Assembly: GCF_000970305.1 (NCBI RefSeq)
Contig: NZ_CP009517.1
Location: forward strand, 1,178,001-1,242,000
Length of the DNA: 64,000 bases
Reading direction: 5' to 3'
Source of the DNA: Methanosarcina barkeri 3
Lineage (GTDB): Archaea; Halobacteriota; Methanosarcinia; Methanosarcinales; Methanosarcinaceae
Positions 1-64,000 of this stretch are shown in pieces (the first letter of the stretch is position 1; each line of letters starts with the position of its first letter). The translations under genes and the position numbers were made by a program. The notes beneath the pieces are model-generated. The model was not told the DNA's origin, did no database searches, and saw only the letters and a list, made by a program, of their open reading frames with translations.

Positions 1-63
1 ATATAATTAATTGAATAAAAACGTTGGCTAAAAGTCTAAACTGTATATACAGAGGTAGAAGAA

Positions 64-294
64 ATGCCACTTGTTGATATCAAACTCATTGAAGGTGTAT
101 TCTCCGAGGAAGAGATCAAGAAGCTTATCAAGGACGTAACAGACGTTGTAGTCTCGTTCATGGGAGAAGACCTCCGTAGCTATACATTAGTAGTAGTCCA
201 GGAAGTAAAAAGCGGAAGCTGGGGAGTAGGTGGACAGGCAATTGGATTGGAGGAAGTAAGGGCCATACAAGCAGGTACTTCAAAGAAGCCCTAA
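64..294 (+). CDS. 4-oxalocrotonate tautomerase-like protein
   Basis: The 76-residue protein begins Met-Pro-Leu-Val, so Met removal would expose the N-terminal Pro that acts as catalytic base in the tautomerase (4-OT) superfamily. The length of about 76 residues and the pattern of one beta strand followed by an Asp/Glu-rich helix (SEEEIKKLIKDV) fit a small 4-OT subunit, which normally forms hexamers. The late Ser-Trp-Gly-Val-Gly-Gly-Gln segment is typical of the family's second strand and loop. A purine-rich AGAGGTAGAAGAA precedes the ATG. The substrate cannot be deduced. The gene stands alone, with unrelated decayed sequence downstream. Confidence 0.8.
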   Translation: MPLVDIKLIEGVFSEEEIKKLIKDVTDVVVSFMGEDLRSYTLVVVQEVKSGSWGVGGQAIGLEEVRAIQAGTSKKP

Positions 295-585
295 GCCATA
301 CTAAGGAAAAAACGGAGATTAGCTGGCAGGATTTGATGTCTGCTAGCGATCTCACCGTTCCTATGCACAATTACTGTTAATATCCTCAGAGAATAAAACG
401 CTTTAGAAAGCGGAGTGAAAGTATTGTCTAATGTTGTTATGAGCAATTAACTGGTTAAACTGAACAGCCTGGTATGTTTTTGTTTATTTATTTTAGTCTC
501 TTGAAGCTGATTTAGATAAGTTTTCTAGAAAGCTGGTCTATATGATTTATTTTACCATTTTTTATATCGGCTTTTTACAGACTAA

Positions 586-887
586 CCAGGAGTCTATTTC
601 ACTTCTAAAAACCAGGGAGTTAGCCATTATCTGACAGAAGGAGCTGAAAAACTTGATTTTGTTAATTCTAAATTTGATCTTCATAGAATTGACTCTCTAG
701 AAATTAGGCAAAAGATTCTGAGTGTTTCTTATGCTGATTGGAAAAAGTTAGGGTTTTCTAAGGGGAGACTTTACACTATACGAAACAAAACGCCAAAAGT
801 GATAAGTCCTTCACGCTCAACAGCCATGTTTTGGAGAGGGTTAAGGCTTGGGAAAACTTAGTTTCTGGAGGTAAGGTTAAGATTTAA
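586..887 (+). pseudogene. frameshifted C-terminal relic resembling Cas1
   Basis: This is an open reading stretch without a start codon. It reads in one frame to about 765 (ending YADWKKLGFSKG) and continues after a 2-base shift as TLHYTKQNAKSDKSFTLN and on to a TAA at 885-887. Joined, the junction restores a smooth FSKG-TLHY sequence. From memory, this W-K-K-x-G-F-S-K-G-T-L-H-Y block followed by a basic tail resembles the C-terminal extension of some archaeal Cas1 proteins. The assignment is tentative because the catalytic core is absent. No cas neighbours and no repeat-spacer array are visible nearby. The rest of 295-1045 shows no intact gene. Confidence 0.4.
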
Positions 888-1045
888 GAAAAAGTTTAAG
901 TTCTAAGATTAGAGGCTAAGTTTCTAAGATTTAGAAGATATATTTCAAACTGGGATCAAGCTAGAGGTTAGGGATTAAAGAAAAGAAAAAATTAAATGTT
1001 TTTTACAAAAACCCTCTTTGTGGAATGAACTGTAAACTTACTTGA

Positions 1046-2527
1046 CTACATATCTTGTACTTCATCTAGATTACGGACATTAGCTAATTTATACATAAGA
1101 TCATACTTAGGCAGGGGCATTTTTAGCAATTCTGAAGCATTCACCTGAGTGCTTCCATTAATTATTCGAAAATACTCATCAACAATATCTGAAGTTAAAA
1201 AAGCACATAGACAATTTACTTCATTGACATCTAAATCACGGTTGATACCACATATATAGTTAAGATGATTTTCAAAACCAACTAACTTAAAGTTTTTAAA
1301 CTCTTTCCGTAGAAAAGGGGCTGCAAATATTCTTTTTTTAGAACATTTAGAAGTCAATCGTTTCATTAAAACGTAATTTTTAACGGGAATAAGAACCCTG
1401 GAAGTTTTTTTATTTACATTAATGCCTCTTTTTTTATTGAAATTCTCGGGATTTAAGTTAACACCATTTTTCTCTAGATTTTGTAACCATATTAATGGAA
1501 CGCAATCTTTTTCAGAATAGTCCTCTCGCAAATTTTCCTTTGTTCTGAAATCTACTACCTTTCCAGTTGAGACCGTCATTCCAAAGTCTTCCAGCTTATG
1601 TTCCCAAGAATCTACTATGCGAATTATTTTTAGATCTTTTTCTGACGTAGGAATTCTAATGTAATTTTCCCCATTTTTCGAAAAAATAATATCTGAGAAT
1701 GTTGCTTCAATCTTAAAGAAATCCTCAAATTCTTTGCTGTAACTAGAACTCACAACTGTGCCACGTTCACCGGGAAATTTTTTTATAGCTTTAAAAATAA
1801 TATTTTCCTGATGAACTTCATTGTCGTCAAATATATTAGTTCTTGATTTAAATAGATGAATATTCTCAAAATGTAAATTCTCCACAAGCCATCTTCTTGT
1901 TTTCTTAAAATGAAGTCCAGAGCAGAAGCTTCTTGGAACAATAAATATCATTTCTCCGTTTTTCTTAAGCATTTTTGCCACAATAAGCATAAATAGCGAA
2001 TATATATTTGGAGAATCTAGCTTCAGATGATCAACAGCTAAACTTTCAGCTGAATCTTTTCTCAGCTTATAGTAAGGAGGATTAGAAATAGCTAAATCAT
2101 ATTTCCTTTTATAGTGATTAGCATTATCCAGAATAAAATTGGATTCATAGATGTTAAAACTCAATTCATGACCATGCTTTTCAAACACATTTTTGCATTC
2201 TGACATTAAACATTCTAAATAAGGTACTACCTCTGAATCTTGTTCATAACAATCAATTGTTAAATTAAGTTTATTTTTGGACTCTAGAATAATTCTATCA
2301 CATATTGCTGCCGATAATATACCTGTTCCAGCCCCAGGATCAAGTAATTTTATTTCAGCATGTCTCAAATCTAATAAACTTGCCATAAAAGAAGCTACTT
2401 TTTTGTTAGTGAAAAACTGACCTTTTTCTTTTCTCTTCTCAACCGAATAGATTTTACGAAAAGAATCACTTAACTCAACAGAGTAATCTAACAAACTGCA
2501 GTTTTCTTTTTTTCGTGGCATTTCCAT
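1046..2527 (-). CDS. N6-adenine DNA methyltransferase (Eco57I/TaqI-like)
   Basis: This is a class I SAM-dependent gamma-type DNA adenine methyltransferase. Counting from a TTG at 2539, residues 40-44 are GQFFT (motif X), 67-74 are DPGAGTGI (SAM-binding motif I) and 153-156 are NPPY (catalytic motif IV). The C-terminal half, about 270-490, would be the target-recognition part. No nuclease motif is seen, so it is a methylase only and not a fused type IIG enzyme. The ATG at 2527, with GGTGA a few bases upstream, is preferred over the TTG at 2539. It lies 257 bp downstream of the HNH gene on the same strand. It may protect host DNA from that nuclease, or it may be an independent solitary methylase. 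Confidence 0.85.
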   Translation of the reverse strand: MEMPRKKENCSLLDYSVELSDSFRKIYSVEKRKEKGQFFTNKKVASFMASLLDLRHAEIKLLDPGAGTGILSAAICDRIILESKNKLNLTIDCYEQDSEVVPYLECLMSECKNVFEKHGHELSFNIYESNFILDNANHYKRKYDLAISNPPYYKLRKDSAESLAVDHLKLDSPNIYSLFMLIVAKMLKKNGEMIFIVPRSFCSGLHFKKTRRWLVENLHFENIHLFKSRTNIFDDNEVHQENIIFKAIKKFPGERGTVVSSSYSKEFEDFFKIEATFSDIIFSKNGENYIRIPTSEKDLKIIRIVDSWEHKLEDFGMTVSTGKVVDFRTKENLREDYSEKDCVPLIWLQNLEKNGVNLNPENFNKKRGINVNKKTSRVLIPVKNYVLMKRLTSKCSKKRIFAAPFLRKEFKNFKLVGFENHLNYICGINRDLDVNEVNCLCAFLTSDIVDEYFRIINGSTQVNASELLKMPLPKYDLMYKLANVRNLDEVQDM

Positions 2528-2795
2528 CAGGTTCACCAAAGTAGTTTTTTAATCAGAAGGAGTACTTTTTTAAAAACAGATAACAGATATTATGACACTA
2601 TCTAGTTTATCTAGCTCAAATAAAATAACTTCTATTTATAGTATTATTTATAAAGTCTCTTATTAAAAGATTTATTTGACTCATGTCCATTCATTCTCTA
2701 TTATTAAAACAAGAGAACCCTTAATCTGAGAATGTTTTAAGTGGTTGAATATTTAATTACCGACTTTATGGCATTTCACTTTCAATTCTGCCTAG

Positions 2796-3407
2796 TTATT
2801 TCGACTGTTCGTTTTTTAATTCCTCAATATATTCAGTATACTCAATCAGTACTTCCAAAAATTCTTTGGTATTTTCATTCAATTTTCCAATTTTGTGAAG
2901 TTCTTTTAATTTTACGATTCTTTTTTCCAAGCGACAGAGATTCCATATTAGCGGGTGCCTTCTCAGACTTAAACCGAGCCTACTGTACATATAGTTGCCT
3001 AAAGGTGTAAGAGGAATAATTTCTCCTAAGTCGTTTCTCATAAATTGCTGTCCATATGTAGGGTCGCATGGATCAATGTATCCTTTAATACCATCATTAT
3101 GGACATTTTCATTTCCTGTTGGCCAATCTGCCCTCTTTTTATTATTACAGTAAAAGCATGAATAAACTAAATTATTGTAACTTTCTTCTGAAATGTTAAC
3201 TAGAATCTTTCGAGGTACGAAATGATCAATATGAAATACTCTTTTTCCTCCTCCCCAACACTCTTCATCTCCACAATATCCGCAGCATTTTTTGAAATCT
3301 TGCCTCAAATCTTCTTTATAAAGTCTGTATTTTGAAACATGTCTAGGGCTAGGTCTTCTTTGAGGTTGAACATTTCTGAAATCATTCATTTCTTTCAAGT
3401 TTTTCAA
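2796..3407 (-). CDS. HNH endonuclease
   Basis: The protein has up to 203 residues with a zinc-bound HNH (beta-beta-alpha-metal) nuclease core. CGYCGDEEC supplies the first Cys pair, HIDHFVPR carries the catalytic His and Asp, and a YNNLVYSCFYCNNKK segment carries the Asn and the second Cys pair. The remaining C-terminal part is helical and charged and contains no domain I recognise. The start is uncertain: TTG at 3407 has GGTGG about nine bases upstream, while ATG at 3389 overlaps the stop of the receiver gene. Either way the gene overlaps its upstream neighbour, which implies translational coupling. It is the likely effector of the three-gene unit. It resembles PtuB-type nucleases only in the HNH core. 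Confidence 0.85.
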   Translation of the reverse strand: MKNLKEMNDFRNVQPQRRPSPRHVSKYRLYKEDLRQDFKKCCGYCGDEECWGGGKRVFHIDHFVPRKILVNISEESYNNLVYSCFYCNNKKRADWPTGNENVHNDGIKGYIDPCDPTYGQQFMRNDLGEIIPLTPLGNYMYSRLGLSLRRHPLIWNLCRLEKRIVKLKELHKIGKLNENTKEFLEVLIEYTEYIEELKNEQSK

Positions 3408-4020
3408 TTATTTTGTCCACCTTTTCTATTAATTCGCATAATTTTTTTAAGCTTTTTGTATCTTTTAAAGTTATTGGAGTAACACCCAATTTGCTTGTTG
3501 TCTCTTCCAGAAAATAATCAAGTCTTAAAAGTTCTTCTTCCTCTTTAATAGTTAATTCATTCTTGAGAGAAAGTTCTCTATGTCTTTTTTCTTTCTGTTC
3601 TAATTCAAACTTGTATTTTTTTATTTTATTTTCTATCCTGGTAACCATAATATCAAGATTGTTAGAAACCAACTCTTTATCAAAAATAAGGTCATCTAAT
3701 GATTCATCGGATTCAGAAATGGCTTCGTCTTCATGGGCAGTAATCATGTACATTGGAAAATTAAGACGTTGCCTGTTTAAAGTCTCAAGAATTTCGTTAC
3801 CATTAAAGTCTATTTCAAGATTTTCTTTTAACCTGTAGTCGACTACAATTATATCTAAATGAGTTGTATATATCCAGCTAATTACATCTTCCATTGTTGT
3901 GGAACTATCAATTGGTAGAATTTCTATATCAAAATAATCTGAAAACTGTTGCTGGAATAAAATAACATCGTCCTCGCTTTCATCGATGTAACCAACTTTA
4001 TACTTTTTGTATTCAGCCAT
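3382..4020 (-). CDS. response regulator receiver-domain protein
   Basis: The 212-residue protein has an N-terminal receiver (REC) fold. The conserved residues are in place: acidic pocket D13/E14 (GYIDESEDD), phosphoacceptor D61 (IVVDYRL), T94 (MITAHED) and K115 (IFDKEL). After about residue 125 there is a highly charged helical or coiled-coil stretch (about 125-212) instead of a DNA-binding output domain. This suggests the output is a protein-protein contact. The gene starts 4 bp after the kinase-like gene ends and overlaps the HNH gene at its 3' end. The simplest inference is that it receives phosphate from the upstream GHKL protein and controls the HNH nuclease. Confidence 0.85.
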   Translation of the reverse strand: MAEYKKYKVGYIDESEDDVILFQQQFSDYFDIEILPIDSSTTMEDVISWIYTTHLDIIVVDYRLKENLEIDFNGNEILETLNRQRLNFPMYMITAHEDEAISESDESLDDLIFDKELVSNNLDIMVTRIENKIKKYKFELEQKEKRHRELSLKNELTIKEEEELLRLDYFLEETTSKLGVTPITLKDTKSLKKLCELIEKVDKIIEKLERNE

Positions 4021-4024
4021 ATAA

Positions 4025-6601
4025 TCACTTTTTTTGCTTTGATAGGGGAAACACTATTTGAAGCATAAAGCCAGATTCTGGTTTCAGAATTTTTATATTT
4101 CCGGAGTATTCATCAACGATGTTTTTTACCAACCACATACCTAGCCCTGTGCCAATTACATTTCCAGAACGATCTTTTTTTGTAGTCTCAAAGGCCTTGA
4201 AAATAATCTCAGGATTATCTCTGTAATCCTGAGAGAGCCCGCATCCTGTATCTTTATATAGAACAGTGACTGATTTATCGATAACTTCCCACTTAATTTC
4301 TATAATCCTCTCTTTTGAAGAGCCTTCTCTTTGAAATGCTTCTACTGAATTGACAATTAAATTTGAGAATATACTATCGAAATCGATATCATAAGCTTTT
4401 AATGAACATTTTTCTACTTGAGGATCTAGATTTAATGTTACCTTACGATCTAAAAGAAAACTCCACCACGTTTTTTTAAAAGCAATAAAATATTCATTGA
4501 TATCTATATCTCTACGCTTCCTTCTATCCTTTTTTATCATTAAAATTGAGAAGTTTATCCACTTAATCAACTTATTGTCTTGCTCTTCTATCTTATCTAT
4601 TAGAATGAACGGATTCTCATGTGCTGGTAGGCCTTCTAATTTAGAGGTTTCTAACTGTTCGTGTAAGTATTTCCTCAAATAAGTAGTTCTCTTTCCGAAT
4701 TGAGTTCTAATGTGCTTTAATTCATGTGTAAATGTGGCGACGATTAATCCTGAACTTGCAAGACTTCTAATAAGACGTAATTCTTCTTCCTTTTCTTCCA
4801 GCTCCTGTTTTTGAATCTCATAACCTTCCGCGAGGACTTCAGCTTCTTTTTCTAGTTTTACAAATTCATTCCCTTTAAGAGCTTTAGGGACTATAGAGAT
4901 ACCTTTTGAAGCGTCGGTATCTGAATCGGGGAAATATTTTCGACTTATCTGTTTAATTTTTTTTATTTCTATCCTTTTGCTTGCAAACTCCTCAGCTTTC
5001 TCTTTTGTACTCTCTTTGTCATTTCTTAGCGAATGAAATTGATTGAAAGAGTACATTATGTTGATTCTATCATCTTCAAATTCCTCTATAATCCCAATTA
5101 TTATATTTTTAAATAGATTGAAAGCATCATTTTCTTGTATCCCTTCTCTGCCTGATTTATCTTGGAAACTTGAATTTGCCACTCTAGAAATACTAATGGA
5201 ACCCGAAATTTGATTGGGACGTATTCTCCAACCTGTCCGTTTTTGACCCGCACCCCCTGGACTTATCCCCGCTCGTTCTCCTAATCCAAGCCAATCATTT
5301 TTGCCTAATCCATAAGGGCGTACTAAAAATCCGTCTCTAAAAATTTTCACTCCACCAAATTTATTTAACCATTGCTTTCTTGAAGCGCTAGAGAAAGACT
5401 TGTATGGATATCTAGAATCTTCAGCAGAAGACACATTTTTTAAGAAATAGAATGTGAATGAGAATTCTCCAATCTTATCAAGAATGCGTTTTGCATCATT
5501 ATCTTTAAACCCGGGCACAAGTTTAGCTAGAGTTGTTTCAATAGTGAATTTTTTTTCTTTCAGTGTTTTAAAGTCATAAGGAGATTTCTTCATCCCTTCT
5601 TGTTTAAAAACACCAATATATTCCTTCTCTATTAAATCGACATCTAGTTCATTACGCTCTATTTCCAAAATCACTGTCTTTGAATGGTCATCTAGGTGCC
5701 GTGCAAATACCTTATAGTCAAAATCGTCACAGAACTCTGATGAAATTTCACCATATTCGTTTTCTTGAAGAGAACTAAATAGATAGATTGAAAAAATCGG
5801 AATTTCTTTGGGAGGCACGAGAATCTCTAAGCTTTTAAATATTCTCTCAACTAGATGTTCATCCCATTCATCCGTTAATTTGTTTATTTTTATTATTGTT
5901 CCGCTTTTGAAATTAATATCATTTAAAACTTTAGATAATGGTTCATAATTTTGTGTTAAATCTATTATCTTTTCTTTCAGATCTAAGTTTTCTACAGGTG
6001 TTAATTCTGCTTCAACTTTATCTATTGTTAACCCAGGGCTTTCAAAGTCTGACCAATTCACTTGCCACAAGAAACCTTCCTTCTCTTGTTCAGGCAACGT
6101 ATAAATTTCACAGCTCTTGCCCAGCCTATCAAGCGCAAATCTTCCAATTCCTTTTTCGCCAGTTTTTATGCGTCCATTTTTAGTTTCATACTGAGTATTT
6201 TTGTTATCAGTTCCTATGGTCATCCAATGATCTTGGATTACTTTCTCTGTCATTCCAGACCCGTTGTCGATTATGTATAGATGACAGAAATTTGAAAAAA
6301 AAGAATTAAGTTTTTCAGTATCTTTATAAGAATTATCATTTAGTAAGTAATTCCCATTAATATCTTGTGTGTAAAACAAATCTATTGAGTCAGAAAATCC
6401 ACTAAGTATTAAATATTCTTCCTTTGCAAGAATTGAAGGCGGTAAATGATATTTATTATCAAAGAATAAAATGCAGTTATAAGCATCAGCGTCATAACAA
6501 TTTTTTACAAGCTCAATTATTGCCCCTTCTGCATTTGCAACATTCTCTCTACCTATTAGTCTTGCAGTTCTTGCCGAAACTTTAAATGGTATTCTTGTCA
6601 T
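4025..6601 (-). CDS. dual-GHKL protein: Hsp90/MORC-like ATPase fused to histidine kinase
   Basis: The 858-residue protein has two separate GHKL ATP-binding modules. The N-terminal one has an N-box with E30, N34 and D37 (ELVKNCYDADA), a DNGSGM box near 112 and a glycine lid GEKGIGRFA near 150, as in Hsp90, MutL and MORC ATPases. A middle region of several hundred residues may be the S5-like and sensing part. The C-terminal module is kinase-like: a possible phosphoacceptor block FTHELKHI near 625, N-box NLIVNSVEAF near 750, G1 DTGCGL, F-box IFKAFETTK and G2 GTGLGMWLVK near 820. No transmembrane segment is evident, so it is probably cytosolic. It is the first gene of the unit with the receiver and HNH genes. 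The trigger it senses is unknown. Confidence 0.85.
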   Translation of the reverse strand: MTRIPFKVSARTARLIGRENVANAEGAIIELVKNCYDADAYNCILFFDNKYHLPPSILAKEEYLILSGFSDSIDLFYTQDINGNYLLNDNSYKDTEKLNSFFSNFCHLYIIDNGSGMTEKVIQDHWMTIGTDNKNTQYETKNGRIKTGEKGIGRFALDRLGKSCEIYTLPEQEKEGFLWQVNWSDFESPGLTIDKVEAELTPVENLDLKEKIIDLTQNYEPLSKVLNDINFKSGTIIKINKLTDEWDEHLVERIFKSLEILVPPKEIPIFSIYLFSSLQENEYGEISSEFCDDFDYKVFARHLDDHSKTVILEIERNELDVDLIEKEYIGVFKQEGMKKSPYDFKTLKEKKFTIETTLAKLVPGFKDNDAKRILDKIGEFSFTFYFLKNVSSAEDSRYPYKSFSSASRKQWLNKFGGVKIFRDGFLVRPYGLGKNDWLGLGERAGISPGGAGQKRTGWRIRPNQISGSISISRVANSSFQDKSGREGIQENDAFNLFKNIIIGIIEEFEDDRINIMYSFNQFHSLRNDKESTKEKAEEFASKRIEIKKIKQISRKYFPDSDTDASKGISIVPKALKGNEFVKLEKEAEVLAEGYEIQKQELEEKEEELRLIRSLASSGLIVATFTHELKHIRTQFGKRTTYLRKYLHEQLETSKLEGLPAHENPFILIDKIEEQDNKLIKWINFSILMIKKDRRKRRDIDINEYFIAFKKTWWSFLLDRKVTLNLDPQVEKCSLKAYDIDFDSIFSNLIVNSVEAFQREGSSKERIIEIKWEVIDKSVTVLYKDTGCGLSQDYRDNPEIIFKAFETTKKDRSGNVIGTGLGMWLVKNIVDEYSGNIKILKPESGFMLQIVFPLSKQKK

Positions 6602-7096
6602 TTAGACAAAAAATATGCGAACTTCTATATTTAAATTCTTTGAAATTTTGTGAAAAGAATCCACTTACATAGTTAGTATAAACAGTTTACGGTTATATCT
6701 TGAAATGATTTAGTGTGTTCAAAACCATTTAAAAGTTCAATACACGATACAACAGTAGGTGACTCAAAAGGTTAAACATTGAGTAATTTCCAATTTTATT
6801 TTTGTACTGTATGATGACCATGTAAAATGAAAAAAATTCAAAGTTGTAGTAAAATAGCGAGTCACTTGTATACATATTTTACTGCATAAAAGGAAATTAA
6901 TAAAGTGAAGTAATTTTTGGATAATAGTATTAAACAACTAATATAAATATTGATAAAATAGACTTTTGCATGAATTTTACATAAATATAAAGATAATATT
7001 CTTGGATAGGGCGATTTTAGAAGAAAAAAATGATTGTGTATTATTCTCGCAAGACAGCGTTGCGTTTTTTGAGATCCCTATTACCCAAATATCTAG
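6602..7096 (+). other. intergenic, AT-rich, no gene seen
   Basis: About 500 AT-rich bases lie between the start of the dual-GHKL gene and the degenerate tRNA. I find no supported coding sequence. Promoter elements for the leftward defence-like unit must lie at its left end, but no clear operator is visible. Confidence 0.5.
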
Positions 7097-7181
7097 TGCG
7101 AGGGATAGGATTCGAACCCATGAGAACCTGCATAAAATCATCTTAAGTACATCGCTTTTGATCTGGCTGGACAAGCCTTGC
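7097..7181 (-). pseudogene. degenerate tRNA-Leu(UAA)
   Basis: Read on the minus strand, this 85-nt stretch has a good T-arm (ATGGG, loop TTCGAAT, CCTAT), a long class II variable region, an anticodon loop CTTAAGA giving anticodon UAA, and a 3' acceptor strand CCCTCGC followed by A. The 5' acceptor GCAAGGC has two mismatches to the 3' strand. The D-stem and anticodon stem pair poorly, and no CCA is encoded. The 3' half is much better preserved than the 5' half. It is probably a decayed tRNA-Leu copy left by integration of a mobile element, and is unlikely to be functional. Confidence 0.65.
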
Positions 7182-7372
7182 ATGGAAGGACATTTTAGTC
7201 TGCTCTTTGAGAACTAAGCACATCGCAAGACAAACCATAATTCGAACTATTCCCTCTAAAAACACGCCTGAAGATATTAAAGCATATTAAAAGGCGCTTC
7301 ACAAGAAATAAGAAAAGAAGCAAAAACAGAAAAACAGTCAGGTTAAGGACTATAGGAGTCTGAACCTTTTTA

Positions 7373-7543
7373 TTACTTCATCAAACATGAACGGTACATA
7401 AATCTTTGACAATTTTCGTATTCACCTTTGCAGTACTTCGATATCACTTCGGCAGGTAACTTACCCTTTTTTGGAGCAACGTCGCATGTATAGAATTCAT
7501 TACTGGAATTGGGGTTCACTGTTATAAGATAGGAACAACACAT
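7373..7543 (-). CDS. 56-residue Cys-rich protein
   Basis: A short reading frame begins ATG at 7543, preceded by an excellent Shine-Dalgarno sequence (GAGGTG), and ends at TAA 7373-7375. The product starts MCCSYLITV and contains six cysteines (C2, C3, TCD, YCKG, ENCQ, SCLM). The C-x-G-x-Y/F-x-N-C-x-R-F/Y spacing recurs in small methanogen proteins that I cannot name. Metal or Fe-S binding is plausible but is inferred only from the Cys content. It points away from the NifH-like gene about 400 bp to its right. Confidence 0.6.
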   Translation of the reverse strand: MCCSYLITVNPNSSNEFYTCDVAPKKGKLPAEVISKYCKGEYENCQRFMYRSCLMK

Positions 7544-7953
7544 TCAAAACACCTCTAATATATTACTATATGAATTATCCGTACATACATAAAACAATAT
7601 CTCTGCCGGAGCTTTAGCATTTAATGTACCGAATATCGTATTTCATGCTTATCAATATCTCGCATATAGACATCCATTACATTGATCCGTTTTTGTATTC
7701 TATCCTAAGACAATGTTTCCGTATATTTTACTGCGACATGGTCTACTGCTGCTGGTTGTGTTTTTCATTTTTATTTGAATTAGCAGTTGTGTTTTTGACA
7801 ACTCTAAATGAATGACCTGACTTAAATTAAGCATAATTGAGAAATAGCAGAGATTTTTGCCGCAAAATTAAGAAAAACAGAATTTCCATGTCAATTATTG
7901 CTGAAGTATGAGCTTATAAATCGGATATGTTTGTTTCCCTGTATGGTGATGAA

Positions 7954-8868
7954 ATGACAAAAGCAAGAAACATCGCAATATATGGAAAAGGCGGTATCGG
8001 GAAATCAACTACCTCATCAAATCTTTCAGCGGCTCTTTCTGACCTGGGTCTTACTGTAATGCAAATTGGCTGTGACCCTAAGAGCGACTCCACAAATAAC
8101 CTGAGAGGAGGCAAATCTATTCCTTCCGTTCTTGATGCTATGAGAAGTGGAAAAAGGGTTGAGATTAGCGACATCGTCTATGAGGGGTTCAATGGAATCC
8201 TCTGTGTGGAAGCAGGCGGTCCTGAGCCTGGTGTAGGCTGCGCTGGCAGAGGTATTATTACTGCAATCGAACTTTTAAGGCAAAAAAACGTCTTTGAGGA
8301 ATTTAACCCTGATGTTGTAATTTATGACGTGCTTGGAGACGTTGTCTGTGGAGGATTCTCAATCCCTATCCGTGAAGGTGTTGCAGAACAGGTATACACT
8401 GTTGCATCCTCGGATTTCATGGCAATCTATGCAGCAAATAATCTCTTCAAAGGTATAAGGAAATACGCAAACAACGGCGGTGCCCTTTTCAGCGGAATAA
8501 TTGCAAATTCAATGAACCAGCCTATTCAAAAAGAGATAATAAATGACTTTGCGAGTCAGACAAAAACAACAATCGCAGGGTATGTACCCCGTTCACTTGA
8601 TGTTACAAGGAGTGAACTCAGAGGACAGACTGTAGTTGAACATGCACCTGATTCCGAGCAGGCTGAGATATATAGAGAACTTGCAAGAGGCATTTTGAAT
8701 AACAATAAGAAATATGTTCCTGCTCCTCTTGAGTCCGAAGAACTCAAAACCTGGGCAGAAAGCTGGTCTGATATACTCCTCAAGGAACGGGAACAGGTAA
8801 GTGGACATGAAGGAAAAGTGAAAAACAGTAGCGTTGAAGAAGGAACGCCAATAAGTTCGGAAGCATGA
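7954..8868 (+). CDS. NifH-family (nitrogenase-like) iron protein
   Basis: This is a 304-residue P-loop ATPase of the NifH/BchL/CfbC family, which delivers electrons from a [4Fe-4S] cluster with ATP hydrolysis. Residues 11-18 are GKGGIGKS (Walker A). DPKSDST forms switch I, and C96 (GVGCAGRG) and C132 (DVVCGGF) are the two Cys that bridge the cluster in the homodimer. I choose ATG 7954 over 7927 because GGTGAT precedes it at normal spacing. No NifD/NifK-like or CfbD-like partner and no nifI genes lie nearby, so this is an orphan group IV-type homologue. Candidate roles are CfbC-like F430 synthesis or another unassigned reductase. A charged tail of about 25 residues follows the conserved fold. 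Confidence 0.85.
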
Positions 8869-9275
8869 GATACTTTAAATTCGGCTTTGTAGAGATTTCT
8901 TCAAATCGACAGAAACTGAGCAGATACAGTTATTGAAATCCAGCTCACTTCTTGAATAACAGGTAATTGAGGCTCTTCCAACCACAGGATTTCTGCAAAG
9001 TCTAAAATTTGTATCCCAAATTCTTGATTATATAAATGTCGAATTAAATAATAAATCTCAAGCTCCTGTTGTAAATTACTCATATAGCAGGAGTTTTCGA
9101 ACCTGCAGTTTTAACTCGATAAACTTACTCCTAATCAGGGGGTTGGAGTATATCGTTCCTTTTTCTTACCCGTCTTTTGCGAGGGACAACCGTTTCTTTC
9201 AAAGAATTCATCGAGAGTTGTCCAGTAATTTATCCAGTCAGGTGGACAAAACACTTTTATATCACATGAATTAAT
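8869..9275 (+). other. intergenic, no supported gene
   Basis: About 400 bases lie between the NifH-like gene and the first palindromic operator. A 60-codon minus-strand frame at 8901-9083 lacks a ribosome binding site and resembles nothing I know, so I do not call it. Confidence 0.4.
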
Positions 9276-9295
9276 ATGTTCACAATTGTGAACAT
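9276..9295. promoter_or_regulatory. 20-bp perfect palindrome, probable operator
   Basis: ATGTTCACAATTGTGAACAT is a perfect 20-bp inverted repeat. Its core TTCACAATTGTGAA recurs 52 bp downstream (centre to centre, about five helical turns), and CACAATTGTG recurs before the winged-helix gene. The size and symmetry fit a homodimeric winged-helix regulator. Confidence 0.7.
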
Positions 9296-9330
9296 CAAAC
9301 TTACATTAAACTCGCATCAAACATATATGG

Positions 9331-9344
9331 TTCACAATTGTGAA
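9331..9344. promoter_or_regulatory. 14-bp palindromic operator abutting TATA box
   Basis: TTCACAATTGTGAA lies directly upstream of the TATA-like TATATAAA at 9349-9356, which in turn is about 30 bp before the ATG at 9385. Protein bound here would block or assist TBP/TFB, so repression of the 95-residue gene is the simplest reading. Confidence 0.65.
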
Positions 9345-9384
9345 GTTGTATATAAATTAAAAATCACATCTTGCGGTAGAAATA

Positions 9385-9672
9385 ATGGGATTAAGTGAGC
9401 GAAATCTAAAGCAAAACAAAAGTTATCGAATTATGATTGATTCGGAGGGGATAGGCCATATTAGAATAATCAGACGCATTAACCTGAAGACTCTAATTGA
9501 AATTTTCAAGGAGCTTTACCTTGAGCTTAAAAAAGATCCTGACAAAAAACCGCATATGAAAATATACATTTCCCATTCGATTTATGAAGAGATGTCTGAC
9601 AATATGAAGCATTTCCATGACTTTGCAGTCTCATGTATGGATGGAACATTTGAGCTGATTGTTATTAGCTAA
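9385..9672 (+). CDS. hypothetical protein, 95 aa
   Basis: I do not recognise this family. The protein begins MGLSERNLKQNKSYRI and is a soluble alpha/beta protein. Its pattern is a basic, strand-rich N-terminal part (about 13-32), a helix with KELYLELKKD (about 38-52) and a C-terminal strand ending FELIVIS. There are no membrane segments, and its single Cys forms no motif. The promoter carries two copies of the TTCACAATTGTGAA palindrome, one against the TATA box, so expression is probably controlled by a regulator, perhaps the winged-helix protein encoded about 300 bp downstream. Confidence 0.6.
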   Translation: MGLSERNLKQNKSYRIMIDSEGIGHIRIIRRINLKTLIEIFKELYLELKKDPDKKPHMKIYISHSIYEEMSDNMKHFHDFAVSCMDGTFELIVIS

Positions 9673-9771
9673 CACTCGTCTTAGTTAATTTTTCGCTTCC
9701 AGGCTTTTCCCTTGTTAAAAAGGAAAGTAAGCTCGATTTTCCGGGCATTCTACAGTTGAGATACTGGATGG

Positions 9772-9781
9772 CACAATTGTG
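9772..9781. promoter_or_regulatory. third copy of palindrome core (CACAATTGTG)
   Basis: A shorter copy of the operator core sits immediately before an AT-rich TATA-like stretch (about 9784-9800), upstream of the winged-helix gene. This is the same geometry as at 9331. It suggests autoregulation by the winged-helix protein. Confidence 0.5.
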
Positions 9782-9954
9782 AAATTATTTAAATTTAAAA
9801 TGGCTAATTTTGGAAAATTGGGTAATACAATATCCGTTTTGTACATAAGATTGGAATTTGGGCCAAAAGGTTTAAGAACAAAGAACCCTTCTATGAAAAT
9901 GGTGATTCACTATGAGGGATCGTTTTTGTTGAAAATGGATCTATAAATGACAAT

Positions 9955-10209
9955 GTGAATGAGTTTAATTACGAAAAACTTGAGAAACTGCCTCCGTCTG
10001 CAAAGCTGGTATTTAAAACCCTTGAGGCTAAAGGGCAGATGACACAGAAAGACATAATTCGTGAAACAATACTTCCTTCACGCACAGTAAGATATGCAAT
10101 AAACAGGCTAAAGGAAGAAAAAATTTTAATGGAACGTTTTTATTTCATTGACTCACGTCAGAGCCTTTACGAAATAAAAAAACCTTCAAATCAGATTCTT
10201 GCAGTATGA
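9955..10209 (+). CDS. winged-helix transcriptional regulator
   Basis: The 84-residue protein is essentially one winged helix-turn-helix domain. A helix (SAKLVFKTLEAKG) is followed by a helix-turn-helix (QMTQKDIIRE, then LPSRTVRYAINRLKEE with the recognition helix) and a short wing (ILMERFYFIDSRQ). This is the MarR/TrmB-like DNA-binding layout seen in small archaeal regulators. The GTG at 9955 is the only reasonable start in this frame. The frame is open further upstream to a stop at 9913 without a better initiator. A CACAATTGTG operator lies about 170 bp upstream. It probably regulates itself and the neighbouring 95-residue gene. Confidence 0.75.
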   Translation: MNEFNYEKLEKLPPSAKLVFKTLEAKGQMTQKDIIRETILPSRTVRYAINRLKEEKILMERFYFIDSRQSLYEIKKPSNQILAV

Positions 10210-10754
10210 ATTAAAAAATGCTTTTCTGTGTAACTGAATCAAACTTTATTTTATATCCAAATTTTTGATTTTTGAGGTACATAACCTCAATTGTTTTTTT
10301 AGATAACTAAAATTAATAAGTAATTTTAAGAGCTAATCTCTAATTCAAAATCTCTTTTCTGAATCTCAAAATCTCTAATTCAAAATCTCAAATATAAATC
10401 TCAAATATAAATCTCAAGTATTCTACTGGTGAGTAAAAATTCACGACCACAAAGCCAGCTCTTAAAAACTCTTAACGTTGCAAACAAAACTTGTTTTGGA
10501 TAAGCTCAATAATAAACACCTTTATTTTGTTATATAGCACATTCCTGAATTTCCAGTCTGCAATTTAAGCCTCAATCAGTTTCAGAGCTGCTGGATCAGA
10601 GCTGCTGGAGAATTTTCTAAGTTTTACCAAACCAGATTAAAAACAGCTTAAAATGAAACAACCAGGTACAGGTTTATGCTAATTTATATAATAAATTAAA
10701 AGTAAAATAGATAAAAGAAAATATAGAACGGAACCAAAGAGGAATGGTGAAACT
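10210..10754 (+). other. intergenic with short AT-rich direct repeats
   Basis: About 545 bases without a gene. 10330-10420 holds imperfect direct repeats of the type CTCTAATTCAAAAT and CTCAAATATAAAT. The last 90 bases are an AT-rich promoter region leading to GGTGA before the TTG start at 10755. Confidence 0.45.
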
Positions 10755-11339
10755 TTGAAAGCTCTGGTTATTATAGATATGACTAACGATTTCGTGTATG
10801 AGACCTACGAATATGCAGGAACGTTATATGAGGGAAAACTTGTAGCCCCTATGGCAAAGGAAATTGTTGACAAAATAGCCAGGCTAATAATAAAGGTAGT
10901 AAAAGGGGGAACAGTTAGTGTCATCAGAATTCCGAAAGATCACCTCAATGCCTTTATGAACCCGGAACTCGAACTGAAAGCAGCAGAGCTCGGAATCGAT
11001 GAAGTATTCATTACAGGCCTGGTTGAGGAAGTCTGCATATATATTAATAGCCTTGGTTTCCTTGAAAGAGGTTTTCGAACAAACATCGTAAAAGGTTGTA
11101 CAGCTCCTTTTGATGAAGAAAAAGGTAGAGAAGCCTTTAGCGAACTTACGGAATGCGGAGCAAAAATGGTTGACGATATTCCTGATGACATAAAGGTTAT
11201 CCTGCTCCTCGAAGACGAACACAATGAAAATTCCGAAGAAATAAAATCAGGAGACTGGCCACCTCATAATATGAAAGGAACTCCAGGAGCTATGACTGTA
11301 AAGACGATCAGGGATGTGCTTGAGGAAAGGTATAGTTAA
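10755..11339 (+). CDS. isochorismatase/cysteine hydrolase-fold protein with rearranged segments
   Basis: The 194-residue protein keeps the catalytic triad of the isochorismatase/nicotinamidase superfamily: D8 (VIIDMTNDF), K61 (RIPKDHLNAF) and C94 (LVEEVCIY). In ordinary family members the metal-site loop (DxH followed by WPPHxxKGT) lies between the first strand-helix and the catalytic Lys. Here it comes last: D154-E-H156 and WPPH at 168-171 are followed by KGTPGA and a terminal helix. The middle segment has therefore apparently moved to the C-terminus. The TTG start has GGTGA upstream. Hydrolysis of an amide or vinyl ether is the family chemistry. Whether this permuted form is active is unknown. 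Confidence 0.8.
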   Translation: MKALVIIDMTNDFVYETYEYAGTLYEGKLVAPMAKEIVDKIARLIIKVVKGGTVSVIRIPKDHLNAFMNPELELKAAELGIDEVFITGLVEEVCIYINSLGFLERGFRTNIVKGCTAPFDEEKGREAFSELTECGAKMVDDIPDDIKVILLLEDEHNENSEEIKSGDWPPHNMKGTPGAMTVKTIRDVLEERYS

Positions 11340-11510
11340 ATACATCAGGTTTTCTACAGGGAAAAATTTCTGGTTTTCTATTAACATAATTGGATATGTT
11401 AACGGAAGTCACACTCTATTATTCTCTTTTTAGTATCTATAGTTACGCCTGTAATTGTTGCAACAAAAAACTTTATTGTATCTCATTGGGCAGTTGCATT
11501 ATTTAGCCTC

Positions 11511-12116
11511 GTGACTATATATGCAATTATTGTTAAAATCAGTAATTCTGAACATGGCATATATTTGTATACTAAATTTTATCCTGTTAATTTAATTAGA
11601 CATAGCAAAGTAATAAAACTAGTAAAATCAGATCATCAGTTAGAAAAGTTTGATGATGAATTAGTACAAATCGCAGGTAAATTTGATATTTTGCAATACA
11701 ATGATAAATACTACATTCTAAACTATGAGATTTTGGAGAAGTTTTACCAATTTACCGATGTAATACTAGAAAGAGCTACGAGTTACTTTGAAGAGATAAC
11801 AAAAGTCAAGATAATTGAAGGTGAGGACAAGTTATTTTCCTATCTTGTAAGTAATCCTTCACATGCCAGTAAGTTCATAAAAGTTATGTCTTCATCAATA
11901 GTAATCAAAAAGAAAATTCCTAACGAACAGTTAATTTCATTTGTTTCAAGCAATCCTAAACTAAAAGATAATATTGAAACAAATGAAGACAAGACTAAAT
12001 TTAAATTAAAGACAAATAATCATTGTAATTTCTTTATTAAACTGTTAGATGATGATTTTTTAAAATCAGAATTGACACAAGAAGAATATGAAACACTTGC
12101 TAAGAATAATGTTTAA
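11511..12116 (+). CDS. truncated KwaB-like (DUF4868) protein
   Basis: The 201-residue product begins at a GTG with no ribosome binding site, and the frame stays open upstream to 11403. Residues from about 12 on (GIYLYTKFYPV, FDDELVQIAGKFDILQYND, YYILNYEILEKFYQF) resemble the C-terminal half of KwaB/DUF4868 proteins of the Kiwa anti-phage system. That portion is followed by a helical tail. The upstream open stretch encodes a hydrophobic segment of about 40 residues. This may be the end of a KwaA-like membrane protein fused by deletion, or simply a membrane anchor. It sits 2 bp from the rhuM fragment, inside a run of defence-gene relics. It is likely a decayed gene. Confidence 0.55.
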   Translation: MTIYAIIVKISNSEHGIYLYTKFYPVNLIRHSKVIKLVKSDHQLEKFDDELVQIAGKFDILQYNDKYYILNYEILEKFYQFTDVILERATSYFEEITKVKIIEGEDKLFSYLVSNPSHASKFIKVMSSSIVIKKKIPNEQLISFVSSNPKLKDNIETNEDKTKFKLKTNNHCNFFIKLLDDDFLKSELTQEEYETLAKNNV

Positions 12117-12118
12117 AC

Positions 12119-12409
12119 ATGACCGCGAATAAAAACCACCTTTCCAGCAACCAGTCGGATTTCATCCTTTACACTTCAAATGATGGGAAAGTAAAGGTAG
12201 ATGTTGTACTGAAGGATGGAACTGTCTGGCTCACCCAGAAGGCTATGGGGGAACTTTTCGGTAAAGACAGGAGTGTTATTACCAAACATACTCAGAACAT
12301 TTTCAGCAGTGGGGAACTGGATGAAGAAAGCAATGTGCAAAAAATGCACTTTGCATATTCCGCGAGAATGATACGGCAAATCAGGGAGAGTACGGATGAC
12401 TACAACTAA
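12119..12409 (+). pseudogene. internally deleted RhuM-family copy
   Basis: Residues 1 to about 75 match the N-terminal part of RhuM-family proteins (VWLTQKAMGELFGKDRSVITKH). The last 14 residues, MIRQIRESTDDYN and neighbours, are nearly identical to the last residues of the full-length RhuM protein just downstream. The middle, about 250 residues, is missing. The gene is therefore a second rhuM copy that lost its interior. Its final 39 bp are a near-exact direct repeat of 13386-13424. It overlaps the next gene by 14 bp through ATGACTACAACTAA. Confidence 0.7.
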
Positions 12410-13424
12410 GAAACTGCCCGACAACCAGATTACGGTCTATCAGACACCTGAAGGGGACATCAACATTGAGGTGCTCTATGCCAATGAAAACGTCTGGCTG
12501 CCTCAAAAGCGGATGGCAGAGTTATTCGGATGCAGCGCAGACAATATCTCTCTGCACCTTAAAAATATCTACAAAGATAAAGAACTTGATGAAGCTGCAA
12601 CTACCGAGGATTTCTCGGTAGTTCAGACAGAGGGGGAACGCAAGGTAACCCGTACGGTAAAGTGCTATTCCCTCGAAGCCATCATCGCGGTGGGGTACAG
12701 GGTAAACTCGGAACGCGGCATAGAGTTCAGGCAATGGGCAACTTCCATCCTCCAGCAATATATCCACAAAGGTTTTGCCATAGACAGCGACCGTTTCAAG
12801 TATGGTTCCCGGTTCAGTACACGATATTTCGACGACCTGCTCGAAGAGATTCGGGATATCCGTTCCAGTGAGCGGATGATGTACCAGAAGATAACCGATA
12901 TTTACGCCACTGCTATTGACTATTCGCCAAAGACGGAGGACACGCGCAAATTCTTCGCCACGGTACAGAACAAGCTCCACTTTGCCATTACCGGACAGAC
13001 TGCCGCAGAAATCATAATCACACGGGCCAGAAGCGATAAGCAGAACATGGAGCTGACGTCATGGCGAAAAGGGTCCGACGGCAAAATCATGCCGCGTGAC
13101 GTTACCATAGCAAAAAATTACCTGGATAAAACAGAACTTGACCATTTGAACCGCATAGTCAACATGTACATCGATTATGCGGAATTACAGGCTATTCGCA
13201 ATAAGCCGATGTATACGAAGGACTGGATTGAAAAACTGGATGCTTTCCTGAAGTTCAGCGAATACGAAATCCTCACCGATGCCGGAAAGATCAGCCACGA
13301 AGTTGCTCTTGACCTGGCTGCAAGGGAATATGAAACATTCAGGAAAATTCAGGACAAAAATTACATCTCCGATTTTGACAAAGAAGTACGGCGAATCAGG
13401 GAGAATACGGATGACTACAACTAA
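12396..13424 (+). CDS. rhuM: RhuM-family protein (virulence RhuM-like)
   Basis: The 342-residue full-length RhuM-family protein has an N-terminal predicted DNA-binding region (VWLPQKRMAELFGCSADNISLH), a central block CYSLEAIIAVGYRVNSERGIEFRQWA split over about 95-120, and a C-terminal helical domain. RhuM proteins are common inside type I restriction-modification operons between hsdS and hsdR. Their molecular role is not settled. Here it is followed directly by an hsdR relic, which supports that context. Both ends overlap neighbours through the same 14-bp ATGACTACAACTAA, so the start and stop are translationally coupled. The GC content is clearly higher than in the surrounding genes, which suggests transfer. 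Confidence 0.85.
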   Translation: MTTTKKLPDNQITVYQTPEGDINIEVLYANENVWLPQKRMAELFGCSADNISLHLKNIYKDKELDEAATTEDFSVVQTEGERKVTRTVKCYSLEAIIAVGYRVNSERGIEFRQWATSILQQYIHKGFAIDSDRFKYGSRFSTRYFDDLLEEIRDIRSSERMMYQKITDIYATAIDYSPKTEDTRKFFATVQNKLHFAITGQTAAEIIITRARSDKQNMELTSWRKGSDGKIMPRDVTIAKNYLDKTELDHLNRIVNMYIDYAELQAIRNKPMYTKDWIEKLDAFLKFSEYEILTDAGKISHEVALDLAAREYETFRKIQDKNYISDFDKEVRRIRENTDDYN

Positions 13425-13804
13425 AATCACCGAGTCCGAAATAGAAAAATTCGCCATCGAACTCCTCGAGCACCAGGGTTACCAGTACATCTATGCCCCT
13501 GACATTGCCCCGGATAGCGATACTCCTGAACGGGATAGATTTGAGGATGTAATATTGTTAGAGCGCCTGCGAAAAGCCATTGGCAGGATAAATCCCGACA
13601 TTCCGGCAGATGCAAGGGAAGATGCTATCAGGCAGGTTCAACGCCTGAACTCTCCTGAACTGATATCTAACAACGAAGCGTTTCACAGGATGCTTACGGA
13701 GGGTATAAACGTAAGCTACCGAAAAGACGGGGCAGACAGGGGAGATCTGAACAGTGCTTAAGCAGGCGGAATTAATTGCAGATGAAATAACAAAGGGTGT
13801 TTAA
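13411..13804 (+). pseudogene. hsdR: type I restriction hsdR relic (both ends, interior deleted)
   Basis: The frame from ATG 13411 (MTTTKITESEIEKFAIELL) reads about 110 residues typical of the N-terminus of HsdR, the endonuclease/translocase subunit of type I restriction enzymes. It ends at TAA 13759-13761, soon after SYRKDGADRGD. In another frame, 13751-13801 encodes TVLKQAELIADEITKGV and then stops, which fits the extreme C-terminus of HsdR. The PD-(D/E)xK nuclease and helicase motors are gone, so a deletion of more than 2 kb has joined the ends. No hsdM or hsdS is present. Confidence 0.75.
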
Positions 13805-14066
13805 TCTATCAAATGGAAAGTACTTTAGTAATGAAGAATAATTCCCATGCATTCACATTGGTACTGCTTATTTTTGTAAAACAAAGTCCTTGATGGCATA
13901 TTTTCTTTTTAAGCATTTACTGTATCCTCTTCAAATTGATTGGAAAGCTCTCAATTTCTGCTTATTGAGCTTTTTTCTGCTTTTCCGTTATAAGTTTCCT
14001 GTAAGCTTCCTCGTACCCAGATAATCCTTTTTTTCAAGAATTTTTCCCCCCAAATCCCCTTCAAAA

Positions 14067-16076
14067 TCATTCTTCCCTTGCCAGCTTATACAATTCCTGA
14101 ATCCTCAACTCCACAACATCCATCGCATCTTCAAAGAGCTGCCTGTCGATTTTGATCCCGAAGTATTCCTTGAGTTTTTCTTCCGGAGGCATTGTCGAGC
14201 CTGCTGAGAGATAGGCAATGTATTTTTTGTTAAAAGCGTCGGGGTCTCCTCTGTACTGTTTAAAGAGGGCGAGAGTAATTGCTTTTGAAACCGCGTAGTT
14301 GAAGGTATAGTAGTTGCTTGTCAGGTAAATATGGTTTATATAAGTCCATTCTGCGGAATCTTCAGGGTAATACTCGACTGAGCTGCTCCTGTACTCTTTA
14401 GAAAGGTCGGTCCAGATAGCATTGAGTTCCGCTCCGCTTACCGTTTCTTTTTCTTTACAGAGCTGGTGGGCTTTATATTCAAATTCCGTGATCAAGGGCT
14501 GTCTGGTAAAAAAATTCTGGTAATCATCGATCTGCTGGGAAAGGACTGCAACTGCGGTATCCTTATCGGAATTTTCAACAATGTAGTCAACAAAGAGCTC
14601 TTCGTTGAAAGTGGAAGGAATTTCCATTTCATAGATCGTACCTGTGCAGTAAAGATAGTCAACGGAATTGCCCATGAGGTAGAAATTAACGGCATGTCCG
14701 AGCTCGTGGGTTAAAGTTTTCTGGTCCCTTATAAGGCCGTCATAGTTCATGAAGATAAGAGGTGGAGCTTTTAGGGCACAGGAATCGGTGCAATAGCCTC
14801 CAGGCTGTTTTCCATGCTCGGGGTCAGGGTATACGTCTATGAAACCGCCGGTTGCCATTTTTAGGAAGATTTCCTTGAAATTGGGGTCCATCCTGGAGTA
14901 GGATTTCTGAATCTCTTGCAGGGCATCTATGTAAGCGTATTTCTTGCCAGGATGGTCCGTCAGTTGCAGCATCAGGTCATATGGTTTGAGAGTGTCAAGC
15001 TCAAGCTTTTTTCTTCGAAAATCATTGTAGGCCTCAAAAACCTCTTTCCTCTGCTTGAAGACAGTATTCATGTCATCAACCTGGGCATGGGTAAGATAGA
15101 AATTATACAAACTGTAATCATAGAAGTCCGTATAGTTCAACTCTCTGGCAACAAGGTCATCAAGCTGGGCTTTTTTGGAATAGAGGGATGCCATGGAATC
15201 GGATTCATCAATCAGATGGTAGAACCTCTTATCATAACACTTTTTCCTGTTTTCCCTAGTCGGATCTGTTGATAGTAAAGTACTGTAGGACTGGGAATTG
15301 ACAGAAAATTTCTCTCCGTTCTCAAGCGTGATCTCTCCTGCCTTTGTAACTTTGTTTGTGATTTCGGAAAGTGCTTCAGTTTCCAGTTTCATCCGCTGGT
15401 TTTCAAGCTCTGCAAGATGCGCAGCCTGGGTCTCATCCTTTGGCCTGTGCTCTATAAACCTCATGTAGTTAGCTTCAAGATAGGCTCTGTAAGCTTCAAG
15501 TCCGGGTTCTTCGGAAAAGAGTCTGTCCCATTCATCTTTCTCAAGCGAGGTTAATTTTACGGTTGCAAAGGCCTGAGCTTTCTTATATTCCGTAAGCAAA
15601 TCCTGAGTATTTCCAAGCAGGGAAATAAGAAATGATTCGTTTACGTTTTTACTGAGTTGAGTATATGCATAAGTATACAGGACATCAAGTGATTTTGAAT
15701 AAGCCTTTTCATTTTCCAGGTATTCAAGCATAACAGGTCCTGATAATTTTTCAAATTTGGGCCGGAAAGACTCACTTATCTCCTGTGGTCCCTTTTTTAA
15801 TCTCTCAAGCTCTTTTGAAGCGTCCTCCCTAGTGCTGAAAAGATATGCATCATTCCACTCTGTCGGAACCTTACCTGGATCAAGCACTTCGGAAGTACAC
15901 TCACTGCCTGCATCATTTCTACTGCCTGTGCTATTTCCTGAGCCTTCATAAGATTTCTCCAGCTTTCCAGAATTCCTGCCTTCCGGAAAAACTGCAAGAG
16001 ACAGTAAAGCTCCGAGAGCGAGAGGCCCTCTGAACATCCCTGAAGCTATAAGTCCTTTAACCGATTTAGATTTCAT
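14067..16076 (-). CDS. pepF: M3 family oligoendopeptidase F-like metalloprotease
   Basis: The 669-residue zinc peptidase carries the gluzincin motif LTHELGHAVNF near residue 457 (HELGH) and a conserved GGYC segment just before it, as in the M3/PepF family, which cleaves oligopeptides. Residues 1-35 form a basic then hydrophobic stretch (FRGPLALGALLSLAVF) followed by a Ser/Gly-rich linker, suggesting export and an extracytoplasmic location. Cytosolic PepF proteins lack this part. The start ATG 16076 has GGAGATA upstream. It stands alone as a monocistronic gene. A repeat-rich spacer lies upstream. Confidence 0.88.
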   Translation of the reverse strand: MKSKSVKGLIASGMFRGPLALGALLSLAVFPEGRNSGKLEKSYEGSGNSTGSRNDAGSECTSEVLDPGKVPTEWNDAYLFSTREDASKELERLKKGPQEISESFRPKFEKLSGPVMLEYLENEKAYSKSLDVLYTYAYTQLSKNVNESFLISLLGNTQDLLTEYKKAQAFATVKLTSLEKDEWDRLFSEEPGLEAYRAYLEANYMRFIEHRPKDETQAAHLAELENQRMKLETEALSEITNKVTKAGEITLENGEKFSVNSQSYSTLLSTDPTRENRKKCYDKRFYHLIDESDSMASLYSKKAQLDDLVARELNYTDFYDYSLYNFYLTHAQVDDMNTVFKQRKEVFEAYNDFRRKKLELDTLKPYDLMLQLTDHPGKKYAYIDALQEIQKSYSRMDPNFKEIFLKMATGGFIDVYPDPEHGKQPGGYCTDSCALKAPPLIFMNYDGLIRDQKTLTHELGHAVNFYLMGNSVDYLYCTGTIYEMEIPSTFNEELFVDYIVENSDKDTAVAVLSQQIDDYQNFFTRQPLITEFEYKAHQLCKEKETVSGAELNAIWTDLSKEYRSSSVEYYPEDSAEWTYINHIYLTSNYYTFNYAVSKAITLALFKQYRGDPDAFNKKYIAYLSAGSTMPPEEKLKEYFGIKIDRQLFEDAMDVVELRIQELYKLAREE

Positions 16077-16163
16077 ACGACCGCTATCTCCTGATATAAT
16101 ATCAAAACGTCCATATGTTAATGTCTTTCTATTAGCGTTGATTTAACGACCACTGTTTCATAG

Positions 16164-16330
16164 TCTCATTGGTTGATTAGTCTCATTGATTGATTAGTCT
16201 CATTGGTTGATTAGTCTCAATTGATTTCATTAATCTCAATTGATTTCATTAATCTCAATTGATTTCATTAACCTCAATTGATCTCATTGATCTCATTGAT
16301 TCATTAACCTCAATTGATTTCATTAACCTC
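16164..16330. repeat. tandem repeats, 17- and 19-bp units
   Basis: Three copies of a 17-bp unit (TCTCATTGGTTGATTAG) run into about six variable copies of a related 19-bp unit (TCTCAATTGATTTCATTAA). They lie in the spacer upstream of the M3 peptidase gene. Confidence 0.8.
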
Positions 16331-16498
16331 ATTGACTTCGTATATTACTATGATCTCAGATTTTCACTTAATTTATACGAAAAGGGTACTCGTTTTGGAT
16401 TGATTACTATATTGTAACAAGTATGATAATAGGTTGTTTTATTTCGGACTCAACTTATTTTTTTGGAAATCTAAAAAGTGTGTAGTAAACCTGTCTGC

Positions 16499-16577
16499 GT
16501 AACAGGTTTACTCAGTAACAGGTCTACTCAGTAACACGTTTACTCAGCAACACGTTTACTCAGCAACACGTCTACTC
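16499..16577. repeat. 16-bp tandem repeat, five copies
   Basis: Unit GTAACAGGTTTACTCA with variants GTAACACG and GCAACACG. The last copy touches the 3' end of the MscS gene on the minus strand. Confidence 0.75.
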
Positions 16578-17478
16578 AAACTAAAACTCTTTCTTCGTAA
16601 TTCAGTACACTCTCTATCTCTTTTTCCTGCATCGGCACCAGTTCTTCAGGAACCTTTTTTGAATCGGTCTGAATGCGAACTATGCGCTGTGGTAAAGGAA
16701 TCTCTATGCCGTTTTCTTCCAGGGTCTGTTTTATATCCCATAGAATTCTGGTTTTTATCCCGAACCACTCGTTAACAGGTGCCCAGATCCTGACAGCAAT
16801 ATTTACCGAACTGTCTCCAAGATCGCTTACGAAAACCGAAGGGGAAGGGTTCAGGAGAGCAAAGGGTTCTTTGTCAATAAGGTCTTTAATAAGAAAGATT
16901 GCGGCATTGGCATCGTCACTGTAACGAATCCTGATTGTATATTCAAACCTTCTGACAGGGTGCCCTACAATGTTTGTGATATTTGTTGTAAAGACCTGTT
17001 GGTTTGGGATACGGACAAGAAGCCCCTCAAAGGTTCTTATATGGGTAGAAATTATGCGAATATCTGTGACATAACCGGATACATCGTTGATTTGAACCTG
17101 ATCCCCTATTTTTATGGGCCTTTCAACCATCAGGAAAAATCCCGAGACCAGATTTCCTACAATATTCTGACTTGCAAAACCAAGGATGATACCTGTAACT
17201 CCTCCTGCCACCAGGAGCGCTGAAGGATCAATTCCTATTAGAGATAGGTTAGAAAGAAATACAATAGTAAGTATGCCATAGTAAAGAATTTTGATGATAG
17301 TTTCACCCATATCCTTACTGACTCTGTCTTTGAGAGACCTGCGCAGGTAAAGCGAGAGAATTTTGGCAAAGAGAGTTGAAAAAGAAAGAATTAGTATAAA
17401 CTTTAGCACAGATCCCAGAGTTACGGTACCATCTGAGATAGGAAAGCCTGTATCAGAAAAAGCGAGATCAGTAATCAA
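16576..17478 (-). CDS. mscS: small-conductance mechanosensitive channel (MscS family)
   Basis: The 300-residue membrane protein has three hydrophobic helices in its first 130 residues. The third is the pore helix (ALLVAGGVTGIILGFASQN), rich in Gly and Ala. It is followed by the beta domain (VERPIKIGDQVQINDVSGYV) and a C-terminal alpha/beta domain, the standard MscS architecture. MscS releases solutes on hypo-osmotic shock. The TTG start at 17478 has GGAGTGGAT upstream and overlaps the TGA of the DUF432 gene by four bases (TTGA), so the pair is translationally coupled. Confidence 0.92.
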   Translation of the reverse strand: MITDLAFSDTGFPISDGTVTLGSVLKFILILSFSTLFAKILSLYLRRSLKDRVSKDMGETIIKILYYGILTIVFLSNLSLIGIDPSALLVAGGVTGIILGFASQNIVGNLVSGFFLMVERPIKIGDQVQINDVSGYVTDIRIISTHIRTFEGLLVRIPNQQVFTTNITNIVGHPVRRFEYTIRIRYSDDANAAIFLIKDLIDKEPFALLNPSPSVFVSDLGDSSVNIAVRIWAPVNEWFGIKTRILWDIKQTLEENGIEIPLPQRIVRIQTDSKKVPEELVPMQEKEIESVLNYEERVLV

Positions 17479-18218
17479 AATCCACTCCCCATGTAAAAAT
17501 TAAGAGGCATGATACCAAGCTTCTTAAGGCTGTAAACCCCGAAAGCTTCTTTTCTGGCTTTAATCTCTTTCAGAGGACTGCTTTTTAGCTCTCCGCTAAG
17601 TTTTTGTAACTCAAAACCTGTTTCAGCCGTGTTCCTGTTGAGGATGTCCATATGCGCTCGCATAAAAACATCACCGGCATAGTAAAGTTTCATACCGTAT
17701 GCACTGAAAACTACTTTTGAGATTGTCGCCCAATCCGAGGAAGCATTTCGAATGGTCAGTTCCATAATTCCCTCCTGTAGAGGGTTAGGGGAAGGAGAAA
17801 TTGAATATATCTGGCTTTTCCAGTGCTTGCAGATAACTCCGTTTGAAACCTCCCCGTAAAGAGTAAATTTCTGTCTCACCAGGCTCGTCACATCAAGAAG
17901 CTGGAGATTTTTGTCTTCCTTATCCGCGATAAAAATGCCTATTTCTATCGGAAAAGTCAGAAAAATTTTTCTTTTTGCTCCTCCTGCAAGCAAAAGGGTT
18001 TTCTCAAATTCTATAAGCAGGTTTGGAGTAATTTCTTTAGGGGTGTTTAAAGGCTCTACAGGATTTACAATCAGGCGTTTATTATCTCCAAGGATAATTT
18101 TCTCTACATTTTCCGTTCCGAATTTTCTTCTGTATATCCACTGCTCTCCGACTTTCTCAACGGAAATAGCAATTCCTTCCTGTTCAACTGAAAAAGGGGG
18201 ATTATAATAGCCGTACAT
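17475..18218 (-). CDS. DUF432 family protein
   Basis: This 247-residue soluble protein begins MYGYYNPPFSVEQEG and is rich in beta strands, with no membrane segment. It appears to belong to DUF432, an archaeal family often found beside MscS genes. Here it is the first gene of a two-gene unit with the MscS channel and overlaps it by four bases. A role in channel regulation or envelope sensing is inferred from that linkage only. Confidence 0.75.
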   Translation of the reverse strand: MYGYYNPPFSVEQEGIAISVEKVGEQWIYRRKFGTENVEKIILGDNKRLIVNPVEPLNTPKEITPNLLIEFEKTLLLAGGAKRKIFLTFPIEIGIFIADKEDKNLQLLDVTSLVRQKFTLYGEVSNGVICKHWKSQIYSISPSPNPLQEGIMELTIRNASSDWATISKVVFSAYGMKLYYAGDVFMRAHMDILNRNTAETGFELQKLSGELKSSPLKEIKARKEAFGVYSLKKLGIMPLNFYMGSGF

Positions 18219-18508
18219 AGTATCCCGAGAACTAACACTTTTTAATGAATTGTCTAAATTTCTTAATATAGAGATGATACTTTATAAAAATTTTGGCTTT
18301 GAATGAGATTACACAAATAGAAAAATAGAAAAAAAGTCCGGAAATTACTGACCTTCAGGAAATGTCTTCAAAAAACCAGTATTTTTTAGTATCGTTTTTG
18401 AAGAATTATTTGAAAATTCAGGTCATTGTCTCAAATGAAGCTCAGGAAAATAGCTTCTGAAAGTTCTCAATGAAAATATAAATGAAAAATTTTCCAGAAA
18501 AAAGAAAG

Positions 18509-19573
18509 TCAAACCCATCTCCTTTTCTTAAAATAGATAAACATGCTAACTGCTAAAAAGGTCATTACCAACATTACAGCAGGATAGCCCCAGTGCCATT
18601 CGAGTTCGGGCATGAATTTGAAATTCATCCCGTAAATACCTACTATAAAAGTAAGGGGAATAAAAATCGTTGCTATGATTGTCAGGACCTTCATAACTTC
18701 GTTCATCCTGTAGCTTAAGCTGGAGAGGTAGACATCAACCATTGAAGACAAAATGTCCCGAAAATCTTCAACAGTGTCTATTACCTGGATTGTATGGTCA
18801 TAAACATCTCTCAGGTAAATCCGGGTAGTCTCTTTAATAAGATCGGACTCAACCCTCTGTAAACCATTTATCAGCTCTCTGAGAGGCCAGACAGATTTCC
18901 GAAGGATAATCATATCCCTTTTATACCTTTGAATAGTCCTGAGAGTTTCAGGTCTTGGCTGCGTTACCAGCCCTTCTTCAAGGTACTCGATATCATCCCC
19001 AAAACGCTCCAGGATCAAAAAATAATTATCGACTACAGCGTCAATAAGGTTGTAGGCAAGATAATCCACTCCACTTTTTCGCAAGCGAGAAGCCGGATTT
19101 TCAAACCTTTCCCGTACCGTATCAAAAACATCTACCTCTCTTTCCTGAAAAGAGAGGATGTAATTGGAGCCGAAGATGATGCTTACCTGGTCTATAGTGA
19201 GCTCTTCCTTTTTCGGATCAAGGAGAATCATCTTTAAAATCGAATAAATATATGAGTCGTAATCTTCAGTCTTGGGCCGTTGCCGTGTATTAAGTACGTC
19301 TTCAAGAGTAAGGGGATGGATGTTAAAATAACTTCCGAGTTTTTCTATAATATCTATCCTATCCAGTCCATCCACGTTTATCCAGAAGTTAAGATCGGGA
19401 TGATTTTTAAACTCCAAACACTCTTCAAGCTTCTCCAGCTTTTTATCTACAAGCTTTTCACTATTATAGGCCAAAACCCGGATTACTACCTCTTCAACCT
19501 TCTTTTCTCCTACATGGACAAGCGATCCGGGTGCAAGTCCGATTTGCGATCCTCTTCTTCCAGAAACCACCAT
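18509..19573 (-). CDS. corA: CorA family magnesium/cobalt transporter
   Basis: The 354-residue protein has a large acidic N-terminal cytoplasmic domain and two C-terminal transmembrane helices. The first ends in the signature YGMNF (GMN near residue 325) and the second is PAVMLVMTFLAVSMFIYF. It ends KKRRW, as is usual for CorA. CorA pentamers conduct Mg2+ and also Co2+ and Ni2+. The ATG at 19573 is preceded by AGGTGAGG. It is a single gene on the minus strand. The roughly 300-bp upstream spacer shows no recognisable riboswitch. Confidence 0.93.
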   Translation of the reverse strand: MVVSGRRGSQIGLAPGSLVHVGEKKVEEVVIRVLAYNSEKLVDKKLEKLEECLEFKNHPDLNFWINVDGLDRIDIIEKLGSYFNIHPLTLEDVLNTRQRPKTEDYDSYIYSILKMILLDPKKEELTIDQVSIIFGSNYILSFQEREVDVFDTVRERFENPASRLRKSGVDYLAYNLIDAVVDNYFLILERFGDDIEYLEEGLVTQPRPETLRTIQRYKRDMIILRKSVWPLRELINGLQRVESDLIKETTRIYLRDVYDHTIQVIDTVEDFRDILSSMVDVYLSSLSYRMNEVMKVLTIIATIFIPLTFIVGIYGMNFKFMPELEWHWGYPAVMLVMTFLAVSMFIYFKKRRWV

Positions 19574-19877
19574 GCTTATTCTCTACCTCACCTTCGAATA
19601 AAAAATAGATCATTCAGTAATTAAAGTTTCACTGATTTAAGTCTGTGCATAACTTTTTGTCCGAATCTCTTTATCGAGCTTTTGAATTAGTTTGGTTCAC
19701 GTTCAATACACCCCGAGTTCCAATCTGAAAAAAAAGCTTTTATATGCCCGCAGATAAATATATGTATTATATATTTAATAGAATATTATATTAATAAATA
19801 ATTAAATATTTCTAAAAACTGGGGAATTTGGAAAGATTGTCAGTTTTGAACTAGGATCTGATAGAGGGGTAATTTGT
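19574..19877 (+). other. divergent promoter region corA / TM-helix gene
   Basis: A 304-bp spacer between divergent genes. 19740-19810 is a long AT-rich run (TATATGTATTATATATTTAA) suitable for archaeal TATA boxes serving the rightward gene. No operator repeat is seen. Confidence 0.4.
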
Positions 19878-20801
19878 ATGGTTGAAAATCAAATCATGAA
19901 TAGTATATATAGTATGCTTGATCAGTTTATAGCTTTTATTCCGACATTGGTAGCAATAATTCTTCTTATTATCATAGGGAAAGTCCTGGGAACATTTCTT
20001 GGAAGAGTAGGTGCAAGGGTACTGGATAAGATAGGACTTGATGATCTTGTTGACAAAACCTTAATAGGTAGAATGATAAGAAGAGGACAAATGAGTACGG
20101 TTGGCTTTTTTGATGCAGTCATCCGATGGCTCGTTTACATCATATTTGCCTTAATTATCCTTAATATTCTGAATATCCAGGCAGTCAATAGTTTCATCAA
20201 CCTGATAATATACTACATTCCACTTGTGATCTCCGCATTTATTGTACTGCTTATAGGCTTCTTGATTGTGGACTTCATTGGGGATCTGATAAAAAACCTG
20301 CTTGTTTCGATAGGAGTAGACGAGAAATTTGAAAGTATGCCTTTCGGATCAGCTGTCAGATCAGGAGGACTGACGGCCTCAGGAATTATTTCCGGACTGA
20401 TCAAGCTGTTTGGGTATCTGATTTTTCTTACAACCGCATCGAATATCCTGCAGTTGACAATGTTTACCGTGTTACTGATAAGCATTACCGAGTACTTGCC
20501 ACGCCTTTTTACAGGTGTTCTGATCCTGTTGATAGGAATCATTTCAATCGATATAGTGATGGACTACATCACAGGTACGATTAGAGATATGAATATAGAG
20601 GGAACAGAGATTATTCTTCCTCTCCTGAGAGGTTTTCTATTCCTCATTGTGATTCTGGTGGCACTGGATACTATGCTTGTTGACACAGGTATTCTATACC
20701 TGTTCTTTGGGCCGCTTGCATGGGGAATTGCAATCGTGGTTGCGTTTAAATACGGAGTTAAAGATGCTATCGTTGCATATGCCAGAGAAAAAAGTAAATA
20801 A
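19878..20801 (+). CDS. conserved TM-helix (MscS-associated) membrane protein
   Basis: The 307-residue integral membrane protein has an N-terminal helix (FIPTLVAIILLIIIGKVLG), repeated hydrophobic helices and Gly-rich turns across its length. It resembles proteins with the conserved TM-helix repeat (Pfam PF05552) related to the transmembrane part of MscS channels, but no MscS beta domain is present. It may form or modulate a channel. It stands between corA and a second MscS gene, all probably linked to ion or osmotic balance. No cleavable signal peptide is apparent. Confidence 0.75.
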   Translation: MVENQIMNSIYSMLDQFIAFIPTLVAIILLIIIGKVLGTFLGRVGARVLDKIGLDDLVDKTLIGRMIRRGQMSTVGFFDAVIRWLVYIIFALIILNILNIQAVNSFINLIIYYIPLVISAFIVLLIGFLIVDFIGDLIKNLLVSIGVDEKFESMPFGSAVRSGGLTASGIISGLIKLFGYLIFLTTASNILQLTMFTVLLISITEYLPRLFTGVLILLIGIISIDIVMDYITGTIRDMNIEGTEIILPLLRGFLFLIVILVALDTMLVDTGILYLFFGPLAWGIAIVVAFKYGVKDAIVAYAREKSK

Positions 20802-21121
20802 GCAGGTCTCATGAAAAACCTGAAATCCGGTTAAAAAGAAACTTGCTGCATACACTAGAGAAAGGAAGAGCTACTTCCTTTCCCTGTTTATTCCTCTTCT
20901 TAACAGATATGAAAAAACCAATTCTGTTAATCTATTTTATTTATACTGGAGTAGTTTGTTTATAACTTTATATTTATACATTTTTGTATTTTTTAAATGA
21001 GCCTATCCCAAAACCTTGAATTTTGAATAATTGCTTTAATTTCTAACATAAAAATAGTATGATGATATTTGGAAAGAAATTGGTTTTGGGATGAGCTCAA
21101 TCAATATTTATTTAAAGCATC
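20802..21121 (+). other. intergenic, inverted-repeat segment
   Basis: A 320-bp spacer. GAGCCTATCCCAAAACC at about 21000 and GGTTTTGGGATGAGCTC at about 21080 form an inverted repeat flanking about 60 AT-rich bases. It could fold into a long hairpin or mark a small MITE-like insertion. No gene is present. Confidence 0.45.
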
Positions 21122-22201
21122 TTGCCAAACAACCACAATATGGAAACCCCCAATAACACCTCTTCTTTTGTAGAAAATATGTCTTATTTTGACAGTAGGT
21201 TAGAGCAGGCGTTTACATGGTTTTCAGACAACTTAGGTACATTTTTATTCATACTTTTTGTTGGCCTGGTCACTGTCCTTACTGCACGGAACGTAAACAG
21301 TCTTCTGGAACGCCATTTCGTAAAAGCGAACAACAGGCTGCATATGGATCCGACATCTTTCCGAATGTTCAGACATATTGTAGTCGCACTGATCTATTTC
21401 ATGGGAATTGTAGTTGTTATTTTCAGCATTCCCAGTCTTCGAAACCTCTCGATTGCCCTCTTTACCGGAGCAGGAATTGCCGGTATAGTTATCGGTTTTG
21501 CAGCCCAAAACACACTGAGCAATATAATTGCAGGGATTTCCCTTGCTATTTTTCAACCTTTCCGGGTTGGAGATCGGCTTAATATTATGAACGAGTACGG
21601 AAAAGTTACGGATCTTAATCTCAGACACACTGTCATCATAACCTGGGATAACAGACGGCTTATAATCCCTAATTCCGTAATCAGCAATGAAGCGATAATT
21701 AACTGGACTATAGAAGACCCTGCAGTAATCTGGCCAATAGACATCGGAATAAGCTATGATGCCGACATTGACCAGGCAAGAAGGATCATGATCGAAGAAG
21801 CCAGAAAACATCCAAACGTAATGCCCCCGCAAAAAGTCCAGTACAGTGTTGTAAAACCTAGCTTAATTAAGTCCGAAACACTTAGAATGGGATTTATTGA
21901 TCCTCCTGTGCTTCATCCCGTGGACCCGGATTTCAGGGAGAGAGGAGAAGTCAAAGTAAACGTTGTTGAACTGGGAGAATCTGCCGTAAATCTCCGCATG
22001 AATGTCTGGTTCAAAGATAGAAGTATTGCATACAGTTCAGGATGTGAAATCAGAGAAGCTATTAAGAAGCGCTTTGATAAGGAAGGAATAGAAATCCCAT
22101 ACCCGTATAGGACTATTGTATACAAGAACGATCTTGAAAAGGAAAAGAAGGCTACTGGAAAATTATCCCATACAGAAGGAGACAAAATTAATACTCCGTG
22201 A
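21122..22201 (+). CDS. MscS family mechanosensitive channel
   Basis: The product has up to 359 residues. The first about 35 residues are a variable N-terminus, followed by helices near 35-60 and 85-110 and the pore helix with FTGAGIAGIVIGFAAQN. The MscS beta domain (FQPFRVGDRLNIMNEYGKV) and C-terminal alpha/beta domain end near 335, with a short charged tail. The first in-frame initiator is TTG at 21122. ATG at 21140 is an equally good choice, and neither has a clear ribosome binding site. It is distinct in sequence from the MscS at 16576 and is therefore a paralogue, perhaps with another tension threshold. Confidence 0.9.
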   Translation: MPNNHNMETPNNTSSFVENMSYFDSRLEQAFTWFSDNLGTFLFILFVGLVTVLTARNVNSLLERHFVKANNRLHMDPTSFRMFRHIVVALIYFMGIVVVIFSIPSLRNLSIALFTGAGIAGIVIGFAAQNTLSNIIAGISLAIFQPFRVGDRLNIMNEYGKVTDLNLRHTVIITWDNRRLIIPNSVISNEAIINWTIEDPAVIWPIDIGISYDADIDQARRIMIEEARKHPNVMPPQKVQYSVVKPSLIKSETLRMGFIDPPVLHPVDPDFRERGEVKVNVVELGESAVNLRMNVWFKDRSIAYSSGCEIREAIKKRFDKEGIEIPYPYRTIVYKNDLEKEKKATGKLSHTEGDKINTP

Positions 22202-22275
22202 AAAGCCGATATAACGATATTGACAATTAAGTAAGTGAACAGTTGAAAAGCAGTGAAAAGTGGTTGATAAAAAAC

Positions 22276-22479
22276 AAGTGAAAAACGGGTTGACACAAAG
22301 CAACTGAAACATGAACTGATAAAAAGAAGTGAAAAACGGGTTGACACAAAGCAACTGAAACATGAACTGATAAAAAGAAGTGAAAAACGGGTTGACACAA
22401 AGCAACTGAAACATGAACTGATAAAAGAAGTGAGAAACGGTTGATAAAAAGCAACTGAAACATGGACTGATAAAAGAAG
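22276..22479. repeat. 51-bp tandem repeat, four copies
   Basis: Copies start at 22276, 22327, 22378 and 22428. The unit begins AAGTGAAAAACGGGTTGACA. The first three copies are nearly identical and the fourth is diverged. It lies between the convergent MscS and paaK genes. Confidence 0.9.
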
Positions 22480-22507
22480 AAATTTGGATGAAAGGAAAAG
22501 GGGAATT

Positions 22508-23815
22508 TCACAGTTCCCTTTCATCAATTACTCTTTTTGTCTTTTTCATGCTGCGTGGAAGTTCCCCTATCTTTACGCCAACAACATCCACGGTTACGCC
22601 TATGAAGTCCTTAAAGGCTTTTCCCAGAGCTTTTTCGGTTTTTGTTTTCTTTGAGGGATCTTCTGTGCCTTCGATCTCAACCCTGAAGATCATGCTGTCC
22701 CTTCCGTCCTTACGGGTAAGCAGAATCTGATATTCGCTGCTTACGCCAGGAATCCTGTGGACAAGATCTTCGATTTGGCCCGGATAGATATTAACAGCCT
22801 TGAACTTTATGCGGTCGTCTGACCTGCCAAGGACCCTATCAATTCTTGGGAAAGGACAGCCGCATTTACAGAGGCCAGGAATTATTCGGGTCAAGTCTCT
22901 TGTCCTGTAGCGGATGAGAGGAGCCCCTTCCTTTGTGAGAGTAGTAATTACAAGTTCTCCAAGCGTGCCGTCAGGAAGCTGCTCGCCCGTAATAGGGTCA
23001 ATAATCTCAAAGAGCAAGTAGTCAGACCAGTAGTGCATACCTTCATGGAAAGCGCAATCAAGGCCAATTCCTGGCCCGTAGATCTCGGTCAGCCCATAAA
23101 TATCAAAAGTCTCTATCCCCAGCTCGTTTTCTATTCGGCTGCGCATTTTTTCACTCCAGCGCTCCGAACCTATAATGCCTTTTCTCAGGTGAATCTGGGA
23201 CTTAAGCCCACGGTTTTCAATTTCTTCAGCAAGCAAAAGCGCATAAGAGGAAGTGCTTGTAAGGGCCGTAGTCTTCAGGTCAACAAACATTTCAAGCTGT
23301 TTCTCGGTATTTCCCGGACCTGTAGGTATAGCCATTGCCCCAAGGCGTTCGGCTCCAAGCTGAAACCCTATCCCTGCGGTCCAGAGCCCGTATCCTGGGG
23401 TAATCTGGATCCTGTCCTGGTTAGTAAGCCCTGCAAGCATATAACAGCGCATCATCATCTCGGCCCAGAGATCCACATCTTTTCGGGTGTAAGGAATAAT
23501 TATGGGTTTTCCTGTGGTCCCGGACGAGGAATGAATCCTTACAACCTCGGAATCAGGAACGGCCTGTAACCCAAGAGGATAGGCATCCCTGAGTTCTTCT
23601 TTATTCGTAAATGGAAGAAGCTTCAGGTCTTTAAGTGACTTTATGTCCCCGATATTGATATTTGCTTCCCTGAACTTTTTCTGGTAAAAAGGACTATTTT
23701 CAACTACGCGCTTCAGCAGTGCCTTCAATTTTGCAAAGGTATCTTCTTCCGAGATTTTAGGATGATAAAGCTGTACATTGTGATCAAGTTCAGCCTCAGT
23801 GGATGCTTCATACAT
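22508..23815 (-). CDS. paaK: phenylacetate-CoA ligase-like adenylate-forming enzyme
   Basis: The 435-residue ANL-superfamily enzyme has the P-loop SSSGTTGKP near residue 97, YGLTE near 235 and a C-terminal ACT-like lid with GRSDDRIKF. It matches phenylacetate-CoA ligase length and motifs, and is predicted to activate an aryl acid with ATP and CoA (reversible with respect to aryl-CoA). It follows iorA and iorB by 25 bp on the same strand. This suggests that aryl-acetyl-CoA made by the oxidoreductase is converted to the free acid with ATP gain, or the reverse. The start ATG has AAGGTGA. Confidence 0.9.
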   Translation of the reverse strand: MYEASTEAELDHNVQLYHPKISEEDTFAKLKALLKRVVENSPFYQKKFREANINIGDIKSLKDLKLLPFTNKEELRDAYPLGLQAVPDSEVVRIHSSSGTTGKPIIIPYTRKDVDLWAEMMMRCYMLAGLTNQDRIQITPGYGLWTAGIGFQLGAERLGAMAIPTGPGNTEKQLEMFVDLKTTALTSTSSYALLLAEEIENRGLKSQIHLRKGIIGSERWSEKMRSRIENELGIETFDIYGLTEIYGPGIGLDCAFHEGMHYWSDYLLFEIIDPITGEQLPDGTLGELVITTLTKEGAPLIRYRTRDLTRIIPGLCKCGCPFPRIDRVLGRSDDRIKFKAVNIYPGQIEDLVHRIPGVSSEYQILLTRKDGRDSMIFRVEIEGTEDPSKKTKTEKALGKAFKDFIGVTVDVVGVKIGELPRSMKKTKRVIDEREL

Positions 23816-23840
23816 ATTATTTCACCTTCTGCTTCCCAGT

Positions 23841-24440
23841 TCAAGGGTCGGAGATAAATCTAATACATTTCCTTGCGCGTTCGAATGCGGCATCGTTTAC
23901 AGCCCTGTATTTTTCAGGGATTTCGGCATCCAGTATTTCCTTAAGAATTTCTTCCTTAAAAGGTAGTACTCGTGCGCCTGCAGCCGCTCCAAGCATTGCA
24001 ACGTTTGCAGCTCTGTATGTCCCTACATCGTCTGCAAGCTCCGTAAAATCGGAACAGAAAATATCAGGGTAGTATGCACATAAAAAGGAGAGCAAAGCTG
24101 CAGGATCATACTCAGGGCTCCCAGGCGGTCTCGATGCCGGTGGGATAGCATGGGTATTTACCAGAACCTTTCCGCCTTCCTTAAGAAAAGGCAGGTTGCG
24201 TACGGTTTCTGCAGGCTCCAGGCCTAAAAGCAGGTCTGCCTGCCCGATGGGGATAAGTGACCCTGAAGTTTCGTCTCCTATTCTTATATGGCTACTGACC
24301 GAACCTTCTCTCTGAGACATGCCTATGGTTTCGGCAGTACTTACATGGAATCCGGCTTTCATCGCAGCAAGTGCAAGCAAGCGGGAAGCAAGCACAACAC
24401 CCTGTCCACCAACGCCTGCAATAAGAATATCATATTTCAC
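23841..24440 (-). CDS. iorB: indolepyruvate ferredoxin oxidoreductase, beta subunit
   Basis: This 199-residue gamma-type subunit of 2-oxoacid:ferredoxin oxidoreductases begins with the conserved ILIAGVGGQGVVLASRLLA. It pairs with IorA to oxidise indolepyruvate, phenylpyruvate and related aryl 2-oxoacids to acyl-CoA with ferredoxin, in amino acid degradation or, in reverse, biosynthesis. The start is GTG at 24440, overlapping the iorA stop by four bases (GTGA), so the two subunits are translationally coupled. Confidence 0.93.
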   Translation of the reverse strand: MKYDILIAGVGGQGVVLASRLLALAAMKAGFHVSTAETIGMSQREGSVSSHIRIGDETSGSLIPIGQADLLLGLEPAETVRNLPFLKEGGKVLVNTHAIPPASRPPGSPEYDPAALLSFLCAYYPDIFCSDFTELADDVGTYRAANVAMLGAAAGARVLPFKEEILKEILDAEIPEKYRAVNDAAFERARKCIRFISDP

Positions 24441-26317
24441 AGCTTTACACCTCCTATGCAGATAGCTTCCGATGGGCAGATCTGTGCACAGAGCCCACAG
24501 CCACTGCAGTTGTCCTGTATGACAGGCTTATCCCCGTCAAGGTTAAGAGCAGGGCAGCCAAGCTCTTTTATACAGAAACTGCAGCCTGTGCAGGTTTCAG
24601 GTTTTATTTTATAATATTTGTCGGGTTTTGTAATCCCTACACACTTGCCTTTGAAGACCAGAACCGACGGCCCATTGAAATTCATGGCTTCTTTTGCGGC
24701 TTTTACACAACTCTCAAGGCTGTCCGGATCTACGGTATTTATTGTCCTTACAGATTCAACCCCACAACTTTTGACCACATCTGCAATTTCAATGGCTTTT
24801 GAAGTATTTCCGAGTACGTTCACGCCTACACCGGGATGGGGCTGGTGTCCTGTCATTGCAGTTGTACGATTGTCAAGTACTGCAAGGGTGATGTTAGCTC
24901 CGTTATAGACAGCGTTTATCACTGCAGGAATGCCTGAATGAAAGAAAGTAGAATCCCCGATAAAAGCTACATGTTTTGCTTTCGGGTTTGTACGTGAGAG
25001 TCCTCCTGCAAGGCTTATCCCTGCACCCATGCAGAGGCAGGTATCTACCATGTTAAGGGGATAGGCATTTCCAAGAGTGTAGCAGCCAATATCCCCGGAG
25101 AAAATCGTATCAGTTTGAGCCTCTTTTTTAAGCTGTTTTGCAGCCTGTTTGAAAGCATAGAAAACGGTCCTGTGCATACAACCGGCACAGAGGGTAGGAG
25201 CCCGAATCGGAAGTGGAGGAAGCTTTTCTCTTGAGACGGCAGGAGAAGCATGAGAAAGACGCAAACTCTCTCCACACGTTACAAGTGCACGGTTGATGCT
25301 GTCAGTGACAATATCCACATTATATTCCCCGCTCACAGGGAAAAAGCCGTTCTTCTTTCCGTAAACATCAACAGGCAGGTGGAACTTCCCTATAAGCTGG
25401 AGGACCTGTTCTTCAAGGTAAGGGTCGAGCTCTTCGACCACGATCAACTGGTCAATGCCTTTCAGGAAAGAAAGGACTGCCTTTTCCGGGAAAGGATATA
25501 CCGTCCCGACCCTGAAAAGTGTAAATAACTTTTCAAAATCCCTGACAGTTTTCACAGCTTCCTTTACATACAGGGCTGAGACACCTGAGGCAATAATCCC
25601 GATTTTTCCCGATCCCAATACAGAATTAAAGTTAAGCTCGGAAAAGTGTTCGGAAAGCTTTTCCTGCACGCTTTCAAGCCAGGGGTGCCGTTCGGCCGTC
25701 AGCTTCGGAAAGATAGTCCACCGCCTATCCTTTACAAAACCTTCCTCAACGGCTTCAACAGGAGCAGGTTCTCCAGCTTCGACCTCTACATCCCCGCAGC
25801 TGTGAGAGACACGCGTGGTGGTTCTCAGAATAACGGGAGTTTCGAATTCATGCGAGAGCTCAAAAGCCAGTTTTGTCAGTTCGTAGGCTTCCTGAGGGGT
25901 TGCAGGGTCAAGGACAGGAATATTTGCAAAGTGTCCGAAAACCCTTGTATCCTGCTCGGTCTGAGAAGAATGAGGCCCGGGATCATCGGCAACGAGCAGC
26001 ACAAGAGCTCCTTTTACCCCGATATAGCTCAGGCTCATAAGAGGGTCGGATGCAACGTTTAGCCCTACCTGTTTCATGGTCACAAGCGCCTTTGCCCCTG
26101 AATAAGCTGCTCCGACAGCCGTTTCGAGTGCGACCTTTTCGTTGCTCGACCACTCTGTATAGATTCCACACCTGTTTGCGTAGCGGGCAATCGTCTCCAG
26201 AGCTTCGGTCGAGGGAGTTCCTGGGTATCCTGTAACCACCTGGACTCCGGCTTCTATCGCTCCAAGTGCAATGGCTTCATTACCCATTAACAACTTTTTA
26301 TCAGTCAATAAACTCAT
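24437..26317 (-). CDS. iorA: indolepyruvate ferredoxin oxidoreductase, alpha subunit
   Basis: The 626-residue catalytic subunit has an N-terminal pyruvate-oxidoreductase domain (GNEAIALGAIEAGVQ, GYPGTPSTE), a C-terminal TPP-binding region (GDIGCYTLG followed by GAGISLAGG) and, at the end, two ferredoxin motifs (CTGCSFCIKELGC and CSGCGLCAQICP) for 4Fe-4S clusters. Length and domain order are those of archaeal IorA. It is the first gene of the iorA-iorB-paaK operon. The roughly 800-bp upstream spacer would hold the promoter. Confidence 0.95.
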   Translation of the reverse strand: MSLLTDKKLLMGNEAIALGAIEAGVQVVTGYPGTPSTEALETIARYANRCGIYTEWSSNEKVALETAVGAAYSGAKALVTMKQVGLNVASDPLMSLSYIGVKGALVLLVADDPGPHSSQTEQDTRVFGHFANIPVLDPATPQEAYELTKLAFELSHEFETPVILRTTTRVSHSCGDVEVEAGEPAPVEAVEEGFVKDRRWTIFPKLTAERHPWLESVQEKLSEHFSELNFNSVLGSGKIGIIASGVSALYVKEAVKTVRDFEKLFTLFRVGTVYPFPEKAVLSFLKGIDQLIVVEELDPYLEEQVLQLIGKFHLPVDVYGKKNGFFPVSGEYNVDIVTDSINRALVTCGESLRLSHASPAVSREKLPPLPIRAPTLCAGCMHRTVFYAFKQAAKQLKKEAQTDTIFSGDIGCYTLGNAYPLNMVDTCLCMGAGISLAGGLSRTNPKAKHVAFIGDSTFFHSGIPAVINAVYNGANITLAVLDNRTTAMTGHQPHPGVGVNVLGNTSKAIEIADVVKSCGVESVRTINTVDPDSLESCVKAAKEAMNFNGPSVLVFKGKCVGITKPDKYYKIKPETCTGCSFCIKELGCPALNLDGDKPVIQDNCSGCGLCAQICPSEAICIGGVKL

Positions 26318-27112
26318 CTCGAACTAAGGGTAATATTTTAACAGTTTGATAAAGTTTGATAAATATAGAAGGAATAGATGAAGTTGAAAAGAATTTAAAT
26401 TCTCAAGCTGTTTATTAAAATAATTTTGAGAATTCTAAAATCTGTTTTAAGTTATTTCACCGTGATTTTACGTCATGGGAAAGATGATGTTCATCTATGT
26501 ACAATGCTGCCTGGAAGAAGTACGTAAAATTCGCATATAAAGTTTTTGTTTTATGAATTTATGTTGTTATGCTTTAGATGCAAACTGATCCATTTTCGAC
26601 AACAATTAGAAGTAACAGGACTCAGAACTTACAACCCAAGAAGAGAGAAAAATTACACGTTTTTTAAGGACATTTAAGAACAATACTTCTTTACTGCCAT
26701 ATCATAACGGTGTCGAAAATCAGGTTTTATAAAAGTCTTCAATGAAGATATTATGGAAGACTAGAAAGAGAATAGAAAGATTCAAGAAATTGTATTTTTC
26801 ATAGTTTATAAGGAGTGGGGATCATGAAAGAGGTTTTTTCCAATTTAGAGAAACCCAATTACATACGCTATTTTCCCCACCGCCCATATAATATAATGTT
26901 GCAGCTCTATTTATACTTGACTCTAAAAAAGGAAAAATGAATGTTTTGCGTCTCACAAGACTAAAATTATCCAATAATTTCTATAGGAAATTAGAATATG
27001 AATTCTGACCCAGGCTTTAAACTCATACTGAAAAGCCTGGCCGATTTGATCCAGATAAATGGATTATAATATATAGGAAATTATTTCTACGTTTTACAGC
27101 ATTGTTAGAGTC
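26318..27112 (+). other. intergenic, about 800 bp
   Basis: Mostly AT-rich sequence. TTTTCGACA at 26593 and TGTCGAAAA at 26711 form a 9-bp inverted repeat about 120 bp apart, possibly the ends of a degraded small insertion. One short frame with a good ribosome binding site is listed separately at 26824. Confidence 0.4.
26824..26940 (+). CDS. possible 38-residue protein
   Basis: ATG 26824 follows AAGGAGTGGGG, a strong Shine-Dalgarno sequence at good spacing. The frame reads 38 codons (MKEVFSNLEKPNYIRYFPHR and on) to TGA 26938-26940. It has no known motif, mixed charge and a short hydrophobic middle. It may be a real small protein or the start of a lost gene. Confidence 0.3.
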   Translation: MKEVFSNLEKPNYIRYFPHRPYNIMLQLYLYLTLKKEK

Positions 27113-27355
27113 ATGAATCAGGAAGATAAAACAATAGCCAGTGAGGACCCAAGTCGTGAGTTCGGGGCAATGGGAGAACTCTTACGTGAACTCCAGAAGG
27201 AAGAACTGGAACAAAACGCAAGCTCCCCTGCAGAGACTCCAGAAGTCAAGATAACAAAAGACATAGCGAAACTAATGGCAGAGATCAGTACAACGTTAAA
27301 AGAGATTGCAGAAACGCAGAAAAGCATACTTGAAGAGATTAAAAGGAGTAAATAA
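27113..27355 (+). CDS. small acidic coiled-coil protein, 80 aa
   Basis: I do not recognise this family. The sequence is hydrophilic and almost entirely helix-forming. Residues 20-36 are Glu-rich (ELLRELQKEELEQ), and 45-80 show heptad spacing (LMAEISTTLKEIAETQKSI) ending in a basic IKRSK, which suggests a coiled coil. There is no Cys and no membrane segment. It stands alone, followed directly by the dispersed hairpin repeat at 27360. Confidence 0.6.
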   Translation: MNQEDKTIASEDPSREFGAMGELLRELQKEELEQNASSPAETPEVKITKDIAKLMAEISTTLKEIAETQKSILEEIKRSK

Positions 27356-27359
27356 AACA

Positions 27360-27563
27360 AAGCCTTTTAAAAAAAGGCTTGAGCGAAAAACACTGCCAAA
27401 TCTAAAACATAACAAAGGCATGATCACAAGCCTTTTCAAAAATTGCTTTACTGCAAGCCTTTTAAAAAAAGGCTTGAGCGAAAACTCCAGTAACATTTGG
27501 ATTTGAAAAACTTATCCTCAAACCCTATAGGCGTGATCAACCGGCGCAACGGTTGATCGAAAG
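27360..27563 (+). repeat. dispersed hairpin-rich repeat element, copy A
   Basis: Two copies of a hairpin, AAGCCTTTTAAAAAAAGGCTT and its near-duplicate, each followed by GAGCGAAAA. Next comes GGATTTGAAAAACTTATCC and CCCTATAGGCGTGATCAACC, ending in GGCGCAACGG. The same blocks occur in the same order, inverted, at 35708-35925. The hairpins could also act as terminators for the 80-residue gene. Confidence 0.75.
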
Positions 27564-27631
27564 CCTTTTTAGTAACGGCGTGGACAAGTACCGCGACTTT
27601 TGAGGCTCTCAATTTTATTTTTTATTAAATT

Positions 27632-27856
27632 TTATTTTTGAAACGTTTCCCGGAACTTTTTCATGTGCTCAACAGCTTTTTTCTTTAGTTCAATCATCTT
27701 TTCCATTTCGTTTATCTTTATTTCCAGCCATTGGATTTTCATATCCATCTTCATTAATGCAACTTCTTTTTTCTGTTCGTCAGTTAGCATTTCCCAAATT
27801 TCAGGCATCGAGCCGCCGTGATGCATATGATTTTGCCCCATCGTTCCTTCGTGCAT
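27632..27856 (-). CDS. small His/Met-rich helical protein, 74 aa
   Basis: This is an unrecognised protein. The first 16 residues are rich in His and Met (MHEGTMGQNHMHHGGS), a composition that often binds copper or other soft metals. The rest is one or two amphipathic helices with many Lys, Glu and Met (EKMIELKKKAVEHMKKF). GGGGTAAT precedes the ATG. The layout recalls small Spy/CpxP-like proteins, but there is no signal peptide and the family assignment is open. Confidence 0.55.
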   Translation of the reverse strand: MHEGTMGQNHMHHGGSMPEIWEMLTDEQKKEVALMKMDMKIQWLEIKINEMEKMIELKKKAVEHMKKFRETFQK

Positions 27857-28513
27857 GTTTATTACCCCTTTTTATGGCATTGATTTCACTGGCACCTGCT
27901 GTCATCAAGCAAAGACTCATAAATCAGGAAAAAGTCTCTGGGTGTCATAAAGAGATTATTATTACTGACATATAATAACTAGAGAAATATAAATTAGAAT
28001 CCAATAATAATTAAAAGCAGAACTTGAAGAAGGACAGATGGCAAAGGATATGCTGAGGATTCTATATTTTGTTTGCAACTTAAGTCAGAGACGATAAGGC
28101 ATTATTATAAGTAGTATTCTTTTTAAAGTCGCCTATGTTTTTTCCTGCCCTCTGCAGTAAACGAATTAATTATAAATATCAGTTATATCAGGCACTCTAA
28201 TCTGGAAAAAACCGTTTCAAAACAGTAAGAAGTGTTGATCTGAGAAAGAAAGGTTAACTGTACCAGTCTGGCAGCTGGAAATTATGGAGATATGTAATTT
28301 CCCAAGTAAGCTCTGGAGGATTGCAGGCCCAGAAAATAATCAATTGTAAGCTTACAAAGGAGAATTGAAGATTTAGCCTGTAGTCCTCCCATTTAATCTT
28401 TAACCTCTCTACTTAATCTTTAATTCTTAAATTTGATTTTCAATCATTCAACTTAATCTTTAATCCTTCCAGTTAATCTGCAATAATTCCAATTAAATTT
28501 GTAAATTATAAAG
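27857..28513 (+). other. intergenic, no gene seen
   Basis: About 660 AT-rich bases. 28380-28500 contains repeated TTTAATC(C/T)TT-type words. No frame with a ribosome binding site was found. Confidence 0.4.
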
Positions 28514-28933
28514 TTATATTGACTTCTCCCATCCCTGTCCGAAATCTACCAGAGGCCTGACCTCATAGACCTCAAATATCAGTGAAGCATATATCATCTT
28601 CGCACCTTCCTCCCCGACGAACTTTGCAGCCTCGGATCGGATTGTATCAAGCAACTCCCCTGACGTTGCATGCTCTTTAAGTTTCATATAAACCCTGATG
28701 CCTTTCCAATCCGTGATCGCATCTCCGGTTTCCATAATCGTATACAAGGCATATGGATTTTCCCGAAGGTTTGCGAATGTGCGATTATCAGCCGTTGCCG
28801 CTACTACAGTCTTTTCATCGATCATTTGAGGCGATCCAAAGACAGCTGAATCAACCTGTCCGTTAGTGCTGGATGTGCTGAGAACCCCAAGCCTGGGTGA
28901 TTTATTAAAATAATCTATCAAGTCTGATGACAT
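28514..28933 (-). CDS. pyridoxamine 5'-phosphate oxidase-like FMN-binding protein
   Basis: The 139-residue split-barrel flavin-binding protein has LGVLSTSSTNGQVDSAVFGSP forming the first strands (conserved across the family as strand-loop-strand). It has NRTFANLRENPYALYTIM in the middle and a C-terminal VYEVRPLVDFGQGW. Family members bind FMN or F420 and reduce small substrates or handle oxidative stress. The specific substrate is unknown. GGAGATAAAAT precedes the ATG. It is monocistronic. Confidence 0.8.
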   Translation of the reverse strand: MSSDLIDYFNKSPRLGVLSTSSTNGQVDSAVFGSPQMIDEKTVVAATADNRTFANLRENPYALYTIMETGDAITDWKGIRVYMKLKEHATSGELLDTIRSEAAKFVGEEGAKMIYASLIFEVYEVRPLVDFGQGWEKSI

Positions 28934-29084
28934 ATTTTATCTCCTTTGAATTAATATTGTCACTTATCCCTTAAAAAGAGAAGCGAGAATTCAGGATCTC
29001 CATTTTTATTTCAAATCTTACTCTTTGGGTTAATTTTATACTGACATTGTTATACTAATATTGTTATACTAATATTGTAAAGTT

Positions 29085-29173
29085 GATTGTAAGTGAAGTA
29101 GAATATGATTGTAAGCGAAGTAGAATAGGATAGCAAGTGAAGTAAAATACGATTGTAAGTGAAAGTAAAATAT
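29085..29173. repeat. 22-bp tandem repeat, four copies
   Basis: Unit GATTGTAAGTGAAGTAGAATAT and variants. It lies just downstream of the methyltransferase gene (minus strand). Confidence 0.75.
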
Positions 29174-29182
29174 AAGTCACAG

Positions 29183-29875
29183 TTAAGATAAGCCTGAGAC
29201 AGTAACTTTTCTCCCAAATATCACCGCAAATTGGTAGAACTTATATATACAGCTGACATCACAAAATCCTGCTTCTTTAAGCCAGTTGATTTGTTGGTCT
29301 AATGTTGATTCCTTGTCAAGCTTAGTTCTTTCATAACCGGCGAGGATTTCTTCTTCAGGCAAGCCACTATTCTCTATATAGCGTCTCCAGATCTTCTTGT
29401 TGAGGTTTTCTATGAAAGGGGTTTCTCCATGAACCTGATCGGCGTTAATAATAATCCCGTTTTGTTTAAGTAGAGAGTGACTTTTTTTGTAAACTTCTTT
29501 CTTCTCCTCATCTTCCAGATGATGGATAGATAGTGCCGATACTACCATATCATACTCTTCGACAAAAGAATATTTTGAATAATCAACTACAATATACTCT
29601 ACGTTTGAGTTACCTCTAAACCGGTCTTTTGCTATATCCAGCATCTTCTCCGATAGATCAACAAGAGTAAATGATGCATCTGGATATCTTTCCATCAGAA
29701 ATGCTGATAAAAGTCCTGTTCCAGCTCCTATATCCAGTATTTTTGGATTTTCCGTATTTACGGATGCCATGGATACTGAGACTTTATAGAAATCATCGAA
29801 ACACGGTATAAACTGCTTTCTCTGCTCATCGTACTTTTTTGAAATTTCATCAAACTTTCTTTGAACTTCGCTCAT
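29183..29875 (-). CDS. class I SAM-dependent methyltransferase
   Basis: The 230-residue protein has a Rossmann-like methyltransferase fold. Motif I is ILDIGAGTGLLSAFL near 47-61, the acidic end of strand 2 is TLVDLSEKML near 75, and motif IV is MVVSALSIHHL near 115. The SIHHLED pattern is typical of the UbiE/Tam-like small-molecule methyltransferase group. The substrate is not deducible. GGAG lies 7 bp before the ATG. It is monocistronic. Confidence 0.85.
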   Translation of the reverse strand: MSEVQRKFDEISKKYDEQRKQFIPCFDDFYKVSVSMASVNTENPKILDIGAGTGLLSAFLMERYPDASFTLVDLSEKMLDIAKDRFRGNSNVEYIVVDYSKYSFVEEYDMVVSALSIHHLEDEEKKEVYKKSHSLLKQNGIIINADQVHGETPFIENLNKKIWRRYIENSGLPEEEILAGYERTKLDKESTLDQQINWLKEAGFCDVSCIYKFYQFAVIFGRKVTVSGLS

Positions 29876-30235
29876 CTTTTTCTCCAGGGTTTTGGATTTT
29901 TACTTGACTTTGTTCGCATCGTTTGGCCAAAAACTTTTGCTTTTTTAATTATAAGAAAAAAATACTGTTTACGTTAATTAATGTACTGTAATGTATTACA
30001 GATTGTTGTGCGACAAGAATTATATTACTGGAATGGAGAAACTCCGCAAGAACTACATTAAAAATTTCAAAAGTAACGGATAATATAAAGAAAGTAATAA
30101 TCAGATAGAAAAAATAATCGGATGAAAACTATTAAGAAAAGATCCTAAATTAAAGCGTCAATATAGCCTTTTAAATTTGTTCCTTATTACAAATCCTGGC
30201 AGTTTATCTGTTTGTTTTTACTCTTCACTTTAAAT
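29876..30235 (+). other. intergenic, no gene seen
   Basis: 360 AT-rich bases upstream of the methyltransferase gene, reaching the 23-bp repeat array. Nothing was recognised. Confidence 0.4.
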
Positions 30236-30389
30236 CCTTTACTTACTCTTACTTTAATCCTTTACTTACTCTTACTTTAATCCTTTACTTACTCTTACTT
30301 TAATCCTTTACTTACTCTTACTTTAATCCTTTACTTACTCTTACTTTAATCCTTTACTTACTCTTACTTTAATCCTTTACTTACTCTTT
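30236..30389. repeat. 23-bp tandem repeat, six full copies plus partial
   Basis: The unit CCTTTACTTACTCTTACTTTAAT repeats exactly from 30236. The last, partial copy runs into the 3' end of the zinc-ribbon gene, so its final codons and stop lie inside repeat sequence. Confidence 0.92.
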
Positions 30390-30536
30390 AAGTTTCATCG
30401 GCTCTCCACAACAGTCAATATCACCCACACAACCTATGGCGCATTTGTCGTCTTTACACTCGCTTATCACTTTAAGTTCAAGTCCGCATCTTTCGCAAAC
30501 AAGAGTTTGGCCAGCCTTCAGTTCATTGCAGTTCAT
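30381..30536 (-). CDS. small zinc-ribbon protein, 51 aa
   Basis: ATG 30536 has GAGGTGATC upstream. The product starts MNCNELKAGQTLVCERCGLE and contains eight Cys: C3, CERC, SEC, KC, GC and DCC. The CxxC followed by a distant CC pair resembles desulforedoxin-like or rubredoxin-type knuckles (compare the 42-residue protein at 53728). Metal binding is very likely and the role is unknown. The last two codons and TAA overlap the 23-bp repeat array. Confidence 0.7.
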   Translation of the reverse strand: MNCNELKAGQTLVCERCGLELKVISECKDDKCAIGCVGDIDCCGEPMKLKE

Positions 30537-30742
30537 TTCAGATCACCTCATTAGATATGACAGAAAAATTATGTTATTTAAGTTCAAATTATTTGTGAAA
30601 TAATGGTTCTGAAGATTGGTATGCGAACTTAAAACTGAGAAAAAAATCAAAATAGAGGGATTCATGAACTGGATTTTTGGATTTTTATCGAAAGAGAGGA
30701 TTTTTACAGTATTGTAAAGCATCTATTTAGTTTATTACAGCT

Positions 30743-32169
30743 TCATGTTGACTTTCTAAACAAGTATAATGCAATTATTCCAAGAATCAAAAGATTAAAT
30801 CCACAAGGTGTCTCTCGAGGAGTAGTTTGCACCTTTATTTCACTTGTCTTTATATCCGTTCCATTTTCGTTGTTGTTTACTGCTAGCCTTACTGTATATT
30901 TTCCAGCTACAGAGTATGTATGAACTGGATTTCGCTTAGTTGAATTATTTCCATCTCCAAAATTCCAGTTCCATGCAGTTGCATTTTCTGATAGGTCCGT
31001 AAACTTTACAGAAAGGGGAGCATGACCCTCGGTGACATTGCTGCTGAAATTGGCTACAGGTGTTTTGATTTCAGGCTCATCTCCTGAGATATTACACATA
31101 TAGATATTGGAGCTTCCATTGAAAGAATCCTCCCATACTATCTTGTTCTCATAAATCGCAGGAAATTCCTTAGACGATTCACTGTTCGTAATCTGAATTT
31201 CCTTGTGAGTGGAGAGATCGTACACATAAATGTCCGAGTTTCCATCACGCCCGTCCACCCAGACTATTCTATCACCGTAGATAGCAGGATCCTGTGCTGA
31301 TCCGTTTGTGGTAACTCGAGTTTCTGTGGAAGTAGAGATATTATACATGTAGATATCACAGCTTCCGTTACGCCAATCATAATACACTATCCTATCCTCA
31401 TAAATAGCAGGGTGTGCTGCTGATCCATCGGTAGTTATCTGAGTTTTCTTGTGAGTGGACAGATCATAAAACAGATGTCACGGGTTGGATTCTTTTTATG
31501 GATGGAAAAATCAGATGTATTGCTACCAACCTGGGCATTTTCTTCTCTAAAAACTATAAAGTCTTCCCATGCTATAATATTACCATAAATAGCGGGACTA
31601 AATATCATTGATTCACTGCTAGCTATCTGACTTTCCTGGTGAGTGGAAAGATTGTACACTTGAACACTATTACTATAGTTCGTCCACACTATCCTATCCT
31701 TATAGATTGCAGGAGAAGTAGAGTACGAACCATTAGTGGTAACTCGTGTTTCTTTGTGAATAGAGAGATCGTACACGTAGATATCGGGTTTCTCAAGGCT
31801 AAAGTTTCCATTACGCCCATCCATCCAAACTATCTTATCATTATAGATAACAGGTGCTTCCGCTGATCTACTGTTGGTTATCTGAACTTCTTTGGAAGCG
31901 GAAAGGTTGTACATATAGATATCAGTACTTATCCCGGTTCCATTGTCGTTGCGGTAATCCTGCCATATTATTTTATCACTGAAGATAGCAGGCCTCTCTG
32001 CTGACCTACTGGTTGTAATCTGAGTTTTAGTAATTGTGGTTGGAGTATCTTGTATAGTAGCTGCAAGTACCACAGGTGAAAAGAGGACTAAAAACATAGT
32101 CAATATAACCAAAACTACTGATGCTAAAATAACTAGATGAAAATTTTTAGTATACCCCATCTGTTCCAT
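30743..32169 (-). pseudogene. TolB-like propeller / PKD surface protein, frameshifted
   Basis: The first frame (31435-32169) has an N-terminal hydrophobic anchor and repeated motifs DIYMYNLS, TRVTTNGS, PAIYxDRIVW, the blades of a TolB-like beta-propeller. The second frame (30743-31387) continues the same repeats, then has a PKD domain (NWNFGDGNNSTKRNPVHTYS) and a C-terminal transmembrane helix followed by FRKST. The frames join if one T is restored in a T-run: the plus-strand A-run at 31468-31471 is one base short of a sequence reading YDLSTHKKTQIT. It is a cell-surface protein interrupted by a single-base deletion. It may be a pseudogene, a phase-variable gene or a sequencing error. Confidence 0.82.
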
Positions 32170-32476
32170 TCCTTAATACTTAACAAAAATAGACTATTTA
32201 CACTTACAAATAGTTTTACAACTATATTTCACTTTCTAATATTTTGATAATTTCCCTTTAGACCCGAATTCTGTAAAATAATTAATTTCAATAGTGTTTT
32301 AGTTACTTAGTAGGAGAGAAATAAACAGAGTCAGAAGTAAATAGAGTTAGAAATAAACAGAGTCAGAAACCAATGACTTACTGTAAAAATTAAAAATATA
32401 TTTTAAGAGTTTTAAAAGAAGTCAACAGTTAGAAAAATCCATCCACAAACGTGGTTTTCCAGTAAATCTATGTTTT
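32170..32476 (+). other. intergenic with 18-19 bp repeats
   Basis: About 300 bp. 32320-32369 carries about three copies of AAATAAACAGAGTCAGAA with variation. The rest is AT-rich and without a gene. Confidence 0.5.
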
Positions 32477-33898
32477 TTAGAGCTGGTCTTCATGGCTTTT
32501 CCTTGCAACACAACTTTCAAGTGATGCACCTGCAACAGCTTTCGAAACCGCAGGCACTACACGCCTGTCAAGAGGGTCAGGAATTATATAATCTTCAGAA
32601 AGTTCGCTTAGTGTTACGACCCCAGCAAGTGCATGAGCCGCAGCCATTTCCATCTCAGGTGTTATTTTTCTCGCACAGGTGCTGAGAGCTCCTTTGAAAA
32701 CTCCAGGGAAGCTAAGGCAGTTATTAAGCTGGTTTGGAAAATCTGACCTACCTGTAGCAATAATCCTTGCTCCTGCCCGCTTTGCGGCATCAGGCATAAT
32801 CTCAGGCACAGGATTTGCCATAGCCATTACAATTGCATCTTTTGCCATGGACCGAACCATTTCCTCACTGACTACGCCTCCAACAGAGACACCGATAAAA
32901 AGGTCAGCGCCCGGTAAGGCATTTTCAAGCCCTCCTTTCATCTTTTCAGAGTTTGTGAGCCTGGCAATTTCCTCTTTTACTGGGTTCATGCCATTTTTTC
33001 GGCCTTTATATACGAGTCCTTTACTATCGCAGGCAAGAATTCTTGCCGGATCTGCTCCTGCCCTAGTAAGGAACCGAAAAATTGCTACTCCTGCAGCTCC
33101 CATACCTGAAATTACTATATGGAGTTCATTTAACTTCTTATCCACAATTTTAAGGGCATTGAGAAGTCCGGCAAAAACTACAATGGCTGTCCCATGCTGG
33201 TCATCGTGCATAACTGGCAGATCGAGTTCTTCACGCAGTCTGCTCTCGATTTCAAAGCAACGAGGCGCGCTGATATCTTCAAGGTTAATGCCACCAAATA
33301 CAGGAGCCAGTTGCTTTACTGCTTTTATCACTTCTTCGGTTTCCTGTGTATCCAGACAAATTGGAAAGGCATTAATACCTGCGAATTCCTTGAAAATTAT
33401 CGCCTTTCCTTCCATAACAGGCAGTGCAGCATAAGGTCCTATATTCCCAAGCCCCAGCACTGCCGATCCGTCAGTGACAACGGCAATAGTATTTTTCTTC
33501 AGGGTATAGAGGTAGGCAAGTTCAGGATCCTTGATTATCTTCCTGCACGGCTCGGCAACTCCTGGTGTATAGGCGACGCTAAGATCGTGTATTGTTTCAA
33601 GGCTAACTTTACTGGCAACCTCCAGTACACCCCCAAGCCGTCGGTGCACGGCAAGTGATTCCTGATACAAGGATATGTGTGGATCATCGTCCTTTTCCTG
33701 GTGTTTTTCCAGACTCTTTCCCGAATCCTTTTCAAAATCCTTTTCTGAGTCCTTTCCAAGACTCTTTCCCGAATCCTTTTCAAGATCCTTTTCTGAGTCC
33801 TTTCCAAGACTCTTTCCCGAATCCTTTTCTGAGTCCTTTTCCAGGTCTTTTACGGAATTATTTTTCGGATAAGTTTTCAGCTCTGAGGCTGAGTGCAT
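32477..33898 (-). CDS. malic enzyme with repetitive N-terminal extension
   Basis: This is an NAD(P)-dependent malic enzyme (malate to pyruvate and CO2). From about residue 75 (ISLYQESLAVHRRLGG) it follows the normal short bacterial/archaeal form: VAYTPGVAEPC, DGSAVLGLGNIGP, MHDDQHGTAIV (metal and substrate residues) and the Rossmann motif VISGMGAAGVAIF. The roughly 60 residues before that are 16-residue Lys/Asp/Glu/Ser repeats (KDSEKDLEKDSGKSLG) encoded by a 48-bp tandem repeat. Such an extension is not part of the family. The upstream ATG is the only good initiator before the conserved part. It is monocistronic and anaplerotic in role. Confidence 0.9.
   Translation of the reverse strand: MHSASELKTYPKNNSVKDLEKDSEKDSGKSLGKDSEKDLEKDSGKSLGKDSEKDFEKDSGKSLEKHQEKDDDPHISLYQESLAVHRRLGGVLEVASKVSLETIHDLSVAYTPGVAEPCRKIIKDPELAYLYTLKKNTIAVVTDGSAVLGLGNIGPYAALPVMEGKAIIFKEFAGINAFPICLDTQETEEVIKAVKQLAPVFGGINLEDISAPRCFEIESRLREELDLPVMHDDQHGTAIVVFAGLLNALKIVDKKLNELHIVISGMGAAGVAIFRFLTRAGADPARILACDSKGLVYKGRKNGMNPVKEEIARLTNSEKMKGGLENALPGADLFIGVSVGGVVSEEMVRSMAKDAIVMAMANPVPEIMPDAAKRAGARIIATGRSDFPNQLNNCLSFPGVFKGALSTCARKITPEMEMAAAHALAGVVTLSELSEDYIIPDPLDRRVVPAVSKAVAGASLESCVARKSHEDQL
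33711..33848. repeat. 48-bp coding tandem repeat in malic enzyme
   Basis: Copies begin at 33711, 33759 and 33807 (partial), each starting AGACTCTTTCCCGAATCC. It encodes the charged N-terminal repeats of the malic enzyme. 48 is a multiple of 3, so copy number can change without a frameshift. Confidence 0.85.
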
Positions 33899-34301
33899 AT
33901 TTTTGATCTCAGTACCCCCTTACATACTTAATATTGCAGCAAATTCTTAATGCGATTAAGTTCTAAGACCCAAACCTTTCTGAGAATTTTATTGTTGTGA
34001 ACAAAGCTTTAGTCTATTACTTAGTTTATTACTTTAGTCCTATTAGCTTTAAGAAACAGAACGTCCTGTGTGAATAGTCTGCGCAAGCTGTAGATAAACC
34101 CACTGGCTAGAATTATTAAACTGACTGAAATAACTGACGTAAACCAAACTGGACCAGCTGCCTTAACTCGGTGTTTATTGACAGTGTTTTCAATTCCAAG
34201 AACTCCTGATAGATTAATTACAGAAAAACTCGGCGACAGAGTAATGCATTCTGCACTAGTTACCGCAGAAAAGATATACCTTTTCAGAAGAATAGTCTTT
34301 T
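33899..34301 (+). other. intergenic, divergent promoters
   Basis: About 400 bp between the divergent malic enzyme and MPN genes. A TATA-like AAGATATACC lies near 34270 for the rightward gene. No other feature was found. Confidence 0.4.
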
Positions 34302-34697
34302 ATGCAAATTAAAGGAATAGCCCGTGATACCCTTAACTTTATCCTTGAAGCAAGTAAATCAATGGCTCCTCAGGAATTTGCCGGACTTTTGCAGGAAAAA
34401 GACGGCATCATCACTGAAGTTCTTATATTACCTGGCACGGAATCCAGCGATTCAAATGCCGTTTTAAGGCTTTATATGATGCCGAACATTAAAGCCGCAG
34501 GCTCGGTCCACAGTCATCCAGGCCCGAACCGCAGTCCTTCACAGGCTGACCTGCATCTCTTTTCTAAAACAGGTAACTACCATATTATAGTTGGCCGCCC
34601 CTATAATAGTCAAAGCTGGACATGCTATAATAGGGGAGGAGAAATAATCGAGCTTCCCGTACTTGATGTTGAATTTGATGACTATGAAGAGATTTGA
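34302..34697 (+). CDS. MPN/JAMM-domain metalloprotease
   Basis: The 131-residue protein has the complete JAMM zinc signature: an upstream Glu (PQEFAGLLQ), then SVHSHPGPNRSPSQADLHLF with H-S-H-P near residues 69-72 and the Asp about ten residues on. The Mov34/PAD-1 family cleaves isopeptide bonds. Archaeal members remove SAMP-type ubiquitin-like proteins or act in sulfur transfer. No ubiquitin-like gene adjoins it. There is no clear ribosome binding site, so it may be leaderless, with TATA about 25-30 bp upstream. Confidence 0.88.
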   Translation: MQIKGIARDTLNFILEASKSMAPQEFAGLLQEKDGIITEVLILPGTESSDSNAVLRLYMMPNIKAAGSVHSHPGPNRSPSQADLHLFSKTGNYHIIVGRPYNSQSWTCYNRGGEIIELPVLDVEFDDYEEI

Positions 34698-35150
34698 CTC
34701 AAGAACCTTCTCGGAAAAATAACTTTACCCAGAAAGAATTCATCGTTGCTGGGAAACGTCCTCAGTCGAATACACTTTTCTATAAACACGACCATTAACA
34801 AAAAAAGTGTAAAGTACCCCAAAGCTGGCAAGCTGTATCAAATAACCGACAGATAGCTAGCAAATAATCGGCAAGCAAATCATAAATAACGGTAAAAGCT
34901 TTTCGGGCATCAATTTAAATAATTTTGTATAGTTATTGCAATTTTCCGACTGTGGACTGAGTCCCAATCCCTACCTTCATTCTGATAGTCTACCAAAAAT
35001 GTTTTATTTACAGATACATATTATTTAGAGGATACATCCGTACTTAAGGTATCTGAAAATAAATGATTTCTTGCTTTAGAGGTTGTATCCGGGCAAACAC
35101 TCTGGGACTAAGACCAGGTGGCCTTCATGTAACTGGAGGTAGTAATCCGA
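34698..35150 (+). other. intergenic, no gene seen
   Basis: 450 bases of AT-rich spacer. 35125-35150 holds the GGAGGT ribosome binding site of the next small gene. Confidence 0.4.
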
Positions 35151-35324
35151 ATGCCTACATGCCAAGATTGTAGATATTATACGGCTATTGATGAACTAAA
35201 AGGCGAATGTTTCAGCCTGGGTTTTGAAGTGCACGGGAAAACCGATTCCAAGAAGTGCCCGGAACGGGCTTTCAGGCCAAACAAAGGCCCTAAATCCAAA
35301 AAGTCTGGAGCGCATAACTACTAA
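35151..35324 (+). CDS. 57-residue Cys-motif protein
   Basis: ATG 35151 follows a perfect GGAGGT. The product begins MPTCQDCRYYTAIDELKGEC and has four Cys: C4-x2-C7, then GEC and KKCPER, followed by a basic Lys/Pro/Gly-rich tail. The pattern resembles small methanogen proteins and radical-enzyme small subunits that use CxxC...C...C clusters, but I cannot name it. It ends TAA at 35322-35324. It is monocistronic. Confidence 0.65.
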   Translation: MPTCQDCRYYTAIDELKGECFSLGFEVHGKTDSKKCPERAFRPNKGPKSKKSGAHNY

Positions 35325-35707
35325 AAACGTGAAAATAAAAGGCAAAAAAGGCTCAGAAGAAAGAGCTTAAAAGAGGTTTAAAATGTTAAAATGAATTGAA
35401 CCGAACCTCCAGCCCTTGCATAAATTCCGGTGTACCTTAAAAACTTATTTTTACTTGCCGGGATCAAATGAACTAAACGAAATCTCATTAAATTTTTTAT
35501 TTTGTATCTACTTTTATTCTCATTTTCCACCCTATCATTTATAGAGATCCGTTTACTTAATATAATTTTATTGTCTGTTATGTTTATCCTATAACCTGAC
35601 AAACATGGGAAAATTTACTTAATAGTTTATAACACAACTGTAGGGGAAAGAAAACATCTGTACCGTATTTATATCAGCCCTTTTGAGAACAAGTGCTAGT
35701 CCATAAC

Positions 35708-35925
35708 TGTTGGGCCGAAACCGTTGCGCCGGTTTATCACGCCTATAGGGTTAGGGGATAAGATTTCCAAATCCAAACGCAACCGCTGAGTCAGTTGATC
35801 ACGCTGTTATGACTGTTTAGATTTAGCAGCTGTTTTCGCTCAAGCCTTTTTTGAAAAGGCTTGCGGTCAAGCAGTTTTTTGAAAAGGCTTGCGGTCAAGC
35901 AGTTTTTAAAAAGGCTTGTGGGATT
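35708..35925 (-). repeat. dispersed hairpin-rich repeat element, copy B (inverted)
   Basis: The reverse complement of this stretch is colinear with 27360-27563. It carries AAGCC/GGCTT hairpins and GGCTTGAGCGAAAA, then TGGATTTG, CTTATCC and CCCTATAGGCGTGAT, and ends CCGGCGCAACGG. It abuts the 3' end of the Pcc1 gene, where its hairpins may serve as a terminator. The remaining bases from 35325 to 35707 hold no supported gene. Confidence 0.75.
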
Positions 35926-36175
35926 AAGAACTGACTTCATGCGTGGTTTCAAGAACTTCCTGAGCAATCTGAATGAGCCTGAACCAGGCATTCAGTGCTG
36001 AACGCAGGGATACTGCATCTTCAGCTTTTACGCTGAGTACAAGTTTATTTTTATCTTCAAGGGACAGGTCTATTGCAGACCTTTGTGAAAACCTGTCATC
36101 GAGTTCGGGCAGGAGAGCCATGTAGATCGTTTCTGCAGTTTCAGTTTCAAAAGTAAATTCTGCGAAAAGTTTCAA
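35924..36175 (-). CDS. pcc1: KEOPS complex subunit Pcc1
   Basis: The 83-residue Pcc1 family protein has an FAEFTFET strand, then IYMALLPELDDRFSQRS, and a C-terminal helix DAVSLRSALNAWFRLIQIA. Pcc1 dimerises within KEOPS (Kae1-Bud32-Cgi121-Pcc1), which makes the t6A modification of tRNA. It starts at TTG 36175, preceded by GGGGGAAT. It lies downstream of the Brix gene, as in the conserved archaeal exosome superoperon. Confidence 0.85.
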   Translation of the reverse strand: MKLFAEFTFETETAETIYMALLPELDDRFSQRSAIDLSLEDKNKLVLSVKAEDAVSLRSALNAWFRLIQIAQEVLETTHEVSS

Positions 36176-36256
36176 GGAATTCCCCCTGGTAAATTTTTTG
36201 AATGTTTTTGAAGTGAGTAAGGGAAAATCTGTTTTTAGTTATGAGAATTGTCTTAA

Positions 36257-36302
36257 GATTTTTATCATAAGAATTTTTATCATAAGAATTTTTATCATAA
36301 AA
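36257..36302. repeat. 15-bp tandem repeat, three copies
   Basis: Unit GAATTTTTATCATAA in the spacer between the Brix gene and pcc1. Confidence 0.7.
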
Positions 36303-36368
36303 ATTATATCATAATAGAATTATTATAAAAGTGTTTATAAAATTCTGCTCTGTATAAAGATTTTGAGG

Positions 36369-36842
36369 TCAATACTTTTTAAAACCTCGGAGATTAAATT
36401 TAAAAAGGGACTTTCCATCGCCTATAAAATCAATATCTTTTTCTCCAATCAATATTAAGGTGGAACCTGGAGGAAGTTGATCAATTTTATCGTTCTCAAT
36501 CTTTAGAAAATTGAAAAAAGATTTAAAGGCGTCAGCAATTTCTCCCTGACCTGTAAGCCTTGGCTCAGTATCGGAAAACCAGTAGGAATCAAGTTCCTTG
36601 GAGTACCAGTCCGTAAACCTGAGTGAAAAAAGGAGCTTTCCGGCTTCTGCATAAAAGCTGAGTTCCCCGGGGTTTCCGTGGTATTCTCCTACGACTATGA
36701 GAGGTCCTCCTTCCGCAAACTCCAGAAGTTCCTGCATTCCCATTTTTCCGCGCGTTATACATCTGCCAGCTATAAACCGCGAAAGCAACTTGCAAAGCGT
36801 TCTGGTTCTTGCAGAAGGTTTTCGAGAAGAGGTAACCAGCAT
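36369..36842 (-). CDS. Brix-domain ribosome biogenesis protein
   Basis: The 157-residue archaeal Brix/Imp4-like protein begins [20 protein letters not shown], the usual start of the Brix fold, which binds RNA with a basic face. [17 protein letters not shown] follows in the middle. Archaeal Brix proteins are thought to act in rRNA maturation. AAGGGAAG precedes the ATG. In the conserved archaeal order it follows rpoP directly. Here rpoP is 5.4 kb away. Confidence 0.85.
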
Positions 36843-36918
36843 ACTTCCCTTGACAAGTTAGAAGTATATATTACTTTCTCTCCATGGTTCTGAAAGCAGG
36901 AAGGCCGGAATTGAGGAG

Positions 36919-37770
36919 TTAAGTCCTGATTTTTTTCTCTTCCTGAAGAATGTTTTCTGTGTGATTCTGCATCTGCGAGTTTTGGAGAGAAGAATAGATT
37001 TCTTGTAAACCTTGTAGAATTTTTAATCCTTTATCAGTAATCATATAGTCACCTCTCTCATGCATCTGCAAAATCAAACCATTGTCTAAAAGTTTCTGCA
37101 GGTGAAAAAGCAAGTTTCCTCCTCTAAGGTTTGTCAGTTCAGAGAAAGCAGAGAAACTTTTCATTTCGTATGCAACCGCCTTAAGAATTTCAAGACGGTG
37201 GTTATTTGAAACAGGTTCCAATATCTCACTCATAACAGCATCGGTTTTAATGGATGAAATACTGGATTTGTGCTCCTGGTTATCTGAGTAAACCCTCATA
37301 GAACGCATAAGATTGACCTGTTTGACAAAGAGGCTAGAAACTTCAGAAAAACACTGCTCGCATTTACTGAAAGGAGCTCCACATCTCAATTCATCTAGCC
37401 TTTTTCTATTGTTTGAAATTAGAGTGCCATCGATTTTGCCGTGTTTAATAAGTTCCGCATTCTGCTGCAGGAGAGATGTAAATACGGAAGTGCAATTTAC
37501 TTTCTCAGGGCACTTTTTTACCATATTGCGCTCAAGCCCAATTTCTATGTCTTTGAAGAGATGATTAAGAAGAATATTCGAATACTCGTGTTTTGAGTTT
37601 TCAAGAGCAGCTTCGAAGTAAAGTTTGTTTGAACATTCAATTATTTTTTTAATATCATTATGTATCTCGGAAAGTTTCGCCCTAACAGCCTTCATTTCCT
37701 CTGTTTTCTGATCCTCTGATACTACCTGGCTCACAGGACATTTTTTTTCAATACTATTTTCTACTCCCAT
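36919..37770 (-). CDS. winged-helix (ArsR-like) regulator with Cys-containing N-terminal domain
   Basis: The 283-residue protein has a C-terminal winged helix, about 190-260: VSNNHRLEILKAV, then FSELTNLRGGNLLFHLQKL as the recognition helix and GDYMITDKGLKIL as the wing. The N-terminal region is helical and holds several Cys (KKCPEKVNC, CGAPFSKCEQC), a possible metal or redox sensing site. I know no characterised homologue. It is followed by the Brix gene on the same strand, but the 76-bp gap does not show cotranscription. Confidence 0.7.
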   Translation of the reverse strand: MGVENSIEKKCPVSQVVSEDQKTEEMKAVRAKLSEIHNDIKKIIECSNKLYFEAALENSKHEYSNILLNHLFKDIEIGLERNMVKKCPEKVNCTSVFTSLLQQNAELIKHGKIDGTLISNNRKRLDELRCGAPFSKCEQCFSEVSSLFVKQVNLMRSMRVYSDNQEHKSSISSIKTDAVMSEILEPVSNNHRLEILKAVAYEMKSFSAFSELTNLRGGNLLFHLQKLLDNGLILQMHERGDYMITDKGLKILQGLQEIYSSLQNSQMQNHTENILQEEKKIRT

Positions 37771-37961
37771 TCTTAAAACTCCATAATTTGTTTTTCTTTC
37801 ATTTTTAAATCTTTAACTTTGTTTTTGTATTTTCTTTTAACTTTCAGAGTCATACTAACATACTTAATACATTTCAATGACGATTAAATATATAATTGTA
37901 ACTGATCTATAACATTTAACATACAAAGGGCGCCCATGATTGAAAGAAAGGAGGTGACTTC

Positions 37962-38096
37962 ATGGTAAAGTGTGGAATTTGTGGAGGAGATGCTCCAAGG
38001 CAACCAGGTATCACGGATGAAGGAACATGTGATCTTTGCGGTAGGAAAGTTATGCTTGCGGAAGAATGCTTGCAGAAGAAAGCAAAGAAAGAGTGA
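37962..38096 (+). CDS. 44-residue zinc-finger protein
   Basis: A very strong AAGGAGGTGAC precedes ATG 37962. The product starts MVKCGICGGDAP and has two CxxC knuckles (CGIC and CDLC) plus one more Cys in a basic tail (EECLQKKAKKE). This is a classical two-knuckle zinc ribbon, probably RNA- or DNA-binding. It ends TGA 38094-38096. Confidence 0.7.
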   Translation: MVKCGICGGDAPRQPGITDEGTCDLCGRKVMLAEECLQKKAKKE

Positions 38097-38322
38097 AACA
38101 AGTCCGGTAATTATATTATTTAAACAAAAACGTAATTTGTTTAAATAATAAAGTGAAGATGAAAATTCTGAAAATGAAAATATCTGAAATTTTCTTTACT
38201 TTGCGAAACAAAGTAAAGATTATTTTTCTTTTTTCTAGTAGAAACAAAAATCCGTTTTCTCATTACTTTGTAATCACATTATATTATAAAATTATCAGGT
38301 TTCCGAAACAAGGAGTAAAAGT

Positions 38323-38976
38323 ATGATAAATGACGAAAACTACAGGAAACTGGAAGAAAAAGCAAAAGAACTGGGAGCAAGTAACGTAAGGCTCATTCCA
38401 GCAGCGGATATTGTGGTTGAAGACCGAACAGTTTTAAAGTGTATTTTCGGGTGCAACGGTTATGGAAGCCGGGTATGTCCTCCGTTCGTTCCTGCAGTAG
38501 ACGAATTTAAAAAGATGCTTTCAGATTACGAATGGGCTCTTCTTGTCGAATGGAAATCGGATAATATTTTTTCCCGAGAAGTCAGTGAGAATTTCTCGAA
38601 ATACTCCATTGAGCCTCCCAAAGATGAGATTGTAAAACAACAGTACCAGAATAACCTGAAAATAATAATGAAAGACCGTAAAGAAATAATTCAACCCGGA
38701 GTCCTGGAACTTGAAAAACTTGCCTGGACACTTGGCTATAACATAGCTCTTGCAACCTTTCCAGGAATGTGTACCTGGTGTGCCACAAGTGATTACTCAA
38801 GCGTAAAATGTGCCGGAGATAAAGGTCCCTGTCATCACCCTACTCTCCGCAGGCCATGTCTTATGGGGCTTGGTATCAGGATGGATAAAACACTTGATAA
38901 ACTTAACACACCACTTCAGAAGTTTCCACTGGATGACACTGCACCTTTGCCCTATACCCTGATATTACTTGATTGA
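38323..38976 (+). CDS. DUF2284 predicted metal-binding protein
   Basis: The 217-residue protein has Cys clusters at CIFGCNGYGSRVCPP (about 45-60) and CTWCATSDYSSVKC, then GPCHHP (about 150-175). This set is characteristic of DUF2284 (COG5423), a small predicted metal or Fe-S binding family common in methanogens and anaerobes. The function is unknown. GGAGTAAAAGT precedes ATG. The gene lies within the group of Cys-rich redox genes at 37.9-41.4 kb that separates rpoP from the Brix gene. Confidence 0.82.
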   Translation: MINDENYRKLEEKAKELGASNVRLIPAADIVVEDRTVLKCIFGCNGYGSRVCPPFVPAVDEFKKMLSDYEWALLVEWKSDNIFSREVSENFSKYSIEPPKDEIVKQQYQNNLKIIMKDRKEIIQPGVLELEKLAWTLGYNIALATFPGMCTWCATSDYSSVKCAGDKGPCHHPTLRRPCLMGLGIRMDKTLDKLNTPLQKFPLDDTAPLPYTLILLD

Positions 38977-38996
38977 TAGGAAAAAGCTTTTTAAGT

Positions 38997-39140
38997 GTTA
39001 TTTTGCATGAGAGTGCACTAAAGACATAAGGTTAAATGTTATTTTGCATGAGAGTGCACTAAAGACATAAGGTTAAATGTTATTTTGCATGGGAGTGCAC
39101 TAAAGACATAAGGTTAAATGTTATTTTGCATGAGAGTGCA
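38997..39140. repeat. 41-bp tandem repeat, 3.5 copies
   Basis: Copies start at 38997, 39038, 39079 and 39120, each beginning GTTATTTTGCATGAGAGTGC. It lies between convergent genes. Confidence 0.92.
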
Positions 39141-39331
39141 TGAAAGTACACGAGGATTTTTTCTTCAAGTACTCCCCTATTTTCCAAATTTAAGAGTACT
39201 TTTGTTGGGAAACCTAAATACATATTATTTACCCAAAAAAAGCATTTTTGTATTCTTATTTTAAGATTGATTTGGGAGGAAACTATAAAGATGGTGCAAT
39301 CCTGAGAAAAATAAAAAGACTTTTCTCCGCT

Positions 39332-40075
39332 TTAGAAAGACCTGAGAGCACAGGGTCCGGTTGCACATTTTCCACAGGCAAACTGATTAAGTTCGGGAAA
39401 AGCACTGGCGTTTTCCTGAAGCTGCCTGTAACACTTTTCTTTATCAAATCCCCTTACACTGAGGGCTCCGGCCGGACACCTGTCCACACAAACAAGGCAT
39501 TTTTCTCCTTTTTTATAACGGCAGAACTCTTCATTTGGGCGCATAGTGGGAGGAATTTCGGCAGAGATCAGCAGAGTTCCAAAACGGCCTGCACACCCTA
39601 CTTTTGTAATCAGCATATGGTGGACTCCAAAAGTACCCAGTCCCGAAGCATAAGCAGCACTTTTGTGGGACCAGGCAACGTCGAAGCCTTTACTCTTATA
39701 ATCAAAAGTAATTCCAGGCGCAACAGCCCGTATATCTTCTTCTGCCAGTTCAGCCTTTAGTTTTTCATTGATTTTACCTATAAGACAGTCGGTTTCACTT
39801 TTGGCCCGAATCCACTCACTTATAGGGCCAGGAGACTGCCAGTTCTGTTTCACAAGTTCTTTTTCAAACGGAAGGAAGAAAGAAACAACAGTTTTAGCTT
39901 CGGGAAAAATCTCTTTAGGGTGCAGATGATGAGGACCAATGATCTTTTTCATTTCATCAAAAATTGGGTCATTGGCTGAAGCATAGCCTATGAGAGGTTC
40001 ACGATATCGAGTCTTAGTGCACGGACTTGCAACAGCTTCTTTGATAATACTTTCAATTTTGTTTTTAAGAGTCAT
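39332..40075 (-). CDS. 4Fe-4S protein, epoxyqueuosine reductase-like
   Basis: The 247-residue protein is related to COG1600 (QueG/reductive dehalogenase-like) proteins. It has a central core with SHKSAAYASGLGTFGVHHMLIT, then ferredoxin-type Cys (CRYKKGEKCLVCVDRCPAGAL) and a C-terminal CGKCATGPC. The N-terminal part is shorter than in QueG, and cobalamin-binding is not evident. It probably transfers electrons to an unknown acceptor. AAGGAAAG lies upstream. A paralogue lies immediately upstream on the same strand (40317-41408). Confidence 0.78.
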   Translation of the reverse strand: MTLKNKIESIIKEAVASPCTKTRYREPLIGYASANDPIFDEMKKIIGPHHLHPKEIFPEAKTVVSFFLPFEKELVKQNWQSPGPISEWIRAKSETDCLIGKINEKLKAELAEEDIRAVAPGITFDYKSKGFDVAWSHKSAAYASGLGTFGVHHMLITKVGCAGRFGTLLISAEIPPTMRPNEEFCRYKKGEKCLVCVDRCPAGALSVRGFDKEKCYRQLQENASAFPELNQFACGKCATGPCALRSF

Positions 40076-40117
40076 ATATCTTTCCTTTTGCCATTGTAAA
40101 CGAAGTCTATTTTTTCA

Positions 40118-40237
40118 ACTAGTAAATGAAGTATATTTTTCACTAGTAAATGAAGTATATTTTTCACTAGTAAATGAAGTATATTTTTCACTAGTAAATG
40201 AAGTATATTTTTCACTAGTAAATGAAGTATATTTTTT
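40118..40237. repeat. 24-bp tandem repeat, five copies
   Basis: Unit ACTAGTAAATGAAGTATATTTTTC, starting at 40118 and repeating exactly. It lies between the two paralogous Fe-S genes, close upstream of the 39332-40075 gene. Confidence 0.92.
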
Positions 40238-40316
40238 CCATAATTAAGTGAAGTCCGTTTTTTTCATTACTTTACGATGAAACTTTTCATTTTACTATAA
40301 AAAATAAAATTCTATT

Positions 40317-41408
40317 TTATACAGTTTGCTCTTCTGAAATCGATTCGTATTGTTTCCGCCTCTCTGGTGGCATGGACTCAACATACTTTTTTGCCTCCTC
40401 AGGAGACACTGCCTTAAGAGTTCCATCCGGTTCCTGTATGACCACTCCACTTTCGGTAAGCATTTTATAACGTGCTTTTCGTATTTCTTTGTCTGGGTGG
40501 CAGACAAAATGACAGCTGGAACAGGTATATTCCATTCTATTTCCTGGAATCAGGCATATGAAAAATCCGCCTTTAATTTTAGGTCTTTCCAGGTACGCTT
40601 CTATGGTTTTAGGCAGCGCAGCAATAAAATCCTCATCTTTTTTGGGGATTTCAAAGCGTGCAGGAGACCAGGTGGACCATTTTCCCGAGGAATTCAGACC
40701 CGTAAGCCCACCGCAGACAAGGAAGCAGCGACTGTTACTTCTCCTCTTCCCATAGCTAAACTCTTTTCCTCCAAGAGTTACAGTGACTTTCTCAAGTGGG
40801 TCCACATATCCGGACGAACAGACAGCAAGACAGATCTTGCATTCGTCGCAGTAATTTTCGTCTTCAGGCAGAGGTTCCGTTGGGATAAGCTCAGCATCCG
40901 TAACTACTGACGCCAGTACAATTGCTGACCCGTATTCACTGGTGATAATATTCCCTGAATACCCAAAATGCCCTATTCCGGAGCGGACAGCAAGATATCT
41001 GTGGGAAATAGGCGGATGCATGTCCAGCAGCCAGTTTTCCGAGTCCTGACGGTAAACAAAATTCGCAATCTGCGGAACAGCTTTATAACCATACTGCTGT
41101 AAGAATCCTGCCATTTCGAGGGCTACTCCGTTGGCAAGGGTAGTGGTCCGTACCTTGTTAGTGTCGAGAGCTTTATGTTCCTCTTTTCTAAAATAAGGTT
41201 CAATAAGGCTCTGGTCAAAAGCCAGGGCAAAAACAATTGCAGATTTTGCGTCTGGCAGAACGTATGTAAGATCGGCAGAAGGAGGGCCACCTGCAAGAGT
41301 TTCAGTAGTCGCAATGCCCACTTTAAAAGCTCCAAGGGTCAAAGCCATCTCTTTGAGTTCTTCAGTTAGTTTTTCAATCTTGGATTTGTCCTTAGTATGT
41401 TCTCCCAT
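40317..41408 (-). CDS. 4Fe-4S protein, epoxyqueuosine reductase-like (long form)
   Basis: The 363-residue COG1600-related protein has RSGIGHFGYSGNIITSEYGS near 165-185 and CDECKICLAVCSSGYVD near 215, which would bind a 4Fe-4S cluster. Additional Cys occur at RCFLVCGG and CSSCHFVCHPD. Compared with its neighbour it carries about 100 extra C-terminal residues. No queuosine genes are nearby, so QueG function is doubtful. A corrinoid or methylamine activation-type (RamA-like) reductase is another possibility. GAGGAAT precedes ATG. Confidence 0.78.
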   Translation of the reverse strand: MGEHTKDKSKIEKLTEELKEMALTLGAFKVGIATTETLAGGPPSADLTYVLPDAKSAIVFALAFDQSLIEPYFRKEEHKALDTNKVRTTTLANGVALEMAGFLQQYGYKAVPQIANFVYRQDSENWLLDMHPPISHRYLAVRSGIGHFGYSGNIITSEYGSAIVLASVVTDAELIPTEPLPEDENYCDECKICLAVCSSGYVDPLEKVTVTLGGKEFSYGKRRSNSRCFLVCGGLTGLNSSGKWSTWSPARFEIPKKDEDFIAALPKTIEAYLERPKIKGGFFICLIPGNRMEYTCSSCHFVCHPDKEIRKARYKMLTESGVVIQEPDGTLKAVSPEEAKKYVESMPPERRKQYESISEEQTV

Positions 41409-41423
41409 TTTCTATTCCTCAAG

Positions 41424-41495
41424 CAAACTCAATATTAACCGTAATCAAACTCAATATTAACCGTAATCAAATTCAATATTAACCGTAATCAAACT
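41424..41495. repeat. 22-bp tandem repeat, three copies
   Basis: Unit CAAACTCAATATTAACCGTAAT, at the 5' end of the long Fe-S gene (minus strand). Confidence 0.85.
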
Positions 41496-41800
41496 ATTTT
41501 ATAGGAGGTAATTCATATATATGTTATGTGCATTTAAATATACTAGTTAGCTAAAGTATACTTGAATGACCTTTTGTGTATTTTCGTTAGTTTCCGAAAG
41601 ACAGAATGAAATAAAAGTTGAACTCTGCAAAAACCGTTCTTATTTTTTCATATTACTTTTGCATTTAAAACACATAGCTTTTTTCTGACAGATATCAAGA
41701 GACATTAAGAGAAAAGCTATGTGTTCCTTATACTTTCTATGTTTGATGTCAGGTAATTGGCAGAAAATATCATAATTCTATAGATTCTAGGAATTATAAA

Positions 41801-41957
41801 GTTCAAAAATAGAGTTCAAAAATAGAGTTCAAAAATAGAGTTCAAAAATAGAGTTCAAAAATAGAGTTCAAAAATAGAGTTCAAAAATAGAGTTCAAAAA
41901 TAGAGTTCAAAAATAGAGTTCAAAAATAGAGTTCAAAAATAGAGTTCAAAAATAGAG
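41801..41957. repeat. 13-bp tandem repeat, about twelve copies
   Basis: GTTCAAAAATAGA repeats head to tail without interruption. It is part of an 830-bp spacer (41409-42235) that contains no gene. Confidence 0.93.
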
Positions 41958-42166
41958 TCCAAAATTCTGAGGAAATTGTAAAAAGGAATCAAAATCCGTG
42001 AGTTTTTCAGTTCCTAAAAAAGTACTGAGCATAGCAACTGCTTATTGCTATTACCTCGATATATAAAATCAAAGTAAAGTTTGGTATATATTTTGTCTGA
42101 ATATAGAGCGCCTATTTTTTGTTTGCCCTACGCATCGAGTTTACGCATTGAATTATTAGATAGGGA

Positions 42167-42188
42167 GGGCTTACATTCACAGAAGCCC
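42167..42188. terminator. hairpin downstream of rpoP
   Basis: GGGCTT at 42167 pairs with AAGCCC at 42183 around a 10-base loop, about 50 bp past the rpoP stop. On the plus strand it is followed by ATTTTTAT. It may mark the end of the exosome-operon transcript. No true T-run follows on the minus strand. Confidence 0.35.
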
Positions 42189-42235
42189 ATTTTTATCTAA
42201 TACTTTTATTTGTCAGCCAGGTTAAACCAGCATCC

Positions 42236-42373
42236 TTACTCGGCTTTAATGCGTTTAATGGTTGTAGGACGCTCTTTTACCAGGATTCTGTGTCCACAGT
42301 ACGGACACCTTATACCTGTGTACTCGTAGTCGATTTCCACTTTCTGTTTACATCGAGTGCATTTATAACCCAT
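42236..42373 (-). CDS. rpoP: DNA-directed RNA polymerase subunit P
   Basis: This 45-residue protein begins [14 protein letters not shown], with two zinc knuckles (CTRC and CPYC) and [10 protein letters not shown] followed by a basic end. It is the classic archaeal Rpo12/RpoP (Rpb12 homologue), which bridges the Rpo3-Rpo10 platform of RNA polymerase. It starts 20 bp after the eL43 stop in the same operon. Confidence 0.93.
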
Positions 42374-42393
42374 ACAACCACAACCTTAAGATA

Positions 42394-42690
<297 letters not shown>

Positions 42691-42847
42691 TTAAAATGAA
42701 ATATTTAATTCCAAGTGTTTGAATTTAAGAACCTGCTAGCTTGCGGATCGGGACCCTGATACCCAGACAGGTTCTATAATCACACTTGCACGTATACTTA
42801 GACCGTAATACTGCATTTAATATTTATACTTAATTAGTCCTGCTTTG

Positions 42848-43639
42848 TCATTCCTTCTTTACCAGTTCTTCCAGGTAAAGCTCCCTGAGTTCGGCTGCCT
42901 TTTCGCATGCCATATCTATTGCTTCCAGCACCTCAGCCTCAGTGAACGGAGCAGGACCCATTTTCTGCATGCCTGCGATAGATCCGTCAGAACTTGAGAC
43001 CACAGTTAGTTTTGTCTCACAAACCGCTTCCTCATCCAGTGATGGATCCACCATCAGCTTTGAACCGATTTTGGCAAGAGTCACGCCCACAGGCATCTCT
43101 TTCATTGCAAGAGGTACGTCCGCACCGATTCCCTGCTGCTCATTCGGGACGACTGTAGTCATAAGAGCCGCAATAGCAGCGAGACAGGATGCATCAATGA
43201 CATTTCCGTCATCATTGAGGACATGAACATCTATATAGACGATCCAGACGGATTCTCCAACGCTTATGCAAAGCTTCTTTATATCAATTGCGCCTGCTTC
43301 CCTGATTCCCCTGTCTACAACCCTTGCCATTTCGATTGCTTCTTCTCTGGGTGGACCTGGCTCAAACTCCGGGGAAGCAATAGGATTGAGTTCCAGATTA
43401 GTAATAATTACGCCTTCGTCCTGAGAATCCGGAAAAGGAGTTCCTGGCTGTAGCTTAACCCCCACAAGAACCTGAGTGTCTCCAAGGGTTACTTTTGCCG
43501 AGCCCTCGGCTTTTGAGATAACATTTGTTTCGAGCTTGATATCTCTGAAATCTTTAAATCCGCGTCCATCCTGGCGCTTTCCCTTAATCATAAGGTTGTA
43601 AATGTAATCCTTCTTAAGCGTAGCAATAACTTCACTCAT
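42848..43639 (-). CDS. rrp42: exosome complex component Rrp42
   Basis: An RNase PH-fold subunit of the archaeal exosome of about 263 residues. It is catalytically inert itself but forms the hexameric ring with Rrp41 that degrades RNA 3' to 5'. GKRQDGRGFKDFR near the N-terminus and AEGSAKVTLGDTQVLVGVK are typical. ATG 43639, overlapping the rrp41 stop by eight bases (ATGAGTGA), is the better start. An upstream TTG or GTG at 43648 is less likely. Confidence 0.94.
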   Translation of the reverse strand: MSEVIATLKKDYIYNLMIKGKRQDGRGFKDFRDIKLETNVISKAEGSAKVTLGDTQVLVGVKLQPGTPFPDSQDEGVIITNLELNPIASPEFEPGPPREEAIEMARVVDRGIREAGAIDIKKLCISVGESVWIVYIDVHVLNDDGNVIDASCLAAIAALMTTVVPNEQQGIGADVPLAMKEMPVGVTLAKIGSKLMVDPSLDEEAVCETKLTVVSSSDGSIAGMQKMGPAPFTEAEVLEAIDMACEKAAELRELYLEELVKKE

Positions 43640-45158
43640 CGTTTTCACCTCTGCTTCCGGATTCAGAGGGGTCTTTGACTACCTTCCAGGGCCCTTTGCA
43701 CTCCTCTTCAGGCTCTTCTACTGTCTGTTCAAGAGCCTCTTTTCTCGATTCGGCTTCGGACTCTATCTCTGGCTCAGATTCAAAAGCTCCTTTTGAAACA
43801 ACCTCTTCCGTCCCAGCTTTTTCTTCAGGCTGCAATTCTTCTTCAGGTTGTACTTCTTCTTCAGGCTGTACTTCCTCTTCAGGCTGCACTTCCTCTTCAG
43901 GCTGTACTTCCTCTTCAGGCTGTACTTCCTGCTCAAGCTGAGACTCTTCTTCAACCTCTGCCTTTTCTTCTTCAAGCTGAGCTTCCTCATCAGCAGATTC
44001 CTTTATCTCGGGCTCAACTTCTGCTTCGTCTTCAGAAACGGTTTCTTCAACCTCAGGCTCTTCAAGCTCCTCAGGTTCGGAAACTTCCTCAAAAGAAGCC
44101 TCAAAAGCAGATTCAAACTCAGCTTCGTCCTCAAATGCCTCTTCTTCAGCTTCCTCTTCTTTGATTTCGGCTTCAATAACTTCTTTTAAGGCTTCCCCTT
44201 CTACTACTTCAGCCTCAGCATCTTTAATTATCTCTTCAACCTTCTCGCATTCAGGAGCTTCTTCATTAACAGCACAGGCTTCAACGGTCTCTTCGGAGAG
44301 CTCTTCCTCAGGCTCCTTGGCTTCCTCAATAATTTCGTCTACAAGTGCTGCCTCGGGAGCATATTCAAGAGAAGGTTCCGTTTCTAAAGTTTCTAGTTCA
44401 GTCTCTTCAGCTTCTTCAGTGACTCCAGCTTCAGGCTCTTCAACAGGAGTCTCAAACTTCTTTCTCAGTACTGCCTGCTGAATTTCAAGAATTTCTTTGC
44501 AGCCTTTTTTAGCAAGCTCAAAACCTTTTCGAATTTCATCAGGAGTTAGGTTCCCGTCCATCTGAAGCAGGGTAATTTCTCCATCCTGTGTCATTGCAAC
44601 AGGAAAATCAGCCTCACCATGATTATCCTCTTCTTTATTGAGGTCAAGCACAATCTGCCCGTCGACTTTTCCAAAAGCACATGAAGTAACCAGGCCTTTC
44701 ATAGGAATGCCTGCATCTGCAAGCGCTATGCTTGAGGCATTAATTGCTGCTGTCCTTGTCCCTGCATCAGCCTGAAGTACTTCCACAAAAATATCGATTG
44801 CAGTTTTTGGGAAAAGCTCTGCCATAATAACTGGTTCAAAAGCTTCCCTGGAAACTTTTGAAATTTCAATGCTCCGCCTGCTGGGTCCGGGCCTGGCACG
44901 GTCTTCCACAGAAAAAGAAGCCATATTATATTTATAACGTATAACTGCAGTATCTGCGCGCTGTGAACGACGGGGGTGAGCTTCTCTCGGGCCAAATACA
45001 CCTACGAGGACCTTATTCCTTCCCCATTCAAGATAACATGAACCATCGGCTCGCGAAAGAACGCCGATCTCGATTTTCATGGGCCTGATTTCATCCGCAT
45101 GCCTCCCGTCAAGGCGCAGCCCATCGTCAGTGATTAATTTTTCAGGTTTATCACTCAT
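43632..45158 (-). CDS. rrp41: exosome complex exonuclease Rrp41 with acidic tail
   Basis: Residues 1 to about 237 are a complete Rrp41, the catalytic RNase PH-type subunit: LDGRHADEIRP, AGTRTAAINASSIALADAGIP and DKEEDNHGEAD-like active-site region (LNKEEDNHGEADFPVA). Family members are about 240-260 residues long. This one continues for about 270 residues of Glu-rich low-complexity sequence, including six copies of VQPEEE from an 18-bp repeat and many EAE/EE runs, then a short basic end. The tail is in frame and reaches a stop that overlaps rrp42, so it appears to be translated. It may act as a charged linker or localisation tail. The gene starts 69 bp after rrp4. Confidence 0.95.
   Translation of the reverse strand: MSDKPEKLITDDGLRLDGRHADEIRPMKIEIGVLSRADGSCYLEWGRNKVLVGVFGPREAHPRRSQRADTAVIRYKYNMASFSVEDRARPGPSRRSIEISKVSREAFEPVIMAELFPKTAIDIFVEVLQADAGTRTAAINASSIALADAGIPMKGLVTSCAFGKVDGQIVLDLNKEEDNHGEADFPVAMTQDGEITLLQMDGNLTPDEIRKGFELAKKGCKEILEIQQAVLRKKFETPVEEPEAGVTEEAEETELETLETEPSLEYAPEAALVDEIIEEAKEPEEELSEETVEACAVNEEAPECEKVEEIIKDAEAEVVEGEALKEVIEAEIKEEEAEEEAFEDEAEFESAFEASFEEVSEPEELEEPEVEETVSEDEAEVEPEIKESADEEAQLEEEKAEVEEESQLEQEVQPEEEVQPEEEVQPEEEVQPEEEVQPEEELQPEEKAGTEEVVSKGAFESEPEIESEAESRKEALEQTVEEPEEECKGPWKVVKDPSESGSRGENDE
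43823..43930. repeat. 18-bp coding tandem repeat in rrp41
   Basis: Six copies of CTTCAGGCTGTACTTCCT and variants, encoding VQPEEE on the minus strand. The length is a multiple of three, so expansion keeps the frame. Confidence 0.9.
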
Positions 45159-45227
45159 ACTTAAATCTCCAAAAAAACTCCTAACAACTACTTTACAGAA
45201 GCTTCCCTAAAATCGCCTATCCAGAAC

Positions 45228-46010
45228 TCAGTTGTTCGGATCCAGCAGTACATCGATCTTCCTGTAAATCTCCTCGGAATGATCTTCTTTTGGTACTTTT
45301 ACTTCTTTCTTACCACTTTTGAAAAACTTGGCGGGCTTTGCCTCTTTCTGCTTGCTTCGCTCATCTTTCAAAAAGTTATATATCCTGTCTGTCAGTCCTG
45401 AACGCTGGGCTTCAGCTTCAATCTTCCGGAGAGCTTTACTTAAAAGTTCCACATCGTCTTCCTTTCCATCGATCCATATTCTGCCGTTCTGGCCAACGAA
45501 AATGCTGCAGTTTGTTTCTTTCTTCAGCATTGAGATCATGGAACCACCGTGTCCTATTACACGTGGGACTTTAACAGGCTCAACTTCGACAATCTGACCT
45601 GTTTTCAGTTTATGGAAGCTCGAATCCCTGAGGGTAAGCTCGACTTTCATAGAATCGTCTACGTCTTTTACTCTAAGGATTATAGAGTCACCTACGTCCA
45701 GGACTTCATGCATCTCCCGGGACTCTATTCTTCTGGGATACTCGGACACATGGAATAAGCCGTCATAAGGAGAAGCAATATCCATTATCCAGTTGGATGG
45801 CGTAACCACAATAACGATCCCGATCACCACATCATTTGCGGAAGGGATATAAGCTCCCGCAAGAGGGATCACTCCAACTTTATCCTCTTTGAGATTTTCA
45901 ATACCACAAAATAAAGAATAGATCTTGTCGTTCTTGACATAAGTCCCGTATCCGGCTTTTTTCGAATTCTCGGATAGCAGGTCACCAGGGATCACTATTT
46001 TTTTATCCAT
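45228..46010 (-). CDS. rrp4: exosome complex RNA-binding protein Rrp4
   Basis: The 260-residue cap subunit of the exosome has an N-terminal domain (VIPGDLLSENSKKAGYGTYV), an S1 domain (about 65-140) and a KH domain with VIGHGGSMISMLKKET and FVGQNGRIWIDG. A Lys-rich C-terminal tail follows. It recruits RNA and adaptors to the Rrp41-Rrp42 ring. It starts 11 bp after the SBDS stop and is clearly in the same operon. Confidence 0.95.
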   Translation of the reverse strand: MDKKIVIPGDLLSENSKKAGYGTYVKNDKIYSLFCGIENLKEDKVGVIPLAGAYIPSANDVVIGIVIVVTPSNWIMDIASPYDGLFHVSEYPRRIESREMHEVLDVGDSIILRVKDVDDSMKVELTLRDSSFHKLKTGQIVEVEPVKVPRVIGHGGSMISMLKKETNCSIFVGQNGRIWIDGKEDDVELLSKALRKIEAEAQRSGLTDRIYNFLKDERSKQKEAKPAKFFKSGKKEVKVPKEDHSEEIYRKIDVLLDPNN

Positions 46011-46021
46011 CCAACATCCTC

Positions 46022-46714
46022 TTATAAAAGTTTAGTTTGAGCCTCTCCCTTAGTAAGATGATTTATAAGAGCGTAAAAATCAGTCTGGACTCCTGCCGGA
46101 ATTCTTACTACTGCAATCCAGGAGCCGTCACGCTGCCATTCTTCTTTCGTAATATTTCCTATCTTGGAAATATCTCCGTATGCTTTGGGAGCATATTCGG
46201 GAGGGATTTTCACAGCAATACTGATCTCTTCAAAGCGTATAGGTATAAGCGGACGAATGGCTTTCATTGTAATATTGACCAGCTGATCTACGCTTTTTAA
46301 GGGGTCTATGTGCACCTTTGCCTCTTCCATTGCCTTTTCGATCCGTGCGGGAGGATGAGGTGCTTTTGTTTGGGGGTTTATTGCATTCCTGGAAATGGTA
46401 TAGATAACTTTCTTCTTTTTTTCCTCAAGCATGCGTTTTCTCTGTTCAGCAGTGAGCTGAAGCTCCCCGCTTTTCAGGATCACGGCAGCAATCTTGAAGG
46501 GGTCCGTTGTCTCAAAGGCATTGAGAATATCAGACTCTGCTGCTCGGTCCCCTCGGTTTGCGTCTTCGAAGATAGTTTCAACTGCCAGAATGTCTTCAAG
46601 GCTTACTTCTTCTCCTCGCTTGTAGGCCAGAGCTCCTTCGGGCTCGACCAGAACTTCGAAGTGTTTACTGCCTCTCTTAAGCCGTGCAGTCACTGCCTCG
46701 TCCAGGGACACCAT
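46022..46714 (-). CDS. sbds: ribosome maturation protein SDO1 homolog (SBDS)
   Basis: This 230-residue SBDS-family protein ([20 protein letters not shown] onward) acts with EF-2-like GTPases to release the anti-association factor from 60S-type subunits. ATG 46714 is chosen over the upstream 46852, which would add 46 unconserved residues overlapping psmA. GGAGAAGGTATT lies just before it. It follows psmA by 79 bp, as in most euryarchaea. Confidence 0.95.
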
Positions 46715-46793
46715 TTTCAAATACCTTCTCCAAAATATAATTTTGAGAATCCGAAGATTCTCTGAGTACTCAATCTCAAATGTTATATAGATT

Positions 46794-47543
46794 TTATTCT
46801 TTGTGTTCAGTTTCCTTGTGTTTTGCAAGGATCTGCTGGACGTAATTCTCAACTTCTTCAGGAACTAGTTTTCTGAATTTCTTATCCTGAAGCGACACAA
46901 CACCTACCTCAAGGGTAGACGCATCAAATTTGCCTTCGGCAGCTCTATAGAGTGCATCCATACCTAGAAGGATAGCCGCATCTATATTCATATCTTGCTT
47001 GTACTCTGCTTCAAAGACCTCAACCACTGCGTTTCTGCCTGCACCTATAGCTGTTGCCTTGTATTCCAGAAGAGCACCGCTTGGATCAGTCTCAAAAAGT
47101 CTTGGCAAATTGTCGTCCACGCCTGCAATAAGAAGTGCAGTCCCATATGGGCGAACTCCACCATACTGAGTGTAAGTTTGCTTGTGGTCACAGATTTTCT
47201 TGGAGATAACCTCCACACCTATGGGTTCATCATAAGAAACCCTGTTAACCTGCGCTTCTACACGAGCTCTGTCAACAAGGGAGCGGGCATCTGCCACAAG
47301 CCCTGAGGTCGCAGCTCCTATGTGGTCGTCAATCTGAAAAATCTTTTCGATTGACTCGGCTTCTACAAGCCTGCTAGTTATTCGCTTGTCAACGAGCAGC
47401 ACTACCCCATCCGCTGCCTTGATTCCCACGGCTGTTGTTCCCCTCTTGACCGCTTCGCGGGCATATTCTACTTGAAAAAGTCTTCCATCAGGGCTGAAAA
47501 CCGTAATTGCCCTGTCATAGCCCATCTGTGGTGCCATCTGCAT
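46794..47543 (-). CDS. psmA: proteasome subunit alpha
   Basis: The 249-residue alpha subunit of the 20S proteasome has the N-terminal gate [22 protein letters not shown] and [11 protein letters not shown], and ends in a Lys/Glu tail. It forms the outer rings that bind PAN or Cdc48. The ATG at 47543 has GGGAGATACGGAAT upstream and matches the family's usual start. It heads the SBDS-exosome part of the operon and is preceded by a roughly 960-bp spacer. Confidence 0.96.
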
Positions 47544-48500
47544 ATTCCGTATCTCCCTTAGTTTTTATTTTATATTGTTGTCATCTTCCCGGCAAGAAAC
47601 CGGTCTTTTTTCCTTAAAGGATCTCTATCCGCAGGCTCGTAGCTAAATCACTGCCCTCCCCAAAAAGGCTTTGGTCAGTGATAAACTGCTGCGAGGATGT
47701 CCCGAAAATTCAGGAGCTTAAAGTCCCCGACCCAGCATTCAGGTAAGGAAACCGATTTTTGATTTCCTATAACGTGTTTCTTCCTTATTAGAGTTTTTTA
47801 CCTTCTATTCGGAACTTCCAATCCTGAAATACTTTTTTTTGGACGAAACCTGCTGGAAATACTTCGGTTACAGGGAATTCAAAGGCATTTCTACCCTGCA
47901 AAACTTCTATCCTGCAAAACTTCTATCCTGCAAAGTACGTTTTCCATAATATAGGTTCGCGCACTTTAGGAGCCTTTTTAAAAGTTTTTAAGGTCCAGTT
48001 CCAAGGTTAACTAAGTCCGCTAATAAAGTGTATTTACTCAGTTATAATGCTTGTGAAACCTGAAATTTTCCGGTGCTTAAGCCGTATTCTAAGCCCTCCA
48101 TAAAAGGGTTTTTGCTTCCACCGCTTTACTCTATCTAGGTTTCAATCCGCGTTTCGATCAGATCCGCAATCGTTTGAATTTTCTCCGGACCAGCTATTTT
48201 TCTGTCAATCAGCTTTGCCAATCAATGTTATACCTGTTACACTAATATACTCATTAATATACTAATTCATCATAGTATATATCAGACAGCGTCCTGACAG
48301 TTTTTTATAATAGTTTTCTGAAAGCCTCAAATCCGAGGATTCTCAACAATGGAATAAAGCCACTAACCGGAAAAGCTGCTTAATTTACTTTCCCAGATCC
48401 TGAAAACTTGAGGTTTTTAAATACCCGGGCTTCAGCATTCGCGAATTATAAATTCATTTCTTTCTGAGACCACAGTTGAGCTTTTCTGAACCTGCCCAGC
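47544..48500 (-). other. long spacer between pop5 and psmA with structured element
   Basis: About 950 bp with no gene. 47636-47695 can form a long stem: CTCGTAGC pairs with GCTGCGAG, and inside it ATCACTG with CAGTGAT. CCGG-CCGG near 47590 followed by TCTTTTTT resembles a terminator on the plus strand. Short 17-bp repeats TTCTATCCTGCAAAAC occur around 47895-47945. A TATA-like run lies near 48415 on the minus strand. It might host a small RNA or regulatory leader. Confidence 0.45.
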
Positions 48501-48887
48501 TTATAATTCTCCAGCCTTTTTGAAGTTAACCTTGAGTTCGGGCTCAAAGGTCGTATGATTCCGAAGAAATTTCTCGGTTGCCCTTTTAATCGTGCCTGAA
48601 GTTCCAAGTATATGTACAGTTGCCCTTTTTCCATTGATCCGTGTGAGCGTTGCCAGAGATGCTCTGGTTTCTTTCACTCTCGCATGTGAACACTGAGCAA
48701 TACCTTTTGAGTCTTCAAACCCGAGCACCTTAATATCACACTCACTTGCAGTGACGTCTCCAATCAAGGAAGAAGCCGAAAACATAACCTCTTTGATTAA
48801 ATCATTCCTGCTGACTGGTACCTCGGAAATCAGTTCAAAGGCCAGATAACGTTTTTTTGCACGAAGAGAAGGGAGCAGGCGTTTCAA
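48501..48887 (-). CDS. rnp2: ribonuclease P protein component 2 (Pop5)
   Basis: The 128-residue Pop5 homologue is a ferredoxin-like-fold subunit of archaeal RNase P that acts with Rpp30 to activate tRNA 5' processing. It begins with LLPSLRAKKRYLAFELIS after TTG 48887 (GGGAGAT upstream). TTG overlaps the TGA of the Rpp30 gene by four bases. The C-terminal NHTTFEPELKVNFK segment is family-typical. Confidence 0.9.
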   Translation of the reverse strand: MKRLLPSLRAKKRYLAFELISEVPVSRNDLIKEVMFSASSLIGDVTASECDIKVLGFEDSKGIAQCSHARVKETRASLATLTRINGKRATVHILGTSGTIKRATEKFLRNHTTFEPELKVNFKKAGEL

Positions 48888-49603
48888 AAGTAATCTCCCT
48901 CCTCAAGTACCTCAATACCTTCTCTAATATAGCCTGGACCAGGCCGATTCCTTGAGATTATTCTTTCAGGCACAATAGTAATGGCTTCAAGGGCCTCATC
49001 TTCTTCAAGCCCGCAGACTTCAGCCAGTGCAAGAATCTCCATAGGAGAACGAAGGTCAAAACATGACATTGCATCACTTGAGAGGACAAGAGGAACATCG
49101 TACTTTCTGGCAAGGTCAAGGTTTGCTCTCAGATCAGACAGCAGACGAACTCGCCTTGGTCCTCTTGAATGAAGAAGAGGCCTTATTGTCAGACCGATTG
49201 CAACATCGTTATCAGCTGCAGCCTTTGCAAGCACCTGGTTTAACCCACTGCTTTTAGCAAAAGCTGGGTGGTTCAGGATATCTACTCTCGGGTTTTCCAG
49301 AGCAGCCCTGTTGACAGTTTCCGAACCTCCATGCACTATCAGGACATCCACGGATTTCCTGAATTTTCCAATAAGTCCGTGAAGTTTTGAGGGGTTTTCT
49401 TCTGCAAGCTCGACTCCTCTAAAAATCTCAAATTCATTAGTAGAGGGTAATACAGGTTGTGATAGAGGAAGTTTATCCGAGTGGTTTGTAAGCGCAATCC
49501 CACTGTACCCCAAATATCGGGAAAGGGCAGCAAGTTGTTCAGCCACATTCTCCCCGTCAGGCACTGCGTGAATGCAAAGATCGTAGAATTTAGGTTTACC
49601 CAA
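48884..49603 (-). CDS. rnp3: ribonuclease P protein component 3 (Rpp30)
   Basis: This 239-residue TIM-barrel-like RNase P subunit starts at TTG 49603 ([18 protein letters not shown]), preceded by GGAGGAG and overlapping the stop of the DUF54 gene. A longer frame from 49681 adds 26 unconserved residues. Conserved parts are GIALTNHSDK, VDILNHPAF and VPLVLSSDAMSCFDLRSP. It is coupled to pop5 by a four-base overlap. Confidence 0.9.
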   Translation of the reverse strand: MGKPKFYDLCIHAVPDGENVAEQLAALSRYLGYSGIALTNHSDKLPLSQPVLPSTNEFEIFRGVELAEENPSKLHGLIGKFRKSVDVLIVHGGSETVNRAALENPRVDILNHPAFAKSSGLNQVLAKAAADNDVAIGLTIRPLLHSRGPRRVRLLSDLRANLDLARKYDVPLVLSSDAMSCFDLRSPMEILALAEVCGLEEDEALEAITIVPERIISRNRPGPGYIREGIEVLEEGDYF

Positions 49604-50039
49604 ACAACTCCTCCACGATAGCTCCGGCTTTTTCCCGATTTTTCGGATAAGTCTCGATCTTGACTTTTGCAGTGATCGCATCCGAGGAATCAGTTAGCTT
49701 CACTTTCTGCAGGTATGCAGCCTGCTTGTCAAAGCGAAGATGAAAGACCTGATCATCGTCCAGCCTCTCGGGCATTTCTTCCCTGAGCCTTGCTACATCT
49801 TCTTCGGAAAAGTTCTCCCGGACAAAATGGGCAAAACTCAGACAGTCTGCCTTTCTTTTAAGCTGTACGCTCAGAATAGTAATAGGATTTCCATGATGCC
49901 CTTCAGCCTGGAGCTCATCAATCAGTTTGCTCCCTTCCCGTACGCCGGCACCGGATAAAAAAAAGTCCAGAGCCATACGGACTCTGGATACGTCTTCGGT
50001 TGCGTGGGCGATCACACGCAGTATTATGTGATGAATCAC
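49596..50039 (-). CDS. RNA-binding protein, DUF54/COG1325 family
   Basis: The 147-residue protein begins with GTG 50039 ([14 protein letters not shown]) and belongs to the archaeal DUF54 RNA-binding family found between eL15 and the RNase P genes. A role in rRNA or RNase P/exosome function is suspected from context. The GTG overlaps the eL15 stop by four bases (GTGA). The central [19 protein letters not shown] is typical. Confidence 0.85.
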
Positions 50040-50626
50040 TTGCCTCGACTCTTGTTTGCACGGATACTCGGTCTGGTCTTTTCAGTACCTTTTCCGCGTG
50101 TAGACATGCCTCTGCCCTTCCGGCCGGCACTGGTCTTACCCCTTGCAGCTCTGTCCCTGACGGACGGATCGCATACCCAGTTGAGGTTCTTATCGCTCTT
50201 TATTACAGGGTGGAAGGGGTCTACAAGAATGACTTCATACCACTTACTCTTTCCGTCCTCCCCTACCCAGTAGGAGTTCAGGACTTCAAGGTTCGGGTAT
50301 TTGCGGTCTGCACGGGCTTCGGCAATCCTCTGAATGCTCATGCCACCTGTGATCTTGTTCACACCCATTCTCTGGGTCCTTCTTCCACGGTTGAACCTTG
50401 TTTTACCAAGTCCTCCGCGGCGTACTTTTACTCTGGCGACGACGATGCCCTGCTTGGCTTTATATCCGAGAGAGCGTGCTTTGTCGATTCTTGTGGGCCT
50501 TTCGATTCTGGTCACAGATCCCTGCTTTCTCCAGACCTGCATGCGCTCCCAGCGGAGCTCGTTCACGTAAGTCTCACCAGGGGTTTTCCATGCATCACGT
50601 ACGTATGTGTAAAAAGATTTTACCAA
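50036..50626 (-). CDS. rpl15e: 50S ribosomal protein eL15
   Basis: The 196-residue strongly basic protein reads [32 protein letters not shown] and [13 protein letters not shown], the hallmarks of eL15. TTG 50626 with GGTG nearby restores the normal N-terminus. Upstream TTG 50638 or GTG 50635 would add four residues. It is the first gene of the superoperon and is followed without a gap by the DUF54 gene. Confidence 0.94.
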
Positions 50627-51202
50627 TTTAAACACCAAGTTTCACTTATGTTTCACGGTTCAGCCCTGCCTGCAGGACTACATTCCAACGGGACCTAATC
50701 CCGAAAATGAAACATGGGATAAACTGAACCATCTGATTTAAAGCTTTGCCCGTGAATGGGCCAATTAAAAGTGAAATACCTGGACAAAGGGAAAAGAGAG
50801 GAAAGTATATTGAAAAGAAGAAAACGAAGTAATGATAAATGTATGGAAAACATAAACGAGTTAGAAACAGCATCAAGAATGAATTAGAAACAGCATCAAG
50901 AATGAATTAGAAACAGTATCAAGAATGAATTAGAAACAGTATCAAGATTGTTGCTCAAACTTAAAAACAAACGTTATGAAAAGGACAAGAGAAATGGAAA
51001 AAAGATAAATCAGAAAAAACTAAAAATAATAAAGATGCGAAACAAAAAACAATACAGATGAAACAAATGTGAAACAAAAAAAAATACAGGTAAAGTAAAA
51101 AAGATGTAGAAAATTATAAAATAATACAGAACTGAATAAAAAGAAAAAACATGAATAGATGGTTCTTATATAATCAAGTTAAAAAGACTAAATACTTTTA
51201 CT
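50627..51202 (+). other. intergenic, purine-rich spacer
   Basis: About 570 bp, very A/G-rich on the plus strand. 50858-50949 holds four copies of a 23-bp repeat, GAATTAGAAACAGCATCAAG with AAT. The eL15 promoter must lie within the first 200 bp. Confidence 0.5.
50858..50949. repeat. 23-bp tandem repeat, four copies
   Basis: Copies start at 50858, 50881, 50904 and 50927. It lies upstream of the eL15 gene. Confidence 0.85.
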
Positions 51203-51694
51203 TCAACGTGGCGTGTCCAGGGAATCAGCAGATTCCGGCACTTCGTTTCCTTTGAGTTTTATCTCTTCTCCTTTGATATTCCTTTTCTTCTTATCTTCCA
51301 GGATCGGAAGAGCTTCAACTATTCCATCAAGTATGGCTTCGGGTCTTGGACAACAACCCGGAACATATACATCTACGGGTATGACCTGATCAACTCCGCC
51401 TATTACATTATAACAGCCGTGGAAAATTCCACCTGTGGATGCACACGCTCCGACTGCTATAACAACTTTTGGATCAGGAATCTGGTTATAGATATTTACA
51501 AGCACATTCACATTTTTGTAATTTACCGCACCCGTGACTATCATTATATCTGCTTGCTTGGGAGTACCAATGTTTAAAACACCGAATCTTTCAGCATCAT
51601 ATAGAGGAGTAAGACAAGCAATTACTTCAATATCACAGCCATTACAACTGTTGCAGTTCACGTGTATAACCCATGGAGATTTTGCTAACGCCAT
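51203..51694 (-). CDS. EchC-like [NiFe]-hydrogenase small subunit, orphan
   Basis: The 163-residue NuoB-like protein begins MALAKSPWVIHVNCNSCNGC. Cys17, Cys20, Cys84 (VGACAST) and Cys114 (VPGCCPRPE) provide the 4Fe-4S site of group 4 hydrogenase small subunits. The sequence is close to what I recall of Methanosarcina EchC. In Ech it sits in echABCDEF. Here there is no other hydrogenase gene within at least 12 kb on either side. It may be a relic of a lost Ech operon or a subunit used elsewhere. The C-terminal 25 residues are charged and unconserved. No strong ribosome binding site is seen. Confidence 0.82.
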   Translation of the reverse strand: MALAKSPWVIHVNCNSCNGCDIEVIACLTPLYDAERFGVLNIGTPKQADIMIVTGAVNYKNVNVLVNIYNQIPDPKVVIAVGACASTGGIFHGCYNVIGGVDQVIPVDVYVPGCCPRPEAILDGIVEALPILEDKKKRNIKGEEIKLKGNEVPESADSLDTPR

Positions 51695-52180
51695 AAATAT
51701 TTCTCTTTTGTGTTATTTTCATCGGAGCAAGGGATAAGGTTATTACAATCACCCTGCATTTCACAGTGTATTTCTCAATAGGAGTTTGAAACACACTCAA
51801 GTGACCTGAAATTTAGTGTAGCTCGATGAAAATTGAATACAATCAATAATTTATAGTGAATTGCTTTATATAAGGTTAATTATAAAAAAGAAAGTTTCAA
51901 ACTACTTTTTATGGTTAAGAGAAAACTCTGAAAACTAAAAAGAAGCCTTCTCCAGTTTGAATGAGTAACATGATCTCTTTTTGCTTGAACGATAATAGTG
52001 AGACTAACAAGTTCCAGATTGAAGTTCTGACAATATCTAAAAAAATGACATCGTTCTAAAAAAGAAATGGTCCTGTCAAATCAGAAGTTGATACAAATTA
52101 TAAGAGTTAAAATATAAATTATAAGAGTTAAAATTTTCATCGATAAAAATCTTTCTTAATAACATACACTATTGATTGCT

Positions 52181-52320
52181 TTACTTTAATTGTTACTCTT
52201 ATTCTTTAATTGTTACTCTTATTCTTTAATTGTTACTCTTATTCTTTAATTGTTACTCTTATTCTTTAATTGTTACTCTTATTCTTTAATTGTTACTCTT
52301 ATTCTTTAATTGTTACTCTT
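52181..52320. repeat. 20-bp tandem repeat, seven copies
   Basis: Six exact copies of ATTCTTTAATTGTTACTCTT from 52201, preceded by one near copy at 52181. Confidence 0.93.
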
Positions 52321-52370
52321 ATTACTCCTGAAAAAGTATTTCAAGCTCTGACTTGACAGAACCATCATAC

Positions 52371-52480
52371 AGAAGTACATACTAGTGCCGAGTCAACCGT
52401 AAAATGTCATATAAAAAAGATGGGAATTCTTCGGAATCGTTGAATTCTTGATGATTGACTCGGCACTAGAAGTACATACT
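52371..52480. mobile_element. 84-bp MITE-like element with target duplication
   Basis: AGTGCCGAGTCAA at 52384 and its exact reverse complement TTGACTCGGCACT ending at 52467 bound 84 bp with no coding capacity. The element is flanked on both sides by an identical 13-bp direct repeat, AGAAGTACATACT (52371-52383 and 52468-52480), as expected of a target-site duplication. The interior has a smaller GAATTC-based inverted repeat. The parent transposase is not in the window. Confidence 0.75.
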
Positions 52481-52527
52481 GGAAGTATAATTTCGCAAAA
52501 AATACATTATCTAATGTATTAAATGTT

Positions 52528-52875
52528 TTATTTCAGTAATTTTAGGGCTTCTCGGCAAGCAGCAACAGCCGGAGCTCCTGAGGTGATAAAGATAACGTCC
52601 ATAGCTTCCATGATTTCTGCCTTAGTGACTCCATGGTTAAGAGCGCTTTTCATCTGCGCCACCGTACAGGCCTCACACTGTTTAGATGCCACAACTGCAA
52701 GAGCCATAAGTATTTTTGTTTTTGCAGACAGAGCCCCATCAGATAATAGTTTTCCATCACAGCGTCTGTACTTTGAAAGGAACTCAGGGTCAAGTTCTTC
52801 AAGTGTTTCTAAGATGTGGGGCTTAAATCCCATTTTCTTTTCTATACTTTCTGTTACTGTTTTATGGTCTGCCAA
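52528..52875 (-). CDS. carboxymuconolactone decarboxylase/AhpD-like protein
   Basis: The 115-residue all-helical protein has the AhpD-type redox pair C67-x2-C70 (KQCEACTV) and the family's [13 protein letters not shown]...[12 protein letters not shown] layout. Such proteins act as peroxide-detoxifying thiol reductases or decarboxylases. The Cys pair favours a redox role. TTG 52875 is the start, with GGTAGGTGG upstream. It may group with the small Cys-rich genes on the same strand that follow in position (53.2-54.2 kb). Confidence 0.85.
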
Positions 52876-53170
52876 ATTATGCCACCTACCTATAAGCTAA
52901 TATTAATTATTTATTATATTCAAAAGTAACTGTTAAATTAAGAGTAATATAAATTACGGGTTATTCAATGTATATTTGACTGATGCAAGTTATTCGATGA
53001 ATGTTTGATTGACGCAGATTCTTCAAATGAACATTTAATTGAATTTGTTCCAAAACTATTTCCGGGTCTTCTAGACCAACATTTGAGTAGAGAGCTAATA
53101 AACAGCATTCAATGGGAATAAGCTGTTGGTATAAACACGAATAGTCGAGTTTGAAACTCAGTTTGTTGCT

Positions 53171-53392
53171 TTAGACGCAGCCCATGTCTCCAAAAGTGAT
53201 GTCAATGCACTCACGACACATCATTCTAGGAAGATCTTTCTTTAACGTCAAGTGGGGAAGTGGATATCCTCCTTTCATTGGCAACTCTACTTGTTTGATA
53301 TGGTCAATACAAAGTCCTTTTCCACAGACAATGCAAACACCTACTGCTTCATTTACTTTATTTTCTTCAGAGCAATCATAACATTTAAGCAT
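53171..53392 (-). CDS. DUF2180 family Cys-rich protein (paralogue 1)
   Basis: The 73-residue protein begins MLKCYDCSEENK, with CxxC pairs CYDC, CIVC and CREC plus further single Cys, and CIDHIKQ in the middle. It resembles DUF2180, a small zinc-binding family found in Methanosarcina. GAGGTGATC precedes the ATG. It lies 11 bp after its paralogue (53404-53634), so the pair is one transcription unit. Confidence 0.78.
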   Translation of the reverse strand: MLKCYDCSEENKVNEAVGVCIVCGKGLCIDHIKQVELPMKGGYPLPHLTLKKDLPRMMCRECIDITFGDMGCV

Positions 53393-53403
53393 TCGTGATC
53401 ACC

Positions 53404-53634
53404 TCAACAAACCTCATTAAACAAGCAGTTTTCCTTCAGGGATTCATGACAAGGAAGGCACAAAATTCTTTTAATGTGTTCAAGGTCAGGCTTCAGTTCA
53501 ACAGGATAACTTCCTTCCCAAACAGGAGTTTCCTCACGAATAAGGTGCTCTTTGCAAACCCCTCTACCACATGCAATACAAATTCCAACAGCGTCAGTAT
53601 CTTTACCTTCTCTGGCGCATTCATAGCATTTCAT
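53404..53634 (-). CDS. DUF2180 family Cys-rich protein (paralogue 2)
   Basis: The 76-residue paralogue of the neighbour begins MKCYECAREGKDTDAVGIC, with CIACGRGVCKEH and a terminal CLPCHES plus two more Cys. Both probably bind two zinc ions in a LIM- or RING-like arrangement. GGAGGAAAGCTT precedes the ATG. The two genes arose by tandem duplication. Confidence 0.78.
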   Translation of the reverse strand: MKCYECAREGKDTDAVGICIACGRGVCKEHLIREETPVWEGSYPVELKPDLEHIKRILCLPCHESLKENCLFNEVC

Positions 53635-53727
53635 AAGCTTTCCTCCAGATGAAAAATTGTTCAGTTGCCAAAAAATTTTGTTAAAGTGCGTGAAAGTATA
53701 ATTTATTAATTAAGACGTACGTATGAT

Positions 53728-53856
53728 TTATTCCTCACTGATAAGAGTCATTTCCTGGCCACAACAAACAAGAGTTCCTCCACCTACTTCTTCTACTATG
53801 ACTTCGTTACCGCATATCTCACAAAGATATCTTTCTCCTTTAGCAGATACACCCAT
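53728..53856 (-). CDS. desulforedoxin-like protein, 42 aa
   Basis: ATG 53856 has GAGGTGA upstream. The product starts MGVSAKGERYLCEICGNEVI and contains CEIC and, about 15 residues later, TLVCCGQEM. CxxC followed by CC is the desulforedoxin/neelaredoxin N-domain signature for a mononuclear Fe(S-Cys)4 site. It is a likely redox partner in oxidative stress. It is on the same strand as the DUF2180 pair, about 90 bp upstream. Confidence 0.75.
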   Translation of the reverse strand: MGVSAKGERYLCEICGNEVIVEEVGGGTLVCCGQEMTLISEE

Positions 53857-54116
53857 AAACCTTTCACCTCGTTTTCTTTAAGTTATTATCTCAAAGCAGT
53901 TTAATAAATTATTCTGTTTCTAGAATTATTCATTTTTTAAAAACAATTGAAAAAAATCAATTCGCTATGGGATGATACTTAAAAGATATGTGTCTTTAAG
54001 TGCCTTGGAAGATTTATCAAACAGCCAAGTGTTAATATTTACACTTTTTTAAACACGGAGTGTACTTGTCTTCTGACACTATTAAGGAATCACCCCACTA
54101 GCGGATAAGAGCCTGC

Positions 54117-54239
54117 TTACTTGCAGGTGTCAAGAAGACCTTTCTTTTTACCTCCTCTTTGTTCAGAGGGGTGTATCGGTTCAACTTTTGCGTCTTCATC
54201 CTTTGCTTCTGCCTTCTTTTCTTCTTTATGATGGGTCAT
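54117..54239 (-). CDS. small charged protein, 40 aa
   Basis: ATG 54239 follows GGAG at normal spacing. The product starts MTHHKEEKKAEAKDEDAKVE and ends KKKGLLDTCK. It is highly charged, probably disordered, with one Cys near the end. I recognise no family. It shares strand and spacing with the small Cys-rich genes downstream. Confidence 0.5.
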   Translation of the reverse strand: MTHHKEEKKAEAKDEDAKVEPIHPSEQRGGKKKGLLDTCK

Positions 54240-54250
54240 AGATTCAACTC

Positions 54251-54308
54251 CTGAATCAGTTGTTCAATTACTGAGTCAGTTATTCAATTACTGAGTCAGT
54301 TATTCAAC
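54251..54308. repeat. 20-bp tandem repeat, three copies
   Basis: CTGAGTCAGTTATTCAATTA at 54251 (variant), 54271 and 54291, directly upstream of the 40-residue gene. Confidence 0.75.
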
Positions 54309-56186
54309 ACTTAATCAATTACACTTCTAACAACTTGTATAAACTTTATACTTTGATCAAGTATCCATCACTTTCAATAAATATTTATTATCTTCAATAA
54401 ACATTTATTGATTTTCAAGAAATTCCCAGTTTTTATGTAATATTTAAATTACCCCTATAAACTGATCTTAGATACATTGACAGTTTTTCCCTATCCCTCC
54501 TTCTGGCCAGTAAAACATCAGTTAAATCAAATTTGAAGACATATATACTGGTCTAGAAATCTTTATTCCTGGGATTGCAAAATTTTAGATTGATTCTGCC
54601 AGCACCTAACAGATAGCAATCAAATTCCTTTCATATTACAATAAACAATTTTCCCAGTAGTTATTCAATTATCCTCTTAATTATTTTAAATTATTTATAT
54701 GAAAAATTGTTTATGAACAAAAGGCAGTCTAGCATAAAATATTTCAAAGTCGAACAATAGTTTTACGGTAGCAAAGTATGCTGGTTTTCTGTAAAATTAT
54801 TTTTCCTTATGTACCGTGTTTTACTGCAAAAAATATTATTGAAGTATCTTCTAAAACAAATTTATGGTAACTGAGGAAAATAAAAAAATAGTTAAGGAAA
54901 AAATGCTTCAGATCATAAAACTTACAGAACCTTAGATCTTAATAAGTTGCTTTAAATAAAATAGATTAGACAGCTTTAAATAAATAAATAAATAAATAAA
55001 TAAATTAAACAAAAACTGAAGAATTTCAGGAGGAACATGAAGTGAGAAGGCAGTAGAAAGAATATGTAGGGAGTCCGAGATCCCAGTATTCATGGACTAT
55101 ACCCAACAGCTCTTTAAACAGTGTTCCCCAAACCCTGTTCTAAGAAAGATAGGTGATTATCCAGGCAATCTTTAGGTGGTGTGGTAGATTTTAGTTTACC
55201 TTTCTACTCGCCTTCACAACTCCATAATATACTAATAATTTGAATTATTTTAAATTATTTATATCAAAAATTCCTATCGAGAAAACATTTTTTTCAAGCA
55301 AAAAATTTTAATGTGAAAAATTATTCTATATTTATATTTATAAATAAATATTTTTGAAAAAAAATTACCGGTCAATGCCTTCTATTCATGCTTCTATATT
55401 GCTAAACCTTATCGTAAATTCTATTGCTTGATACCTTTAAGCACTATTATGCCTATCTATTTGCTTAATAAGAATATTTACAAGCTGTGTACTAAGAATA
55501 TTTAATTTAGAAAATCAATTTTTTTAAAATGACAGCATCATTACCTTAAATGATTATGTGTATCCGGTAGTAAGATAAGCAAAAAAAATTCATATTTCAG
55601 ATGATATCCCGTTAGTTAAAAATGATACAATACTCAAAAATCACGTTAAAAAAATTGAATGAACCTGGAAGATTTTTATTCCTGTTACTTTATCCCGATA
55701 CAGTAGCTCAAAAATATACTGTATCTATGAAAAATATACTGTATCTATGAAATTTATTTGGGTTAGAACATCTTCCAGGAAATTATTTACTCACATATCC
55801 CACCAGTCACTTTCCCATTCCCATTTGTGTTGATCCATTCGTTTTTCTCATATGGTCTAAATTCGTTCGTTTGGTCTAAATTCGTTCGTTTTGTTCGTTT
55901 TTACTCTCTCGTGGGGTTACAATTTATAATAGTTCTCAAATTTATTTAACATTATTTATATGAAAAATTGATTCTGAAAAAATAATATTCTCGTGAAAAA
56001 TGTTTTTTTATCAAACAACATTTAAATATTAATTATGAGCTCATACTACACTAAAAAATTACTTGTAGAACAATAGTTAGTTTCAGATCAGTATAAGAAG
56101 TTGCTTATTCAATGGAAAAAGACCAATGGTCAATCTAAATTTCAAGAATTATAATAAGTAAATTGTTTTATTGTGTAGAGGTAGAC
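54309..56186 (-). other. 1.9-kb AT-rich spacer with decayed sensor-kinase end
   Basis: No intact gene. A motif of about 28 bp, TTTTAAATTATTTATATGAA with variation, recurs near 54685, 55245 and 55945. A simple AAAT run lies near 54980. 55394-55489 matches the 3' end of the downstream kinase gene (listed separately). Confidence 0.5.
55394..55489 (-). pseudogene. relic of a histidine-kinase 3' end
   Basis: About 96 bases align without large gaps to 56195-56290, the last codons of the big sensor kinase gene. Shared words include GCTAAACC versus ACTAAACC, TATCGT, CCTATCTAT versus GCTATCTAT, AAGAATA and TTACAAGCTG. In-frame stops show it is dead. It indicates that a tandem kinase copy was once present and was largely deleted. 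Confidence 0.6.
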
Positions 56187-59135
56187 TTATTTCTCTACAT
56201 CACTAAACCATATCGTGAATTTCGTTCCATGGTCTCTTTTAAGCTTTACACAGCTATCTATCTGTTCAACAAGAATAGTTACAAGCTGAAGACCCAGGGA
56301 GTCCGCACTGGGAAAGTTAATTTCTTGCGAAATTCCTTTTCCATTGTCCGATACTTCGAGTACATAGTCAAAGCCATTTTTTTCAATACATTCCTCATCC
56401 AGAACGGAGACATTATTTTTGACGGCAGAAGTTTCTGTCCTGCAGAGATTTATCCGGATCTCGCCTTTTCCTCCAGCAGGAAAAGCATGCTTAAATGAAT
56501 TTGAGACCAGCTCGTTTACAATAATTCCCAGAGGAATTGCAGTATCCATGCCAAGATAAACCTGTTCAAGATTAAGCTTGAAACTGATATCCTTATTTCC
56601 CAGATTGTAAGAGTCAAGAAGATCTACAGTCAATTTTTTTAAGTAAGCTGCAAAGTCAAGTGTGTCGATTTTATCCCCTTTATATAGCTCCTCATGAATA
56701 AGGGCCATAGAAATTACTCGACTCCGGCTTTCCATAAAAGCCTCGATAACCTCCAGAGTCTTACAAACCTCAAGGTGAGAGAAGGTTTCTGCTTGAAGAT
56801 CAAGCAAAGACGAAACCACCTGCAGATTATTTTTAATCCTGTGGTGAATTTCTTTTATGCGAATCTTTTCGATTTTTTGCAGAGCCTCCTGGCTCCGCTT
56901 TTGTTCGTCTATATCCTGAAGGACAACAATGACACCTTTGATCTTTCCTTCCCTGTCACGGAAGGGAACAGCGCTTATTCGTACCCATATTTCTCGTCCG
57001 TCACTGGAGGTATAGAGAAAATCCGTTCCGCAAGTGACATTTTCACCTTGAAGTGCTCTCTCACCCGGCCATTGGGACTCATTGAGTAAGCGGCCGTTAG
57101 TTCCCCATGCTCGCCAACGCCAGCTATTTTCAGAATCATGTGATGGAATGACACTACCTATGAAACGACGGAATATGCTATTGTTAACCATCAAACGTCC
57201 TTGAGGATCGACAAGTCCAGTACCTACTGGCAGTTGCTCAAGGAAAGCAGAAAGCAACTCCTCATTCTGACGCAAGGCATCCTCCATTCTTTGATACTCG
57301 GTGATATCCTGGAGTATTCCTCTAATTTGGACAGGGTTATTTTTTTCATCAAAAATAACCTCTGACTGCATATGGATTATACGTTCTTCCCCATCATCCC
57401 GAACAATCTTGCACTCAATACTGTAAGGCTTTCCGTTTATGGCTTCCTTAGTGACATTTTTGACGAGATCTCGATTATCTGGGTGTATGTAATTTAAGAA
57501 TTCATTATAAGGTGGTCCTGATTTTTGTGGATTGCGTTTAAAAATTCGATATAGCTCATCAGACCAGTATGCTTTATCAGCAGTAATATCCCATTCCCAG
57601 TTTCCAACATGAGCCATTTTTTGAGCTTCAGCAAGACCTTTTTCACTCTTTTTTAAAGAATTATAAGCATTTTCAAGCTCGGCTGTACGTTCTTTAACCA
57701 GTTTTTCCAGGTTGTCGAGTGTACTTTTCAATTTCTCTTCTGTTTCCTTTCTCTGAGTGATGTCAGTAAACATTGCCATGTTGCCTATAAACTTACCATT
57801 GTTGTCAAATAGAGCTTTACCACTTACAATTGTCCATAATGGTGAGCCATCTTTACGTATGAACTTAAACTCGTAGCTCCTATCAATACCACGCCGTCTG
57901 TCTTCAAGATTCTTTTTAACAGTTAGCTTATTTTCCTCAATTACAAAATCCCACGCCAATCTGCCAATCATTTCGTCCTGAGTGTATCTTAACATTTCAG
58001 CTAATCTTTTATTAACATAAATAGTCCTGGCTTCAGGATCACCTATCCATATACCTTCACTGGCTGTTTCAATTATATTGCGGTATTTTTCCTCGCTTTC
58101 TTGCAGTTCCCTCTCCATCTGTTTACGTTTGGTGATATCTCTTAGAATCAGTGCTACCTTCCCTTTCTCAGGACTGAAAACATAGATATCCAGATGTTTA
58201 TGCGCTATTTCACTACCGATCTCAAAGTGCGTCGGCTTGCCTGAAAGTGCCACTTCGTTATACTTCTCAATTGCTATAGGGCTCACATTGGGGAATACTT
58301 CCAGCATAGTTTTGCCCAGGATCTGTTCCCTTTTTACTCCTAAAATGAGTTCAAAAGCGGGATTAAGTTCAAGGTAACGATAGTCGTGTGGCTTACCCTT
58401 TTTATCGTAGATGACCTCTAAAAGACCGAAGCCATCGGTCATGTTTGTAAAGAGCATACGGTAACGCTCTTCACTTTTCCGAAGAGCTTCTTCAGTTTGT
58501 CTGCACTCAGCATGACTTTCTCTTTCGGAGTTTTCTATTTTCTCCCACTTTCCTTCTTTTTTTGCCAAAACAAGTTGATGATTTGCGGCAATCTCAATAA
58601 CATCGACAGCACTGCATGTATCTAGAGAATAGGTACACAGTGCTATGACTGGACATTTGTTTATGATAGAGTCCATTCCTCTTTCATAATTAACAAAGTT
58701 ATTCCAACTTTCGTTTTCTAGCGAGGAGGTATTCTTGATCAATCTCAAACCATCATAACCACCTGCTAACGACTTATTTATTTTATCAATTAAATCGTTT
58801 AAGACTTCCTGAAAATCAAAAGTTTCGTTTTCTATATACCAATGATTTAAGGAGATAATCTCGATTTGTTTCTTTTCCAGGTAAGTATCAGCATTGGTAA
58901 CAGCTGTTTTCAATACTTCTTCTGCCTCTTTTACTTCCAGATGATTCGATGCAATCCAGATGCAAAATTCGTTACTCTCCAGTCCGGCTTTTAAATACGG
59001 AATAATTATATCCTTCAATTCTTCTTTATTCTGGTAAAATTGGCAGAAATGTGTTCCCCAGGGCACACTCCCAATGGAATCAATACCAGAATTTCTAATA
59101 CTATTTTTCATACTTCTCTCCAGCTTAAGAGACAA
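56187..59135 (-). CDS. MEDS/PAS sensor histidine kinase
   Basis: The 982-residue cytosolic sensor kinase has an N-terminal MEDS-type domain at about 20-195 (GTHFCQFYQNKEELKDIIIP). Four PAS domains follow at roughly 220-340, 345-460, 505-620 and 630-745, several ending in PAC motifs. The kinase core is of the HisKA_2 type: the phosphoacceptor His is in IHHRIKNNLQ near 764, followed by an HATPase with NELVSNSFKHAF and DNGKGI. No transmembrane segment is evident. MEDS is thought to bind small hydrocarbons or methyl compounds, and PAS may bind heme or flavin. No response regulator adjoins it, as is common in Methanosarcina. Confidence 0.9.
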   Translation of the reverse strand: MSLKLERSMKNSIRNSGIDSIGSVPWGTHFCQFYQNKEELKDIIIPYLKAGLESNEFCIWIASNHLEVKEAEEVLKTAVTNADTYLEKKQIEIISLNHWYIENETFDFQEVLNDLIDKINKSLAGGYDGLRLIKNTSSLENESWNNFVNYERGMDSIINKCPVIALCTYSLDTCSAVDVIEIAANHQLVLAKKEGKWEKIENSERESHAECRQTEEALRKSEERYRMLFTNMTDGFGLLEVIYDKKGKPHDYRYLELNPAFELILGVKREQILGKTMLEVFPNVSPIAIEKYNEVALSGKPTHFEIGSEIAHKHLDIYVFSPEKGKVALILRDITKRKQMERELQESEEKYRNIIETASEGIWIGDPEARTIYVNKRLAEMLRYTQDEMIGRLAWDFVIEENKLTVKKNLEDRRRGIDRSYEFKFIRKDGSPLWTIVSGKALFDNNGKFIGNMAMFTDITQRKETEEKLKSTLDNLEKLVKERTAELENAYNSLKKSEKGLAEAQKMAHVGNWEWDITADKAYWSDELYRIFKRNPQKSGPPYNEFLNYIHPDNRDLVKNVTKEAINGKPYSIECKIVRDDGEERIIHMQSEVIFDEKNNPVQIRGILQDITEYQRMEDALRQNEELLSAFLEQLPVGTGLVDPQGRLMVNNSIFRRFIGSVIPSHDSENSWRWRAWGTNGRLLNESQWPGERALQGENVTCGTDFLYTSSDGREIWVRISAVPFRDREGKIKGVIVVLQDIDEQKRSQEALQKIEKIRIKEIHHRIKNNLQVVSSLLDLQAETFSHLEVCKTLEVIEAFMESRSRVISMALIHEELYKGDKIDTLDFAAYLKKLTVDLLDSYNLGNKDISFKLNLEQVYLGMDTAIPLGIIVNELVSNSFKHAFPAGGKGEIRINLCRTETSAVKNNVSVLDEECIEKNGFDYVLEVSDNGKGISQEINFPSADSLGLQLVTILVEQIDSCVKLKRDHGTKFTIWFSDVEK

Positions 59136-59880
59136 GGTTAAAAATACATTCCAGAATGTTTACTCTATATATCATAACAGTTTAGAAAATATTATAATCT
59201 TTTAGAAAATATTATATAATATTTTAGAATTTCAATATCGACCTGACCCAACCCTTACAGGTCTTTAAAGTTTTTACAACTAGGTTTACTCCATTTAACA
59301 GAATCACTTATTGAAGTTACTTCAGCTAGACCAACCGTTTCTGGAAGAATTATTATTTTAGAGAAGTTGTATAAATAACTCATTCAAAGAAATCATTCAA
59401 AGAAATCATTCAAAGAAATCATTCAAAGAAATCATTCAAAGAAATCATTCAAAGAAATCATTCAAAGAAATCATTCAAAGAAATCATTCAAAGAAGCACA
59501 AATGTTCTATAACGATTATTATACGTATACAATTATTTATAATATCCTAACCAGGTAACTTGCATTCCAGAGTCAGTTTACAGAACAGTAGAAATCCACT
59601 TCATATAGAATTACCCATTTCATATAGAGTTTGAACATTCACAAAATATTTATTAAAAGCTTATTGATAGTTTATCAGTAGTTGCAGCGATTTGCTGATT
59701 TTCATATTCCAGACATGAAAAAAGAAAGATTATGTTTATTTTTGTGAAAGTTCTCTATTGACCTTTTTGCTTTAAATTTTTATCTCTTAATTTTAATACT
59801 ATTGTGATTCAATATATTGATATCCATTGGTGTTTAAATTTTAGTTTATTAATAGAAAACTAAATAATATTTTATATTGA
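59136..59880 (+). other. divergent intergenic region
   Basis: About 745 bp between the divergent kinase and beta-helix genes. 59381-59497 is a 13-bp repeat array. The last 60 bp are AT-rich, as expected for the rightward promoter. Confidence 0.5.
59381..59497. repeat. 13-bp tandem repeat, nine copies
   Basis: CATTCAAAGAAAT repeats exactly eight times, with a ninth variant copy. Confidence 0.93.
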
Positions 59881-61239
59881 ATGTGGGGGATTAAAATAAA
59901 CAGATTTGTCAACTTACTTGTAGCCTTTCTTATTTTCACGTTAAGTTCGAGTAACGGGACTGCAATTGAGATTCTCGTCCAGCCTGGAGAATCAATACAG
60001 GCCGCAGTAAACAATACAAGTTCAGGTGATTTGATAATCGTAAAGCCCGGAAACTATTCCGAAAACATTATAATCGGTACCCAGAATCTGACAGTAAGAT
60101 CCGAATCCGGGAATCCTGAGGATACAATAGTTAGTGCAAACAACCCGAACATAAACGTATTTCACATACGAGCAAATAATATAACGATTAACGGGTTTAA
60201 AGTCCGATCAGCCCAATATGCTGAAGTAACAGGAATTTATTTAGCCGGATGCAGTCAATGTACTATAAGTAACAATGACCTTTCGGAAAATTACCTCGGG
60301 ATGTATCTGAGTAACTCAAAAAATAACATGATTACGGACAATAAAATGAACCTGAACGAGAGATACGGAATCCAGCTCATGCACTCGGAAGGAAATATAC
60401 TCTCAAATAACAGTGCCAGTTCAAACCATCATGGAATTGTCCTGGGAAATAATTGCAGCGACAATAACCTGACAGGGAATACAGCAAGTTTGAATGCAGG
60501 TTACGGTTTTTACTTTATAAATTCAAGCAGTAACAATCTCAATAACAATACGATAAGCAAAAACGATATGGGAATTTATCTGACAAATTCAAATCTGAAC
60601 ACAATTTCAGGGAATAATATTTTGGAGAACATACGGTACGGAATGTGGATTTCACACTCAAACTACAGCATAATTTCAGGGAACACGATTAACAAAAGTA
60701 ACTTGGGCATTCGTCTGAACTCCTCGGACAATAGCACGCTTTCGGGAAATATTCTTGCTTTCAATTATATCTCAGGTCTTTCTATGTGTCCAGCCTGTGA
60801 TAACAACACTATGTTCGACAACTATCTCAATAATGTCTTTAATGTAGAAGTCGGAAACAGGAGAAATACCTGGAACACAGAAATGAAAGCAGGCGTAAAC
60901 ATTGTAGGAGGGCCATACCTTGGAGGCAACTTCTGGGCAAGCCCGGCAGGGACAGGTTTCTCTCAAACCGCACAGGATAGGGATGAAAACGGCATTGCAG
61001 ATATAAAGTATAACGAAACCAACTTTACGGATAATCTGCCGCTTGTACCCGTATCCAATCCACAGCAGAAGGCGCTCCCTCTTGCAAACTCCAGTACTGA
61101 TCTTACAAGTTTAAGTGCTGATAGCACAAGTTTAAGTACTGATCTTACTGACGTCATTGCTTCAAAAATGGCAAATACTCCTGTTGCACAAAATAGCTCA
61201 AAAGAGAGCAATGCCACGGAAAGAGTTAATAATCAGTGA
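59881..61239 (+). CDS. NosD-like right-handed beta-helix surface protein
   Basis: The 452-residue secreted protein has an N-terminal signal (FVNLLVAFLIFTLSSSNG) followed by IEILVQPGESIQAAVNNTSSG, the usual start of CASH/NosD domains. About 10 rungs of 22-24 residues with NNxI/LSGN patterns (NNNTISKND, LTNSNLNTISGNN) fill 90-310, forming a parallel beta-helix. The C-terminal 70 residues are Ser/Thr-rich, with SLSADSTSLSTD repeats as a likely glycosylated stalk. There is no obvious transmembrane anchor at the end. Carbohydrate or cell-surface binding is probable. Confidence 0.85.
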   Translation: MWGIKINRFVNLLVAFLIFTLSSSNGTAIEILVQPGESIQAAVNNTSSGDLIIVKPGNYSENIIIGTQNLTVRSESGNPEDTIVSANNPNINVFHIRANNITINGFKVRSAQYAEVTGIYLAGCSQCTISNNDLSENYLGMYLSNSKNNMITDNKMNLNERYGIQLMHSEGNILSNNSASSNHHGIVLGNNCSDNNLTGNTASLNAGYGFYFINSSSNNLNNNTISKNDMGIYLTNSNLNTISGNNILENIRYGMWISHSNYSIISGNTINKSNLGIRLNSSDNSTLSGNILAFNYISGLSMCPACDNNTMFDNYLNNVFNVEVGNRRNTWNTEMKAGVNIVGGPYLGGNFWASPAGTGFSQTAQDRDENGIADIKYNETNFTDNLPLVPVSNPQQKALPLANSSTDLTSLSADSTSLSTDLTDVIASKMANTPVAQNSSKESNATERVNNQ

Positions 61240-61346
61240 TAAATTTGATTAAAAATGAGGTCTACGGCCAGCAACACTGAAGGAAGACAAAAAGAAAGAA
61301 AAAAGAAAGAAAAAAGAAAAAGTCAATCGATCGGAGACTGAAGAAC

Positions 61347-62927
61347 TTAACCGAGAGCCTTTCTTATTTTTCCCATTTTGGTTAGTGTCGAGCATACAAG
61401 CTGGGAAACTTCTTCATCCATGCAATTTCCCCTGCTTCCTGCTTGCAGGAGGTCAGGCTGCATCATTTCTACCAGGATGCGGTAAGAAGGTTCGGGACTT
61501 GTTTCAAGATCAAAGATCTCATGCAGGATATCCAAATCTTTGCGGACTTCCTTCAGACAATCCCTGGATAGGAAGCGGGAAGCTACATTGAGATCCAGAT
61601 ATCCTGATGCAAAATTCAGGTCACCTTCAAGGGAAGGGAAGTACTTTGTAAGCAGGTTTTCACAGGCAGCTTCTCCGAGTTTCTTCCGGGCTTCTTCAAG
61701 AGCACGGCCTGTCCCTATGAATTCCGGAGGCAGGCCTATAGAATAAAGAGCGCCTGTAAACTTAATTGCCCTTGGAAGATGAAGGTCTTCAGCAGGCATA
61801 CTGGCTTCAAGCTCTTTTGCGATATCGGTACGGCAGAACTTAACCAGACCTGAGATATCAGGAGCGCTTCTTGAATAGCCTCCTGTACCTTTGTGCATAA
61901 GACGATCCCGCTGCTGTGGGAGAAGGTCAGCTACCCGGTTTATTACGGGAGCCAGTTGCCTGAGAATACGGCTGTAACTTGTTCCAAATATCCCAATGAG
62001 GTTTATTATTTCTTCTTTTTCTTCGACGGAAAAAAACTCAGGCGTTTCAGGTAGCCTGGCTTTTGCAAGGTTTACCAGGGACTCGGCATCTCCTTTTTTA
62101 TGACTGTACCTGAGCGCGGATTGGAGAGTAATCGTTCCGACTCCACGGTATTCCCTGAAAAAATTTTCTGCATTCTTCAGGTCCAGGTGTCCTCTGAAAG
62201 GCAGTGTTCCTGCTCCGAATATAATACCAGTTTGGGTGTCGAGTTCGGAATTTAGTTCGCAGATTCCGTTTATTGCGTATTTGCATGAAAGTGTGCTCGC
62301 AACATGCCCGAAGGAAAGGGCAGAGTCAGACTTACCTAGAAATACCCTGAATTTCTCGGGATCTGTCCCGAAATGTCCTTTCCAGGCAAGAAGCGTGTTT
62401 TCTGCAAGTTCTCTCGCATGCAGCAACGCAGGAGCATCCTCTATAAGAGGAATTATACGCGGAACCTCCATTGAGAAACCGAATTCTTTTTTTGCAAGTT
62501 CACTTACGTCTACCATATGCTGCTGAGCTTCAATGATTTCCCTGACGCTGTCTGTCATGGGATGCACGAATTCGTTGATTGCCTGAATATCCGAGTATTC
62601 AAGGGCATTGTAATTAGCCTCAGCAATTGACATCATAACCATAAGCTGTCTGAACCGGTTTTCCTGAACCGCACTCGGAGCCCGAGGAGTAATAAAAATG
62701 TCTTTTCCTGGGATCAGGTCTGTTTCTTCTATGAATTTCGATACAATCTGGACATTCTGATGGTAGGGAGTTGCCTTCCCTTCATAATCCGGCATATACT
62801 CATCACAGCCGAATACCTGTGCAGCCTCTATAGCTTCTTCCGGCTCTTCCTGCGTAGATATATATCTTGATGCCGAGTCCGGATGCTGGGTACACATTAC
62901 TTTTGGAAAAACGGTTTTTCTATTCAT
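61347..62927 (-). CDS. ppcA: phosphoenolpyruvate carboxylase, archaeal type
   Basis: A 526-residue archaeal-type PEP carboxylase (PEP + bicarbonate to oxaloacetate), much shorter than the bacterial form. Family hallmarks are KVMCTQHPDSASRYI near the start, TPRAPSAVQENRFRQLM and GTGGYSRSAPD. ATG 62927 with GTGAGGAT upstream is chosen. A frame from 63026 adds 33 unconserved residues. The enzyme feeds the incomplete TCA pathway for biosynthesis, complementing the malic enzyme at 32477. Confidence 0.94.
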   Translation of the reverse strand: MNRKTVFPKVMCTQHPDSASRYISTQEEPEEAIEAAQVFGCDEYMPDYEGKATPYHQNVQIVSKFIEETDLIPGKDIFITPRAPSAVQENRFRQLMVMMSIAEANYNALEYSDIQAINEFVHPMTDSVREIIEAQQHMVDVSELAKKEFGFSMEVPRIIPLIEDAPALLHARELAENTLLAWKGHFGTDPEKFRVFLGKSDSALSFGHVASTLSCKYAINGICELNSELDTQTGIIFGAGTLPFRGHLDLKNAENFFREYRGVGTITLQSALRYSHKKGDAESLVNLAKARLPETPEFFSVEEKEEIINLIGIFGTSYSRILRQLAPVINRVADLLPQQRDRLMHKGTGGYSRSAPDISGLVKFCRTDIAKELEASMPAEDLHLPRAIKFTGALYSIGLPPEFIGTGRALEEARKKLGEAACENLLTKYFPSLEGDLNFASGYLDLNVASRFLSRDCLKEVRKDLDILHEIFDLETSPEPSYRILVEMMQPDLLQAGSRGNCMDEEVSQLVCSTLTKMGKIRKALG

Positions 62928-63606
62928 GAAATGAATCCTCACTGCGTACAGCTTAGACCTTAGTTTGCTGCTGAACTGATTCTTAAATTTACTATGGAAT
63001 CCGATACTGAATTTCTTACTGAACACCTTTACTGGATTTACTAATAGACTTGTAATTTTTTAGCTAATGATAATTAATTCGTTATTGTTAACCATTAATT
63101 TGGTGCAAATCGACATCGAACCATATTGTTTACTTTAAGATAAATGTTTCCGTTTACAATAGGTTGACATTTGCCTGAGATAACAAAAACCACTGCAATT
63201 ATAACAAAACTACTAAAAATTGTACCCTGAAGCCTCAGTTAAAAGAAGCTATTCCTTAAATAAACTGTAAAACAGTCACAAAGATGAAATTTAACAATCT
63301 GAGAGCCGGGAAAACAGGCTGATTGAGTATTTCTGCTCAATTGAGGAGCATGCCAAGCTTTTTCAAGGAAGAATAAAAATTGATTAAAGCGAGGGCAGGC
63401 CAATGTTCAATAAATAATATTTTTCCAGTACCTACTTCGAAACTGTCCCCTATATATTAGTTGATGTCTTCTATTTTATAGTATACGAAATATACCGGTA
63501 TCAAAAATATACTTTGTGTGGAATGTTTAAAAGAGCCTGGAAATAAATGAAATTTAAAGTTGGAATAGACAGGAAATCTCTTGATAGTTAAGTTTGAGGT
63601 GAACAA
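62928..63606 (+). other. divergent intergenic region
   Basis: About 680 bp between divergent ppcA and hcp. No gene or tandem repeat was recognised. GAGGTGA precedes the ATG at 63607. Confidence 0.4.
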
Positions 63607-64000
63607 ATGTTCTGTAACCAATGTCAGGAAGCGCTTAACGTGAAAGGTTGTACTAAAAACGGGGTTTGCGGCAAAAAAGGGGAAGCTGCAGATTTCCAGG
63701 ACAGACTGCTCTATGTCCTTAAAAGCATCTCGTTCTTTGACCTGAAGGCAAGGGAATATGGTCTTAACGAAGAAGCAACCGTTAGGTTTGTGCTCGACGG
63801 GTTCTTTGTCACTCTTACAAATACCAACTTTGACAAAAAGGCGATTGAATCTTATATAAAAAAAGGGTTTGAGATCCGGGATTCCATTAAGGCAAAACTG
63901 CCTCCGGGAACGCTGCCTTCCGAAAAAGACTTGCCTGCTGTGGCTACGGTTACTCAGGAAAATATAGAAAGTATGGATGCTGTCCATTCCACACAGGATG
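63607..64000 (+). CDS. hcp: hybrid-cluster protein (hydroxylamine reductase), 5' part
   Basis: Only the first 131 residues are in the window; the frame runs off the right edge. It begins MFCNQCQEALNVKGCTKNGVCGKKG, the four-Cys N-terminal motif (C3, C6, C15, C21) that binds the proximal cluster of hybrid-cluster (prismane) proteins. Hcp reduces nitric oxide or hydroxylamine under anaerobic nitrosative stress. GAGGTGAACAA lies before the ATG. It is divergent from ppcA. Confidence 0.92.
   Translation, partial: MFCNQCQEALNVKGCTKNGVCGKKGEAADFQDRLLYVLKSISFFDLKAREYGLNEEATVRFVLDGFFVTLTNTNFDKKAIESYIKKGFEIRDSIKAKLPPGTLPSEKDLPAVATVTQENIESMDAVHSTQD

Follow-up and report, generated by a model that had tools for sequence, protein, structure and literature searches.

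The closest known system to the gene described here is the nicotinamidase/pyrazinamidase PncA (PDB 3s2s, 3o90, 5zn8/6a8l, 1ilw/1im5, 3pl1), a member of the isochorismatase-like cysteine hydrolase superfamily (Pfam PF00857). PncA carries the catalytic triad Asp8, Lys96 and Cys138, and its metal is bound by Asp49, His51 and His71, plus His57 in M. tuberculosis. The loop 51–71 forms the lid, Trp68 and Phe13 line the pocket and the amides of Ala134 and Cys138 make up the oxyanion hole; the sheet of the superfamily consists of six parallel strands (PMC3025910). The DxH and PxH motifs which flank the metal region are a nicotinamidase fingerprint (PMC3581539). YcaC-like and N-carbamoylsarcosine-amidase-like hydrolases (1yac, 4wgf, 3eef) share the Asp-Lys-Cys core and match the present protein by fold and sequence in the Lys-Cys region. 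Their strand order is normal and they score below the nicotinamidases. A natural non-cyclic permutation has been described between AML1/core binding factor and riboflavin synthase, with structural similarity over 42 residues (PMC2096629). There are very few documented cases of a non-cyclic permutation that keeps the active site and can be recognised from sequence.

In a 64,000-nucleotide stretch of Methanosarcina barkeri 3 DNA (the window), one gene encodes a PF00857 relative with its segments in another order. Taken as a whole, the gene product is probably best explained as a functional metal-dependent cysteine amidohydrolase, nearest to nicotinamidase/PncA, whose β2-lid-helix block has been moved to the C-terminus.

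Segment order of the hydrolase

The features of the gene are collected in Table 1. An earlier note on this DNA had placed D8, K61 and C94 in the usual order and the DxH/WPPHxxKGT segment after residue 150; coordinates, reading frame and residues were confirmed. The segment normally lies between strand 1 and the Lys, as the note had it, and this is the arrangement in PncA (Asp8...Asp49/His51/His71...Lys96...Cys138; PMC3025910). In contrast to PncA, the motifs in the single chain encoded here run D...K...C...DxH...WPPHxxKGT, and the metal/lid block makes up the last 50 residues. The Lys strand comes straight after helix 1, the metal segment being absent between them. The Asp-Lys-Cys triad is in the usual superfamily order and is invariant across orthologues and relatives.

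Table 1. Features of the permuted hydrolase gene, in positions of the window.
Feature	Position	Strand	Remarks
Ribosome-binding-like motif GGTGAAA	10746..10752	+	2 nt 5' of the TTG start; near-invariant before every orthologue's start
Permuted isochorismatase-superfamily cysteine hydrolase, 194 aa	10755..11339	+	TTG start, TAA stop; ORF, Pfam PF00857 E=9.5e-15, orthologues
Strand 1, carrying D8 (10776-10778, general base) and F13, followed by helix 1; residues 1-52	10755..10910	+	Alignment with normal-order relatives
Lys strand carrying K61 (10935-10937), Cys loop/helix carrying C94 (11034-11036), and strands 5 and 6; residues 53-144	10911..11186	+	PF00857 profile positions 90-172
Linker joining strand 6 to the transposed strand, residues 140-145 (DDIPDD)	11172..11189	+	Orthologue comparison
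Transposed block, residues 145-194: strand 2, D154-x-H156 (11214-11222), lid, W168-P-P-H171 (11256-11267), KGTPGA, terminal helix	11187..11336	+	Block-only profile, reordering and shuffle controls

The PF00857 match scored 55.6 bits against a cut-off of 27 and was best over residues 58-140, corresponding to profile positions 90-172. The collinear strand order of PF00857, with strand 2 between the Asp and the Lys, is not found here, the strand-2 block being residues 145-194; the product is a permuted variant of the family rather than a standard member. Since standard profiles cover mainly residues 58-140, annotation pipelines would misread the protein as a truncated or metal-free isochorismatase. 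The upstream GGTGAAA motif and the TTG start were found at all orthologues, with an occasional base change in the motif (e.g. GGTGGAA). The linker is six residues long in 26 of the 29 orthologues and seven in the remaining three.

Searches with phmmer against PDB 3s2s, 3o90 and 5zn8 gave three matching pieces that are out of order; reading along 3s2s, the stretches of the query run 2-34, then 144-187, then 58-133. In a reordering test, residues 145-194 were placed after residue 51. The Pfam score rose from 55.6 to 69.1 bits and a single continuous match over 3-190 was obtained. The PDB scores increased likewise, with matches near full length (3s2s from 38.8 to 55.3, 3o90 from 36.6 to 53.2, 5zn8 from 35.9 to 53.3 and 1ilw from 30.5 to 41.5 bits). 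The out-of-order pieces and the gains on reordering bear out the internal segment transposition that had been proposed from the sequence. The strand order 1-3-4-5-6-2 is a non-cyclic permutation. A circular permutation was considered and rejected, as this order is not a rotation of 1-2-3-4-5-6, and the route by which circular permutations arise (duplication, fusion, end trimming) cannot by itself yield it. The order of elements in the AML1/riboflavin synthase case is likewise unreachable by circular permutation; unlike in that case, sequence homology is plain here and the catalytic residues are kept.

Predicted fold and connectivity

AlphaFold models were computed from an orthologues-only alignment (pLDDT 69, pTM 0.74) and after addition of 14 normal-order relatives (pLDDT 82.3, pTM 0.82; the mean pLDDT of the five models differed by no more than 1.6 units). 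The added relatives align to the strand 1-helix 1 region and to the Lys-Cys core, with their own metal segment left as an insertion. Strands were predicted at residues 2-7, 55-60, 83-89, 108-117, 137-139 and 146-153. Mean pLDDT was 94 for residues 141-150 and only 60-76 for blocks past residue 150, in the metal-loop part. In Foldseek searches nicotinamidases came first (E 4e-8, about 20% identity); the TM-score of about 0.58 by sequential alignment is what would be expected of a canonical core combined with one quarter of the chain that an in-order alignment cannot match. That the protein keeps a nicotinamidase-like fold with new connections, as had been suggested, is thus supported by the models for the core but not for the placement of the moved strand.

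The superfamily sheet has the order 321456, with strand 6 at the edge opposite strand 2. Strand 6 is retained in the permuted protein according to the alignment with normal-order relatives. By our own geometric estimate, the 6-7-residue linker spans about 25 Å at most, and the distance between the end of strand 6 and the start of the strand-2 slot (about four strand spacings laterally, then back to the bottom of the sheet, around the helix layer) is at least that long; the linker would be too short for the block to reach the canonical slot of its own chain. With strand 6 kept and a linker of this length, the block would most likely complete the active site of a partner subunit. We tentatively propose, at rather less than even confidence, that a hydrolase which had been self-contained became, through the transposition, an obligate segment-swapped oligomer; the triad would come from one subunit and the metal site from the other.

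In a competing arrangement of the same enzyme, the block would fold back onto its own chain and complete the active site there. It would either enter the canonical strand-2 slot by an unusual crossover or take part in an exchange of slots, with the Lys strand beside strand 1 and the metal strand at the edge. The linker estimate above speaks against such an arrangement. The models are, on the other side, confident around the linker and the new strand, and a breakpoint scan, with its optimum near 52-58 and 146-152, was best when residues 53-58 were taken as the old strand 2, so that strand slots may have been exchanged. The optimum lies within two similar hydrophobic strands, leaving the exact junction uncertain by about six residues. 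Self-insertion is a possible but doubtful reading, and the swap between subunits is ranked somewhat above it.

Active site, conservation and substrate

The equivalents of the PncA residues are D8, K61 and C94 for the triad, D154, H156 and H171 for the metal ligands, W168 and F13 for the pocket and V90 for Ala134. The nicotinamidase DxH/PxH metal motif is present as D154/H156 and P169-P-H171. The protein thus has in common with PncA the D-K-C triad, the DxH...PxH motif, the lid Trp, the pocket Phe, a KGTPGA-like stretch after the metal loop and the predicted core fold. At the oxyanion position it has Val where PncA has Ala, and the nucleophile is followed by CI rather than CV. L152 takes the place of PncA Thr47, which bonds Asp8, and E91 or D91 that of the usual Thr after the oxyanion residue.

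With these active-site equivalents present, metal-dependent amidase chemistry is expected, and the product is probably an active amidase of this kind. By analogy with PncA, D8 would activate C94, K61 would stabilise and an acyl-enzyme would form. The metal, held by D154, H156 and H171 and perhaps by E161 or E162 as an acidic fourth ligand, would orient the substrate, and W168 and F13 would line the pocket. In M. tuberculosis, Ala134Val PncA has none or very low activity (PMC3025910); because V90 occupies the Ala134 position, comparison with PncA suggests a substrate that may differ from nicotinamide. The NCBIfam nicotinamidase equivalog NF008623 gave 29 bits against a cut-off of 174, both as is and reordered.

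The permuted form was found in 26 of 31 Methanosarcina genomes (one copy being split over two contigs), which answers the question whether the same order recurs in the genus, and also in four sister-genus genomes; nearly all copies are full length. Five Methanosarcina genomes are without the gene, which makes it dispensable. D8, F13, K61, C94, D154, H156, W168, P170 and H171 are invariant in a 21-sequence orthologue alignment, in which the others are 69-95% identical to the query. D8 and F13 are invariant in all 35 sequences of a wider alignment that includes normal-order relatives. The spacings D-K (53), K-C (33) and D..H (17) are the same in 29 of 29 orthologues. Nei-Gojobori dN/dS was about 0.07-0.16 for the whole gene and 0.04-0.13 for the moved block. 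Because order, residues and spacings are conserved and dN/dS is low, the gene is, as judged from sequence evolution, old and functional, and its moved part is under constraint. The genus-wide set of natural variants makes fold connectivity, subunit exchange and catalysis testable in one small enzyme.

It had also been suggested that the protein may be inactive. A loss of hydrolase activity with the fold kept for binding or regulation would accord with the unusual connectivity, with the substitutions at the oxyanion-hole and Thr47 positions and with the species that are without the gene. It is disfavoured by the triad, metal ligands and pocket Phe and Trp, all of which are invariant while the rest has diverged to about 70% identity, and by the purifying selection on the moved block; we consider it unlikely.

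Synonymous divergence in the first 52 codons (10755-10910) is far below that of the rest of the gene in several closely related pairs (for L005, for example, 0.03 compared with 0.44-0.47), which suggests recombination or nucleotide-level constraint. In one sister-genus genome a decayed second copy of the permuted gene was observed (L029, G035:C40:15505-15771), covering residues 104-192 and containing three stops.

Origin of the moved block and genomic surroundings

Against a normal-order profile, made from 15 archaeal relatives that were picked up through their Lys-Cys core matches, the protein scored 74.5 bits as is and 88.1 bits reordered. Shuffling the block 200 times without changing its place gave no score above 70.2 bits. 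A block-only profile of 12 orthologues and 50 positions was run against 177,635 PDB sequences. The top four matches were 3pl1, 1ilw, 3r2j and 3eef, mostly at the metal-site segment, among six matches up to E = 10 that included 3s2s and one unrelated Pol chain. In the PncA match to this profile, the stretch SSWPPHCVSGTPGA aligns with SGDWPPHNMKGTPGA, and WPPHxxKGTPGA of the moved block matches PncA WPPHCVSGTPGA.

The similarity could in principle be a chance likeness of metal motifs, the C-terminal block being unrelated to strand 2 and the real metal segment simply lost. The moved block alone has no match in Pfam and its best PDB E-value is only 0.003; but the best-ranked PDB matches are superfamily members hit mostly at the homologous segment, reordering raises the scores where shuffled blocks do not, and the long motif is shared with PncA, which together make chance very improbable. 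The earlier note had left room for a coincidental C-terminal similarity, and the segment-wise profile alignment argues otherwise: the profiles indicate that the block is homologous to the nicotinamidase metal segment, beyond what chance would give.

No permuted isochorismatase subfamily, the other case that the note had foreseen, was found in Pfam, NCBIfam, the PDB or the literature searched. Outside the Methanosarcinaceae, no permuted relatives were found in viral contigs, plasmids, the complete class (238 genomes) or 393 sampled genomes of the phylum. Other relatives in the class and phylum sample match about residues 58-140 (the Lys-Cys core) only, and those examined in full are all of normal order. 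A pattern scan over genomes of 84,980 species, which reaches close relatives only, recovered only Methanosarcina and its kin. In an ancestor of Methanosarcina and the sister genus, the block would have left its place between helix 1 and the Lys strand and become C-terminal, probably in a single event. Two normal-order paralogues of the same genome were rejected as block donors, as they match the Lys-Cys core only, at 24-26% identity. Direct repeats in 10700-11400 gave no convincing pairing of the two breakpoints as a rearrangement scar. An assembly or annotation artefact, a rearrangement recent to a single genome, or a pseudogene has next to no probability and is ruled out by 30 independently assembled genomes, some complete and some draft, which share the segment order at about 69-98% identity, together with the dN/dS values.

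The convergent downstream neighbours of the gene (MscS-like channel, DUF432, CorA-like) are common to 14-15 of 19 genomes, and the upstream side is variable. A gene for aldehyde:ferredoxin oxidoreductase (AOR) lies directly upstream on the same strand in four genomes (orthologue loci L076, L079, L080, L087). In at least three of these (L079, L080, L087) a ThiS/MoaD-like gene separates it from the permuted hydrolase; at L082 and L083 this pair sits about 7 kb from the hydrolase. A function based on such an operon was rejected, the arrangement occurring in some species only and being too patchy to indicate a substrate.

In the window, the gene is separated from its usual downstream neighbours by a KwaB-like piece, RhuM and an HsdR fragment. 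These form a remnant defence cluster at 11511-13761: the KwaB-like piece matches only positions 117-314 of a 320-position model, the gene for the RhuM family protein has a short RhuM-like ORF in front of it, and the HsdR fragment is N-terminal. Upstream of the hydrolase gene, a NifH/frxC-family ATPase gene stands alone at 7927-8868 (PF00142, E=8e-101). The region 1046-6601 holds a type II methyltransferase-like gene (1046-2539), a putative HNH-type ORF recognised by eye (2796-3407), a receiver-like ORF and a large histidine-kinase-like ATPase on the minus strand.
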